From Actinomycetes bacterium (GTDB lineage Bacteria > Actinomycetota > Acidimicrobiia > Acidimicrobiales > Palsa-688): 45,286 nt of DNA. Positions 1 to 45,286 of this stretch are shown here, piece after piece. The stretch's first letter is position 1. Every line of letters starts with the position of its first letter. The position numbers were made by a program, and so were the translations under genes. Location: assembly GCA_021788115.1 (NCBI GenBank), contig JAJYLA010000010.1, positions 1-45,286 of the forward strand, read 5' to 3'. Below the pieces are notes generated by a model. That model made no database searches, had not been told where the DNA came from, and saw only the letters and a list, made by a program, of their open reading frames with translations.

Positions 1-413
1 CGCAGCGCCGGCGGGGGAAGCCGGCGCACCGCGCCAGGCGGCGAGGCCGTGCGCAGCAGGGAGCGGCGCAGGCCCGCCCACCGCCACGCCGCCCACCCGG
101 CCAGCTCGACCACCTCCGGCTCGGGCCCCCACCCCCGCACGCGGGCCAGGGTCCGCAGGGCGGGCCCGCCGGCGGCCGCGGTCCGGGCGTCGAGCACCCA
201 TCCCCCCACCCGGCGGCCGGCGAGGTCGACGCGGACCTCGGTGCCGGCGCGCACCTCGCCCTCCGCCCCGGCGGGCACGGCGTAGTCGAACCCTTTGTCG
301 AGGCCGGCCACGTCGGGGAGGACGCGGGCGACCGGCGCGCCGGGCTCGGGGGGAGAGGCGGGCGGGATGCGGCGGCGGCCGGGTCTTTTGCCCCAGAGAT
401 CCGTGGCCGACAC
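1..413 (-). CDS. priA: Primosomal protein N' (PriA), N-terminal part, cut by window edge
   Basis: This is the start of PriA, the helicase-like protein that reloads the replisome at stalled forks. About 137 codons are inside the window and the rest lies beyond base 1. The translation contains ARVLPDVAGLDKGFDYAVP and then VRAGTEVRVDLAGRRVGGWV, which match the 3'-DNA-end-binding domain at the PriA N-terminus (Asp-x-Phe-x-Tyr-x-Val-Pro and the Gly-x-x-Val-x-Val-x-Phe/Leu-x-x-Arg strand). The GTG at 413 is the first in-frame start after the metK stop, leaving a 9-base gap. Actinobacterial PriA proteins often lack working helicase motifs, but that part is not visible here. The metK-priA neighbourhood supports the call. 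Confidence 0.82.
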   Translation of the reverse strand, partial: MSATDLWGKRPGRRRIPPASPPEPGAPVARVLPDVAGLDKGFDYAVPAGAEGEVRAGTEVRVDLAGRRVGGWVLDARTAAAGGPALRTLARVRGWGPEPEVVELAGWAAWRWAGLRRSLLRTASPPGAVRRLPPPAL

Positions 414-422
414 CGCTAGGGG

Positions 423-1610
423 CTACAGCGCCGCGCTGAACTCGTCCAGGCGGCTCAGTTGCTCCCAGGTGAAGTCCTTCTCGGGCCGGCCGAAGTGCCC
501 GTAGGCGGCGGTGCGGCGGTAGATCGGCCGGCGCAGGTCGAGGTCGCGGATGATCGCCGCCGGGCGCAGGTCGAAGGTGGCGTCGATCGCGCCCTCGATC
601 CGCTTGGGGTCCACCTGTTCGGTCCCGAAGGTCTCCACCAGCAGCGACACCGGCCGGGCGACGCCGATGGCGTAGGCGACCTGGATCTCGCAGCGCGTCG
701 CCGCCCCCGACGCCACCACGTGCTTGGCGACCCAGCGGCCCGCGTACGCCGCGGAGCGGTCGACCTTCGAGGGATCCTTGCCCGAGAAGGCGCCCCCGCC
801 GTGGCGGGCGGATCCGCCGTAGGTGTCGACGATGATCTTGCGCCCCGTCAGCCCGGCGTCGGCGTGGGGGCCGCCCTTCTCGAACTTGCCGGTCGGGTTG
901 GCCAGGATCCTGTAGCCGTCGTCGGCGAACTCGTCGGGGACGATCGGGGCGATGACGTGGTCTCGCAGGTCCGGCAGCAGCAGGGTCTCGAGGTCGATGT
1001 CGGGGTTGTGCTGGGTGGAGATGAGCACCGTCTTGAGCCGAACCGGCCGGCCGTCTTCGTACTCGAAGGTCACCTGCGTCTTGCCGTCGGGGCGCAGGTA
1101 GGGCAGGACGCCCGCCTTGCGGACCTGCGCGAGGCGCTGCGCCAGGCGGTGCGCCAGCCAGATCGGCAGGGGCATCAGGTCGTCGGTCTCGTCGCAGGCG
1201 TAGCCGAACATCATGCCCTGGTCGCCGGCACCCTGTGCGTTGAGGAGGTCCTCGCCGCTGGTTCCGGCGCGGACCTCGTAGGCGCGGTCGACCCCCTGGG
1301 CGATGTCGGGCGACTGCGAGCCGATGGAGATCGAGACACCGCAGGTGCGCCCGTCGAAGCCCATCTCCGAGCTGGTGTAGCCGATGTCGGTGACCACCTC
1401 GCGGACGAGCTCGGGGATCTCCACGTACGCCTGGGTGGTGATCTCCCCGGCCACGACGACCAGGCCGGTGGTGAGCAGCGTCTCGCACGCCACCCGCGAC
1501 AGCGGGTCCTCGGCGAGCAGCGCGTCGAGGACCGTGTCCGATATCTGGTCGGCCATCTTGTCGGGGTGGCCCTCGGTGACGGACTCCGACGTGAACGTCC
1601 AGCGCCTCAT
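423..1610 (-). CDS. metK: S-adenosylmethionine synthase
   Basis: MetK makes S-adenosylmethionine from ATP and methionine in the cytosol. The 395-residue product has the usual family length. It begins [18 protein letters not shown], where the GHPDK histidine and aspartate bind ATP and metal. It also has the GAGDQG nucleotide-binding loop and the glycine-rich [19 protein letters not shown] segment. The ATG at 1608-1610 follows an AGGAGA ribosome-binding site and overlaps the coaBC stop as ATGA, so translation is probably coupled. The frame stays open far upstream of this ATG only as a shadow of coaBC. Confidence 0.97.
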
Positions 1611-2866
1611 CGATTCTCCTTGGTGTCCGGGTTGGTTGCGGTGGTGGTGTGGCGCCCGGCGAGGCGGAGCGCGATGGCGTCCACCACCGCCCGGGCCACC
1701 TCCTCCTTGGTGGCGAGCGGGACGTCGACCCGCGCGCCGGCGGCGTCGACGATGAGCACCTCGTTGGTGTCGTAGGTGAAGCCGACACCCGGGGCGGCGA
1801 CGTCGTTGGCGACGAGCAGGTCGACGCCCTTCGCGGCCAGCTTGTCGCGGGCGACGCGCGCCAGCTCCTCCCGGCCCGCCCCCGGGTGCTCGGCGGAGGA
1901 GACGGTCTCGGCGGCGAAGCCGACGATCACCTGGCCGGGCCGGCGGCGGGCAGCCACCCCGGCGAGGATGTCGGGGGTCGGTTCGAGCGCCACCTCGGGG
2001 ACCCCGTTGCTCCTCTTGATCTTGGTGGGGGCGACGGCCGTGGGCCGGAAGTCCGCCACGGCGGCCGCCATGACGATCACGTCCGCCCCGCTCCGCGCGG
2101 ACACGGCCTGGTCCATCTGGGCGGCGGTCTCGACCTCGACGACCTTGACGCCCGGCGGAACGGCGAGCGCCGAGGCGCTGACCAGGGTCACGGTCGCCCC
2201 GCGCCGGGCCAGCTCGGCTGCCACCGCGTAGCCCTGTTTGCCCGACGAGCGGTTGCCGAGGAAGCGGACGGGGTCGAGCGGCTCGCGCGTGCCGCCGGCG
2301 GTCACCACGGCGGTGACCCCCTCGAGAGATGCACCGGCGCCGGCGCCTCCTGCGGCGAGGACGGCGGCCGCCGCGGCGACGATCTCCTCGGGTTCGGCCA
2401 GGCGCCCGGCGCCGGTGTCGCCGCCCGCCAGGCGCCCCGTACCCGGCCCGACGACGTGCACGCCCCGGCGGCGCAAGGTCGCCATGTTGTCGACCACGGC
2501 GGGGTGCTCCCACATCTCGGTGTGCATGGCCGGGCAGAGCAGCACCGGAGCCCGGGTGGCGAGCAGCGTGGCGGTCATGAGATCCGAGGAGATCCCCGCG
2601 GCGTACGCGCCGATCAAGCGGGCTGTGGCGGGGGCGACGACGATCAGGTCGGCGTTGCGGCCGAGGAAGGTGTGCGGGATCGGCTCGGCCTCCTCCCACA
2701 GCGACGTGCGGACCCGCTCGGAGGCGAGCGCGGAGAAGGTGGCCGGGCCGACGAAGCGGGTGGCGCCGCGGGTCATCACCGGGCTGACGAAGGCGCCGGC
2801 GTCGACGAGGCGCCGGCACACCTCCACCGCCTTGTACGCGGCGATCCCCCCGCACACGCCGAGCAC
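1607..2866 (-). CDS. coaBC: Bifunctional phosphopantothenoylcysteine synthetase/decarboxylase
   Basis: CoaBC catalyses two steps of coenzyme A synthesis: ligation of cysteine to 4'-phosphopantothenate and decarboxylation of the product. The N-terminal flavoprotein (CoaC) half shows [11 protein letters not shown], the active-site His in [18 protein letters not shown], and PAMHTEMW, the actinobacterial form of the PAMNxxMW motif. The C-terminal CoaB half has [22 protein letters not shown], the lysine signature KIKR and the VGFAAET motif. Length is about 419 residues. The GTG at 2866 is the first usual start codon but leaves a very short first strand; in-frame CTG codons at 2884 and 2893 would extend it, so the start is uncertain. 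Confidence 0.95.
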
Positions 2867-2905
2867 GACCCGGCGCCCGGACAGCGAGGACAGATCGGTT
2901 GGTCG

Positions 2906-2922
2906 CCCCCCGCCTCGGGGGG
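2906..2922 (-). promoter_or_regulatory. Perfect inverted repeat between rpoZ and coaBC
   Basis: Directly after the rpoZ TAA the minus strand reads CCCCCCG-AGG-CGGGGGG, a perfect 7-bp stem with a 3-base loop. No T-run follows, so it is a poor intrinsic terminator. It lies 40 bases before the coaBC start and could tune readthrough, protect the 3' end, or affect coaBC translation. The role is inferred; only the structure is seen. Confidence 0.35.
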
Positions 2923-3195
2923 TTATTGCTCGGCCTCCGCCTCCGCCTGGTCGTCAGGGCGGGTGTAGGTGATCTTCCCCGCGGCGACCTCCTCGAGGGC
3001 GATCGACAGGGGCTTGCGCGACACCGAGGTGACCTGCGGGGGCACGATGGTGCCGAGCCCCTCGCCCAGCTGGTTGAAGTACGAGTTGATCTGGCGGCCC
3101 CGCGACGCCGCCAGGCTCACCAGGGTGAACTTGGAGTCGACCCGGTCGAGGAGGCGCTCGACGGGCGGGTCCATCATCGTGGGACGATCGGTCAT
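2923..3195 (-). CDS. rpoZ: DNA-directed RNA polymerase omega subunit
   Basis: Omega is the small subunit that helps fold and hold beta' in RNA polymerase. The 90-residue product has the omega hallmarks: [17 protein letters not shown], then AASRGRQIN (the conserved Ala-x-Arg-Ala/Gly-Arg-Gln-Ile segment), and [15 protein letters not shown] near the end. The C-terminus is a short acidic tail rich in Glu and Ala. The ATG at 3195 is preceded by AGGGAG at a suitable distance. Its place between gmk and coaBC is the normal actinobacterial order. Confidence 0.96.
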
Positions 3196-3226
3196 CGGGG
3201 GGTACTCCCTGGTGTGCTCAAGCTGC

Positions 3227-3781
3227 TCAAGGCGCGCGCGAACCGCGGCTGCGGTGGGCGTCGATTATACCGGCGATCTCCCCGGCGGCCCGCTCCACGT
3301 CGTCGTTGACCACGACGTGGTCGGCGATGCGCTCCCCGAGCGCCTGCTCCTCGTCGCCGACCTGCAGGCGGCGGGCGACGCTGCTCTCGCCGTCGCCCCG
3401 GCTGCGCAGGCGCCTCTCCTGCTCGTCGCGCGAGGGGGCCACCACGAGGATGAGCACGGCCCGGGGGTCCCGGGCCTTGACCTGCTGCGCCCCGTCGAGC
3501 TCGATCTCGAGGATCACGTCCCCGCCGTCGGGGCCGAGGGTGGGCGTTCCGTAGAGGTGACCGGTGCCGGGGAACTCCGTCCATTCGAGGAACCCGCCTG
3601 CGGCGACGCGCTCCTCGAAGACCGGGCGGTCGACGAACACGTACGCGTCGGGGCTCTCGCCCGCGCGGCGTGGCCGGGTCGTCCACGAGCGCGACAGACG
3701 GAGGCCGGGGCGCTGCGCCAGGAGGCGCCCCACCACCGTCCCCTTCCCTACCCCCCCGGGTCCGGCCACGATGAAGATCAC
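3227..3781 (-). CDS. gmk: Guanylate kinase
   Basis: Gmk phosphorylates GMP to GDP with ATP. The P-loop is GPGGVGKGT near residues 7-15 (Gly in place of the usual Ser at its third position). It is followed by LSRSWTTRPRRAGE, the GMP-binding segment, then YVFVDRPVFEE and FLEWTEFPGTGHLYGTP, all typical of guanylate kinases. With the GTG at 3781 the protein is 184 residues, the normal size. The frame is open farther upstream, but that part overlaps mihF and reads as low-complexity sequence, so the GTG right before the first beta strand was chosen. It lies 19 bases after the mihF stop. Confidence 0.94.
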   Translation of the reverse strand: MIFIVAGPGGVGKGTVVGRLLAQRPGLRLSRSWTTRPRRAGESPDAYVFVDRPVFEERVAAGGFLEWTEFPGTGHLYGTPTLGPDGGDVILEIELDGAQQVKARDPRAVLILVVAPSRDEQERRLRSRGDGESSVARRLQVGDEEQALGERIADHVVVNDDVERAAGEIAGIIDAHRSRGSRAP

Positions 3782-3800
3782 GTGCGGCCCGGACGGGGTT

Positions 3801-4118
3801 TCAGCCGCGGAGCTTTTCGAAGAGCTTCTTGCGCTGCTGTTCCCCGAGGCCGTGCAGGCGGCGGGTCTCGCTGATCCCGACCTCCTCCATGAGGCGCCGG
3901 GCCTTGACCTTCCCGAGTCCGGGCAGCGATTCGAGCACGGCAAGGACCTTCATCTTCCCGACCACCTCGTCGGCGTCCGCCTGCTGAAGGAGCTCGCGCA
4001 AGGTGAGCGAACCCATCTTGAGCTTCTCTTTGAGCTCCGCCCGCAAGCGGCGGGCCACAGCGGCTTTCTCCAAGGCGGCCTGTCGTTGGTCGGCTGACAG
4101 CGCAGGCGGCAAAGGCAT
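3801..4118 (-). CDS. mihF: Mycobacterial-type integration host factor
   Basis: This is the small nucleoid-associated protein of actinobacteria that binds and bends DNA; it is unrelated to the HU/IHF fold. The 105-residue translation starts MPLPPALSADQRQAALEKAA and contains RRLRAELKEKLKMGSLTL and a helix-two-turn-helix-like segment, LPGLGKVKARRLMEEVGI, which contacts DNA. The ATG at 4118 follows AGGGTG; a GTG at 4127 would add three residues. The gene's usual place, just before gmk, is kept. Its presence is one of the best taxonomic signals in the window, since the family is largely actinobacterial. Confidence 0.93.
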   Translation of the reverse strand: MPLPPALSADQRQAALEKAAVARRLRAELKEKLKMGSLTLRELLQQADADEVVGKMKVLAVLESLPGLGKVKARRLMEEVGISETRRLHGLGEQQRKKLFEKLRG

Positions 4119-4128
4119 GCCGCGCACC

Positions 4129-4887
4129 CTAGCGCGGTGGCGGGACCGGCGCTGCCCGAAGGGGGTTCGAGGCGCCGGGAAGCACCGCGGACAAGGTCGC
4201 GGCGAGCGCCGCGGCGGCCGCCGGCCGGTCGGGGGCGGCGGTCACGGCCCTGCCGATGACGAGGATGTCGGCGCCGGCCGCCAGGGCCTCGCGGGGGGTG
4301 GTCCGGCGCGCCTGGTCGTCGACGGGGCTGCCCTCGGGGCGCACACCGGGCACCACGGCGAGCAGCCTGGGGCCGAGCAGCTTCACCTCGCGCACGTCGC
4401 CGCCGGCGCAGACGACCCCGTCGCAGCGGGCTTCGAGGGCGCTCGCCACCCGCCGGGAGAGGATGTGCGGGGGGGCGTCGGCGTCGCTGGTCAAGATGGT
4501 GACCGCCAGCGCGGAGGGCGCCGGCAGCCCCGCCCGCTCGGCGCCCTCGTGGAGGCCCTCGACGCCGGCGCGCAGCACCGCCAGGCCGGCGAACGCGTGG
4601 AGGGTGAGGTAGGAGACGCCGAGCGCCCCGAGGACCCGGGCGGCGCGGTGGACGGTGTTGGGGATATCCGCCATCTTCAGGTCGACGAACACCTCGTAGC
4701 CGCGGTCGGCCAACTCCGGGATCACCTCCGGGCCTGCGGCGGCGAACAGCTCGAGGCCGACCTTGGCCACCCCGAACCAGGGCCGCAGCTCGGCGGCCAG
4801 GCGCTGGGCGGCGACCGCGTCGTCGACGTCGAGAGCGAGGGCGAGGCGGCTGCGCACCGACTCGGGTGCCGGCTGGTCAAAGGGCAT
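4129..4887 (-). CDS. pyrF: Orotidine 5'-phosphate decarboxylase
   Basis: PyrF carries out the last step of UMP synthesis, decarboxylating OMP. The 252-residue TIM-barrel protein has LALALDVDD at strand 1 and a conserved Lys in VAKVGLELF. The catalytic Asp-x-Lys-x-x-Asp array is DLKMADIPNT near residues 69-78. GVRPEGSPVDDQARRTTP matches the phosphate-gripping loop. The Arg in VIGRAVT closes the site. It belongs to the shorter bacterial type with DIPNTV. The ATG at 4887 follows GAAAGGA and overlaps the pyrD stop by 11 bases, consistent with an operon. The tail after the barrel is Pro/Ala-rich and unremarkable. Confidence 0.96.
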   Translation of the reverse strand: MPFDQPAPESVRSRLALALDVDDAVAAQRLAAELRPWFGVAKVGLELFAAAGPEVIPELADRGYEVFVDLKMADIPNTVHRAARVLGALGVSYLTLHAFAGLAVLRAGVEGLHEGAERAGLPAPSALAVTILTSDADAPPHILSRRVASALEARCDGVVCAGGDVREVKLLGPRLLAVVPGVRPEGSPVDDQARRTTPREALAAGADILVIGRAVTAAPDRPAAAAALAATLSAVLPGASNPLRAAPVPPPR

Positions 4888-5851
4888 GGGCGCGTCCTTT
4901 CAGGTCCTCGATCCTCTCAACCCCGTGCGCCTGGCACCAAACCCGCAGCTCCCACAGCACACGCGCGGGGGCGCGGGGGTCGGCGAAGGTCGCCGTTCCC
5001 ACCTGCACGGCGTCGGCGCCGGCCACGATCAGCTCGGCGGCGTCCTCCCCCCGGCTGACGCCCCCCACCCCGACGATCGGCACCGCCGGCAGCGCCTGGC
5101 GGCACTCGAACACCGCCCGCACCGCGACCGGGTGGATGGCCGGCCCCGACAGGCCCCCGCCGCCGGCGCCGAGGCGGGGCCGGCCCGTGGCCGGGTCCAG
5201 AGCAAGTCCCATCACGGTGTTGATCAACGTGACGCCCGCCGCGCCCGCCCCGACGGCGGCGGCCGCCATTGCGGGCAGGTCGGTGACGTTCGGGCTCAGC
5301 TTCGCCCACAGCGGCATCCGTCCGCCCAGGCCCTCCGCAGCCGCCGCGACGGCCTCCGCCACCCCCGCCTCGGAGTGGGCGAACATCCGCCGGCGGTCCT
5401 CCACGTTCGGGCAGGAGATGTTGGCCTCCACGGCGACGACGGCCCCTCCGGCGGCCTCACCGAGCACCGACGCCACCTCGTGGTACTGCTCCGCGCTGAA
5501 ACCCCAGATGCTGGCCACCACCGTCGCCCCGCGGCGGGCCAGCGCCGGCATGTCCTCGGCGAGCCAGGCACGCACCCCGGCGTTCTGGAGCCCGACGCTG
5601 TTGAGCATCCCCACCTCGAGGGGCGCCAGGCGGGGGGCCGGGTTGCCGGCCCACGCCTCCGCGGACATCGACTTGACGACGACCGCCCCGAGCGAGGACA
5701 GGTCGAGGTAGCCGGCGAGCTCGTCGCCGTGGCCCGCCGTTCCCGAGGCGGTCATCACCGGGTTGGCGAGGGCCACGTCCCCCACCCGGGTGCGCAGGTC
5801 GACCGGTCCGCCCGCGGGCGCCTCCCGGCGGGGGGGCCGGACCCGGCTCAT
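4877..5851 (-). CDS. pyrD: Class 1 dihydroorotate dehydrogenase, catalytic subunit
   Basis: PyrD oxidises dihydroorotate to orotate with FMN. The 324-residue product has [11 protein letters not shown] at the start of the barrel, [19 protein letters not shown], and the FMN/substrate loop [11 protein letters not shown], whose cysteine is the class 1 catalytic base (class 2 enzymes use serine). It also has AKLSPNV, LINTVMG and [12 protein letters not shown] followed by GADAVQVGT. The layout is that of class 1B proteins, which normally work with an iron-sulfur/FAD partner, PyrK. No pyrK lies in this operon, so the electron acceptor is unclear. The start ATG overlaps the carB stop as ATGA. Confidence 0.94.
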
Positions 5852-8800
5852 GCCAGCGGGAGCTCCGCCGTGAGGGGCAGCTGGCCGCCGGCGTGGTACT
5901 CCTGCAGGCTCGTCACGGTGAGGGGATGCCTGGAGCGGTCGGCGATGCCCGCGGCGGCCGCCCGGGCGGCGGCGACGGTGGTGAGGCAGGGGACCCGGTG
6001 CTGGTTGGCGGCCCGGCGAATGTACGCGCCGTCGGCGCGGGGCCCGCGGCCCCGGGGGGTGTTGACGACCAGGTCGACCTTGCCGTCCTCGAGCAGCGTC
6101 ACCGCGTCGACGGCGTCCGGCCCCGCTGTATCGGGCGCGCCGACCTTGGCGACCACCGCCGCGACCGGGACCCCGTCGGCCTCGAAGCGCGCCGCCGTCC
6201 CCGCCGTGGCCACCACGGAGAAGCCGAGCTGCACGAAGCGGCGGGCGACCGTGACGCCGGCGTCCTTGTCGCGGTCGGCGAGGGAAAAGAAGATCGTGCC
6301 CCCCGCGGGCAGCACGTCCCCGGCGGCGGCCTGGGTCTTGGCGAACGCCAGGCCGAAGGTCCGGTCGATGCCCATGACCTCCCCGGTCGAGCGCATCTCC
6401 GGCCCGAGCAGCGTGTCGGCCTCGGGGAAGCGCGCGAACGGCAGGACCGCCTCCTTGACGCTGACGTGGTCGCCCTCGACGGGCTCGCGCAGCAGTCCCT
6501 CGGCCCGCAGGTCCGCCAGGGTGGCGCCGGCGATCACGCGGGCCGCCACCCTGGCGAACGGCACCCCGGTCGCTTTCGACACGAAGGGAACGGTCCTGCT
6601 CACCCGCGGGTTGGCCTCGATGACGAACACCTGGGTCCCCGCCGCGGGGACCTCCTGGTGGTGGCCGGGGCCGGGCACGCCGGCGATCCGCTTGACGGCG
6701 TACTGGACGTTGAGCGGGCCGACCACCTCGAGGGCGGCGGCGATGTCCCGGGTGTGGCCCTCGATGACCCGGATGGTGCCCGGGTCCAGGGTGGGCGGGG
6801 GGATCACGCAGGCGCTGTCGCCCGAGTGGACGCCGGCTTCTTCGACGTGCTCCATCACGGCGCCGATGACCACCTCGCCGGCGGCGTCGCGCACCGAGTC
6901 GACGTCGACCTCTATGGCGTCCTCCAGGAAACGGTCGATGAGCACCGGCCGGCGGGCCGACAGGCCGCCCTCGCGCCCGAGGGACCCGAACCCGGCCAGC
7001 TCGTCCATCGCCCGGCGCAGGTCGTCCTCGCCGTAGACGATCTCCATGGCCCGCCCTCCGAGCACGTAGCTCGGGCGGACCAGCGCCGGGAAGCCGATCC
7101 GCCCGACGATCGCACGGGCCTCCTCGAACGTCGTGGCGGTCCCGCCTGCGGGCTGGGGGATCTCGAGGTGGGCGCACAGGGCGTTCCACCGCTCGCGGTC
7201 CTCGGCGAGGTCGATGGCATCGGGGCGGGTGCCGAGCACCAGATCGTCGGGCAGGTCGCCCGCCAGCTTGAGCGGGGTCTGGCCGCCGAGGGAGACGATG
7301 ACCCCTGCCACGGTCCCCGCGGCCGACTCGGCGTCGAGGACGTTGGTCACGTCCTCCCAGGTGACCGGCTCGAAGTACAGGCGGTCGCTCGTGTCGTAGT
7401 CGGTGGAGACGGTCTCCGGGTTGCAGTTGACCATCACCGTCTCGAAGCCGGCGTCGCGAAGGGCGAAGCTCGCCTGCACGCAGCAGTAGTCGAACTCGAC
7501 GCCCTGGCCGATGCGGTTCGGTCCCGACCCGAGGATGACCACCTTGGGCCGCGTCCCCGGGGCGACCTCGTCGTCGTCCTCGTAGGTCGAGTAGTGGTAG
7601 GGGGTGTGCGCCTCGAACTCCGCGGCGCAGGTGTCGACGGTCTTCATGGTCGCCCGCACCCCCGCCGCCAGGCGGGCGGCGCGGACCTCCCGCTCCGCCA
7701 CGGGCCGCTCCGGGGCCGACCACAGCCACGCCAGCTGGGCGTCGGAGAAGCCGAGCCGCTTCGCCCGCCGCCACGCGGCCCGTCCGAGGAAGGCGGGGCC
7801 GGCGAGGCCCGCCAGCCGGGCCCGCTCGGCGACCAGGAGCGCTATCTGGTCGAGGAACCACGGGTCGACACCCGTCGCCTCGTAGAGCCGCTCCACCGAG
7901 ATCCCCCGCCGCAGCGCGGCCTCCAGGTGGAAGGGACGGTCGGGGGTGGCGATCGCGGCGCGCCGAACCAGCTCGTCGTCGTCCCAGTCGTGGTACATCG
8001 TCTCGGCGGGGTCGCAGTTGAGGCCCAGCCGCCCCCGCTCGAGGGACCGCAGCCCCTTCTGCAGCGACTCGGGGAACGTGCGCCCGATCGCCATGGCCTC
8101 CCCCACCGACTGCATCCGCGTCCCGAGGACCTCGGGGATGCCGGGGAACTTCTCGAACGCCCAGCGGGGAACCTTGGTGACCACGTAGTCGATCGTGGGT
8201 TCGAAGCTGGCGGGGGTCTCGCCGGTGATGTCGTTGCGGATCTCGTCGAGGGTGTAGCCGACGGCGAGGCGCGCCGCGATCTTGGCGATCGGGAAGCCGG
8301 TCGCCTTCGACGCGAGGGCGCTCGAGCGGCTCACCCGTGGGTTCATCTCGATGACCACCTGCCTGCCGGTGCGGGGGTCCACGGCGAACTGGATGTTCGA
8401 GCCGCCCGTCTCCACCCCGATGCGGCGGATGCACGCGAAGGCGGCGTCACGCATGGCCTGGTACTCCCGGTCCGACAGCGTCTGGGCGGGGGCGACGGTG
8501 ATCGAGTCGCCCGTGTGGACGCCCATCGGGTCGAAGTTCTCGATCGAGCAGATGACCACGCAGTTGTCCGCCCGGTCGCGCATCACCTCCAGCTCGTACT
8601 CCTTCCAGCCGGCGATGGACCGCTCGATCAGCACCTCCGACACGGGGCTGGCGGCGAGGCCGGCCGCGGCGATGCGCTCCAGCTCCTCGCGGTCCGCCGC
8701 GATGCCCGTCCCGGTCCCGCCGAGGATGTAGGAGGGCCGCACGATGACGGGATAGCCGATCCCGTCGCCGACCTCGAGCGCCTCGCCGAGTGTGTAGGCG

Positions 8801-9243
8801 AAACCCGATTCGGGGACGGCCAGGCCGATCCCGGTCATCGCCGCCTTGAAGCGGTCGCGGTTCTCGGCGGTGGCGATGGCTTCGGCGTCCGCGCCGATCA
8901 TCTCCACTCCGAAACGGTCAAAGACTCCCCGCCGGTGCAGCTCCATCGCCAGGTTGAGCCCGGTCTGGCCGCCGAGGGTCGGCAGGACGGCGTCGGGGCG
9001 CTCACGCTCGACAATCGCTTCGAGCACGTCGGGGACGAGCGGCTCCACGTAGGTCCGGTCGGCGAACGCCGGGTCGGTCATGATCGTCGCCGGGTTGGAG
9101 TTTGCGAGAATGACCCGGTAGCCCTCCTCGGTGAGGACCCGGCACGCCTGGGTCCCCGAGTAGTCGAACTCGCACGCCTGGCCGATGACGATCGGCCCGC
9201 TGCCGATGACCAGGATGCTCTGCAGGTCGTCCCGGCGGGGCAT
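5848..9243 (-). CDS. carB: Carbamoyl-phosphate synthase large subunit
   Basis: CarB makes carbamoyl phosphate from bicarbonate, ammonia and two ATP. The 1131-residue protein has two ATP-grasp halves. The first opens with [21 protein letters not shown] and the second with [21 protein letters not shown]. Both halves keep the TLGGQT/SLGGQT loops, [28 protein letters not shown], and the [26 protein letters not shown] pair. The C-terminal MGS-like allosteric domain ([19 protein letters not shown], then [11 protein letters not shown]) is present. It is slightly longer than the roughly 1073-residue E. coli protein because of loops in the second half. The ATG overlaps the carA stop as TGATG. Confidence 0.97.
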
Positions 9244-10376
9244 CACGCCCCTCTGCGCATGAGGGACACGAACTCGTCGAAGAGGTAGCTGGCGTCGTGG
9301 GGCCCGGGGCCCGCCTCGGGGTGGTACTGCACGCTGAACGCCGGCACGTCCCGGCATGCGAGGCCTTCGATGACGCCGTCGTTGAGATTGACGTGGGTTA
9401 CGTCCATCGCCGCCACGCTGCCCTCGACCACGGCGTAGTTGTGGTTCTGACTGGTGATCTCGACCCCCCCGGTGCCCACCCGCCGGACCGGGTGGTTGCC
9501 CCCGTGGTGGCCGAAGCGGAGCTTGAACGTCTCCGCTCCCAGCGCCCGGGCCATCAGCTGATGGCCGAGGCAAATCCCGAACACCGGGACCCGCCCGAGC
9601 AGCTGGCGGATGGCGTCCGCGGCGTAGCCGACGGCGGCGGGGTCGCCGGGCCCGTTGGACAGGAACACCCCGTCGGGTCGGGCGTCGAGCACCTCGGCGG
9701 CAGGGGTGCCGGCCGGCACGACGTCCACGGTTGCGATGCGGCCGAGGTGCGCCAGGATCGCCCTCTTTATCCCGAAGTCGTAGGCGACGATGCGCCGGGG
9801 GCCCTCGCCGACCGTGTAGCGCTGCGCCGTGGTGACCTCGGCCGCCAGGTCGACGCCGTCGGTGCCCGGCGCGCCGAGCGCCGCCGCCTTGAGGGCGGCC
9901 TCGTCGACGGCGAGGGGGCCGGCCACGGGCCCGAACGCCGCCGGCATCGCCCCCGCCTCGCGGACGTGGCGGGTGAGGCGTCGGGTGTCGACGCCGGTCA
10001 GGCCGGGCAGGCGCTGCTCGGCGAGGAAGCCGGCGAGGCTCTGCTCCGCCCGCCAGCTGCTCGGCCGGGGGGGTGTGTCGCGCACGATCACGCCCCGGCA
10101 GAACGCCCGCCGGCTCTCGCTGTCGGCCGCGGCGACCCCGTAGTTGCCGATGTGGGGGTAGGTGAAGCACACGACCTGCCCGGCGTAGGAGGGGTCGGTG
10201 AGGACCTCCTGGTAGCCGGTCATCGTCGTGTTGAACACCACCTCCCCCGTCGCCACCGCCGGCCCCGCGGGATCCCACCAGCCGATGGCTTCCCCTTCGA
10301 AGGTGGTGCCGTCCGCCAGGACGAGCAGGGCCTCGGTCGGCGGCGCAGCGCCGTCGAGGCGGACGGCACCGCTCAC
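9243..10376 (-). CDS. carA: Carbamoyl-phosphate synthase small (glutaminase) subunit
   Basis: CarA releases ammonia from glutamine and channels it to CarB. The 377-residue protein has the N-terminal CPSase domain ([40 protein letters not shown]) and a class I glutamine amidotransferase domain. Its nucleophile is the Cys in [16 protein letters not shown], and its catalytic His-Glu is in [11 protein letters not shown]. Here [10 protein letters not shown] is the oxyanion-hole strand. The GTG at 10376 overlaps the pyrC stop as GTGA; reading farther upstream only continues as a shadow of pyrC. Confidence 0.97.
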
Positions 10377-11674
10377 CGCTGTGCCTCGCAGTCGATGACG
10401 ACCGGCTCCCCGCGCAGGACGGTGTGGCGGACGCGGCCGACCAGGGCCCGTCCGGCGTAGGGAGTGTTGCGGCTGCGGCTGGCGAGGGCGGCCGGGTCGA
10501 CCACCCACTTGGCCGTCGGGTCGATCACGCACAGGTTCGCGGGCCGGCCGGCGGCGACGGGGCCGCCGTGCTCCGCGGTCAGGCCGGCGATCGCCGCCGG
10601 CTGCCAGGACGCCAGGGCGAGGATCCGCTCGATCGGAAGCTCGAGCTCCGTCAGGGCCAGGGCGAGTGCCGTCTCGAGCCCGATCATGCCGGGCGCGGCC
10701 TGGTAGAAGGGGACTTCCTTGTCCTCCTGGGCGTGCGGGGCGTGATCGGTCGCGATGGCGTCGATGACGCCCTCGGCGAGGGCCGCCTTCACCGCGGCGA
10801 CGTCGTCGGCGGTGCGAAGCGGCGGGTTCACCTTGAACACCGGGTCGAAGGAGGCGACCGCCGCGTCGGTGAGCGTGAAGTGGTGCGGGACCACCTCGGC
10901 CGTGACGGGAAGACCCGACGCCTTCGCGCCCTTCACCATCGCGAGCGAGCCGGCGGTGGACAGGTGCAGCAGGTGCAGGCGCCCCCCGGTCAGCCGGGCC
11001 AGGGCGAGGTCGCGGCTCACCATCAGCTCCTCGGCCTCGGCAGGCTGGCCCGGGATGCCGAGACGGCTGGACCACTCCCCCTCGTGCATGTGGCTGCCGG
11101 CGGCCAGGGAGGCATCCTCGCAGTGCTGGGCGAGGACCACGCCGAGCGCGGAGCCGTACTCGAGGGCGCGGCGCATCAGCCGGGCGTCCTGGACGCCCGC
11201 GCCGTCGTCGGTGAAGATGCGCACGCCGAGGGCGGCCATCTCGGCGATCGGGGCGAGCAGGCGGCCTTCACGGCCGAGGGTGATCGCCCCGGCGACGCGA
11301 ACGTCGCAGCACGCCCCCCGGCCGAGCTCGAGCACCTGGCGCACCACGGCCGCCGAGTCGATCGCCGGCTCGGTGTTCGGCATCGCCACGACGGCGGTGT
11401 ACCCGCCGAGCGCGGCGGCGCGAGCCCCGCTCTCCACGGTCTCGGCCTCCTCCCGGCCGGGCTCGCGCAGATGGGTGTGGAGGTCCACCAGCCCGGGGGC
11501 CACGATGCATCCGCCGGCGTCGAGGACGACGGTGCCCGCCGGCACCGAGCCGACCTTCGAGCCGACGGTCGAGATGACGCCGTCCTGGATCAGAACGTCG
11601 GCAGGGCGAGACCCGGTGGCGTCGACCACCGTCCCCCCGCGGATCACCACCGCAGCGGGGCTACGCGGCTGCAA
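10373..11674 (-). CDS. pyrC: Dihydroorotase
   Basis: PyrC cyclises carbamoyl aspartate to dihydroorotate. It is a type I amidohydrolase of 433 residues with the two-histidine metal motif [10 protein letters not shown] near residues 64-73. [10 protein letters not shown] binds substrate. Further metal-site segments are [22 protein letters not shown] and the catalytic Asp in IATDHAPH. The GHxHxR-type hydrolase fold is complete. The TTG at 11674 has a good GGGGGTGG ribosome-binding site and overlaps pyrB by 14 bases. A GTG at 11650, ten bases after the pyrB stop, is the alternative start. Confidence 0.95.
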
Positions 11675-12779
11675 GGTCCACCCCCGATCCGAGGAGCAGG
11701 TACAGGACGGCCATCCTCACCGCCACCCCGTTGGTCACCTGGTGGGTGATCACCGACGACGGCAGGTCGGCCACCTCCGCAGCGATCTCCACACCCCGGT
11801 TGACCGGCCCGGGGTGCATGATCAGCGCGCCCTCCGGGAGGCGCCGGGCCCGGGCCCGGGTGAGCCCGTAGGTGGCGGTGTACTCCCGCAGCGACGGCAG
11901 CAGCGCTTCCTGCATCCGCTCCCGCTGGAGTCGCAGCAGGTAGATCACGTCCAGCTTCGGCAGGACGCTGTCGATGTCGTGGGACACCTCGACCGGCCAG
12001 CCGGCGAGGGAGGGCGGCATCAGCGTCGGGGGCCCGATGAGCGTGACGTGCGCGCCGAGCGCCGTGAACGCCAGGACGTCGGAGCGGGCCACGCGGCTGT
12101 GGCGGATGTCGCCGACGACGGCGATGCGCAGACCTTCGAGGCTCCGCTGGCCACGGCCGGGCAGCAGGCCCCCTCGTGCCGCGCGCTCCCGGCGGACCGT
12201 GTAGCAGTCGAGCAGCGCCTGGGTGGGGTGCTCGTGCCAACCGTCCCCGCCGTTGATGACCGACGGGCCGTGCAGCCAGCCTGCTATCTGCCACGGGACC
12301 CCCGAGCCGGAGTGGCGGACGACGACGGCGTGGATCCCCATCGCCTCGATCGTCTCGACGGTGTCCCGCAGGGACTCGCCCTTCTTGACCGACGAGGAGG
12401 ACACGCTGAAGGTCATCACGTCGGCAGAAAGCCGCTTGGCGGCGGTCTCGAAGCTCAGCCGCGTTCGGGTCGAGTCCTCGAAGAACAGCGACACGACCGT
12501 CTTGCCGCGCAGCGCCGGCACCTTGGGGATCGGCCGTGCGCACACCTCGACGAAGCTGTCGGTCAGGTGGAGCAGCTCCTCGATGCCATCCGGGCCGAGG
12601 TCGTCGATCGACAGCAGGTGACGGTGCGACCGCGCCGGCGGCGGCGGGATCGCGGGGTCTGTCCCGAGGTCCTCCGGGTCGCGCGCGCCGCGGCCTCGGT
12701 CCTCGTCGTCGGAGGAACCCTGGGCGGCGGGCCGGGGTGTGTGCAGTGACGCCACTGCGGCGTCCTCGCGGGCGTTCAC
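11661..12779 (-). CDS. pyrB: Aspartate carbamoyltransferase catalytic subunit
   Basis: PyrB joins carbamoyl phosphate and aspartate. The conserved enzyme starts around residue 53 at HLLSIDDLGPDGIEELL and includes the carbamoyl-phosphate loop FFEDSTRTRLSFE, SSSSVKKGESLRDT, the HPTQALLD motif, GDIRHSRVARS and MHPGPVNRGVEI. With the GTG at 12779 (GTGA overlap with pyrR) the protein is 372 residues, about 50 more than usual. The extra N-terminus is charged and proline-rich with no recognisable fold, so it may be disordered or the true start may be the in-frame GTG at 12755. No pyrI regulatory subunit is present. Confidence 0.95.
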   Translation of the reverse strand: MNAREDAAVASLHTPRPAAQGSSDDEDRGRGARDPEDLGTDPAIPPPPARSHRHLLSIDDLGPDGIEELLHLTDSFVEVCARPIPKVPALRGKTVVSLFFEDSTRTRLSFETAAKRLSADVMTFSVSSSSVKKGESLRDTVETIEAMGIHAVVVRHSGSGVPWQIAGWLHGPSVINGGDGWHEHPTQALLDCYTVRRERAARGGLLPGRGQRSLEGLRIAVVGDIRHSRVARSDVLAFTALGAHVTLIGPPTLMPPSLAGWPVEVSHDIDSVLPKLDVIYLLRLQRERMQEALLPSLREYTATYGLTRARARRLPEGALIMHPGPVNRGVEIAAEVADLPSSVITHQVTNGVAVRMAVLYLLLGSGVDLAAA

Positions 12780-13345
12780 CGGGACCTCATGTCGCCGATG
12801 ACCACTCCCGCCTCGCTGACGTCGACCATCTCGTCCCTTCGGGTAGGCAGGTTCTTCCCGACGTAGTCGGGGCGGATCGGAAGCTCTCTGTGACCGCGGT
12901 CCACCATGACAGCAAGCTGGATCGCACGGGCGCGGCCATAGTCGTTGAGCGCGCCGAGAGCGGCGCGGATGGTCCTCCCGGTGAACAGCACGTCGTCCAC
13001 CAGCACGACGGTTCTGCCGGTGAGGTCGACCGGGATCTGCGTCGCCGCCTCCGGCAACACCGGTCGCAGTCCTATGTCGTCGCGGTAGAAGGCGACGTCG
13101 AGGGTGCCGACGGCGACATCCTCCCCGCTGACCTCGCCGATGACCCTGGCGAGCTGGGATGCAATCCACACCCCGCCGGTCTGCAAGCCGACGAGGACCA
13201 CGGCTTCGATGCCGTGGTTGCGTTCGATGATCTCATGCGCCATCCGCCAGATCGCCCGACGGACGTCCTCGGGCTCCATGACGGTGGTGCGCCCAACAAA
13301 AACGCCCCCAAAGGGGGGCGTCAGGGCACGCTCTCTTTCAGCCAA
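12776..13345 (-). CDS. pyrR: PyrR, pyrimidine operon regulator/uracil phosphoribosyltransferase
   Basis: PyrR binds pyr leader RNA in response to UMP and usually keeps uracil phosphoribosyltransferase activity. The family core is clear: MEPEDVRRAIWRMAHEIIERN, VLVGLQTGGVWIA, the PRPP-binding loop VVLVDDVLFTGRTIRAAL, and LAVMVDRGHRELPIRPDYVGKNLPT. Three starts are possible. TTG at 13345 has a perfect AGGAGG six bases upstream and gives 189 residues. ATG at 13279 gives a protein lacking the first strand. GTG at 13375 has no ribosome site. The TTG was chosen. It places the leader terminator (13295-13321) inside codons 9-17, an unusual arrangement. Confidence 0.93.
   Translation of the reverse strand: MAERERALTPPFGGVFVGRTTVMEPEDVRRAIWRMAHEIIERNHGIEAVVLVGLQTGGVWIASQLARVIGEVSGEDVAVGTLDVAFYRDDIGLRPVLPEAATQIPVDLTGRTVVLVDDVLFTGRTIRAALGALNDYGRARAIQLAVMVDRGHRELPIRPDYVGKNLPTRRDEMVDVSEAGVVIGDMRSR
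13295..13321 (-). terminator. Intrinsic terminator (attenuator) in the pyr leader, overlapping pyrR codons 9-17
   Basis: On the minus strand ACGCCCCC pairs perfectly with GGGGGCGT (8 bp, loop CTTT) and is followed at once by TTTTTGTT. This is the clearest rho-independent terminator in the window. It lies between the pyrR ribosome-binding site and the conserved part of pyrR, so it can only serve as a conditional attenuator of the pyr operon. The structure is seen; the regulatory role is inferred from known PyrR attenuation. Confidence 0.8.
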
Positions 13346-13355
13346 TGTCTTCCTC

Positions 13356-13395
13356 CTGGCGCGTACCGGGCTCACGGGACCGGCTTCACGGCCAG
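13356..13395 (-). promoter_or_regulatory. Candidate PyrR-binding loop in the pyr leader
   Basis: The minus-strand leader contains GGTCCCGTGAGCCC (about 13369-13382), which fits most of the known PyrR recognition core, ARUCCNGNGAGGYU; the second G of the GAGG and the final U differ. It lies in a loop closed by CCGG/CCGG and an outer CTGGC/GCCAG stem (13391-13395 with 13356-13360). The 3' outer arm abuts the AGGAGG ribosome site (13352-13357). PyrR binding here could act on translation, on the downstream terminator, or on both. The fit was made by eye and not tested for folding energy. Confidence 0.45.
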
Positions 13396-13401
13396 ACGAG
13401 G

Positions 13402-13407
13402 AGTGTA
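13402..13407 (-). promoter_or_regulatory. Possible -10 box of the pyr operon
   Basis: TACACT on the minus strand fits the TANNNT actinobacterial -10 pattern. Transcription would start about 7 bases on, near 13395, just where the 5' arm of the candidate PyrR-binding hairpin begins. No convincing -35 box is seen 15-18 bases upstream. Confidence 0.35.
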
Positions 13408-13561
13408 GCCCACACGACCGCGGAACGCCGGTGATGGCCCGGGTCCTTCGCCGGCGGGGGCGGCGAGACGCCGGGGTGGGCTCTGCGAGGGTGCCGGGGG
13501 ACGCCGTGACCGGGGCGCCCAGCGGCGCTCGCCCACGCCCGAGGAAGCGGTACCCGTCCGG

Positions 13562-13567
13562 TAGCCT
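13562..13567 (+). promoter_or_regulatory. Possible -10 box for the ABC exporter genes
   Basis: TAGCCT on the plus strand ends 6 bases before a GTG at 13574. That spacing would put the transcript start at or next to the GTG, giving a leaderless message. No clear -35 element is visible. The same box and spacing recur before the small ORF at 18083 and before aroC. Confidence 0.35.
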
Positions 13568-13573
13568 TCGGGC

Positions 13574-13627
13574 GTGAAGACGGAGGTGCGGGCACTCCGG
13601 CGCGCCGGACGGGGTGCCGCTCGATGA
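13574..13627 (+). CDS. Possible 17-codon leader ORF coupled to the ABC exporter
   Basis: A GTG placed 6 bases after a TAGCCT box opens a 17-codon frame (VKTEVRALRRAGRGAAR) whose TGA overlaps the exporter ATG as ATGA. The peptide is basic and has no recognisable family. Leaderless short ORFs coupled to a following gene are known in actinobacteria, but short open frames and ATGA overlaps also arise by chance in such GC-rich DNA. Its function, if translated, is more likely coupling than a peptide product. Confidence 0.25.
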   Translation: MKTEVRALRRAGRGAAR

Positions 13628-14514
13628 CCCTGTCGCTGGAAAACGTGTGCCGCCGGTACGGCGATGTCGTTGCCCTCGATCATCTGTCGCTCTCCGTGCC
13701 TTCGGGCCAGGTGGTCGGGTTCCTCGGCCCCAATGGGGCCGGCAAGACCACCGCCATGCGCGCCGTGTTCGGCCTCGTCGCCCTCGACGCCGGCCTCGTC
13801 ACGTGGAACGGGGCGCCGGTCGGCCCCGAGGAGCGCCGGCGGTTCGGGTACATGCCCGAGGAACGGGGCCTCTACCCGGGAATGGTCGTGCGGGAGCAGA
13901 TCGAGTACCTCGCCCGGCTGCACGGCTTGGGCGGCACGGACGCGGCGCGCGCGACGCGCTCGTGGCTCGAGCAGGTCGGCGTCGCCGATCGGGCCGAGAG
14001 CAAGGTCGAGAGCCTCTCCCTCGGCAACCAGCAGCGGGTCCAGCTGGCCGCGGCCCTGGTGCACGACCCGGAGGTGCTGGTGCTCGACGAGCCCATGTCC
14101 GGGCTGGATCCCGTCGGCATAGACGCGGTCGGCGAGATCTTGACGAAGCAGGCGGCGGCAGGACGCGGGGTTCTTTTTTCCAGTCACCAGCTCGATCTGG
14201 TCGAGCACCTGTGCGAGTCGGTGGCGATCATCGACCACGGACGCCTCGTCGCCGAGGGCCGCGTCGACGACCTGGCGCGCGCCGGGTCCTCCCGCCTCGT
14301 CGTCCGGGTCGAGGGCGACGCGGACGGCGGATGGGCTCGGGGCCTCACTGGGGTCACGGTGTCCGGCATGGACGGGGGCGCCGTCCGCCTGGTACTCGAC
14401 CACGAGGCGAGCAGCCAGGCGGTGCTCGAGGCGGCCATGCGGGCGGGGCGGGTGGAGCAGTTCGGTTTCGAGCGTCGCCGGCTGTCCGAGGTGTTCCGGG
14501 AGGCGGTGGCGTGA
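13624..14514 (+). CDS. ABC-2 type exporter, ATP-binding protein
   Basis: This 296-residue ATPase powers the membrane protein encoded next to it. It has Walker A FLGPNGAGKTT (about residues 33-43), the Q-loop region FGYMPEERGLYPGM, the ABC signature SLGNQQRVQLAAAL, and Walker B VLVLDEPMSGLDP followed by the H-loop SSHQLDLVEHLC. The YMPEERGLY segment and the C-terminal extension place it with NatA-like ABC-2 systems that export sodium or other substrates; the substrate here is unknown. It is one of two plus-strand transcription units in a mostly minus-strand region, facing away from the pyr operon. Confidence 0.92.
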   Translation: MTLSLENVCRRYGDVVALDHLSLSVPSGQVVGFLGPNGAGKTTAMRAVFGLVALDAGLVTWNGAPVGPEERRRFGYMPEERGLYPGMVVREQIEYLARLHGLGGTDAARATRSWLEQVGVADRAESKVESLSLGNQQRVQLAAALVHDPEVLVLDEPMSGLDPVGIDAVGEILTKQAAAGRGVLFSSHQLDLVEHLCESVAIIDHGRLVAEGRVDDLARAGSSRLVVRVEGDADGGWARGLTGVTVSGMDGGAVRLVLDHEASSQAVLEAAMRAGRVEQFGFERRRLSEVFREAVA

Positions 14515-15812
14515 GATACGTCGTTCTCGCCGTTGCCGCCGTGCTGATCGCCGTGCGGGTGTGGCGCCGGCGCCGGCGGTCCCCCGGTGTCCGTGTCCGG
14601 CCCCGCAGCCGCCTGCGCTGGGATCTCGGCGGGGTTGTCGGTCTCGTCGCAGAGCGGGAGATCCGCGAGCGCTTCCGCAGCCGCGTGTTCAAGGTGGGCA
14701 CCGCCGTCATCCTGATCGTCGTCGCGGCGGGGGTCGTGGTGCCGGCGCTGCGGCACGGTCACCGCGCCCACGAACGGGTCGGGGTCGTGGGCGCGCTGTC
14801 CGGGCCGCTGCGGACGTCGCTGGTCAGCGCAGGGAGTGCGGTCGGCGTGCAGCTCACCCTGGTGCCCGAGGCCAGCGTCGCCTCCGCCGACGCCGATCTC
14901 GAAGCCGCCAGCATCGACGTGGCGATCGTCGATGCCCGCAGGCTCATCGTCGATCGGGCCCTCCCGGCGGGCGACACCTCCGGCTCGGCTCTGGTCGCGC
15001 GGGCGATCTCCGGCGCCGTGAGCCTCCAGGGAGGGCTCGAGGCGGCGGGCATCCCGCCGTCGAGGGCTGCCGCCCTGGCCCACCCGCCGCCCCTGCCGGT
15101 GACCAGCCTGCAGCCGGCCCGCAGCAACGGCACCGCCCGGATAACCGCTCTCTACGGGCTCATCCTCCTCTACGTGCTGCTGTCCCAGTACGGGACCTGG
15201 ATCATGATGGGCGTCGCCGAGGAAAAGGCCAGCCGCGTGGTCGAAGTGCTCCTCTCGACGCTTCGCCCGCCACAGCTACTAGCAGGAAAGGTGATCGGCA
15301 TCGGGACCCTGGCACTCGCGCAGGCCGTCACGATCGTCGCAGTCGCCTTCGCTCTCGCCGCGGCGGTCGGCTCGGATCTGGTGAGAGGAGCCGCGCCCGG
15401 CGAGCTCCTCGCCATACTCGCCTGGCTGGTCCTCGGCTACTCCTTCTACTGCTGGGTGTACGCCGCCGGCGGCGCCCTGGCGGACCGGCAAGAGCACGTG
15501 CAGACGCTGGCGTTCCCCCTGCAAGTCCCGATTCTCTTCGGCTACATCACCTCCCTCACGGCGCTCGGCTCGTCCAATCCCTCCACGTTCATTCACGTGC
15601 TGGGCTACCTGCCGCCCACCGCGCCGTTCGCCATGTCGGTCCTCGTGGCCGACGGCGCGGCGACGTGGTGGAGCTTCGCCCTGTCGGCCGCCCTCACCGT
15701 GGCCGCCACCGCGGGGATCGCCCGTCTGGCGGCCGGCGTCTACGCCCGGGCTGTGCTGCGCACCGGCCGGCGGGTCCGGGTACGCGAGGTGCTCTTCCGG
15801 CCGCCGGCGTGA
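14511..15812 (+). CDS. ABC-2 type exporter, membrane permease (NatB-like)
   Basis: The 433-residue partner of the ATPase starts at a GTG overlapping its stop as GTGA. It has one N-terminal membrane helix (VVLAVAAVLIAVRVW) and then a basic cytosolic stretch with AEREIRERFRSRVFKVGTAVIL. A large extracytoplasmic domain follows, up to about residue 200. A block of five or six C-terminal helices begins at ITALYGLILLYVLLSQYG. EEKASRVVEVLLSTLRPPQLLAGKVIG is the conserved ABC-2/NatB coupling region. The fold points to export of small ions, peptides or lipids; no substrate can be named from sequence. Confidence 0.88.
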   Translation: MRYVVLAVAAVLIAVRVWRRRRRSPGVRVRPRSRLRWDLGGVVGLVAEREIRERFRSRVFKVGTAVILIVVAAGVVVPALRHGHRAHERVGVVGALSGPLRTSLVSAGSAVGVQLTLVPEASVASADADLEAASIDVAIVDARRLIVDRALPAGDTSGSALVARAISGAVSLQGGLEAAGIPPSRAAALAHPPPLPVTSLQPARSNGTARITALYGLILLYVLLSQYGTWIMMGVAEEKASRVVEVLLSTLRPPQLLAGKVIGIGTLALAQAVTIVAVAFALAAAVGSDLVRGAAPGELLAILAWLVLGYSFYCWVYAAGGALADRQEHVQTLAFPLQVPILFGYITSLTALGSSNPSTFIHVLGYLPPTAPFAMSVLVADGAATWWSFALSAALTVAATAGIARLAAGVYARAVLRTGRRVRVREVLFRPPA

Positions 15813-15840
15813 TGGACCGGCGGCGACGAGCTGGCGATCC

Positions 15841-15853
15841 CCCGGCGACCGGG
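15841..15853. terminator. Small hairpin between convergent exporter and nusB genes
   Basis: CCCGG-CGA-CCGGG forms a 5-bp stem in the 45-base gap between the convergent permease and nusB stops. It lacks a T-run on either strand, so its role as a two-way terminator is only a guess from position. Confidence 0.25.
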
Positions 15854-15857
15854 AATG

Positions 15858-16262
15858 TCAGGCCTGCGGATTGCGAACGACGCCGGCGATCGTGGCGAGC
15901 ACGCCGTTGACGAAACGCCCGGACTCCTCGGTCGAGTACTCCTTGGCCAGCTCCACGGCCTCGGAGATGACGACGCCGGTGGGCACGTCCGGCCGCGCCA
16001 GCAGCTCGTAGGTGGCCATGCGCAGCAGGACGCGGTCCACCACGGGCATGCGGTCGATCGTCCAGCCAATGGCGTGACCGGAGATCAGCGCATCGATGCG
16101 CGGCTCCTCGGCCTCCACGCCCCGGACCAGCTCAACGACGAAGGCCTCCGGCGCCACCGGCAGCTCGGCGAGCACCGAGCCGGGCGCCTCCTGCTTCGAC
16201 TCGGCTTCATAGAGCAGCGCCAGGGCGCGCTCGCGCGCCTCGCGCCGGGTTCCCGGCAGCAC
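15858..16262 (-). CDS. nusB: Transcription antitermination factor NusB
   Basis: NusB, with NusE (S10), binds boxA RNA to prevent early termination in rRNA operons. The 134-residue helical protein has TRREARERALALLYEAES at the N-terminus, the signature RMPVVDRVLLRMATYELL in the middle, and VVISEAVELAKEYSTEESGRFVNGVLATIA at the end, all conserved NusB segments. The GTG at 16262 is 11 bases after the efp stop. It closes the aro-pepQ-efp-nusB order seen in many actinobacteria, so it probably shares a transcript with efp. Confidence 0.95.
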   Translation of the reverse strand: MLPGTRREARERALALLYEAESKQEAPGSVLAELPVAPEAFVVELVRGVEAEEPRIDALISGHAIGWTIDRMPVVDRVLLRMATYELLARPDVPTGVVISEAVELAKEYSTEESGRFVNGVLATIAGVVRNPQA

Positions 16263-16273
16263 GGCAGGAGTCG

Positions 16274-16843
16274 TCAGCTTCCGGCGCGGGTCAGGTATTC
16301 GCCGGTGCGGGTATCCACCTTGACCGTGTCGCCCGTGCTGACGAACAGCGGGACCTGCACCACCAGGCCGGTCTCCAGGGTGGCCGGCTTGCGGGCGCCC
16401 GACACCCGGTCGCCCTGCACCCCGGGCTCGGTGTCGGTGACCTTGAGCTCGACCGCCGCCGGCATGTCCACGCCGACGATCTCGCCGTCGAACATCTGCA
16501 GGACCACCGAGTCCCCCTCCTTGAGGTACTGGGCGGAGGAGCCCAGGCTGGCCCGGGACGCCTGCAGCTGCTCGTAGTCGGTCGTGTCCATGAAGACGTA
16601 GGAGCCCCCGTCCAGGTACAGGAACTGCATCTCCCGCTTGTCGATGAGGGCCTGGTCGAGCTTCTCGTCCGCCCGGTAGGTGCGCTCGAGGACGGCACCG
16701 GTGCGCACATTTTTCAGCTTGGTGCGCACGAACGCCCCTCCCTTGCCCGGTTTGACGTGCTGGAACTCCACGACCGAGAAGAGCCCCTCGGGGAGGTTCA
16801 GGGACATCCCGTTCTTCAGGTCATTTGTCGACACGGCAGGCAT
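16274..16843 (-). CDS. efp: Elongation factor P
   Basis: EF-P binds the ribosome between the P and E sites and relieves stalling at polyproline stretches, which suits this very proline-rich proteome. The 189-residue product has the three beta-barrel domains: STNDLKNGMSLNL, the tip loop HVKPGKGGAFVRTKLKN with Lys34, GGSYVFMDTTDYEQ, and the C-terminal signature GDTVKVDTRTGEYLTRA. The tip lysine is present, but no modification genes (epmA/epmB or rhamnosyltransferase) are visible here. The ATG overlaps the pepQ stop as TGATG. Confidence 0.97.
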   Translation of the reverse strand: MPAVSTNDLKNGMSLNLPEGLFSVVEFQHVKPGKGGAFVRTKLKNVRTGAVLERTYRADEKLDQALIDKREMQFLYLDGGSYVFMDTTDYEQLQASRASLGSSAQYLKEGDSVVLQMFDGEIVGVDMPAAVELKVTDTEPGVQGDRVSGARKPATLETGLVVQVPLFVSTGDTVKVDTRTGEYLTRAGS

Positions 16844-17955
16844 CACAGGCGGTCCTTGGGGGTCGAGGTCAGCGGGAGACAGCCATCCTCGGTCACCACG
16901 ACGGTGTCCTCGATGCGGACACCTCCGATCCCCGGCAGGTACACCCCGGGCTCCACGGTGACCACGTGGCCGGCGGCCAGTGTATCCGCCGACGTGGCTG
17001 CGATCGAAGGGGCCTCGTGGATGTCGAGGCCGACCCCGTGGCCGGTGCCGTGCACGAACAGCTCGCCCCACCCGGCGGCGGCGATCACCTCCCGGCAGGC
17101 CCGGTCGACGTCCGCGCAGGCGGCGCCGGCGCGCACGGCGGCGACGCCGGCGGCCTGGCTCTCGAACACCAGGTCCACGGCCCGCCGGAGGTCCGGGTGG
17201 TCGACACCGCCCCGCCACACCGTGCGGGTCATGTCGGAGCAGTACCCGTCGTAGAGGGCCCCGAAGTCGAGCACCACGGGCTCCCCCACCCCGATCGGGC
17301 GCGCCCCGGGCCGGTGGTGGGGTTTGGCGGCGTTCGGGCCGCCGGCGACGATGGTGTCAAAAGACGGGGCCGCCGCGCCGAGGCGCCTCATCTCGAAGTC
17401 GAGCGCCCTGCCGAAGCCCTCCTCGGTCGGCCCGGCCGCCAGCGAGTCGCGCACCCCCGCGAGCGCCTGGTCGGCGATGCGGGCCGCCTCGGCCAGGCGC
17501 GCCAGCTCGCCGGCGTCCTTGACCCGGCGCAGCTCCTCGACGAGCCCGATGGACGCCAGCAGCTCCACGCCGGGGAGCCAATCCGTCGCGAACGCCCGCT
17601 GGCGCGCCCAGCTCACGTGCTCCGCCTCCAAGGCCAGCGCCGCCACGCCCGCGGGCGCGACGATGCCGCGGGCCGACTCGGCCTGCTTGGCGGCTGCGGC
17701 GACCTCGACGCGCGTCGCGACGCCGGCCGCCGAAAGCTGCTCCCCCGCCTGGGTCGCGTAGCGGCCGTCGGTGAGCAACACCGTCTCCTCCGGCAGGACG
17801 AACAGCATCCCTGCGGATCCCGTGAACCCGGTCAGATAACGCACGTTGGTCATGCTCGTGACCAGCAGCGACTCGAGCGGCTCCTCGCGCTCCGCCAGGG
17901 CCCGGCGCAGCCGGGCCAGCCGCGAGGGGACGTCCATGGGGGCGAGCGCCGTCAC
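16843..17955 (-). CDS. pepQ: M24-family aminopeptidase P/proline dipeptidase
   Basis: This cytosolic metallopeptidase removes residues before proline. The 370-residue protein has a creatinase-like N-terminal domain (LVTSMTNVRYLTGFTGSAG, LLTDGRYATQA) and a pita-bread catalytic domain. The metal ligands are visible in VVLDFGALYDGYCSDMTRT (two Asp), VHGTGHGVGLDIHE (His), VTVEPGVYLPG (Glu) and GGVRIEDTV (Glu). The GTG at 17955 has GGGGAGG ten bases upstream and was preferred to the ATG at 17937. Xaa-Pro aminopeptidase and prolidase cannot be told apart from sequence alone. Placement before efp is standard. Confidence 0.92.
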   Translation of the reverse strand: MTALAPMDVPSRLARLRRALAEREEPLESLLVTSMTNVRYLTGFTGSAGMLFVLPEETVLLTDGRYATQAGEQLSAAGVATRVEVAAAAKQAESARGIVAPAGVAALALEAEHVSWARQRAFATDWLPGVELLASIGLVEELRRVKDAGELARLAEAARIADQALAGVRDSLAAGPTEEGFGRALDFEMRRLGAAAPSFDTIVAGGPNAAKPHHRPGARPIGVGEPVVLDFGALYDGYCSDMTRTVWRGGVDHPDLRRAVDLVFESQAAGVAAVRAGAACADVDRACREVIAAAGWGELFVHGTGHGVGLDIHEAPSIAATSADTLAAGHVVTVEPGVYLPGIGGVRIEDTVVVTEDGCLPLTSTPKDRL

Positions 17956-18083
17956 GGCTCCGGCGCCTCCCCGCCCACCTCGACGGTGGCCCCCGCCGCA
18001 GGGACCCGGCCGCCCCGGCGGCGGCCGGGCCGGTGGCGACCGGTGCGCAGGCGCGGGCCCCGTTCGATCAGCGCGGCTGGCAT
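17952..18083 (-). CDS. Possible 43-residue small ORF upstream of pepQ
   Basis: An ATG 7 bases after a TAGCCT box opens a 43-codon frame whose TGA overlaps the pepQ GTG as GTGA. The peptide is basic in the middle (runs of Arg and Gly) and acidic at the end, with no recognised domain. The promoter spacing implies a leaderless message, and the stop/start overlap implies coupling to pepQ. It could still be chance: about 130 bases of open frame is common at this GC content. Confidence 0.3.
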   Translation of the reverse strand: MPAALIERGPRLRTGRHRPGRRRGGRVPAAGATVEVGGEAPEP

Positions 18084-18090
18084 GGGGATC

Positions 18091-18096
18091 AGGCTA
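18091..18096 (-). promoter_or_regulatory. Possible -10 box upstream of the pepQ operon
   Basis: TAGCCT on the minus strand lies exactly 7 bases before an ATG at 18083. This is the TANNNT-to-start spacing of leaderless actinobacterial genes. It would drive pepQ-efp-nusB through the small leading ORF. A -35 box is not evident. Confidence 0.35.
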
Positions 18097-18215
18097 CCGC
18101 CGCCCTGTGACGGTCACGCCCCGACCGTCGGGAGCACCCCGCCAGACGTCAGGGATGGGGCAGGGACGGGATCGTCGTCTACGGTGACGTCCGACGGCCC
18201 GAGGAGTTCGGCGAA

Positions 18216-18992
18216 TTGACCCCATCGACACACCCAGAGGGAGCACACCCGCCCCGGGTCGAGCTCGTCGACCCGGGGCCGGGCCGCGTGTACACCTCCC
18301 GCCGGCGTGTTCGGCTCTCCGATGTCGATCCCTCGGGTCGCTTGCGCTTGGATGCCGTGGCCCGCTACCTCCAGGACGTGGCCGCCGACGACGTGCGCGA
18401 CGCCGGCGTCGAGGACGCGGTCGTCTGGGTCGTGCGCCGCACCACCGTTCTCGCCCCGACCCGGCCCGTGTACGGGGAGGAGGTCGCGCTCGCCACCTGG
18501 TGCTCCGGCACGGGCGCCGCGTGGGCGGAGCGCCGCACCACCATTCGCGGTGACCGCGGATCGAACATAGAGACGGTGGCGCTGTGGGTCAGCCTGGATC
18601 GGGCGGGCAAGCGTCCCGTGCCCCTGACCGGTAGCTTCTTCGCGCCGTACCGGCAGGCGGCCGGGGCCCGCAAGGTTCGCCCCGGGCTCCGCCTGCCGTC
18701 TCCTCCGGGGAGCGCCGATCGCCGCCGCCCGTGGCCGCTGCGCCGGTCGGATCTCGATGTCCTCGGTCACGTCAACAACGCGGTGGCATGGACGGCCGCG
18801 GAGGACGAGGCCCTGCAGATCGCGCCGGGCGCGTCGTTCGTGTGGGGGGAAGTCGAGTACCGCCAGCCGATCGAAGCCGGCGACACGCCCACGGTCACCG
18901 CCAGGAGGGACGCAGACGTGGTGTGGGTGTGGCTGCTGGACGCCGAGGGCTCGGCGACCACGACCGCCCGCCTCGGGACCGCCGGCCCCTGA
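18216..18992 (+). CDS. Acyl-ACP thioesterase-like double hot-dog protein
   Basis: The 258-residue protein reads as two hot-dog folds in tandem. The first has RVRLSDVDPSGRLRLDAVARYLQD and the second RRSDLDVLGHVNNAVAW (about residues 177-192), the Asp-x-x-x-His-x-Asn motif of acyl-ACP thioesterases. VYGEEVALATWCSGTG and VWGEVEYRQPIEAGDT are the matching strands. It probably hydrolyses acyl-ACP or acyl-CoA to free fatty acid; chain length cannot be judged. The TTG start has GGAG about nine bases before it. It sits with the deacetylase as a plus-strand pair between two blocks of minus-strand genes. Confidence 0.82.
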   Translation: MTPSTHPEGAHPPRVELVDPGPGRVYTSRRRVRLSDVDPSGRLRLDAVARYLQDVAADDVRDAGVEDAVVWVVRRTTVLAPTRPVYGEEVALATWCSGTGAAWAERRTTIRGDRGSNIETVALWVSLDRAGKRPVPLTGSFFAPYRQAAGARKVRPGLRLPSPPGSADRRRPWPLRRSDLDVLGHVNNAVAWTAAEDEALQIAPGASFVWGEVEYRQPIEAGDTPTVTARRDADVVWVWLLDAEGSATTTARLGTAGP

Positions 18993-19006
18993 CAGGATCT
19001 CACTTT

Positions 19007-19023
19007 CGGCCCTAGCCGGGCCG
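19007..19023. other. Inverted repeat between thioesterase and deacetylase genes
   Basis: CGGCCC-TAGCC-GGGCCG, a 6-bp perfect stem, lies 15 bases after the thioesterase stop. It has no T-run. It may be a weak terminator or simply chance in GC-rich DNA. Confidence 0.25.
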
Positions 19024-19107
19024 CCCCTGACGTAGTCCTGTGGGGTCGAGGCCACGCACGCTCTGGGCGGATGGCCCGGACAGGGCGTGAAGTCGGAGGT
19101 GAACCAC

Positions 19108-19992
19108 ATGCGGCGCGCCGGGTTCGCACTGGTCGTCGTGGGAGCGCTCGGCTTTGCCGGGGCGCTTGTGACCGCCTGCGGCTCGCCGGCCCCGCGCAGC
19201 ACGCCGGCGACCGGTCCCCCGCCGGGCACTCCCCCACCGGCGTCGAGCACGACCGGCCTGCCCGTCACCACCGCGATGCCGGTCACCGCGCCGACGTTTC
19301 CCACCACCCCCGCGCCGCCCGCACCCACCACGTCATCGGCGACGGCCACCACGGTCGCGGCCGCGCCGGCGCTGGTCGTCACCCGGGGGCACCCGTCCGC
19401 CAGGGTCGTCGCGCTGACCTTCGACGCGGGATCGGACGCCGGCTACACCGCCCGGATACTCGACATCCTCAAGGCGAACAACGTTCACGCCAGCTTCGGC
19501 ATCACCGGCCTCTGGGCGGATGCCAACCCCGACCTCCTGCGGCGCATCGCGGCAGAGGGCCACCAGATCGTCAACCACACCTGGGATCACCGATCGTTCA
19601 CGGGGGCCTCCACCGGCACGGCGCCGCTCACCTCGGCGCAGCGACTCCTCGAGGTGCAACGCGCCGAGCAGCTGATCCAGCGCCTGACCGGCCGGCCGGC
19701 GTCTCCGTGGTTCCGGCCGCCCTACGGCGACCGTGACGGCGGCGTCGACGCCGACGTCGGTGCCGCGGGCTACCGCTATGAGCTGATGTGGACCGTCGAC
19801 AGCCTCGGCTGGAAGGGGGTTCCCCCCCAGACCGTCGTCGAGCGGACCCTGGCGGGCGCAGCGCCCGGGGAGATCGTGCTGATGCACGTCGGTTCGGCGT
19901 CCACCGACGCCGCCGCTCTGCCGGCGGTCATCGCCTCCCTTCGCGATAGGGGCTACGGCTTCACGACCGCCGCGGAGCTCCTCCGGTCGTGA
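19108..19992 (+). CDS. Lipoprotein polysaccharide deacetylase (NodB/CE4 family)
   Basis: A membrane-anchored CE4 esterase, probably acting on peptidoglycan or another cell-wall glycan. The N-terminus is a lipoprotein signal ending in the lipobox LVTAC (Cys24). A Pro/Thr/Ser-rich linker of about 65 residues follows, then the NodB domain. That domain has motif 1 LTFDAGSD (Ala replaces the usual second Asp of TFDDG), motif 2 NHTWDH with both metal histidines (about 156-161), motif 3 RPPYG (203-207) and motif 5 LMHVG (about 259-263). The ATG at 19108 has a perfect GGAGGT seven bases before it, so the GTG at 19087 was rejected. Substrate is unknown. Confidence 0.88.
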   Translation: MRRAGFALVVVGALGFAGALVTACGSPAPRSTPATGPPPGTPPPASSTTGLPVTTAMPVTAPTFPTTPAPPAPTTSSATATTVAAAPALVVTRGHPSARVVALTFDAGSDAGYTARILDILKANNVHASFGITGLWADANPDLLRRIAAEGHQIVNHTWDHRSFTGASTGTAPLTSAQRLLEVQRAEQLIQRLTGRPASPWFRPPYGDRDGGVDADVGAAGYRYELMWTVDSLGWKGVPPQTVVERTLAGAAPGEIVLMHVGSASTDAAALPAVIASLRDRGYGFTTAAELLRS

Positions 19993-20017
19993 CGAGAGAC
20001 GGGATCGGGCCGAAGGC

Positions 20018-20485
20018 TCACCGGCTGGGGTCGGGTCCGCACTCCGCGCCCAGCAGACGTGCTACCGCTTCGATGGCGAGGCGATAGCCGTCGCCGCCGA
20101 AGCCGGCGATCACGCCGGTGGCGACGGGGGCGATGACCGACTGCCTCCGCCAAGCTTCCCGCCGGCCGGGGTTCGACAGGTGCAACTCGACAACCGGGCC
20201 GTCGAACGCGGCGAGGGCGTCGTGGAGGGCCCAGGCGTAGTGGGTGAAGGCCCCGGCGTTGACGACGATCGCCGCGGCCCGGCCGCGGGCGCCGTGGACG
20301 GCCTCGACCAGCGTCCCCTCGTGGTTGGACTGCAGGTGCTCGACGGCCAGCCCGCGACGGGCGGCCTCGTCCGTGGCCGCGGCGACGTGGTCGTCGAGGG
20401 TGGCGCTCCCGTACACGTCGGGCTCTCTTTCCCCGAGCAGGTCGAGGTTGGGGCCGGAGAGGAGGAGCACCACCGGAGCGGTCAC
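20018..20485 (-). CDS. aroQ: Type II 3-dehydroquinate dehydratase
   Basis: AroQ carries out the third step of the shikimate pathway, dehydrating 3-dehydroquinate. The 155-residue dodecameric type II enzyme shows LSGPNLDLLGEREPDVYG with the catalytic tyrosine, HLQSNHEGTLVEAVHGA, VNAGAFTHYAWALHDAL, and HLSNPGRREAWRRQSV with GVIAGFGGDGYRLA. The GTG at 20485 overlaps the aroB stop as GTGA. It is the last gene of the aroC-aroK-aroB-aroQ operon; pepQ, which normally follows directly, is separated from it here by two plus-strand genes. Confidence 0.96.
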   Translation of the reverse strand: MTAPVVLLLSGPNLDLLGEREPDVYGSATLDDHVAAATDEAARRGLAVEHLQSNHEGTLVEAVHGARGRAAAIVVNAGAFTHYAWALHDALAAFDGPVVELHLSNPGRREAWRRQSVIAPVATGVIAGFGGDGYRLAIEAVARLLGAECGPDPSR

Positions 20486-21486
20486 GCCGTCATCTCCGCC
20501 AGGGTCTCGCGGACCGCCTCTTCGTCCACGCCGGCCACCACCGACAGGCCGGCGGGGCCGTCGAGGACGAAGGTGAGACCGCCCGAGATCGCCTTCTTGT
20601 CGCGGGCCATCAGCGCCAGGAGGTGGTCGGCGTCTGCGCCGGGCGGCAGCAGGGTGGGCAGGTCGTAGCCCGCGACGACCCGCTCGTGCTCGGCGACACG
20701 GCCGTCGGCGACCCGCCCGAGGCGCCGGGCGAGCCTCGAAGCGAACACCAGCCCGACACCGACCGCCTCCCCGTGGCGGAGGTCGTAGGCGCCGGCGGTC
20801 TCGAGGGCGTGGGCGAGGGTGTGGCCGTAGTTGAGCAGCGCCCGCCGGCCGGACTCGCGTTCGTCGGCGCCCACGACGCCGGCCTTGCAGGCCGCGCAGG
20901 CGGCCACGGCGTCCTCGAGGGACAGGTCGGGCAGGTCGTCGACGCCGAGGAACGCGTACTTGGCCATCTCCCCGAGTCCGCTGCGGCGCTCGCGGGGGGG
21001 CAGGGTGGCCAGGGTGTCGGTGTCGCAGAGGACGGCGGCCGGCTGCCAGAAGGCCCCGACCAGGTTCTTGCCCTCGGGGAGGTTGACCCCCGTCTTGCCG
21101 CCGATCGCGGCGTCGACCTGGCCGAGCAACGTGGTCGGCAGGTGCACCACGGGCGTGCCGCGGTGGTAGACCGCCGCAGCGAAGCCGGCGGTGTCGGTGA
21201 CGACGCCGCCCCCGACTGCGACCACCGCGTCGGCACGGGTGAGACCGAAGCGGGCGAAACTGCGGCAGAGATCCTCGACCGAGGCGAGGGTCTTGGCCTC
21301 CTCGCCGGCCCCGAGGTAAAAGGTCTGCTGCTCGACACCCGAGTCGACGGCCCACGGGACCGTCTCCTGCGTGACGACGGCGGCCCTGCGGACCCTGGGC
21401 AGCACCCCGGCGAGGCGGTGGCGGGCGCCGGCGCCGACCACGACGGGGTAGGAGCGCTCCCCCAGCTCGACGGTCAGCTCACGCAC
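20482..21486 (-). CDS. aroB: 3-Dehydroquinate synthase
   Basis: AroB turns DAHP into 3-dehydroquinate using NAD and a divalent metal. The 334-residue protein contains the NAD-binding VVAVGGGVVTDTAGFAAAVYHRG and the LPTTLLGQVDAAIGGKTGVNLPEGKNLVGAFWQP stretch, which carries several active-site residues. GLGEMAKYAFL supplies the metal-binding Glu, and NYGHTLAHALE plus RHGEAVGVGL supply the two metal-binding His. The GTG at 21486 overlaps the aroK stop by 8 bases. The frame is open upstream only because it shadows aroK. Confidence 0.97.
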   Translation of the reverse strand: MRELTVELGERSYPVVVGAGARHRLAGVLPRVRRAAVVTQETVPWAVDSGVEQQTFYLGAGEEAKTLASVEDLCRSFARFGLTRADAVVAVGGGVVTDTAGFAAAVYHRGTPVVHLPTTLLGQVDAAIGGKTGVNLPEGKNLVGAFWQPAAVLCDTDTLATLPPRERRSGLGEMAKYAFLGVDDLPDLSLEDAVAACAACKAGVVGADERESGRRALLNYGHTLAHALETAGAYDLRHGEAVGVGLVFASRLARRLGRVADGRVAEHERVVAGYDLPTLLPPGADADHLLALMARDKKAISGGLTFVLDGPAGLSVVAGVDEEAVRETLAEMTA

Positions 21487-22045
21487 GATCGCCCACGCGG
21501 TATCCCCGCTCCTCGAGGGCGGAGACGATGCTGTCGACCACCCGGGGGGGCGCGATGCGGTCCACGTCGAAGACCAGATCGGCGAGCTCCTCGTAAACGG
21601 GTGCCCGCGCGGCCGACAGCCGGGCCAGCGCGGCCGCCGGAGCCCCTTCGAGCAGTGCCCGGCCGGTGCCGGTCCCGACGCGCCTGGCGAGCGTGGCCAC
21701 CTCGGCGCGCAGCCACACCACGAGGCCGCCGCCGCGGATGCGCGCCCGGTTCGCGGGGTCGAGGACGGCGCCGCCCGCGACCGACACGACGGTGGCACCC
21801 TCCGAGCTCGTGGCCTCGGCGAGCACGCGGCTCTCCTCGGCCCGGAACGCCGCCTCCCCATCGGACTTCCAGATCTCGGCCACGGTGCGCCCGGTCTCGC
21901 GCTCGATGACCTCGTCGCTGTCGAGATACGGCCAGCCGAGGCGCTGGGCGAGCAGCCGGCCGGTCGTGGTCTTGCCGGCGCCCATCATGCCGACGAGCAG
22001 GACGCGGGGCGGGCTGGTCGTGGCGAAAGGGGCCGTGCCGGTCAC
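21479..22045 (-). CDS. aroK: Shikimate kinase
   Basis: AroK phosphorylates shikimate. The 188-residue P-loop kinase has Walker A GMMGAGKTTTG, the shikimate-binding DSDEVIERETGRTVAEIW and the arginine-containing GEAAFRAEESRVL. VSVAGGAVLDPANR is the Gly-Gly-Gly-like loop (here Gly-Gly-Ala), and RAPVYEELADLVFDVD is the lid and C-terminal segment. The GTG at 22045 overlaps the aroC stop as GTGA. The short N-terminal lead before the first strand is variable in the family. Confidence 0.95.
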   Translation of the reverse strand: MTGTAPFATTSPPRVLLVGMMGAGKTTTGRLLAQRLGWPYLDSDEVIERETGRTVAEIWKSDGEAAFRAEESRVLAEATSSEGATVVSVAGGAVLDPANRARIRGGGLVVWLRAEVATLARRVGTGTGRALLEGAPAAALARLSAARAPVYEELADLVFDVDRIAPPRVVDSIVSALEERGYRVGDRA

Positions 22046-23196
22046 CGGAGGCTGTCCAGGTACGCCCGGTGGTTGCGCAGCACCTCGGGCATGGAGTCGC
22101 CGCCGAACTTGCGCAGCGCCTCGCCGGCGAGGACCAGCGCCGTCATGGTCTCCGCGACGACCGCCATGGCGGGCACGGCGGTGACGTCGGTGCGCTCCTT
22201 GAACGACACGGTCTCTTCCTTGGTGACCACGTCCACTGTCTTGATGACCGGCCGGTTGAGCGTGGCCAGTGGCTTCATGGCGAGGCGCGCCACGATGGGC
22301 TCGCCGATGCTGATGCCGCCCTCGATCCCGCCGCAGCGGTTCGTCTCCCTCCGGTAGGCGCCGGCCTCGGCGTCCCAGAAGATGGCGTCGTGGGCCTCGG
22401 AGCCGCGCCGGCCGGCCCCCTCCCAGCCGTCGCCGATCTCGACCGCCTTGACGGCCTGGATGCTCATGTAGGCCTGGGCGAGCAGGCCGTCGAGCTTGCG
22501 GTCCCAGTGCACGTGGCTGCCGAGCCCCACGGGAACGCCGTAGGCGACGACCTCGGCGACGCCGCCCAGGGAGTCCCCGGCCTTCGCGGCCGCCTTGATC
22601 TCGGCGACCATCGCCTCCTCGGCCTCCGGGTCGAAGCAGCGCACCTGGGAGGCGTCGACCCGGGGCAGGTCCTCGGGCGCCGGCCGGGCCGCCGACTTGG
22701 ACACGATGGGGCCGATCTGGACGACGTGGCTCACCACGCTGATGCCCAACTCGGCGAGGAACGCCTTCGCCAGGGCACCCGCAGCGGTGCGGGCCACCGT
22801 CTCGCGAGCCGACGCCCGTTCGAGGACGTTGCGTACCTCGTCGAAGCCGTACTTCTGCATGCCGGCGAGGTCGGCGTGACCGGGCCGGGGCGCCGTGAGC
22901 GGCTTGTCGGTGCGGCCCGGAGCGGGCGACATCTCCTCGGTCCACTTCGGCCACTCGCTGTTGGCGACCTCCAGGGCCACCGGCGACCCCAGCGTCCGGC
23001 CGTGCCGGATCCCGCCGATCAGGGTGAGGCGGTCCTCCTCGAAGCGCATCCTCGGCCCCCGCCCGTAGCCCAGCCGCCGGCGTGCCAGCTCCGACTCGAC
23101 CTGCTCGGCCACGAGGGGCAGGCCGGCGGGCAGGCCCTCGACGACGATCACCAGCCCCTGGCCGTGGGACTCGCCGGCGGTGAGGTAGCGCAGCAC
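22042..23196 (-). CDS. aroC: Chorismate synthase
   Basis: AroC makes chorismate from EPSP with reduced FMN. The 384-residue product begins VLRYLTAGESHGQGLVIVVEGLPAG, the first AroC signature. It has RRRLGYGRGPRM and GIRHGRTLGSPVAL with the active-site His. RPGHADLAGMQKYGFDEVRNVLERASARETVARTA is the second signature, and GGIEGGISIGEPIVARLAMKP comes near the end. The GTG at 23196 has no ribosome-binding site. Instead a TAGCAT box lies exactly 7 bases upstream, so the message may be leaderless. It heads the aroCKBQ operon. Confidence 0.97.
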   Translation of the reverse strand: MLRYLTAGESHGQGLVIVVEGLPAGLPLVAEQVESELARRRLGYGRGPRMRFEEDRLTLIGGIRHGRTLGSPVALEVANSEWPKWTEEMSPAPGRTDKPLTAPRPGHADLAGMQKYGFDEVRNVLERASARETVARTAAGALAKAFLAELGISVVSHVVQIGPIVSKSAARPAPEDLPRVDASQVRCFDPEAEEAMVAEIKAAAKAGDSLGGVAEVVAYGVPVGLGSHVHWDRKLDGLLAQAYMSIQAVKAVEIGDGWEGAGRRGSEAHDAIFWDAEAGAYRRETNRCGGIEGGISIGEPIVARLAMKPLATLNRPVIKTVDVVTKEETVSFKERTDVTAVPAMAVVAETMTALVLAGEALRKFGGDSMPEVLRNHRAYLDSLR

Positions 23197-23203
23197 GGCG
23201 GCA

Positions 23204-23209
23204 ATGCTA
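23204..23209 (-). promoter_or_regulatory. Possible -10 box for a leaderless aroC transcript
   Basis: TAGCAT on the minus strand is separated by 7 bases from the aroC GTG, and no ribosome-binding site lies between. This is the spacing expected when transcription starts at the first base of the start codon. Confidence 0.45.
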
Positions 23210-23215
23210 CCGGGC

Positions 23216-23246
23216 GGCTGCGGGGCTCCCACCCCCGGCACAAGCC
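23216..23246 (-). terminator. Candidate terminator hairpin after the pilus operon
   Basis: Just after the last minor-pilin stop, an outer GGCT/AGCC stem encloses an inner CGGGG/CCCCG stem (23216-23219 with 23243-23246; 23221-23225 with 23233-23237). No T-run follows, so it may be an actinobacterial-type U-less terminator. The aroC -10 box lies a few bases beyond it. Confidence 0.35.
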
Positions 23247-24622
23247 TACGGGACGGTCGACGGCGGCACCTGACGGTAGCCCGAGGACTGCCAGGCTCCC
23301 TTGACGGCGTTGAGGGCGTCGTCGTAGTAGACGGTCAGGTTCGGTGCCCCGTTGCAGGCGAGCGTGTTGATGATCAGCGCGCCGTAGTAGGTGGACTTGC
23401 ACCCGTTGCCCACCAGGTAGGCGTCGGGGGCGTCGACGATGCCGCCGAGCACGTACGCGTTGCTGGCGCCGCTGCTGTCACCCACGTAGCCCTTCGAGTT
23501 GGTGAAGATCTCGAGGTTCTGGGCGTCCGGCAGAGGGGCATCCGGGGCGTAGTTGATGAAGGGTGTACTGGACGGGTTGACCGACCAGGTGATGTCGATC
23601 GCCGTGCCCGTGTACGCGGGATCGGTGGCCGGGGGGATCACGTAGATCTTCGCAGTACCGGGTCCCAGGTATTTGACGTCGCCGTCGATGGTCAGCTCGC
23701 CGGCGCAGGTGTAGGTCGTCCCACCGTCCAGGGTGTCGTACGCGGTGCCGCCGTACTCTTTGGCCGTGTTGGATCCGATCAGGCAGTTGGCGCTGCCGGG
23801 CGGATAGGTGGGCAGGGGTGTGCCCCCCGAGGGCCAGGCGGGCACCGGAAGGTTGTTGAGGGTCGGCGACGTCGTGGTGTTGCCGGTGTTCGCGCTCTGG
23901 CAGGTCGTGAGGCCGCCGCCGCCGCTGTAGATCCAGTAGGTCACGTTCGGGGGCAGCGAACCGTTGCAGTTGATCGTCCCGTTGCTCCCGATCCTCACGC
24001 AGCCGGCTGTTCCCGTGGGTGTCGAAGTGGTGCAGGTGCCGCCGGTCGTCTCCGAGCCGGGGTCGCCACCGGGTGCGTAGGTCCCGAACTGGCCGGAGCT
24101 GCGACCCTGGTAACTGAGCCCCCCGTTGCCGAAGACGGCGTAGGGGAACTGCGTGCTGCGGGTGAGGGTCTCCTCGACCGCAGCGCTCGACGTGCGATTG
24201 GATCCTTTGGACTGCACCACCCAGGAGTCGGACGGTTCGGGCTTGTAGCTGGCGACGTACCCGGCGGACCCGTTCCTGCCCGCAGGCACCGTCGCGGTGA
24301 TCGCACGGTAGCCGGGCGGGCAGGTCGCGACGTTGACGCAGAAGGACGGAGCCGGTGAAGGGCCTGCGTAGTCGCCGGCCTGCAGCTGGTCGATCCGGAA
24401 CAGGGCATCCGATACGCCGGCCTCCGCAGCGGCGAGGCCCGAGGAGGTGTTCTGCCGGTGGACGATGAGAAGCTGGTTGCCGGCGACGGTCGCGGCGAAG
24501 ACGGAGATCACCGCCATCACGATCATGATGACGATGAGGGCGACGATGATGCTTCCGCTTTCATCGCGGGACCGTGCCACGCCGTGGCGCGGACCGTGAT
24601 TGCGTCGAGCCGTGTTCAACAT
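23246..24622 (-). CDS. PilX-like minor pilin with large C-terminal domain
   Basis: The 458-residue protein has a basic N-terminus with DESGSIIVALIVIMIVMAVISVFAATVAGNQ. This is a single hydrophobic helix of the PilX N-terminal type, followed by a Glu in ATATAEAG-like context (SGLAAAEAGVSDALFRIDQL). PilX-type prepilins lack the classic FTLIE. The rest, from about residue 110, is rich in Gly, Thr, Ser, Tyr and Asn with paired cysteines, suggesting a surface beta domain at the pilus tip or an adhesin. I do not recognise that domain. The ATG overlaps the preceding gene's stop by 7 bases (ATGTTGA). It is the last gene of the cluster. Confidence 0.75.
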   Translation of the reverse strand: MLNTARRNHGPRHGVARSRDESGSIIVALIVIMIVMAVISVFAATVAGNQLLIVHRQNTSSGLAAAEAGVSDALFRIDQLQAGDYAGPSPAPSFCVNVATCPPGYRAITATVPAGRNGSAGYVASYKPEPSDSWVVQSKGSNRTSSAAVEETLTRSTQFPYAVFGNGGLSYQGRSSGQFGTYAPGGDPGSETTGGTCTTSTPTGTAGCVRIGSNGTINCNGSLPPNVTYWIYSGGGGLTTCQSANTGNTTTSPTLNNLPVPAWPSGGTPLPTYPPGSANCLIGSNTAKEYGGTAYDTLDGGTTYTCAGELTIDGDVKYLGPGTAKIYVIPPATDPAYTGTAIDITWSVNPSSTPFINYAPDAPLPDAQNLEIFTNSKGYVGDSSGASNAYVLGGIVDAPDAYLVGNGCKSTYYGALIINTLACNGAPNLTVYYDDALNAVKGAWQSSGYRQVPPSTVP

Positions 24623-25308
24623 TGGCCGTTCCCTGGTTGCGACAGAATGGATACCTGGTCGGTCAGGGCCACGTCCTCCTGCTTCACGAACGGCTTGACC
24701 ACCGACGAGGTGCTCTCGCTCACGGCCAGCTGCACCCCGGCCTCGGTCGTGCACACGGCGATGGCGCCGGTGAGGGCCGTCGATATGTCGTCGCCGTACT
24801 GGTTGTAGTACGTGAACACGGGCGTGGCTCCGTTGGCCACCCCTGACAGCGTCCATCCCCGCGACACGACGGCGCCCGTGGTGCAGTCGAGGTTCTCGCG
24901 CGTCAAGGTCCTGGCACTCGGCTGGTAGACCCACCCCACGAGGTCGTACTGCACCGGTGGGTAATCGGGGTTGGCGGCGCTCGACGTGCAAGTCCCGGAG
25001 GGGTCGTTGACCTCCAGCTCGATGTGGTCCGGATCCAGGGCGGCGGGCCAGCCGGCCGGTACCGGCACCGACGCCAGGGTGTGCGACGACCGGATGTCAT
25101 GGGCCAGCGCGGAGAGGGTGGTGCTGGCCAGCTGCTCCTGCCGGACGACCGTGTGCCCACGGTCGGCGGCCGTCGACAGCGAGATGAGCGCCCCGCTCGC
25201 TATGGCCAGGACGACGCCCATGACGGCGACCACGACCGTGAGCTCGATGAGGGTGAACCCCCCTTCTCCCCGGGTGCGGGCCGCCGGCCTTCCCGCCCGT
25301 CTCAGCAT
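24616..25308 (-). CDS. PilW-like type IV minor pilin
   Basis: A 230-residue prepilin with a basic leader (MLRRAGRPAARTRGEGG) and a class III cleavage motif, G then FTLIELTVVVAVMGVVLA; Glu at mature position 5 is present. The globular part has a long amphipathic helix with QEQLASTTLSALAHDIRSSH, typical of PilW/PulJ. The start ATG overlaps the upstream gene's stop by 7 bases (ATGCTGA). The C-terminus is NGQC, a terminal cysteine like that of the neighbouring PilV-like protein. It probably joins the minor-pilin priming complex. Confidence 0.82.
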   Translation of the reverse strand: MLRRAGRPAARTRGEGGFTLIELTVVVAVMGVVLAIASGALISLSTAADRGHTVVRQEQLASTTLSALAHDIRSSHTLASVPVPAGWPAALDPDHIELEVNDPSGTCTSSAANPDYPPVQYDLVGWVYQPSARTLTRENLDCTTGAVVSRGWTLSGVANGATPVFTYYNQYGDDISTALTGAIAVCTTEAGVQLAVSESTSSVVKPFVKQEDVALTDQVSILSQPGNGQC

Positions 25309-26681
25309 TGCCCCGTCACCGGGTCGGGCTGGCAGATGTTGACCTGGACCTCGGTCCTCGGGTTGTACGGGGCGGGCGGGTTGCTGTTGGAGCCGGTGTA
25401 GACCGTGAACGTGTGGTTGCCGGGCGTCCACGCCACCTCGGGTCCTCCCGGAGCGGGCACCGCACCGTCGAGCATCGTCTGCTGCGGCTGCTCGGGCGTC
25501 AGCTTGGTGCTCACGGGTGTGCTGCTGCTCGTCGTGTAGTAGACCCAGACGCCTTCTTGTCCGAGACCCGTCGTGCAGTCCTGGCTCGCGTTCACGGTCA
25601 TGGTGAAATAGCCGCCGTTCTGGAGATAGCCGTAGACGTCGACCGCGGCCTGCGTCGGGTTGACGACGAGGCTGTACACGACGCACGCGGAGGGCTGGAT
25701 GCCGGCAGTCGCGCCGGAGCCGGCCAGGCTGGGCACCGAATCGGTCCCCTGGTAGACGGCGATCACCTGGAACCAGTACAGGGTGTCAGGCGCGAGCCCG
25801 GCCACCGTCCAGGAGCCTCGCCCCCCGCTGACGTGCGTTTGCAGCGGTGACTGCCCGAAGAGGCCGCCGGGATAGCCGCTGAAGTCGCCGGTCGTGTTGT
25901 AGTCGACGAGGTATCCGTCCGGGGTCGGGCTTCCAGGGGAGACGGGCCAGGACACCGTCATCGCGCAGCTCGCCTGGCAGGTGCCGGCAGCGACCGTCGG
26001 GGTCCCCGGCTGGCCCGGTGCCAGCCCGCTGCTCGCCGCGGTCGTCGGAGGGCTGTAGTTGTCGTCCTGCGTCGTGTAGAGGCCCCTGCCGCCGGGGTAG
26101 ACGGCGGATGTCTCGGTCACGCTCTGCGGCCCGGTCTGGTCGGTCCACATGACGGTCACGACGCTCTTCTTGTAGGGCCCTGCCACCGTCGTCGTGGTCT
26201 CGGCGTTCTCGACGACGACCTGATCCTGCCAGTAGACGCACCGCCGGATGTGATACGTGACCCCGCCGACGGGCTGCGCCGTCGACATCGAGTCCATCGG
26301 ACCCGCGGCGCTGAGAGTGACCGGCGTCAGCGACCCCCCCGCGCAGTCGTCATAGGGGCTGGTCGCCGGCGTTGTGAGATATCCGACCTCGTAGTAGGGC
26401 AGGGATCGGATCTGCTCGTTCGCCGCCACGGCCAGGCCGTCGGCGATGCTGCGGTCGTTGCTCGTCGCCGCCGCCTTCAGGCTCCCGTAGAACGCCGGCG
26501 CGAGCGCCGCCAGGACGATCCCCATGATGAGCAAGGCCACGAGCATCTCGACGAGGGTGAAACCTCGATCCCGCGTAGAAGCCTCCACGCCGGCTGTTTC
26601 GTGCGGAGGGCGAGAATCCTTGAGGGACGGGAAAATCGGGAAGGGCCGTCGCACGTGACGCCACCGAGCGCGGAGCGCCAT
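25302..26681 (-). CDS. PilV-like minor pilin with an internal fibronectin type III-like domain
   Basis: The protein has a class III prepilin motif, RG then FTLVEMLVALLIMGIVLAALAPAF (Glu5 kept), and a PilV/PulI-like helix. It is much larger than normal minor pilins (459 residues from the ATG at 26681). Around residues 225-310 it holds a fibronectin III-like segment (PGTPTVAAG, TVSWPV, GYLVDYNTTGDFSG, VAGLAPDTLYWFQVIAVYQG). The end has further beta-rich sequence and a terminal Cys. The ATG gives a 40-residue leader, long for a prepilin; a GTG at 26588 would give an 8-residue leader and may be the true start. A tip adhesin is a plausible role. Confidence 0.8.
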   Translation of the reverse strand: MALRARWRHVRRPFPIFPSLKDSRPPHETAGVEASTRDRGFTLVEMLVALLIMGIVLAALAPAFYGSLKAAATSNDRSIADGLAVAANEQIRSLPYYEVGYLTTPATSPYDDCAGGSLTPVTLSAAGPMDSMSTAQPVGGVTYHIRRCVYWQDQVVVENAETTTTVAGPYKKSVVTVMWTDQTGPQSVTETSAVYPGGRGLYTTQDDNYSPPTTAASSGLAPGQPGTPTVAAGTCQASCAMTVSWPVSPGSPTPDGYLVDYNTTGDFSGYPGGLFGQSPLQTHVSGGRGSWTVAGLAPDTLYWFQVIAVYQGTDSVPSLAGSGATAGIQPSACVVYSLVVNPTQAAVDVYGYLQNGGYFTMTVNASQDCTTGLGQEGVWVYYTTSSSTPVSTKLTPEQPQQTMLDGAVPAPGGPEVAWTPGNHTFTVYTGSNSNPPAPYNPRTEVQVNICQPDPVTGQC

Positions 26682-26713
26682 GGGAGGTACGGGCGGCCTG
26701 TTCCGTCGGCGCG

Positions 26714-26962
26714 CTACGCGCCGAAGGGGTCGCGGGCGCTTACCGGCAGACCGTGCGTCGCGGTGACGGCCTTTGGATGACCGGGCACCGACGTCGTCGA
26801 GATGCTGTGCGCGGCGGGTGCGGGCGGCGGGGGTGCGCTCGACGTGTGGTGGAGCTCCTTGTTCCAGACAAAGAAGCCGACAACGACGATGAGCGCCGCT
26901 ACGAGGACGATCGTGCCGTAGCGCTTCCAGGCCGGTATCGGGCTTGCGGAGGCGTCGATCAT
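26714..26962 (-). CDS. Small bitopic membrane protein of the pilus operon
   Basis: An 82-residue protein with one membrane helix (TIVLVAALIVVVGFFVW, about residues 17-33), a short Pro/Ala/Ser-rich outside stretch, and a C-terminus SARDPFGA. It follows pilO after 13 bases, with GAGGAG before the ATG. I do not recognise a family. The Arg-Asp-Pro-Phe ending recalls the R-[DN]-P-F motif of PilP and GspC-type proteins, and the gene holds the pilP position after pilM-N-O, so a stripped-down PilP-like link is possible. That is inference; the PilP beta domain is absent. Confidence 0.7.
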   Translation of the reverse strand: MIDASASPIPAWKRYGTIVLVAALIVVVGFFVWNKELHHTSSAPPPPAPAAHSISTTSVPGHPKAVTATHGLPVSARDPFGA

Positions 26963-26975
26963 GCGCAGCTCCTCG

Positions 26976-27548
26976 TCACGGTGCGACTGGACCGGCGAAG
27001 AAGATCTTCGCCGAGATGCTGGCCGTCAGCTGGGTTGCGGCCCCGGAGATCGAGAGGTTGTCGACCACCACGACCCGTGGCATCTGCGCGAGCCGCGTGA
27101 GGAAGGCCATGAGCCCGGCGTACGATCCCGATGCGCTCAAGGTGATCGGGACGACCTGGACACCGGCGGCGGCGCTCGAGGATCGCCCCGCCGCTCCCGA
27201 GGTGGTCGCGCCCGCCGGGGCGGACGGCCCGACCGACGTGAGGTTCACCCCCGAGAGTGTCGCGGCCTGGTTGAGCTGGGAGAGTGCCTGAGCGAGGCTC
27301 GGCTGGTCGGGCATTGCGGCCTCGAGCACCGCGAGCTTCTTCCTGTCCGCGGGGACCAGCCAGACCAGCGACTGAAGCCGCGACACCTCCGACGCCAGCT
27401 GGCCCACCTGCTGTTCGGCGGCGGCCCTGGCCTTGTGGACGGCGTCGAGCTTCTTGGCCCCCGGATGCCACGCGGCGAGGTACCAGACGGCCACGAGGAC
27501 GATCACCGCCGCCAGGGCGGCTGCTCCGATCCGTCGAGTGTGGGTCAT
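26976..27548 (-). CDS. pilO: Type IV pilus alignment protein PilO
   Basis: The 190-residue product has a short cytosolic lead, one membrane helix (AAALAAVIVLVAVWYLA), a coiled coil (residues about 30-75, KLDAVHKARAAAEQQVGQLASEVSRLQSL) and a C-terminal ferredoxin-like domain. That is the PilO layout. PAMPDQPSLAQALSQLNQAA-type sequence and VVPITLSASGSYAGLMAFLTRLAQMPRVVVVDNLSI are typical of PilO. It pairs with PilN to form the inner-membrane alignment complex. Its ATG overlaps the pilMN stop as ATGA. Confidence 0.87.
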   Translation of the reverse strand: MTHTRRIGAAALAAVIVLVAVWYLAAWHPGAKKLDAVHKARAAAEQQVGQLASEVSRLQSLVWLVPADRKKLAVLEAAMPDQPSLAQALSQLNQAATLSGVNLTSVGPSAPAGATTSGAAGRSSSAAAGVQVVPITLSASGSYAGLMAFLTRLAQMPRVVVVDNLSISGAATQLTASISAKIFFAGPVAP

Positions 27549-29230
27549 GGCTCCACCTTGCTGGCCCGGTTGCTCGCGGCTGCCCTGGCCAGGCCGGCGG
27601 TCGAGCTGAACGTCACGCTTCCCCCGTTCCTGGTGAGCGAGATCCCCGATACCCACACGCCCTGCAGTGAGGGATCTCTCCCCAGTCCGTCCAGCCAGGC
27701 AGATACCGCGGGGAGGCCGCCCGTGCCCTTGACGCTGAAGCTCAGGGTCCCGATCCCGGAGGGCTGCGTGGTCGACGCTGTCGCTGCCGGGGACGGGGTC
27801 GCGCTGGTACCGCTGAAAGTGGCGAGGGAGAGGTTCGGGGGCATCACCGAGGCCAGCTGGCCCAGGAGGCGGACCCAGTCGACGTCTCCTGCGAGGGACG
27901 TCACCACGAGCTGCGCCCGGCTTTGAACCTGGCGATGGACCGCTGTGGCGGCCTCCAGCTGAGTGACCTGCCCCTGAAGGGTGGTCACCTGTCCCTGGAC
28001 CGCATGCACCTGGTCGGTGGCCCGGTGGATGGCCAGGTGCTGTCCCACAGCCGCGGCCCCCAGAAGCACGGCGACTCCCGCGACCGCTGCCGCCGCCACC
28101 GCGGTGAGACGCCGCGCGCGCCGCGTCGCGTTCACCTCGTCGGGTAGGACCGTGAGACGGGACTCAACGGCATCGAAGGGCCACAGCGCCAGTCCGACTG
28201 CGGTCGCAGCCGTCGCCCGAGCCCGCTGCAGGTCCGCTTCCGCCAACACCACCGATTGCATGCCGAGCGAGGCGAAGGGGTCGATTCGATACAGCTGAGC
28301 GCTCAGGCCCCCGGAGAGGGCTTCCACCAGGCCGGCGGTTTGCGAGGCGCCGCCGGTCACGAGCAGGCGCTCTACCGCCGAACCGTCCGACTGGGCCACG
28401 AAGAAGTCGACGGTCGCCCGGACCTCCTCCGCCAGGTCGCGCAACTCCCCGCTCACGGCCCGCCTCGCCTGGGCGAGCTGAGGAGAGCCCTCGGGGAGAG
28501 CGCCCCGCTTCAGCCGTTCGGCGACGGCGGGCTCGATATGCATCGCGCCTGCGATGCCGAGCGTCAGCTTGGCACCCCCGACGGCCAGGCTCCTGATGAA
28601 CTTGGGGGTCGACCCCTCCCGGACCGCGACCGTGGTCATCTCGGCACCGATCGAGACGAGGGCTTCAACCCCGCCACCTCCGCCCGGGCCGGCCGGCGTC
28701 GGCGGCACCACCCGCAGCAGAGCGAGAGGAGTCGCGTCGACCGCGGTCGCCTCCAGGCCCGCACCCCTGAGGGCTGCCAGGTGGTTGCGCAGCAGGTCGC
28801 GGTGGGCCGCGACGAGGAGGATGCGGACCGTGCTCTTACCGTCCCCGTCGGCGGTGGGGCTGCGATCCAGGATCCGGAAGTCGAAGGCGGCGTCCTCCAT
28901 CGGGATCGGGATCAGCTCCTGCGCGTCGAACTGCAGGGCCGATCGGAGGTCCTCTTCGTTGAGAGCAGGCACCTCGGCCTGGCGGACGATCACGCGATGG
29001 CCGGACACCCCGAGGACCACCTTGTTGCCCGAGAACCCTCCCTCGCTCCAGAGACGGCGGAGGGCTGCGCTCACCGCGAGGGCATCCATCACCTCCCCGT
29101 CCACGACGGCTCCCGCGGGCAGGCCCACCTGGGCGTATCGCCGGAGCGACGGAGACGAGCGGTCCGCGTAGATCTCGGCGGCCCGGACCGCGGAGGACCC
29201 GATGTCGAGACCGATGCTCGTCGTGCTCAC
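27545..29230 (-). CDS. Fused PilM-PilN type IV pilus assembly protein
   Basis: A single frame of 561 residues joins two normally separate pilus proteins. Residues 1 to about 345 are the actin-like ATPase PilM: SIGLDIGSSAVRAAEI, ELIPIPMEDAAFDF, VEALVSIGAEMTTV and LLVTGGASQTAGLVEAL. From about residue 355, LTVLPDEVNATRRARR matches the short PilN tail that normally docks in PilM. A membrane helix, a coiled coil (QVTTLQGQVTQLEA) and the PilN ferredoxin-like domain follow. No stop or frameshift separates them. The GTG at 29230 follows GGGGGTGG; GTGs at 29236 and 29242 are alternatives. It should place a PilM domain permanently at the membrane. Confidence 0.9.
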   Translation of the reverse strand: MSTTSIGLDIGSSAVRAAEIYADRSSPSLRRYAQVGLPAGAVVDGEVMDALAVSAALRRLWSEGGFSGNKVVLGVSGHRVIVRQAEVPALNEEDLRSALQFDAQELIPIPMEDAAFDFRILDRSPTADGDGKSTVRILLVAAHRDLLRNHLAALRGAGLEATAVDATPLALLRVVPPTPAGPGGGGGVEALVSIGAEMTTVAVREGSTPKFIRSLAVGGAKLTLGIAGAMHIEPAVAERLKRGALPEGSPQLAQARRAVSGELRDLAEEVRATVDFFVAQSDGSAVERLLVTGGASQTAGLVEALSGGLSAQLYRIDPFASLGMQSVVLAEADLQRARATAATAVGLALWPFDAVESRLTVLPDEVNATRRARRLTAVAAAAVAGVAVLLGAAAVGQHLAIHRATDQVHAVQGQVTTLQGQVTQLEAATAVHRQVQSRAQLVVTSLAGDVDWVRLLGQLASVMPPNLSLATFSGTSATPSPAATASTTQPSGIGTLSFSVKGTGGLPAVSAWLDGLGRDPSLQGVWVSGISLTRNGGSVTFSSTAGLARAAASNRASKVEP

Positions 29231-29353
29231 TGCCACCCCCACGCGCGCCGGATACCGAAGTTCACGAATGCCTTATCGGCACGGCCGGCAGAGTCTTTAC
29301 CCCTTCACCGAAGCCGGACCGTCGTGCGGTCGTGTGCCCGGCGGTTCGACGCG

Positions 29354-30136
29354 CTATCGCACGAGGGTCTGGGAGTACCAGTGGATGATCGGGTCCGCGG
29401 CCAGCAGCGCCACGATGGAGCCGGCGCCCAGGAACACCCCGTAGGGAAGGGGTGTGCTTCGACTGGCCCGCCCCGCAGCCATGAGGCCGATCCCGACCCC
29501 TGCCCCGAGCAGGTTGGCGACCATGAAGCCGATGAAGAGGTACCACGGCCCCATCCAGCCCAGGCCCAGACCGAGAAGCCCGGCGAGGCGGACGTCGCCG
29601 AAGCCGAGCCACCTCGGGCGGGCGAGGTGGATGGCGAGGAAAACTGCGAAGGCGCCGGCGCCGCAGACACCGGCCACGCCGAGGCGGGTCCAGCGCCCGG
29701 TGGCGCCCGCCGCGAGCAGCAGGCCGGCCCCGACGAGCACCAGCGTCGGGTACAGGATCGCGCGCGGCAGCAGGTACCGCTCGAAGTCGACGGCCGCCAG
29801 GGCGATCAGGCCCGCGACGAACGCGAGCTCGGCGGGCAGGGACCACGTGGCCCCTAGCCGAACGGCGGTAAGCGCGAAAAGCACAGCCGTCAGCAGCTCC
29901 ACCGCCGGGTACCGGGCCGAGATGGGCGCCCGGCAGTGCCGGCACCGCCCGCGGAGCACGATCCACGACAGGACCGGGATGTTGTCCTGGGGGGAGATGG
30001 GTGTCGCACAACTGGGGCACGTGGAGCCGGGTGCGACGATGGACCTACCGGATGGCACCCGGTAGATCACGACGTTCAGGAACGAGCCGACGGCAAGGCC
30101 CCCGAGGGTGCACGCGAGGACAGCGAGGGTGAACAT
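29354..30136 (-). CDS. pilD: Type IV prepilin peptidase/N-methyltransferase
   Basis: PilD cleaves prepilin leaders and methylates the new N-terminus. The 260-residue membrane protein has SFLNVVIYRVP, the zinc-binding Cys pairs CPSC and CRHC, the first catalytic Asp in AAVDFERYLLP and the second in GFGDVRLAGLLGLGLG (Arg replaces the usual Lys in GxGDxKL). About eight membrane helices are visible. The ATG at 30136 was chosen because MFTLAVLACTLGGLAVGSFLN is the usual N-terminus. The upstream gene runs 61 bases into this one. It serves all four pilin-type substrates in the cluster. Confidence 0.93.
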   Translation of the reverse strand: MFTLAVLACTLGGLAVGSFLNVVIYRVPSGRSIVAPGSTCPSCATPISPQDNIPVLSWIVLRGRCRHCRAPISARYPAVELLTAVLFALTAVRLGATWSLPAELAFVAGLIALAAVDFERYLLPRAILYPTLVLVGAGLLLAAGATGRWTRLGVAGVCGAGAFAVFLAIHLARPRWLGFGDVRLAGLLGLGLGWMGPWYLFIGFMVANLLGAGVGIGLMAAGRASRSTPLPYGVFLGAGSIVALLAADPIIHWYSQTLVR

Positions 30137-31428
30137 GCAAGATCGGCCCTTTCGGAGACTGCAGCCAGCCCGGCCACAGGGTAGCCGCGCCCCGGTAGCC
30201 GCAGACCGCATGCGCCACCCACAGCTATCGAGGCGGCAACGAGCAGGAGGGCCTCTCCGGCCCACCACATCGCACTATTCGTAACGGTCGGAAATATCAG
30301 CCTCATCCAGGTCTGGGAGGTCGTTGCCGGGTACGTCCACACCATCGCGAGAGTCGGCCAGAGCCAGTCTTGCCAACGGACCCTTCGGCGGGCCGCCGCG
30401 CCGCTGAGTCCCGCCGCTATCAAAGCCGGCGACCAGTAGTAGCTGAAGTTGACGGGCTCCAGAAGTGCACGGACGACCATCACCGCGGCCAGCGCTCCCA
30501 GGAGCTGGGCGGGCGTCCGCCACTGCCTGGTTCGCCACGCGATCGCCGGGGAAGCCGCCAGCGCCAGCATTCGAGCGGGTCTGGAAGTTCTCGACCCGAG
30601 CCAGTGGGCAAAGAATGCGAGGTGTCCGGGATTGCCGCTGTAGACGACCGAGGGGAACAGCAAGGCGTGTGATGCGTGACGCCAATCGACCCCGAGGGTG
30701 AACAAGGCGAGAGCCCCCGGCAGGCTTGCCGCGAGCAGCAGAGTCGTGAGCCTTCGCCCCACCGGAGCCGCCCACACGACAGCAGGCACCAGCAACATCG
30801 CCCACTGCTTGGAGGCGATGGCCACTGCCAGATAGAGGGCGGCGCGGGAGGTGTCGCCGGCCAGGACCCTTCGGGTTGCGTGAACGACGAATGTCAGCGC
30901 GATGACATCCTCGAAGTGGCTCCACTGGGCGGCCGGGAAGAGCACGAGCAGGACAGACAAGGCCTGAACTGCCCACAGGCGCCGATGAACGCCGACCTCC
31001 CATGCCAGACGCCGGACGGCGTGCAGCAAAAATATCCCGTACAGAAGGCTGTAAGGCCCGATGAGCAGCCACGATGTCGGGTGGGCTATCGGAAACGGCG
31101 TGCCGCCAACAAGGTGGAGGTGGTCGGAGAGACCGACGACCGGCGCCAGAAGGATCGCGGACAAGGGAAGCGAGTACCAGTTGGAGTTGACCTCGTACAC
31201 GTAGCCGAGGGCGCCGTTCCACACGTGGAGGGCGGCACCGGTGACCATCCAGATGTCGCCGGGGACGATCCAGGCGTGGACCCCGGCGAACGCTGGCAGC
31301 GCCAGGAGGCTGAAGGCCATGGCGACGACTGTGAATCCCACTCCGATGGCGATCGACGACGTCCAGCAACGGCGGTCCCGTTGCATGTCGCACGGCAGGC
31401 GTTCCGATCGATTCAGGGGTTGTTCCAC
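30076..31428 (-). CDS. Polytopic membrane protein, possible GT-C glycosyltransferase
   Basis: A 450-residue protein with about ten membrane helices. The first outside loop carries acidic and aromatic residues (PGDIWMVTGAALHVWNG, then YVYEVNSNWYSLPLS), and SHFEDVIALTFVV and SKQWAMLLVPAVVW come later. The layout resembles GT-C/mannosyltransferase-like proteins that use lipid-linked sugars, but I see no decisive motif. The gene lies between pilA and pilD, so pilin or surface glycosylation is possible. Base composition is visibly less GC-rich than its neighbours, which may mean transfer. The last 20 codons overlap pilD by 61 bases. The GTG at 31428 has AGGA upstream; an ATG at 31386 is the alternative. 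Confidence 0.65.
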   Translation of the reverse strand: MEQPLNRSERLPCDMQRDRRCWTSSIAIGVGFTVVAMAFSLLALPAFAGVHAWIVPGDIWMVTGAALHVWNGALGYVYEVNSNWYSLPLSAILLAPVVGLSDHLHLVGGTPFPIAHPTSWLLIGPYSLLYGIFLLHAVRRLAWEVGVHRRLWAVQALSVLLVLFPAAQWSHFEDVIALTFVVHATRRVLAGDTSRAALYLAVAIASKQWAMLLVPAVVWAAPVGRRLTTLLLAASLPGALALFTLGVDWRHASHALLFPSVVYSGNPGHLAFFAHWLGSRTSRPARMLALAASPAIAWRTRQWRTPAQLLGALAAVMVVRALLEPVNFSYYWSPALIAAGLSGAAARRRVRWQDWLWPTLAMVWTYPATTSQTWMRLIFPTVTNSAMWWAGEALLLVAASIAVGGACGLRLPGRGYPVAGLAAVSERADLACSPSLSSRAPSGALPSARS

Positions 31429-31469
31429 GGTGTGTCCTGTCCACGACGCATTCCGGAAGGCCGGACAAG

Positions 31470-31501
31470 ACCGGGGCCCCGCACTGGTGCGGGACCCCGG
31501 T
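31470..31501 (-). terminator. Strong hairpin terminator downstream of pilA
   Basis: The minus strand has a 15-bp arm, ACCGGGGTCCCGCAC, paired with GTGCGGGGCCCCGGT (one T-G wobble) around a 2-base turn, followed by CTTGTCC. It begins 32 bases after the pilA stop. It should end most pilA transcripts and limit readthrough into the membrane-protein and pilD genes, fitting high pilin expression. Confidence 0.75.
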
Positions 31502-31533
31502 CAAGAAGACTTCTGATCTGTCTGTGTGTGTGA

Positions 31534-32091
31534 TTACCAGTTGAGCGCCCAGGTACCGGCGGCCTTGGACGCGCTCGCTGTCGTGATTGCTCCGGACGGC
31601 AGAGTGGTGGGAGCGCCGCACAGGAGGGGCGTTTTCTGAAGCCCGGAGTCGTAGTAGTACGTCCCTGCGGACTCGGCACCGGCGATGGGCTGGTCGATGA
31701 CGTCCATCGAGTAGCAGTGGTTGTCCTTGCCGGCAGCCGTGAGGACCACCCCGTTGTTGCCGGCGTCAGCAGCGACGTTGATGTTGTTGCCCGCGGCGAC
31801 AGGGGAGGTCGTCCACGACAGCGCCGTCTCGATCGCCGTCACACCCTGGGTGTCGGTCAGGGCCGTGTCCCACGTCTGGTTGTTGGTCCAATAGGTCTGT
31901 TCTGCGGTGTCGGCGTTGCGCAGGTCCGACTGCGCTGCTCGTGCGTTCGCCGCGTTGCGGGCTCCGAGGAACGTGGGGATCGCGATCGCCAGGAGGATGG
32001 CGATGATCAGAACCACGACCATGAGCTCGATCAGGGTGAAACCCTGCTCGTCGTCGTCACGACCGAGGCGCTGCTTGATGATGCTCAGCAT
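31534..32091 (-). CDS. pilA: Major type IV pilin
   Basis: The 185-residue prepilin has a 17-residue basic/acidic leader (MLSIIKQRLGRDDDEQG) and cleavage before FTLIELMVVVLIIAILLAIAIPTFLGARNAANARAAQSDLRNA, the canonical N-terminal helix with Glu5. The globular domain has a Cys126-Cys158 pair that probably forms the D-region disulfide, many Thr/Asn/Ala residues, and an aromatic end (WALNW). The ATG at 32091 follows GAAAGG; the upstream ATG frame adds an unsuitable leader. A long structured leader precedes it and a strong terminator follows, so pilA is likely its own transcript. Confidence 0.95.
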   Translation of the reverse strand: MLSIIKQRLGRDDDEQGFTLIELMVVVLIIAILLAIAIPTFLGARNAANARAAQSDLRNADTAEQTYWTNNQTWDTALTDTQGVTAIETALSWTTSPVAAGNNINVAADAGNNGVVLTAAGKDNHCYSMDVIDQPIAGAESAGTYYYDSGLQKTPLLCGAPTTLPSGAITTASASKAAGTWALNW

Positions 32092-32200
32092 GTAGATGCC
32101 TTTCGGGTGCGGGATGTGACAACGAGCAGGCGATCCAATACCCGCTCGCATCAAGCAGATCGGAGCCCTTCTGCACCCGCTTGACGGGTTTCCTGTTTTA
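32092..32200 (-). promoter_or_regulatory. Structured 5' leader of pilA, possible riboswitch
   Basis: The 110 bases before pilA can form ACCCG-TCAAG-CGGGT (32175-32189) and a CGATC/GATCG stem (32131-32162) with a GCTT/GAGC hairpin inside. The order ACAGG, AAACC, hairpin, GCAGAAGGGCTCC looks like a degenerate version of the c-di-GMP-I (GEMM) core, ACAGGGCAAACC-hairpin-GACGCAAAGCCTCC, but key bases are missing. It could equally be the end of the upstream transcript plus the pilA promoter region. Confidence 0.25.
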
Positions 32201-32223
32201 CGCGGGCACCCTCCGGCGTCGCG

Positions 32224-33813
32224 TCAGCCGCTCGCAGGCAGGGTCGGCGGCGGCACCGTGGTGGAGGTCGCCGGCGGCGGCACCGTTGTCGTGGCGGCCG
32301 GCGCGAGCGTCGCGGTCGTCGTCGACCCGTTGGGCGACGCGGCGGTGGTGGCCGTCGTCGAGGTGGTCGAGCTCGTCGAGGTCGTCGATCTTCCCGACGT
32401 GGTGGTGGCCGTCGTCGTGCTCCCCGGCGGCGACGGGGACTCTGCAATCGGCGAGGTGGAACCGGCGCTCGGCTTCCATCCGTGCGGCGGCGTGGGTTGG
32501 GAGGGTACGGGCCTCGCGGTGGGCACCACCGCCGGTGGCGCCGGCATCCGCGCCGAGGGAGGGGCGTGCAGGGGCACCGGTACGCCCGCAGCATGGACGC
32601 GGCCGAACCCGGCCAGGTCGGACCACCAGATGGACGTCACCCGCACGACGTCGCCGGTGTGGGGGGCGTTGATCATCAGGCCGCCGCCTATGTAGATGCC
32701 CACGTGGTGGATGTCGGTCGTGCCGTAGAAGACCAGGTCGCCGGGCAGCAGCTGGGACAGGGGCACGGGGATGGTCCAGGCGTCCTGGTCGGCGGCGACC
32801 CGGGGGATCTCGACGCCGGCCTGGCGCCACACGAACTGGGTCAGCCCGGAGCAGTCGAAGCGGTCGGGGCCCGTGGCGCCCCAGAGATACGGCTTGCCCA
32901 GCTCGGCGAAGGCCCACGCGAGGGCGACGGGGGTGGTCGCCAGGGGCGCCGGCAGCGGATCCTTCGGGGTGAACTCGAGGTCGGTGGCGGACCGCAGCTC
33001 GGTCCCGGCCTGGAACGCCAGGTCGGTGTGGTCCGCCGCCACCTGGGCGGCCGACCGGGCAGCGACCGACGCCAGCTGCCGCTTGAGGCGCCACTGCTCC
33101 CGGGCCTCGCCCGCCAGAGCGCGCGCGGCGCGCGCGTCCTGGGCGTCCGCCTGGTGTTGCGCGGCGCGCGCCTCGGAGAGGGCCCGCCGCTCGGCCTCGG
33201 CGTCCTGGTGGCGCGCCTGCAGGAGCCCGTCGGGTGTCAGGGTGGTGTCGGCGTAGTCGGCCGCGTAGGCGAGAAGGGGCCCGGCGGAGGGATTGAGGCT
33301 CACGTAGCGGGTGCCGGTCGTGTAGAGGAAGAGCGCCGCCTGGCGGATCGCCCCGGCCAGGCTGTCGTAGGCGGCCTGGGCGGCCCGGGCGTTCTGGAGG
33401 GCGGCGGCCGCCCGGGCGTTCGCGGCGGCTGCGGCGGCGTCGGCCCGCCGCGCGGTGACGGCGTCGGTGTCGAGCTTCGCCTGGGTGGCCGCAAGCGCGG
33501 CTCGCAGGGCGCCGCTGCCGGCGGCGCCGACCCTGCTCAGCGTCACCGCCCGGCCGAGCAGGACCGGGGCGGGCGTCCCGTTGGTGACCGAGAGCGGGAC
33601 CGTCGGAGGGGCCGGGAGCGCGGTGGGGGTGGCGGGCGCCGGCGCAGCGGCGGGGGCTGCCGCCTTCGCGGTGCCTGCGGACGCGGCGCCTGCGGCGGCG
33701 GCCGACAGGAGGCCGGCGGCCGCCAGGCCGGTGGCCAGCACGACAGCGGCCGCCGTACGGCCACGAGCGCCCCACGACGTCACCCTGCGCCCCCGTGGCC
33801 GAAGCAACGACAC
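32224..33813 (-). CDS. Secreted NlpC/P60 peptidoglycan endopeptidase
   Basis: The 529-residue protein has a basic N-terminus and signal helix (TAAAVVLATGLAAAGLLSAAAAGAASA), an Ala/Pro-rich stretch and a long coiled-coil region (about 95-260). The NlpC/P60 domain has catalytic Cys321 in RFDCSGLTQFVWRQAG, His370 in IHHVGIYIGGG and His385 in NAPHTGD. A Ser/Thr/Pro-rich tail of about 80 residues ends in LPASG. This is the RipA/PcsB-like layout of enzymes that cut the stem peptide. Lying between pilC and pilA, it may open the wall for the pilus, though a general growth role is equally possible. The GTG at 33813 follows AGGGAG. Confidence 0.9.
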   Translation of the reverse strand: MSLLRPRGRRVTSWGARGRTAAAVVLATGLAAAGLLSAAAAGAASAGTAKAAAPAAAPAPATPTALPAPPTVPLSVTNGTPAPVLLGRAVTLSRVGAAGSGALRAALAATQAKLDTDAVTARRADAAAAAANARAAAALQNARAAQAAYDSLAGAIRQAALFLYTTGTRYVSLNPSAGPLLAYAADYADTTLTPDGLLQARHQDAEAERRALSEARAAQHQADAQDARAARALAGEAREQWRLKRQLASVAARSAAQVAADHTDLAFQAGTELRSATDLEFTPKDPLPAPLATTPVALAWAFAELGKPYLWGATGPDRFDCSGLTQFVWRQAGVEIPRVAADQDAWTIPVPLSQLLPGDLVFYGTTDIHHVGIYIGGGLMINAPHTGDVVRVTSIWWSDLAGFGRVHAAGVPVPLHAPPSARMPAPPAVVPTARPVPSQPTPPHGWKPSAGSTSPIAESPSPPGSTTTATTTSGRSTTSTSSTTSTTATTAASPNGSTTTATLAPAATTTVPPPATSTTVPPPTLPASG

Positions 33814-33895
33814 AGCTACTCCCTACGACGCGCGCCCCGCCGCCACCTGTCCGGACGCCGCGCCCCGACGGCGGCCCGGCGGCGTGGCGCAGCGG

Positions 33896-35122
33896 TCAGT
33901 TGTTGTTCCCTACGAGCTTGATGATGTCGAACATGGGCAGGTACAAGGAGATGACCATCGAGCCGACGGCCCCCCCGAGAACCACGATGAGGAGCGGTTC
34001 GAGCAGCGAGGTGAGGGCGTCGACGGTGCGGGAGACCTCTTGCTCGTAGAACGTGGCAACCTTGCGCAGCAGGGCGTCCAGTGCTCCGGTCTCCTCGCCG
34101 ACGCCCATCATCTGGGTGACCATCGGGGGGAACACCGGGTGGCCGCTCAAGGACCGGGCCATCGGCTCCCCCCGTTTGGCCCCCTCCGCGATGGCATGCA
34201 CGCCCTCGGCGACGACGGTGTTGTTGACCGTGTCGGCGGTGATCTCGAGGGACTCCAGCACCGGGACGCCGGAAGAGAGCAGGGTGGCGAGCGTGCCGGA
34301 GAAGCGGGTCATGGCCGTCTTGCGGACCAGGCCGCCGAAGATGGGGACCCGCAGGACCAGCCTGTCGCGCGTGGCACGCCCCGAAGGGGTCCTCACCCAC
34401 TTGCGGTAGCCGACCACGGCGAGGATCACCGCGACGATCACGAACGGGAAGGCGTGGACGAACACGTCGGAGATCGCGACCAGAAGGCGCGTCGGAGCCG
34501 GGAGCTTGCCCTGCAGCTGGTCGTACATCTTCTTGAAGATCGGCACGATGAAGACCAGCATCGCCGTGAGGATCAGCAGGACGAGAGCGAGGACCATGAT
34601 CGGGTACGACAGGGCGGACCGTATTTTTCCCCGGAGCTCGACCTGCTTCTCGATGATGGCGGAGAGCTCCTGGAGCGTGATGTCGAGGTTGCCGCCCGTC
34701 TCCCCGGCGCGCACCATGGCGACGTAGAGGCGGCTGAACTGCTTGGGGTGGCGGCCCAGCGCCTGGGAGAGGGAGGACCCGGACTCGACGTCGGAGCGGA
34801 TCGAGTCGATCACCCCCGAGAAGAACTTGCTCTCGGTCTGCATCACCAGGATCGACAGGCTTCGCAACAGGGTGAGGCCGGAGCTGATCATGGTGGCGAA
34901 CTGCCGGCTGAAGACCGCGATGTCCTTGAGCTTCACCCGGTTGCTGATGCCGGGGATGGCGATCTCGCGCTTCATGCCGGCGTTGGTCTTGTCGATCGAG
35001 ATGGGCACGTAGCCCATCTGGCGCAGCCGGTTGGCGACGAGCGCGGAGTTCTCGGCCTCCAGCGACCCCGAGACGACCTTGCCGGAGCGGTCCCGGACCT
35101 TGTAGGCGTAGGTGGTCGGCAT
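33896..35122 (-). CDS. pilC: Type IV pilus inner-membrane platform protein PilC
   Basis: PilC is the membrane platform on which PilB and PilT act. The 408-residue protein starts MPTTYAYKVRDRSGKVVSGSLEAEN and has two T2SSF domains. The first is FSRQFATMISSGLTLLRSLSIL through AMVRAGETGGNLD, and the second is TRFSGTLATLLSSGVPVLESLEI through MMGVGEETGALD. Three membrane helices lie near residues 170-195, 220-240 and 378-403. Its ATG overlaps the pilT stop as TGATG. The gene ends GNNN just before the NlpC/P60 gene. Confidence 0.96.
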   Translation of the reverse strand: MPTTYAYKVRDRSGKVVSGSLEAENSALVANRLRQMGYVPISIDKTNAGMKREIAIPGISNRVKLKDIAVFSRQFATMISSGLTLLRSLSILVMQTESKFFSGVIDSIRSDVESGSSLSQALGRHPKQFSRLYVAMVRAGETGGNLDITLQELSAIIEKQVELRGKIRSALSYPIMVLALVLLILTAMLVFIVPIFKKMYDQLQGKLPAPTRLLVAISDVFVHAFPFVIVAVILAVVGYRKWVRTPSGRATRDRLVLRVPIFGGLVRKTAMTRFSGTLATLLSSGVPVLESLEITADTVNNTVVAEGVHAIAEGAKRGEPMARSLSGHPVFPPMVTQMMGVGEETGALDALLRKVATFYEQEVSRTVDALTSLLEPLLIVVLGGAVGSMVISLYLPMFDIIKLVGNNN

Positions 35123-36699
35123 CAGGCGGCCCCGGTGACGAGCCGGCGGAGGTCGTCCTCGTGGTGGCAGCGCTCGAGGGCCACCTCGAGGGAGATCGTG
35201 GAGGTCCGCACGAGGTCGGCGAGCGACTGGTCCATGGTCTGCATCCCGTACCTGCCGCCTCCTTGCATGGCGCTGTAGATCTGGTGGACCTTGCCTTCGC
35301 GGATCATGTTGCGCACCGCCGGGGTGGCGACGAGGATCTCGCAGGCGACCGCCCGCCCCCGGTTGCGCATGCGGGGGAGCAACTGCTGGCTCACGACACC
35401 CTGCAGGGCGGCGGCGAGCTGGACCCGGATCTGCTGCTGCTGGTGGGCGGGGAACACGTCGATGACCCGGTCGATCGACTGCGGCGCGTCCTGGGTGTGC
35501 AGGGTGGCGAACACGAGGTGCCCGGTCTCCGCCGCGGTCAGCGCCGTGGAGATCGTCTCGAGGTCGCGCATCTCGCCGACGAGGATGACGTCGGGGTCCT
35601 GGCGCAGGACGTGCTTGAGGGCGTCGGCGAAGGACTTGGTGTCCTCGCCGATCTCCCTCTGGTTGACCACGCACCGCTTGTGCCGGTGCATGAACTCGAT
35701 CGGGTCCTCCACCGTCATGATGTGCAGGGCGTGGCTGGTGTTGACGATGTCGACCAGCGAGGCGAGGGTGGTGGACTTGCCCGACCCGGTGGGCCCCGTC
35801 ACGAGCACCAGCCCGCGGGGCAGGTGGGCGAAGTCGGCGACGGTCGCGGGGATGCCCAGCTTCTCGAGGGGGGTGATCTGGAAGGGAATGGCGCGCAGCA
35901 CGGCCCCCACGGAGTTGCGCTGGACGAAGGCGTTGAGACGGAAGCGCCCGACGTTCGGCACCGAGTGCGACGTGTCGAGCTCCAGGTCGGCCTCGAACTT
36001 CTCCCGCTGGCGCTGGGTGAGGATCCCGTAGACCAGTTGCCGCAGGTCCGAGCCCGTCAGAACCGGCTTGTCCTCCAGCGGGCGGATCGTGCCGTCGATG
36101 CGCACGCAGGGGGGAAGCCCGGCGCTCAGGTGCAGGTCGGAGGCACCCAGGGCCACCATCTCGGTGAGCAGCGTGTTGAGGTGCGTGTCGACCTTGGGGG
36201 CCTCCTCCTCCTGGCCCGGTTCGCCGAGGCCGGGGTGGGAGGGGACCGGCTTGGCGCGGGTGTCCTCCACGCCGTAGAGCACCTCGATGGCGAGCGTGAT
36301 GTCCGAGCCCGCCGCCAGGATCGGGGCGATCGTCCAGCCGGTCTCCTTCCCCAGCACGCCGATGGCGTTCTGGTCGGTCGGGTTCTCCATCGCCACGAGG
36401 AGCTTCTTGCCGTCGATGCCCACGGCGACGGCGCGCAGCTGCTGGCAGAGGGCGACGGGCAGCATGCCGCCGACGATCGACGGGATCGGCTGGCGGTCGG
36501 GTTCCCACATGGGGACGCCCAGCTGCTCGGCGATGGCCGCCACGAGGTCGCGCTCGCCCACCAGGCCCTCGGAGGAGAGGATCTTGGCGAGCGGGACGCC
36601 GGTCTCCGCCTCGTGGTTCAGGGCCTCTTCCAGGGAGTCCCGGGAGAGCACCTTGCGGGTGACGAGGAACTCGCCGATGAGCCGCGACGGGGTCAGCAT
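35122..36699 (-). CDS. pilT: Type IV pilus retraction ATPase PilT with N-terminal MshEN-like domain
   Basis: PilT powers pilus retraction. The C-terminal half is a clear PilT motor: Walker A TGPTGSGKST (301-310), Asp box MTVEDPIEF, Walker B VILVGEMRD (371-379), His box GHLVFATLHT (393-402), and the PilT-specific AVRNMIREGK (461-470). The N-terminal 150 residues are extra. They begin RLIGEFLVTRKVLSRDSLEEAL and PLAKILSSEGLVGERDLVAAIAEQLGVP, the two helical repeats of a GspE-N/MshEN domain, which binds c-di-GMP in some PilB/MshE ATPases. At 525 residues it is about 170 longer than a typical PilT. GAAGGGA precedes the ATG. Confidence 0.93.
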   Translation of the reverse strand: MLTPSRLIGEFLVTRKVLSRDSLEEALNHEAETGVPLAKILSSEGLVGERDLVAAIAEQLGVPMWEPDRQPIPSIVGGMLPVALCQQLRAVAVGIDGKKLLVAMENPTDQNAIGVLGKETGWTIAPILAAGSDITLAIEVLYGVEDTRAKPVPSHPGLGEPGQEEEAPKVDTHLNTLLTEMVALGASDLHLSAGLPPCVRIDGTIRPLEDKPVLTGSDLRQLVYGILTQRQREKFEADLELDTSHSVPNVGRFRLNAFVQRNSVGAVLRAIPFQITPLEKLGIPATVADFAHLPRGLVLVTGPTGSGKSTTLASLVDIVNTSHALHIMTVEDPIEFMHRHKRCVVNQREIGEDTKSFADALKHVLRQDPDVILVGEMRDLETISTALTAAETGHLVFATLHTQDAPQSIDRVIDVFPAHQQQQIRVQLAAALQGVVSQQLLPRMRNRGRAVACEILVATPAVRNMIREGKVHQIYSAMQGGGRYGMQTMDQSLADLVRTSTISLEVALERCHHEDDLRRLVTGAA

Positions 36700-36766
36700 G
36701 TCTGTCCCTTCGGTTCGCCGGGCAAGGTCCTGTAGCGCGACCTGCGCGGGGTGAGCGACGCGCGTC

Positions 36767-38494
36767 TCACGCGACGACCCGGAGGATCTCGTCGAGGGAC
36801 GTGACGCCCTCGGCCACCTGCACGAACCCCGCCTGGCGGAGCGTCAGCATCCCCTGGCCGAGGGCGGCCTTGCGCAGCTCCTCGGAGTGGCCCCGCTCCA
36901 CGATGAGCCGCTCCACGTCCTCGGTGACCTGCATGACCTCGTGTATGGCGAAGCGGCCGTAGAAGCCGGTGCCGCCGCAGGCGCCGCACCCCTTCGACCG
37001 GTACAGGCGCAGGGAGTCGCGCTCACCGCCGAGCCGCTCGAAGTCCCAGCCGGCGACGGCAAGCTCGGATCGGGTCGCGACGTAGGGCTCCTTGCAGCGC
37101 TCGCAAAGCCGGCGCGCGAGGCGCTGGGCGACCACGCAGTCGATGGCGCTGCCGACCAGGAACGGCTCGACCCCCATCTCGATGAGCCGGCCGGGGGTGG
37201 TCGCCGCGTCGTTGGTGTGGAGGGTGCTGAGCACGAGGTGGCCGGTGAGGGCGGCCTCGACGGCGATGACCGCGGTCTCGCGGTCGCGGATCTCGCCGAC
37301 GAGGACGATGTCGGGGTCCGACCGCAGGATGCTGCGCAGCGCGGAGGCGAACGTCAGGCCCGCCTTCGGGTTGACCTGCACCTGGTTGATGCCCGGCAGC
37401 TGGTACTCGACGGGGTCCTCCACTGTGATGGCGTTCTTGCTCTCCTTGTTGAGGATGTTGAGCGTCGCGTAGAGGGTCGTCGACTTGCCCGACCCGGTCG
37501 GCCCGGTGACGAGTATCGTCCCGTAGGGCTTGCGGAACGAGTGCTCGTAGCGGACCATGTTTTCCGGCAGGAAGCCGAGGTCCGACAGGCGCAGCAAAGC
37601 GGTCGACTTGTCCAGGATCCGCATGACGATCTTCTCGCCGTGCACCGTGGGCAGCGTGGCGACGCGCAGGTCGATGCTCCGGCCGTCGATGGAGGTGGTG
37701 ACCCGGCCGTCCTGGGGGATGCGCCGCTCGGCGATGTTGATGTCCGCCATGACCTTGAGGCGGCTGATGATCCCCGACTGGATGTGCTTGGGCGGGCGCA
37801 TCACCTCGTGGAGCACGCCGTCGATGCGATAGCGCACCCGCACGTCCTGCTCCCCCGGTTCGATGTGGATGTCCGACGCCCGGTCGTTGATCGCCTGGGT
37901 GATCAACATGTTGACCAGCTTGACGATCGGAGAATCCTCGGTGACCTCCCGCACGCTCGAGAGGTCCTGCTCGGCTTCGAACGTGCTCGCCGCCTCCGCC
38001 GAGAGGTGCTCGGCGTCATTGTCGACGCGGTGGTGGCGGCTGATCGCCCCGAGGATGGAGGCTCTCGTCGCGACGGCGGTGCGCACCTCGGCGCCGGTGA
38101 CCGTGCGGATGTCGTCGGCGGCGAAGACGTTGGAGGGGTCCGCCATGGCGACCACCAGCCGCCCCTCGGACCAGCCGATCGGCAACGCCAGGTACCGCCG
38201 GGCCATCGCCGAGCTGATCAGCCGGGCGGCGGCGGCGTCGACGGGATAGTCGGAGAGGTCGACGTACTCCAGCTTGAGATGCGCGGCCAGGGTCGCCACC
38301 AGGTCGGCCTCGGTGACGAGGTTGCCGTCGAGGAGGACCCTGGTCAGGCTGAGCCCCTTCGCCTCGCGGGTCCGGAGGGCGCCCTCGAGAGCCTCGGGTG
38401 TCAGCAGCCCCGAATCGACCAGCAGGCCTCCGAGTCGTTCGTCGTCGGACGGCGTCGGGTTCGCGCCGCGCACCGCTAGCGCCGGCGTGGTCAC
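36767..38494 (-). CDS. pilB: Type IV pilus extension ATPase PilB
   Basis: PilB drives pilus assembly. The 575-residue protein has an N-terminal MshEN/GspE-N domain (about 20-80: LGGLLVDSGLLTPEALEGAL, LTRVLLDGNLVTEADLVATLAAHL), the N2 domain with SDIHIEPGEQDVRVRYRIDG, Walker A GPTGSGKST (331-339), the Asp box ITVEDPVEYQL, Walker B DIVLVGEIRD and GHLVLSTLHTNDA. The zinc-binding tetracysteine CERC...CGAC (464-467, 503-506) separates PilB from PilT. The GTG at 38494 has GAAGG six bases upstream. A 67-base gap separates it from pilT. Confidence 0.95.
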   Translation of the reverse strand: MTTPALAVRGANPTPSDDERLGGLLVDSGLLTPEALEGALRTREAKGLSLTRVLLDGNLVTEADLVATLAAHLKLEYVDLSDYPVDAAAARLISSAMARRYLALPIGWSEGRLVVAMADPSNVFAADDIRTVTGAEVRTAVATRASILGAISRHHRVDNDAEHLSAEAASTFEAEQDLSSVREVTEDSPIVKLVNMLITQAINDRASDIHIEPGEQDVRVRYRIDGVLHEVMRPPKHIQSGIISRLKVMADINIAERRIPQDGRVTTSIDGRSIDLRVATLPTVHGEKIVMRILDKSTALLRLSDLGFLPENMVRYEHSFRKPYGTILVTGPTGSGKSTTLYATLNILNKESKNAITVEDPVEYQLPGINQVQVNPKAGLTFASALRSILRSDPDIVLVGEIRDRETAVIAVEAALTGHLVLSTLHTNDAATTPGRLIEMGVEPFLVGSAIDCVVAQRLARRLCERCKEPYVATRSELAVAGWDFERLGGERDSLRLYRSKGCGACGGTGFYGRFAIHEVMQVTEDVERLIVERGHSEELRKAALGQGMLTLRQAGFVQVAEGVTSLDEILRVVA

Positions 38495-38506
38495 GTCAGC
38501 CTTCGG

Positions 38507-39925
38507 CTATGAACGGACCGAGGAGAGGAACTTGAGCAGGAGGCCGCGGTTGATGGGCTCCGGCTCGGGTTCCGGCTCGGGCTCGGGGGCCACTTCCTCG
38601 TCGCTGACGGGCTCCGCCGTCTCCGGCTCTGCGGCGTCTGCCCCCCCGTCTCCGTCCTGGCCCTGGAACCCCTGCTGGTAGCCGTCCTCGGCCTCGCCGT
38701 CGACGTCATGGTTGGTTTCCTCCTGCCCCCAGGCGCTCATCCGCTCCAGTTCGCCATCGGTCCAGGGACCCCGATCGGCGAGACCGTCCACCGGCTCCTC
38801 GACCGTGGAGCCGGCGAACCCGGCGCCTCCCTCGTCCTCGATCCCGTCGCTCGTCGCGAACTCGGCGAGCAGGGCGTGGAGGGCCTGGCGTGCACCGGCG
38901 GCGTCGTCGGGCTCCATCTCGCCGGGCTCCATCTCGCCGGGCTCCATCTCGTCGGGCGCCGGCTCGCCGGGCTCCATCTCGCCCAGCTGCGCCTCGCCCA
39001 GCTGCGCCTCGCCCGGCACCGGCTCGCCCGGCGCCGCCTCCGGCCCGTCTCCCACCCGGTCGACGGCCCCGCCGGTCAGCTCGCCGTCGGCTCCCGCGGG
39101 GGCGGCTCCGTCGAGCGCGCCGTCCCCGTCCGGCCCGACATCGAAGGCGAAGGCGTGGGCGTAGAAGTCGGCGACCGCCGGCTCGGCAAAGGCGGCCTCG
39201 TCCTGCTGCTCGTCCGCGGCCGCCGCGTCCTCCGCGAAGGGCTCCTCCTCATGGCCCGCCCCGTTGGACGCGAACCTGGCGTACTCCGGCGGGGCCCCAC
39301 CGGCGTCGAGTCCCGCCGCCAAGTCGAGCAGCTCCCGGGCGGCCCCGTCGCGCCCGGCCGCGCTCCCGTAGGGCTCCTTCACGTCGACCAGGCCGGCCTC
39401 GACGAGGACCTTGAGGCCCTTGCAGCCGTGGAACTCGCCCACCCGGTGCCGCTCGAGGACGTCGTGCACGGTGCGGCCCTCGCCGATCGCCACGATCATC
39501 GACCACTGGCCGGCATCGAGGAGGACCTCGCTGTGGGGAGCCTCCGTCCTCAGGCGCACGACGTGCTGCAGCGACGGGACGACCGCCACGATGGTCGCCC
39601 ACTCGGCCAGCCGCCTTTCGGCTTCATCCAGAACAGGGCGAATGTCCTCGCCGCCGTCGGTCTCCGACGCGTGCGCGCTGGAGGGCACCGACGCCGCGGT
39701 GTCGAAGGAGAAGGTACCGGAGGTGATTCGCAGCAACTCGAACAGGGCGTCGGCGGGCGCCTCGCTGCGACCCACCTCGAACCCGGCCAGCTTGCCGGCC
39801 GCGAACCACAGCCGTCCACCGGCGCTCTCCCCCGCGACCTCCAGTTCACCGCTTTTGGACGTATCCGAAAGCAGATGCAGCACTTCCGGAAGTGCGACGG
39901 TATTCAGCGAACCTTGGAGTGACAC
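38507..39925 (-). CDS. DUF4388/PATAN-type protein with acidic pentapeptide repeats
   Basis: The 472-residue protein opens VSLQGSLNTVALPEVLHLLSDTSKSGELEV and continues with GGRLWFAAGKLAGFEVG and ADALFELLRITSGTFSF. That is the DUF4388 (PATAN) domain, which is common next to gliding, pilus and two-component genes. A winged-helix-like region follows (DVLERHRVGEFHGCKGLKVLVEAGLV). The C-terminal half is acidic and disordered, with eight PGEME/LGEAQ-type pentapeptides and a Glu-Pro run before a conserved-looking RGLLLKFLSSVRS end. The GTG at 39925 has GGAGG six bases upstream. As first gene before pilB-T-C it may regulate pilus motors; that is inference. Confidence 0.8.
   Translation of the reverse strand: MSLQGSLNTVALPEVLHLLSDTSKSGELEVAGESAGGRLWFAAGKLAGFEVGRSEAPADALFELLRITSGTFSFDTAASVPSSAHASETDGGEDIRPVLDEAERRLAEWATIVAVVPSLQHVVRLRTEAPHSEVLLDAGQWSMIVAIGEGRTVHDVLERHRVGEFHGCKGLKVLVEAGLVDVKEPYGSAAGRDGAARELLDLAAGLDAGGAPPEYARFASNGAGHEEEPFAEDAAAADEQQDEAAFAEPAVADFYAHAFAFDVGPDGDGALDGAAPAGADGELTGGAVDRVGDGPEAAPGEPVPGEAQLGEAQLGEMEPGEPAPDEMEPGEMEPGEMEPDDAAGARQALHALLAEFATSDGIEDEGGAGFAGSTVEEPVDGLADRGPWTDGELERMSAWGQEETNHDVDGEAEDGYQQGFQGQDGDGGADAAEPETAEPVSDEEVAPEPEPEPEPEPINRGLLLKFLSSVRS
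38910..39029 (-). repeat. Eight tandem 15-bp coding repeats
   Basis: Eight imperfect copies of a 15-base unit (plus-strand GGCTCCATCTCGCCG and variants) lie in frame in the DUF4388 gene and encode acidic pentapeptides such as PGEME, LGEAQ and PGEPA. Several neighbouring copies are identical, so the number may change by slippage. A ninth, degenerate copy follows. Confidence 0.9.
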
Positions 39926-40000
39926 GGCGAACCTCCGATACCAGTGGTGCTTTCTCATCGGCACGCACCGGGTCTCTCCTTGAGAGGCGATCGGCGGTAT

Positions 40001-40921
40001 TCAGCGGCCCGCCGGCAGCACCCCCTGGGCGGCTGCGGCCATTTCCTCGATGGGCGGCGGCCGGCCCGTCCAGACGGCGACCTGGCGGGCGGCCTGGTGC
40101 ACGAGCGTCCCGAGACCATTGGCCGTCGACGCCCCGCGTGCCGCGGCGGCGGCCAGAAGCGCCGTCACCGGCGGCGCGTACACGAGGTCCACCACGAGCT
40201 GGCCGGGACGGAAAACGCTGTCCGCCGCGCCGAAGGGGATGCCGTCGCCGGCGGACATTCCCACCGGGGTGGCGTTGACGACCAGAGCGCTCTCGGCCAC
40301 GGCCTCCGACACCGCCCTCGCCAGCGACTGCGGCGCGTGCCCCTGCCCGCCGATGGCGGCGCCGGCCCGACCGGCCAGGGCGGCGCAGGACGCGGCCCGG
40401 TCGGGGTCGCGCGCCGCCACCAGCACCTCGGAGGCCCGCGCCTCGGCCAGGGCCAGCACCAGCGACCGCGACGCGCCCCCCGCCCCGAGGACGGTGCAGC
40501 GCCGGCCGGCCGGGTCGAAGGCGCTGTCCCGGCGCAGGGCGTCCACGAAACCGGCCCCGTCTGTGCTCTCCCCCTCGAGTTGGTCGCCGTCGTCGGTGCG
40601 CACCCAGCTGATCGTGTTGACGGCCCCCAGGCGCACGGCGGTCGGCCCCAGCCGGTCGAGCCGGTCGACCACGGCCGCCTTGTGCGGCATCGTCACCGAC
40701 AGCCCCGCCAGGCCCAGGGTGCGCATCGCGTCCACGGCGGCCCCGGCGTGGCCGGCGCGCACGGCGAACGCGACGTACACCCAGTCCAGCCCGAGCGCGG
40801 CGAAGGCGGCGTTGTGCATCGCCGGCGACAACGAGTGACGAACCGGATCCCCGATGACCCCCGCAACCCGGGTCCGCGCGCTCGGCGCCCCGCCGCTCAG
40901 CAAAGCTTGGCTGCCCGGCAC
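40001..40921 (-). CDS. aroE: Shikimate dehydrogenase
   Basis: AroE reduces 3-dehydroshikimate with NADPH. The 306-residue protein has GVIGDPVRHSLSPAMHNAAFAALGL, the catalytic Lys in SVTMPHKAAVVDRL, AVNTI, the catalytic Asp in STDGAGFVDAL, the NADP-binding GAGGASRSLVLALAEA, and NATPVGMSAGDGIPF. The C-terminal NGLGTLVHQAARQVAVWTG is also conserved. The GTG at 40921 overlaps mltG by 25 bases; a TTG at 40903 would reduce the overlap to 7 bases. It is split from the other aro genes by the pilus cluster, a common actinobacterial order. Confidence 0.95.
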   Translation of the reverse strand: MPGSQALLSGGAPSARTRVAGVIGDPVRHSLSPAMHNAAFAALGLDWVYVAFAVRAGHAGAAVDAMRTLGLAGLSVTMPHKAAVVDRLDRLGPTAVRLGAVNTISWVRTDDGDQLEGESTDGAGFVDALRRDSAFDPAGRRCTVLGAGGASRSLVLALAEARASEVLVAARDPDRAASCAALAGRAGAAIGGQGHAPQSLARAVSEAVAESALVVNATPVGMSAGDGIPFGAADSVFRPGQLVVDLVYAPPVTALLAAAAARGASTANGLGTLVHQAARQVAVWTGRPPPIEEMAAAAQGVLPAGR

Positions 40922-42021
40922 TGGGCCTGCAGCCCGGCGAAACCGGCCGTTGTCGAGGCGAAGCCGAGCCGGCCGTCAGGGCTCACCTCCACGAAGTAGA
41001 GGTAGTGGGTGCTCGGCGGCGAGGCGGCCGCCGAGAGGGACGGCACGCCGGGGTTCGCGATCGGCGTCGGGGGCAGGCCCTTGCGCGTGCGGGTGTTGTA
41101 CGGGCTCGGCGCGTCGAGCTGGGCGACGGTCGGCACGGCCGTGGGGTCCTTGAGGCGCAGGTAATAGGTCTGGGTGGAATCGGCCCCGAGCGGCATGCCG
41201 GCGCGCAGCCGGTTGTACAGCACGCTCGCCACATCCCCCCGCTGGGCGGCGAACTTGGTCTCGCGCTCGACGATCGACGCCACCGTCACCACCTGGTACG
41301 CGGTGAGGTGGAGGCGGGCGGCGGCGGCGTCGAGGCCCAGCGCCGCAGCCTGCTCGTCGAAGGCGCCGATCATCTCCTCGAGGACGTCGGAGACGGTGTC
41401 GCCCTGGCGCACCTCGTAGGTGGCGGGAAAAAGGAGGCCCTCGAGGTCGTTGCTTCCCGCCGGCTCGTAGGGGCTGCGCACCTGTCCGTCCGATGCCGCC
41501 GCGAGGAAGGCCGCCGCAGACAGGTGCAGGCGCGGCAGGGCAGCCACCGCGTCGGCGATCTGGTGCAGGGTGTACCCCTCGGGGATCACCAGCCGGTCGG
41601 TGATGATGGGCGGGCCGGCCTCGAGCGCCCGCACCGCCGCGGCGTAGCTCGAGTTCCTGGGCAGGGAGTACGTGCCGGGGTACAGCGGCCCGTCCCCCTT
41701 GATCTTGACGTAGAGGGTGAAGAGGGTGCCGTCGTGGATCACCCCGGCGTGTGCCAGGAGCTGGCCGATGCGCGACGTGGAAGCCCCGGCGGGGATCTGC
41801 ACCGTCACGTCACGGCCCCGTCGCCCGCCCGGGTCGATCTGACCCTTGGTCCACAAGAAGCCGGCCACGGCCAGCACGACCAGCGCCGCGACCACAGCGG
41901 CGAGGGCCACGAGCACCGGATGGTGCCGCCGGCGCCGGCCCCGACGGGGAGGGTCGGAGGCGGGCGGGGGCGAGCGGAGGGAGTAACCCGGGGGCAAGAG
42001 GTCCTCGTGGGGTTCGTTCAC
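40897..42021 (-). CDS. mltG: Endolytic murein transglycosylase MltG
   Basis: MltG cuts nascent glycan strands at the membrane and sets their length. The 374-residue protein has a basic cytosolic lead, one membrane helix (about 36-57, VLVALAAVVAALVVLAVAGFL), a LysM-like subdomain (VTVQIPAGASTSRIGQLLAHAGVI) and the YceG catalytic domain. The catalytic Glu252 is in TVASIVERETK. GLLFPATYEV and VLYNRLRAGMPLGADSTQTYYL are further family segments. The GTG at 42021 overlaps the ruvX stop as GTGA. The final Cys of the protein is unremarkable. Confidence 0.94.
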   Translation of the reverse strand: MNEPHEDLLPPGYSLRSPPPASDPPRRGRRRRHHPVLVALAAVVAALVVLAVAGFLWTKGQIDPGGRRGRDVTVQIPAGASTSRIGQLLAHAGVIHDGTLFTLYVKIKGDGPLYPGTYSLPRNSSYAAAVRALEAGPPIITDRLVIPEGYTLHQIADAVAALPRLHLSAAAFLAAASDGQVRSPYEPAGSNDLEGLLFPATYEVRQGDTVSDVLEEMIGAFDEQAAALGLDAAAARLHLTAYQVVTVASIVERETKFAAQRGDVASVLYNRLRAGMPLGADSTQTYYLRLKDPTAVPTVAQLDAPSPYNTRTRKGLPPTPIANPGVPSLSAAASPPSTHYLYFVEVSPDGRLGFASTTAGFAGLQAQCRAAKLC

Positions 42022-42461
42022 GGCCGCCCCGCTTCCGCCCTGCGGCGGTCCACCCACCCCTGCAGCATCACCGCTGCGGCGGCCTGGTCGATGACCCGCC
42101 GGTGGCGGCGGGTGGGGCGCCCGCCGGCGCGCAGGCCGGCGGCGGCGGCCACGGTGGTCAGCCGCTCGTCGGCCTCCTCGACCTCGACGGAAAGCTCGGC
42201 GCGGAGGGCGGCGATCTCCTCCCGTGCGGCGTCGGCGGCCGGTCCGGACCTGCCGGTGAGGGTGAGGGGCACGCCCACCACGACACCGACCGCGCCGTAC
42301 TCGTCGACGATCGCCGCGAGCGCCCGCCGGTCGCCGGTCGCGTCGCCGGCTCGCTCGACGGTGGTGACGGGCGTGGCGACGGTCTGCCCGGAGTCGGTGA
42401 CCGCGACTCCGATACGACGGGAGCCGAGGTCGACGCCGACCACCCGGCCCTTCGGGATCAC
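42018..42461 (-). CDS. ruvX: Putative pre-16S rRNA nuclease/Holliday-junction resolvase-like protein (YqgF)
   Basis: The 147-residue RNase H-fold protein starts with GRVVGVDLGSRRIGVAVTD, the family N-terminal motif with the first catalytic Asp. It has VVVGVPLTLTGRSGPAADAA, then EEADERLTT, and ends with RRVIDQAAAAVMLQGWVD, which carries the last Asp. It is known as a maturation nuclease for 16S rRNA. The GTG at 42461 is 16 bases after the alaS stop. alaS-ruvX-mltG-aroE is a standard bacterial order. Confidence 0.93.
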   Translation of the reverse strand: MIPKGRVVGVDLGSRRIGVAVTDSGQTVATPVTTVERAGDATGDRRALAAIVDEYGAVGVVVGVPLTLTGRSGPAADAAREEIAALRAELSVEVEEADERLTTVAAAAGLRAGGRPTRRHRRVIDQAAAAVMLQGWVDRRRAEAGRP

Positions 42462-42477
42462 GGGGCGGGCCGCCGGG

Positions 42478-45081
42478 TCATCGGCCGAGCTTGGCCCGGA
42501 CCTGCTCGAGGGCCTCGTCGAGCCGGCTGGCGTCGCGCCCGCCGGCCAGCGCCTGCTCGGGGTTCCTGCCTCCGCCCCCGCCGCCCACCGTGCGCGCGGC
42601 GTCGGCGATGAGATCGGGGGCGCTCGGGGTGGCGCCCTTGCTCACCAGGGCGACAAGCGATGCCTTGCTCCCGTCGGGGCTGCCGCCGAGGACCACCGCC
42701 TGGAAGCTCCCCGCCTGGCGGACCTGGGCGGCGAGCTCGCGGAGCTGGTCCTGGCTGAGGCCGTCCGCACGGGCGACCACCCAGCCGTCGGTGGCGCCGT
42801 GGGCGATGGCGTGGGCCCGGTCGGCCAGGGCGGCCTGCTCCGCCGACCGGGCGCGGGCCTCGGCGTCGCGCAGGTCGGCGAGGCGCCGCTCCACCGCCGC
42901 GGTGAGCTCGTCGGGGCTGGCCCGCAGCAGCCCCGCCGCGTCGGCGATCTGCCGCTCCGCCTGGCGGAGCCGTGCCAGAGTGGCGGTGCCCGTGGTGGCC
43001 TCGATGCGGCGCAGGTTGGAGCCGATGGACCCCTCGGAGACGATCTGGAAGGGGCCGATCTGGCCGAGGCGGCTCACGTGGGTGCCGCCGCACAGCTCGG
43101 TGGACTCGGATCCGGCCCGCACCACCCGCACCTCGTCGCCGTACTTGTCCTCGAAGAACGCGATGGCGCCGAGGATCTCGGCGTCCTGCCGGCTCATCTG
43201 GGTGACGGTCACGTCCTCGTCGACGAGGACGCGGTCGTTGACGAGGTCCTCGACGCGCGAGATCTCCCCGGCGCTGAGCGGCCCGTAGTGCGTGAAGTCG
43301 AAGCGGAGCCGGTCGGGGGCGACGAGAGACCCCTGCTGCTTGACGTGCTCGCCGAGGACGGTCCGTAGCGCCCAGTGCAGCAGGTGGGTCCCGGTGTGGT
43401 TGCGGCGGATCGCGGCCCGCCGCTCGGCGTCGATCGATGCGGTGGCCGTCTGGCCGGCGTCGAGGTGCCCCTGCTCGAGGACCGCCAGGTGGCGGGTGAG
43501 GCCGGGCAGCGCGGCCGTGGTGTCCACGACCCGCGCGAGCCCGGTGTCGGTCTCGACGAAGCCCGTGTCGCCCACCTGTCCGCCACCCTCCGCGTAGAAG
43601 GGGGTCTCGTCGAGGAACACCTCGACCAGACGGTGCGAGGGGTCCGCGGGCGCGGCGGCGTCGAGCACGGCCAGCACCCGGGCCGTCGCCGTGTTGCTGG
43701 TGTAACCGAGGAAGCGCGTGGGGCCGCCGGCGTCGAGCAACGACCGGTAGGTGTCGAGGCGGTCCGGGTCCACGGCGGCTTGTCCTTTGCCCGCCTGCTT
43801 CGACTGCTCGCGCTGCTGGCGCATCGCCGCCGCGAAACCCTCCTCGTCGACGCCGGCGCCGCGCTCCGCGGCGATCTCGCGGGTGAGCTCGATCGGGAAG
43901 CCGTGGGTGTCGTGCAGGCGGAACGCCGCCTGGCCCGACACTGTCGTGGCGCCCTCGACGAGCTCCGCCTCGAGCATCGACAACCCGGCCCGCAGCGTCG
44001 CCCGGAAGCGGGCCTCCTCCCGCTCGGCGACGCCGACGAGGAACTCCTCGTCGCGCGCCAGCGCGGGGTAGGCCTCCCCCATCACGGCGACCGTCGAGCG
44101 GACCAGCTCGGGGGTGACGGGCTTGGTGACCCCCAGGGCGTAGGCCTGGCGAACCGCCCGGCGGATCAGCCGGCGCAGCACGTAGCCGCGGTCCTCGTTG
44201 CTCGGGAACACGCCGTCGCTCACCAGGAACGACATCGACCGGGCGTGGTCGGCCAGGATCCGCAAAGACACGTCCGTCTCGGGGTCCTCCCCGTAGGCGC
44301 GCCCCGTGAGCGACTCCGCCGTGGCGATGATGGGGCGCAGCACGTCGGTCTCCCAGATCGACGGCACATCCTGGAGGACCATCAGCACCCGCTCGAAGCC
44401 GGCGCCGGTGTCGATGTTGGGCTTGGGCAGCGGCGTCAGGGTGCCGTCGACCTGCCGGTCGAACTGCATGAACACCAGGTTCCAGATCTCGACGTAGCGC
44501 TCCTCGCCGCCCCCGCCGGCTGGGCCGCCCGCCGCCCCGAACGCCGGGCCCCGGTCGTAGTAGATCTCCGAGCAGGGCCCGCAGGGGCCGGTGTCGCCCA
44601 TCTCCCAGAAGTTGTCGTCGCCCATCCGCTGGATGCGCCCCGCGGGCACGCCGACGGTGTCGCGCCAGATGGCGGCCGCCTCGTCGTCGTCGGTGTAGAC
44701 GCTCACCCACAGCCGGTCCCCGTCGAGCTTGAAGGTGCTCGTGAGCAGCTCCCAGGCGAGGGGGATGGCCCCCTCCTTGAAGTAGTCGCCGAAGCTGAAG
44801 TTGCCGAGCATCTCGAAGAACGTCAGGTGGCGCGTGGTGCGCCCGACCAGGTCGATGTCGTCGTGCTTGCCGCGCACCCGGACGCACTTCTGGATGGTCG
44901 TGGCACGCGGGAAGGGCGGCCGTTCCTCGGCGAGGAAGTAGGGGATGAACTGGTTCATGCCGGCGTTCGTGAAGAGGGGCGCGCGGGGGTGGTGCGGGAT
45001 CAGCCCCGCCGAGGCCACGGCGGTGTGGCCGTGGTCGACGAAATATTGCGTGAAGGCGCGACGAAGCGAGTTTGCGTCCAT
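42478..45081 (-). CDS. alaS: Alanyl-tRNA synthetase
   Basis: AlaRS charges tRNA-Ala. The 867-residue protein has the class II catalytic core (FTNAGMNQFIPYFL, TTIQKCVRVRGKHDDIDLVGRTTRHLTFFEMLGNFSFGDYFKEGAI, GAGFERVLMVLQ). It also has the tRNA-recognition domain, an editing domain with zinc ligands HTGTHLLHWALR and CGGTHVSRLGQIG, and a C-Ala domain with a glycine-rich stretch near GGGGGGRNPEQALAGG. The ATG at 45081 starts MDANSLRRAFTQYF, the normal N-terminus. An upstream in-frame ATG at 45117 was rejected. There is no ribosome-binding site; a TAGTCT box is 13 bases upstream. Confidence 0.97.
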   Translation of the reverse strand: MDANSLRRAFTQYFVDHGHTAVASAGLIPHHPRAPLFTNAGMNQFIPYFLAEERPPFPRATTIQKCVRVRGKHDDIDLVGRTTRHLTFFEMLGNFSFGDYFKEGAIPLAWELLTSTFKLDGDRLWVSVYTDDDEAAAIWRDTVGVPAGRIQRMGDDNFWEMGDTGPCGPCSEIYYDRGPAFGAAGGPAGGGGEERYVEIWNLVFMQFDRQVDGTLTPLPKPNIDTGAGFERVLMVLQDVPSIWETDVLRPIIATAESLTGRAYGEDPETDVSLRILADHARSMSFLVSDGVFPSNEDRGYVLRRLIRRAVRQAYALGVTKPVTPELVRSTVAVMGEAYPALARDEEFLVGVAEREEARFRATLRAGLSMLEAELVEGATTVSGQAAFRLHDTHGFPIELTREIAAERGAGVDEEGFAAAMRQQREQSKQAGKGQAAVDPDRLDTYRSLLDAGGPTRFLGYTSNTATARVLAVLDAAAPADPSHRLVEVFLDETPFYAEGGGQVGDTGFVETDTGLARVVDTTAALPGLTRHLAVLEQGHLDAGQTATASIDAERRAAIRRNHTGTHLLHWALRTVLGEHVKQQGSLVAPDRLRFDFTHYGPLSAGEISRVEDLVNDRVLVDEDVTVTQMSRQDAEILGAIAFFEDKYGDEVRVVRAGSESTELCGGTHVSRLGQIGPFQIVSEGSIGSNLRRIEATTGTATLARLRQAERQIADAAGLLRASPDELTAAVERRLADLRDAEARARSAEQAALADRAHAIAHGATDGWVVARADGLSQDQLRELAAQVRQAGSFQAVVLGGSPDGSKASLVALVSKGATPSAPDLIADAARTVGGGGGGRNPEQALAGGRDASRLDEALEQVRAKLGR

Positions 45082-45286
45082 GTCTACCCGTCTAAGACTA
45101 CTGACCGTGGGTGGCATGCCCGCGCCGGCGGGCTGTGGCGACGCCCGGCGGGAGGCCTGGGGGGTCTGAGGGCGATGCGGGGGCCGGAGGCGCCGGCGGG
45201 GTCGAGGGGTGGGGCCGGCGCGACCGGAGCTGGATAGGGGCGTGGGGGGCGCCGGCGGCGGCGCCGGGGGCGCCGGCGGGGGCGCC
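45082..45286. other. Region upstream of alaS without a supported gene; GGCGCC-rich end
   Basis: The final 205 bases hold no gene I can support. GGCGCC occurs at 45248, 45260, 45269 and 45281 in a run of G/C only. On the minus strand one frame reads as a Pro/Ala-rich sequence ending at a stop before alaS, which might be the C-terminal tail of a gene starting outside the window, but composition alone would give the same picture. Confidence 0.4.
45095..45100 (-). promoter_or_regulatory. Possible -10 box of alaS
   Basis: TAGTCT on the minus strand ends 13 bases before the alaS ATG. Transcription would start about 6 bases before the ATG, so the leader would be too short for a ribosome-binding site. 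No -35 element is clear. Confidence 0.25.

Follow-up and report, generated by a model that had tools for sequence, protein, structure and literature searches.

The pocket of PilM binds an N-terminal motif of PilN, as described in PMC5805733, and this contact is contained in a Pseudomonas aeruginosa PilM:PilN1-12 chimera engineered for crystallography (5EOU; PMC5805733). PilM is furthermore described as a stator socket for PilB (PMC11656802), and PilM and PilN form a dodecameric ring in a model built with separate proteins (PMC8389850). Single genes that combine pilM and pilN have been reported in the type IVa pilus cluster of Clostridioides difficile and in most such clusters of Campylobacterota (PMC6916266; preprint PMC11870540). 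A parallel arrangement is standard in the type II secretion system (T2SS), in which a single chain (GspL, PulL, or EpsL) likewise consists of a PilM-like domain in the cytosol, one membrane span, and a ferredoxin-like domain on the extracytoplasmic side. A PilM-PilN fusion as such is therefore unlikely to surprise specialists, and the novelty attributed by the original prediction to the gene described here does not hold. In Acidimicrobiia, which belong to a different phylum from C. difficile and from Campylobacterota, the fusion looks old and widely kept; no paper linking Acidimicrobiia, type IV pili, and PilM was found in a literature search on these subjects. The gene is, with good probability, a fusion of natural and old origin that joins PilM to the PilN N-terminus in the type IVa pilus of Acidimicrobiia, and it works most likely in the manner of GspL.

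The window, i.e., the whole stretch of 45,286 nucleotides analyzed here, is derived from contig JAJYLA010000010.1 of an Actinomycetes bacterium assembly (GCA_021788115.1) assigned to Acidimicrobiia, and its features are listed in Table 1. It is confirmed that pilMN encodes a complete PilM (residues 7–349) followed by a complete PilN (residues from about 359 to 561) in one chain within a type IVa pilus cluster. The single uninterrupted frame of 561 codons and the cytosolic docking tail of PilN directly behind the PilM domain, both of which had been predicted, were borne out, and the strand, which had been left unstated, is the minus strand. No internal stop codon interrupts the frame, third-position GC is 0.80–0.96 before as well as after the junction, and stop codons occur in both other frames of the minus strand. 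An alternative in-frame GTG at 29242 would yield a product of 565 amino acids. On the same strand, the genes are arranged in the order PilB, PilT, PilC, pilin, PilD, pilMN, pilO, and pilin-like proteins, PilD being identified by Pfam only, as no NCBIfam model matched it. The cluster is a type IVa pilus system because it combines PilM, PilN, and PilO with PilB, PilC, a pilin, and a prepilin peptidase and, in addition, includes PilT, which the T2SS is described in a review as having lost (PMC10191384).

Table 1. Coordinates of the fused gene, its parts, and the neighboring pilus genes in the window.
Feature	Coordinates	Strand	Basis
Minor pilin-like protein carrying a fibronectin type III domain	25302..26681	minus	Pfam N_methyl E 3.9e-9; fn3 E 8.6e-7
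pilO	26976..27548	minus	Pfam PF04350 E 8e-12; 4-base overlap (ATGA) with pilMN stop
Fused pilMN gene	27545..29230	minus	561 codons, GTG start at 29230, TGA at 27547-27545
PilN part, residues 359-561	27548..28156	minus	hhalign against separate PilNs, profile match in own genome, models, fold matches
Helix 364-397 with presumed PilN membrane span	28040..28141	minus	AlphaFold2 helix; hydrophobicity read from sequence
PilN docking motif LTVLPDEV, residues 359-366, in linker before membrane helix	28133..28156	minus	5eou alignment, motif statistics
PilM actin-like ATPase domain, residues 7-349	28184..29212	minus	PF11104, TIGR01175, genome search, 5eou/2ych fold matches
pilD prepilin peptidase, upstream neighbor of pilMN	29354..30268 (start approximate)	minus	Pfam A24_N_bact E 1.8e-35, Peptidase_A24 E 1.6e-7
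Type IV pilin	31534..32154	minus	Pfam N_methyl E 4.8e-9; GspG-like E 3.3e-12, below cut-off
pilC platform protein, C-terminal part of 870-codon frame 36508-33896	33896..35113 (start approximate)	minus	NF052607 PilC, residues 466-864 of the frame, E 2.5e-133, below cut-off; T2SSF E 2.8e-63
pilT retraction ATPase, N-terminal MshEN	35122..36699	minus	TIGR01420 E 3.4e-147, above cut-off; MshEN E 1.2e-10
pilB extension ATPase with MshEN	36767..38494	minus	TIGR02538 E 7.9e-191, below cut-off; T2SSE E 1.3e-138; MshEN E 6.4e-22

The domain-profile search proposed in the original prediction identified the PilM part clearly. Pfam PF11104 matches residues 7–349 (E 2.3e-47; 162 bits, cut-off 27; model positions 1–337 of 340) and NCBIfam TIGR01175 (pilM) matches residues 4–349 (E 2.2e-56, 191.3 bits against a cut-off of 133). 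As PF11104 also matches in 9 of 14 control genomes, the assignment to the pilus is based on TIGR01175 together with the gene cluster. One PilM copy was found by a search of the source genome, the assembly of which is 94% complete. The Amuc_1101 family (NCBIfam NF045709), a PilM-like model of 608 positions, matches residues 3–463 and thus reaches past PilM; at a score of 146.7 against a cut-off of 650, the window protein is not a member of this family.

The PilN part is not matched by the Pfam PilN model PF05137, either in the whole protein at E up to 1 or in the C-terminus alone at E up to 0.1, and a scan of the source genome with this model at E up to 10 was likewise negative; the model is weak, as just 2 of 14 control genomes yield a match above its cut-off. 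Of 24 C-termini of relatives that were scanned, 20 reach an E of 0.1 or lower with this model, the lowest being 3.4e-8. In a profile–profile comparison by hhalign, the C-termini of the fused proteins were aligned over nearly their full length to a profile built from 19 separate class PilNs, all of which match Pfam PilN at E 0.1 or better, with a probability of 100 and an E of 4.7e-50. Furthermore, the separate-PilN profile retrieves the C-terminus of the window protein at E 3.1e-37 over positions 6–199 of 206, and no second PilN was found with it in the source genome, although a copy may have been missed in an assembly of 94% completeness. A weak hit to this profile (G000:C66:16629-16871, E 0.002) was rejected as a separate PilN, since the frame lies behind an rsmH-like gene and appears FtsL-like by eye.

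AlphaFold2 models of the full chain and of the C-terminus alone place in the PilN part, in order, the motif, a presumed membrane helix, a long helix, and an alpha-beta-beta-alpha-beta-beta domain (residues 452–547). Fold comparison of the predicted C-terminus returned PulL (Z 9.9), PilO (9.4), XcpY (9.3), EpsL (8.8), and PilN (7.7); by Foldseek alone, no hit for it reached E 0.001, PilO coming closest at 2.6e-3. The C-terminal domain is, from these models, most likely extracytoplasmic and ferredoxin-like.

The top structural match of the AlphaFold2 model is 5eou_B (Z 38.5, rmsd 2.6, model residues 3–364 on chain residues 10–366), and Z scores of 36.9–38.5 against 5eou, 2ych, and 3jc8 identify a PilM fold of the actin-like family. 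PilM crystallized without PilN (5eox, 5eoy, and 5eq6) fits less well (rmsd 4.2–4.3), the alignments ending at residue 352–353. Because 5eou fits better and to residue 364, the predicted model resembles the PilN-bound form of PilM. The closed shape alone is no proof of PilN docking, since structures of FtsA, which has no PilN, fit the model at rmsd 2.8–4.1, some of them at 2.8–3.2, and the closest surpasses the fit of PilM crystallized without PilN. Prediction of the linker, also proposed originally, gave a pLDDT of 79 for residues 351–360 and 91 for residues 361–370, with the motif following the path seen in 5eou, in a model that was built on 25 sequences, may reflect 5eou and 2ych as training entries, and does not distinguish docking in cis from docking in trans. 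In the engineered chimera, the PilM end is likewise followed by a short linker and then by the PilN motif, at near-equal spacing; the chimera stops after 12 residues of PilN, whereas the natural chain runs on through the whole of PilN.

A survey of relatives, which the original prediction had likewise called for, showed that the fusion is widespread in the class. PilM was found in 81 of 247 genomes of Acidimicrobiia, 80 of whose loci could be read: 44 carry an intact fusion, 33 carry separate genes, in which a PilN with the motif comes next to PilM, and 3 carry broken or cut fusions (L017 and L076, broken by a change of frame, and L058, cut by a contig end); the remaining genome (G062) holds two PilM fragments and was left out of these classes. 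In the order of the window, all 12 PilM-bearing genomes, the source genome included, are fused. Among 43 loci from named organisms, several of which lie on the same contigs as loci of the class sample, 25 are fused, 16 separate, 1 frameshifted, and 1 cut. The fused loci include that of a named strain, Aciditerrimonas ferrireducens MV1; a scan of named genomes with the window protein as the sole query found no relative. In the phylum sample, PilM is present in 240 of 396 genomes, and all 44 classified loci of other classes, comprising the 30 best-scoring and 14 hand-picked loci among the matches listed and hence a non-random set, have separate PilM and PilN, which favors an origin of the Acidimicrobiia fusions separate from those of C. 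difficile and Campylobacterota. One fusion from another class was found among the named loci, in Cryobacterium melibiosiphilum (L119). Two families with open frames of 490–786 amino acids (f73 and f90, eight loci) were considered as further fusions outside the class and rejected, because PilM ends there as in separate genes; a PilN start with the motif was seen to follow the PilM end in 7 of the 8, and in the eighth locus (L161) it was located by motif search only.

In a PilM-domain tree of 115 rows, obtained by a quick search with support by SH-aLRT only, 48 of 51 fused rows and 2 frameshifted rows form one clade (SH-aLRT 99), for which reason a single old fusion is the simplest reading of the tree. 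No intact reversion to separate genes was seen inside this clade. The other three fused rows (L012, L080, and L119) lie outside it on long branches, so that more than one fusion event is possible; at least three changes between the fused and separate states are required on this tree. In a 45-row set, forcing the 24 fused rows together was not rejected (p-AU 0.77) and gave a likelihood above that of the free search.

Where the end of PilM runs into the start of PilN, the docking motif, usually INLLP and here LTVLP, becomes the linker. The length of this linker is nearly constant: in 30 of the 44 class fusions the motif starts 7 residues after the estimated end of PilM, and in all 44 the distance is 2–10 residues. 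The tail had been predicted to be LPxE-like; a tail is indeed present, and its LTVLPDE is a diverged version of the canonical INLLPxE. In separate PilNs, the motif x[ND]L[LIVM]P is conserved (92 of 93, one having Leu for Pro; 89 were located by pattern and 4 by eye, these four fitting x[ND]L[LM]P). Asn2, Leu3, and Pro5 occur in all 33 separate PilNs of the class and Glu7 in 32, and among 56 from outside the class, position 2 is Asn in 51 and Asp in 5, Leu3 is present in 56, Pro5 in 55, and Glu7 in 45. Unlike these, the 53 fused proteins have Asn (29), Asp (12), Ser (9), or Thr (3) at position 2, and retain Pro5 in 41 and Glu7 in 23; Leu3 is nearly constant (52, with a single Val), and the flanking columns have entropies of approximately 2.2–3.4 bits in the 44 class fusions. 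These counts are to be read with the way in which the motifs were located: the pattern used for the fused class requires Leu3 and thereby favors its count, with only L001 and L075 lacking a pattern match; positions in L001, L040, and L075 were assigned by visual inspection; L075 was left out of the 53 rows; and the pattern for ten named fused rows fixed Pro5, making its loss undetectable there.

The same erosion is visible on the tree, for which L075 and L119 were omitted from the 51 fused rows and L118 from the 62 separate rows. At least 4 losses of Pro5 were counted in 49 fused rows against none in 61 separate rows, at least 10 changes of Asn2 against 1, and 1 change of Leu3 against none; Glu7 is present in 19 of 49 fused and 54 of 61 separate rows, with equal numbers of changes (6 and 6). 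At matched identity of the rest of PilN (20 to 40% bins; the pairs are non-independent), mean motif identity is 0.48–0.50 in fused pairs, as compared with 0.90–0.95 for separate pairs within the class and 0.74–0.91 for those from outside it. Judging from these sequence comparisons, constraint on most of the motif seems to have been relaxed by the tether, while Leu3 was hardly affected. The window protein is the sole row of the 53 with Val at position 3, and among the 44 class fusions, 42 of which have Leu there, L075 is the only other exception; because LTVLP departs in this way from the Leu shared by 52 of the 53 fused proteins, docking is less sure in the window protein than in its relatives. 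It has been suggested in a review that monoderm PilN may bind PilM via a different motif near its C-terminus (PMC6916266); the retention of the INLLP motif in separate actinobacterial PilNs suggests that the N-terminal contact is used in these actinobacteria.

Several other explanations of the locus have to be weighed against these data. Joining of two genes by a sequencing or assembly error has a negligible probability: frameshifts at pilMN do exist in assemblies (L017 and L076), but the errors observed split fusions and create none, and intact fusions are present in 44 of 81 PilM-bearing genomes of the class and in 25 of 43 named loci. The loss of a stop codon near 28150 through a sequencing error, named originally as what would overturn the fusion, is excluded by the 43 other intact fusions of the class. 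It is also very unlikely that the fusion exists on paper only and that an internal start or proteolysis frees a separate PilN. Two in-frame GTG codons (366 and 378) do lie just behind the motif, but a product started from either would be without the docking motif; moreover, each of the 44 intact fused genes is open across the junction, and proteins with 30–41% identity to the window protein still retain part of the linker motif.

The architecture is identical to that of GspL, PulL, XcpY, and EpsL are among the closest folds for the C-terminus, and the neighboring PilO also matches GspM-type models, all of which would agree with a GspL of the T2SS in place of a pilus PilMN. This assignment is nevertheless highly improbable, given that the N-terminal part exceeds the TIGR01175 pilM cut-off, that the cluster contains a PilT scoring above its cut-off, a protein lost by the T2SS in the description cited above (PMC10191384), and that cytosolic EpsL (1yf5) ranked 39th in the fold list, after PilM and FtsA chains. 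The sequence thus belongs to PilM, and the linker holds a recognizable PilN docking motif, in which the protein may differ from GspL. An alternative of another kind concerns the geometry: each linker may enter the groove of the next PilM in a ring, such that the fusion would link the ring rather than close single subunits. The dodecameric PilM-PilN model (PMC8389850) would accommodate such docking in trans, the short linker could favor either geometry, and the single-chain model and the 5eou alignment are blind to the difference. As the motif already follows the 5eou path, with high confidence, in the single-chain model, i.e., in the absence of a second chain, we consider docking in trans unlikely and prefer docking in cis.

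The fused chain would, in the preferred reading, deliver PilM to the membrane already attached, and the linker motif would dock into the groove of its own PilM, or of a neighbor. Docked PilM would then take the closed, PilN-bound shape in the cell, and the fused PilMN would couple PilB and PilT to PilO, the pilins, and PilC in a GspL-like manner. Because the tether would keep the motif at the groove, high-affinity docking would be dispensable, and the motif could have drifted. Synthesis of PilM and PilN at a ratio of 1:1 would follow from the single frame, and anchoring of PilM at the membrane is to be expected from its attachment to the membrane part of PilN, both as originally proposed; equal numbers are not new, since the model built with separate proteins already has a dodecameric ring (PMC8389850). 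The further proposal that the PilM cycle could not apply is accepted in part. Exchange with a free pool of PilM is excluded by the tether. Docking itself is reportedly reversible in an on/off model of PilM and PilN (McCallum, 2016), and this model survives, as a tethered motif can leave and re-enter its own or a neighboring groove. More tentatively, and with the balance of probability somewhat against it, the fusion may have permitted decay of the motif because a tether stands in for affinity; PilM would then be permanently tied and mostly docked and closed, and only the central Leu contact would still be required in most lineages. If so, extension and retraction of a type IVa pilus would work without repeated release of PilN by PilM. 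The fused clade beside its separate-gene relatives constitutes a natural experiment on the contacts that survive tethering, and A. ferrireducens MV1 is a named strain in which PilM should be unable to leave the membrane.

The separate genes of other Acidimicrobiia and Actinomycetota encode the same domains in the same order in two chains and often overlap or abut. The spacing between pilM and pilN, in 32 separate pairs of the class, is −1 in 15, −4 in 3, and 0 in 2, so that a minor alteration around the end of pilM could join the two genes by removing its stop. The junction is close to such a simple joining, consisting of a PilM end of three residues followed by a PilN start such as MRPINLLP.

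A fusion of PilM to PilN is also found outside Acidimicrobiia, in Cryobacterium melibiosiphilum of the Microbacteriaceae, and represents either a separate fusion event or a gene transfer. Another fused PilMN protein, at locus L097, comes from a metagenome-assembled genome deposited under the name Bifidobacterium breve, which appears to be a wrong name; the tail of this protein is almost like that of the fused protein at locus L104. A frame change breaks the fused gene in genome G209 (L017 and L102) and in genome G127 (L076), and each of the two lies in a very long contig (1.86 Mb and 3.0 Mb).

The long protein at locus L075, read by eye, starts with PilM, continues with approximately 450 residues rich in Pro, Ser, Gly, and Ala, and finishes with a hydrophobic helix followed by a C-terminus resembling PilN. 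A sequence resembling the PilN docking motif, IDVL, is located immediately after PilM and not ahead of the membrane. In family f73 (L154–L159), the PilM genes are open frames of 490–740 aa, yet a separate PilN gene comes next. Since these proteins still measure 446–532 aa when the start is taken near the PilM domain, a large insertion appears to be present within the f73 PilM.

Coordinates of individual features in the window and at the surveyed PilM loci
Feature	Location	Strand	Remarks
PilT family retraction ATPase	window 35122-36699	minus	N-terminal MshEN / c-di-GMP motif domain
NlpC/P60 peptidoglycan hydrolase-like protein	window 32224-33813	minus	within pilus cluster
Minor pilin-like protein	window 25302-26681	minus	fibronectin type III domain
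Long PilM/PilN-like protein	L075:804-3746	minus	980 aa
PilM-PilN fusion, C. melibiosiphilum	L119:3998-5674		outside Acidimicrobiia

The MshEN domain is expected on PilB rather than on PilT. In the pilus cluster of the window, the domain is present on both motors, with an E-value of 1.2e-10 on the PilT family ATPase, which additionally matches NF053729 above the model cut-off. The NlpC/P60-like protein of this cluster, which matches the RipC model with an E-value of 5.6e-22, under the model cut-off, could open the cell wall for the pilus.
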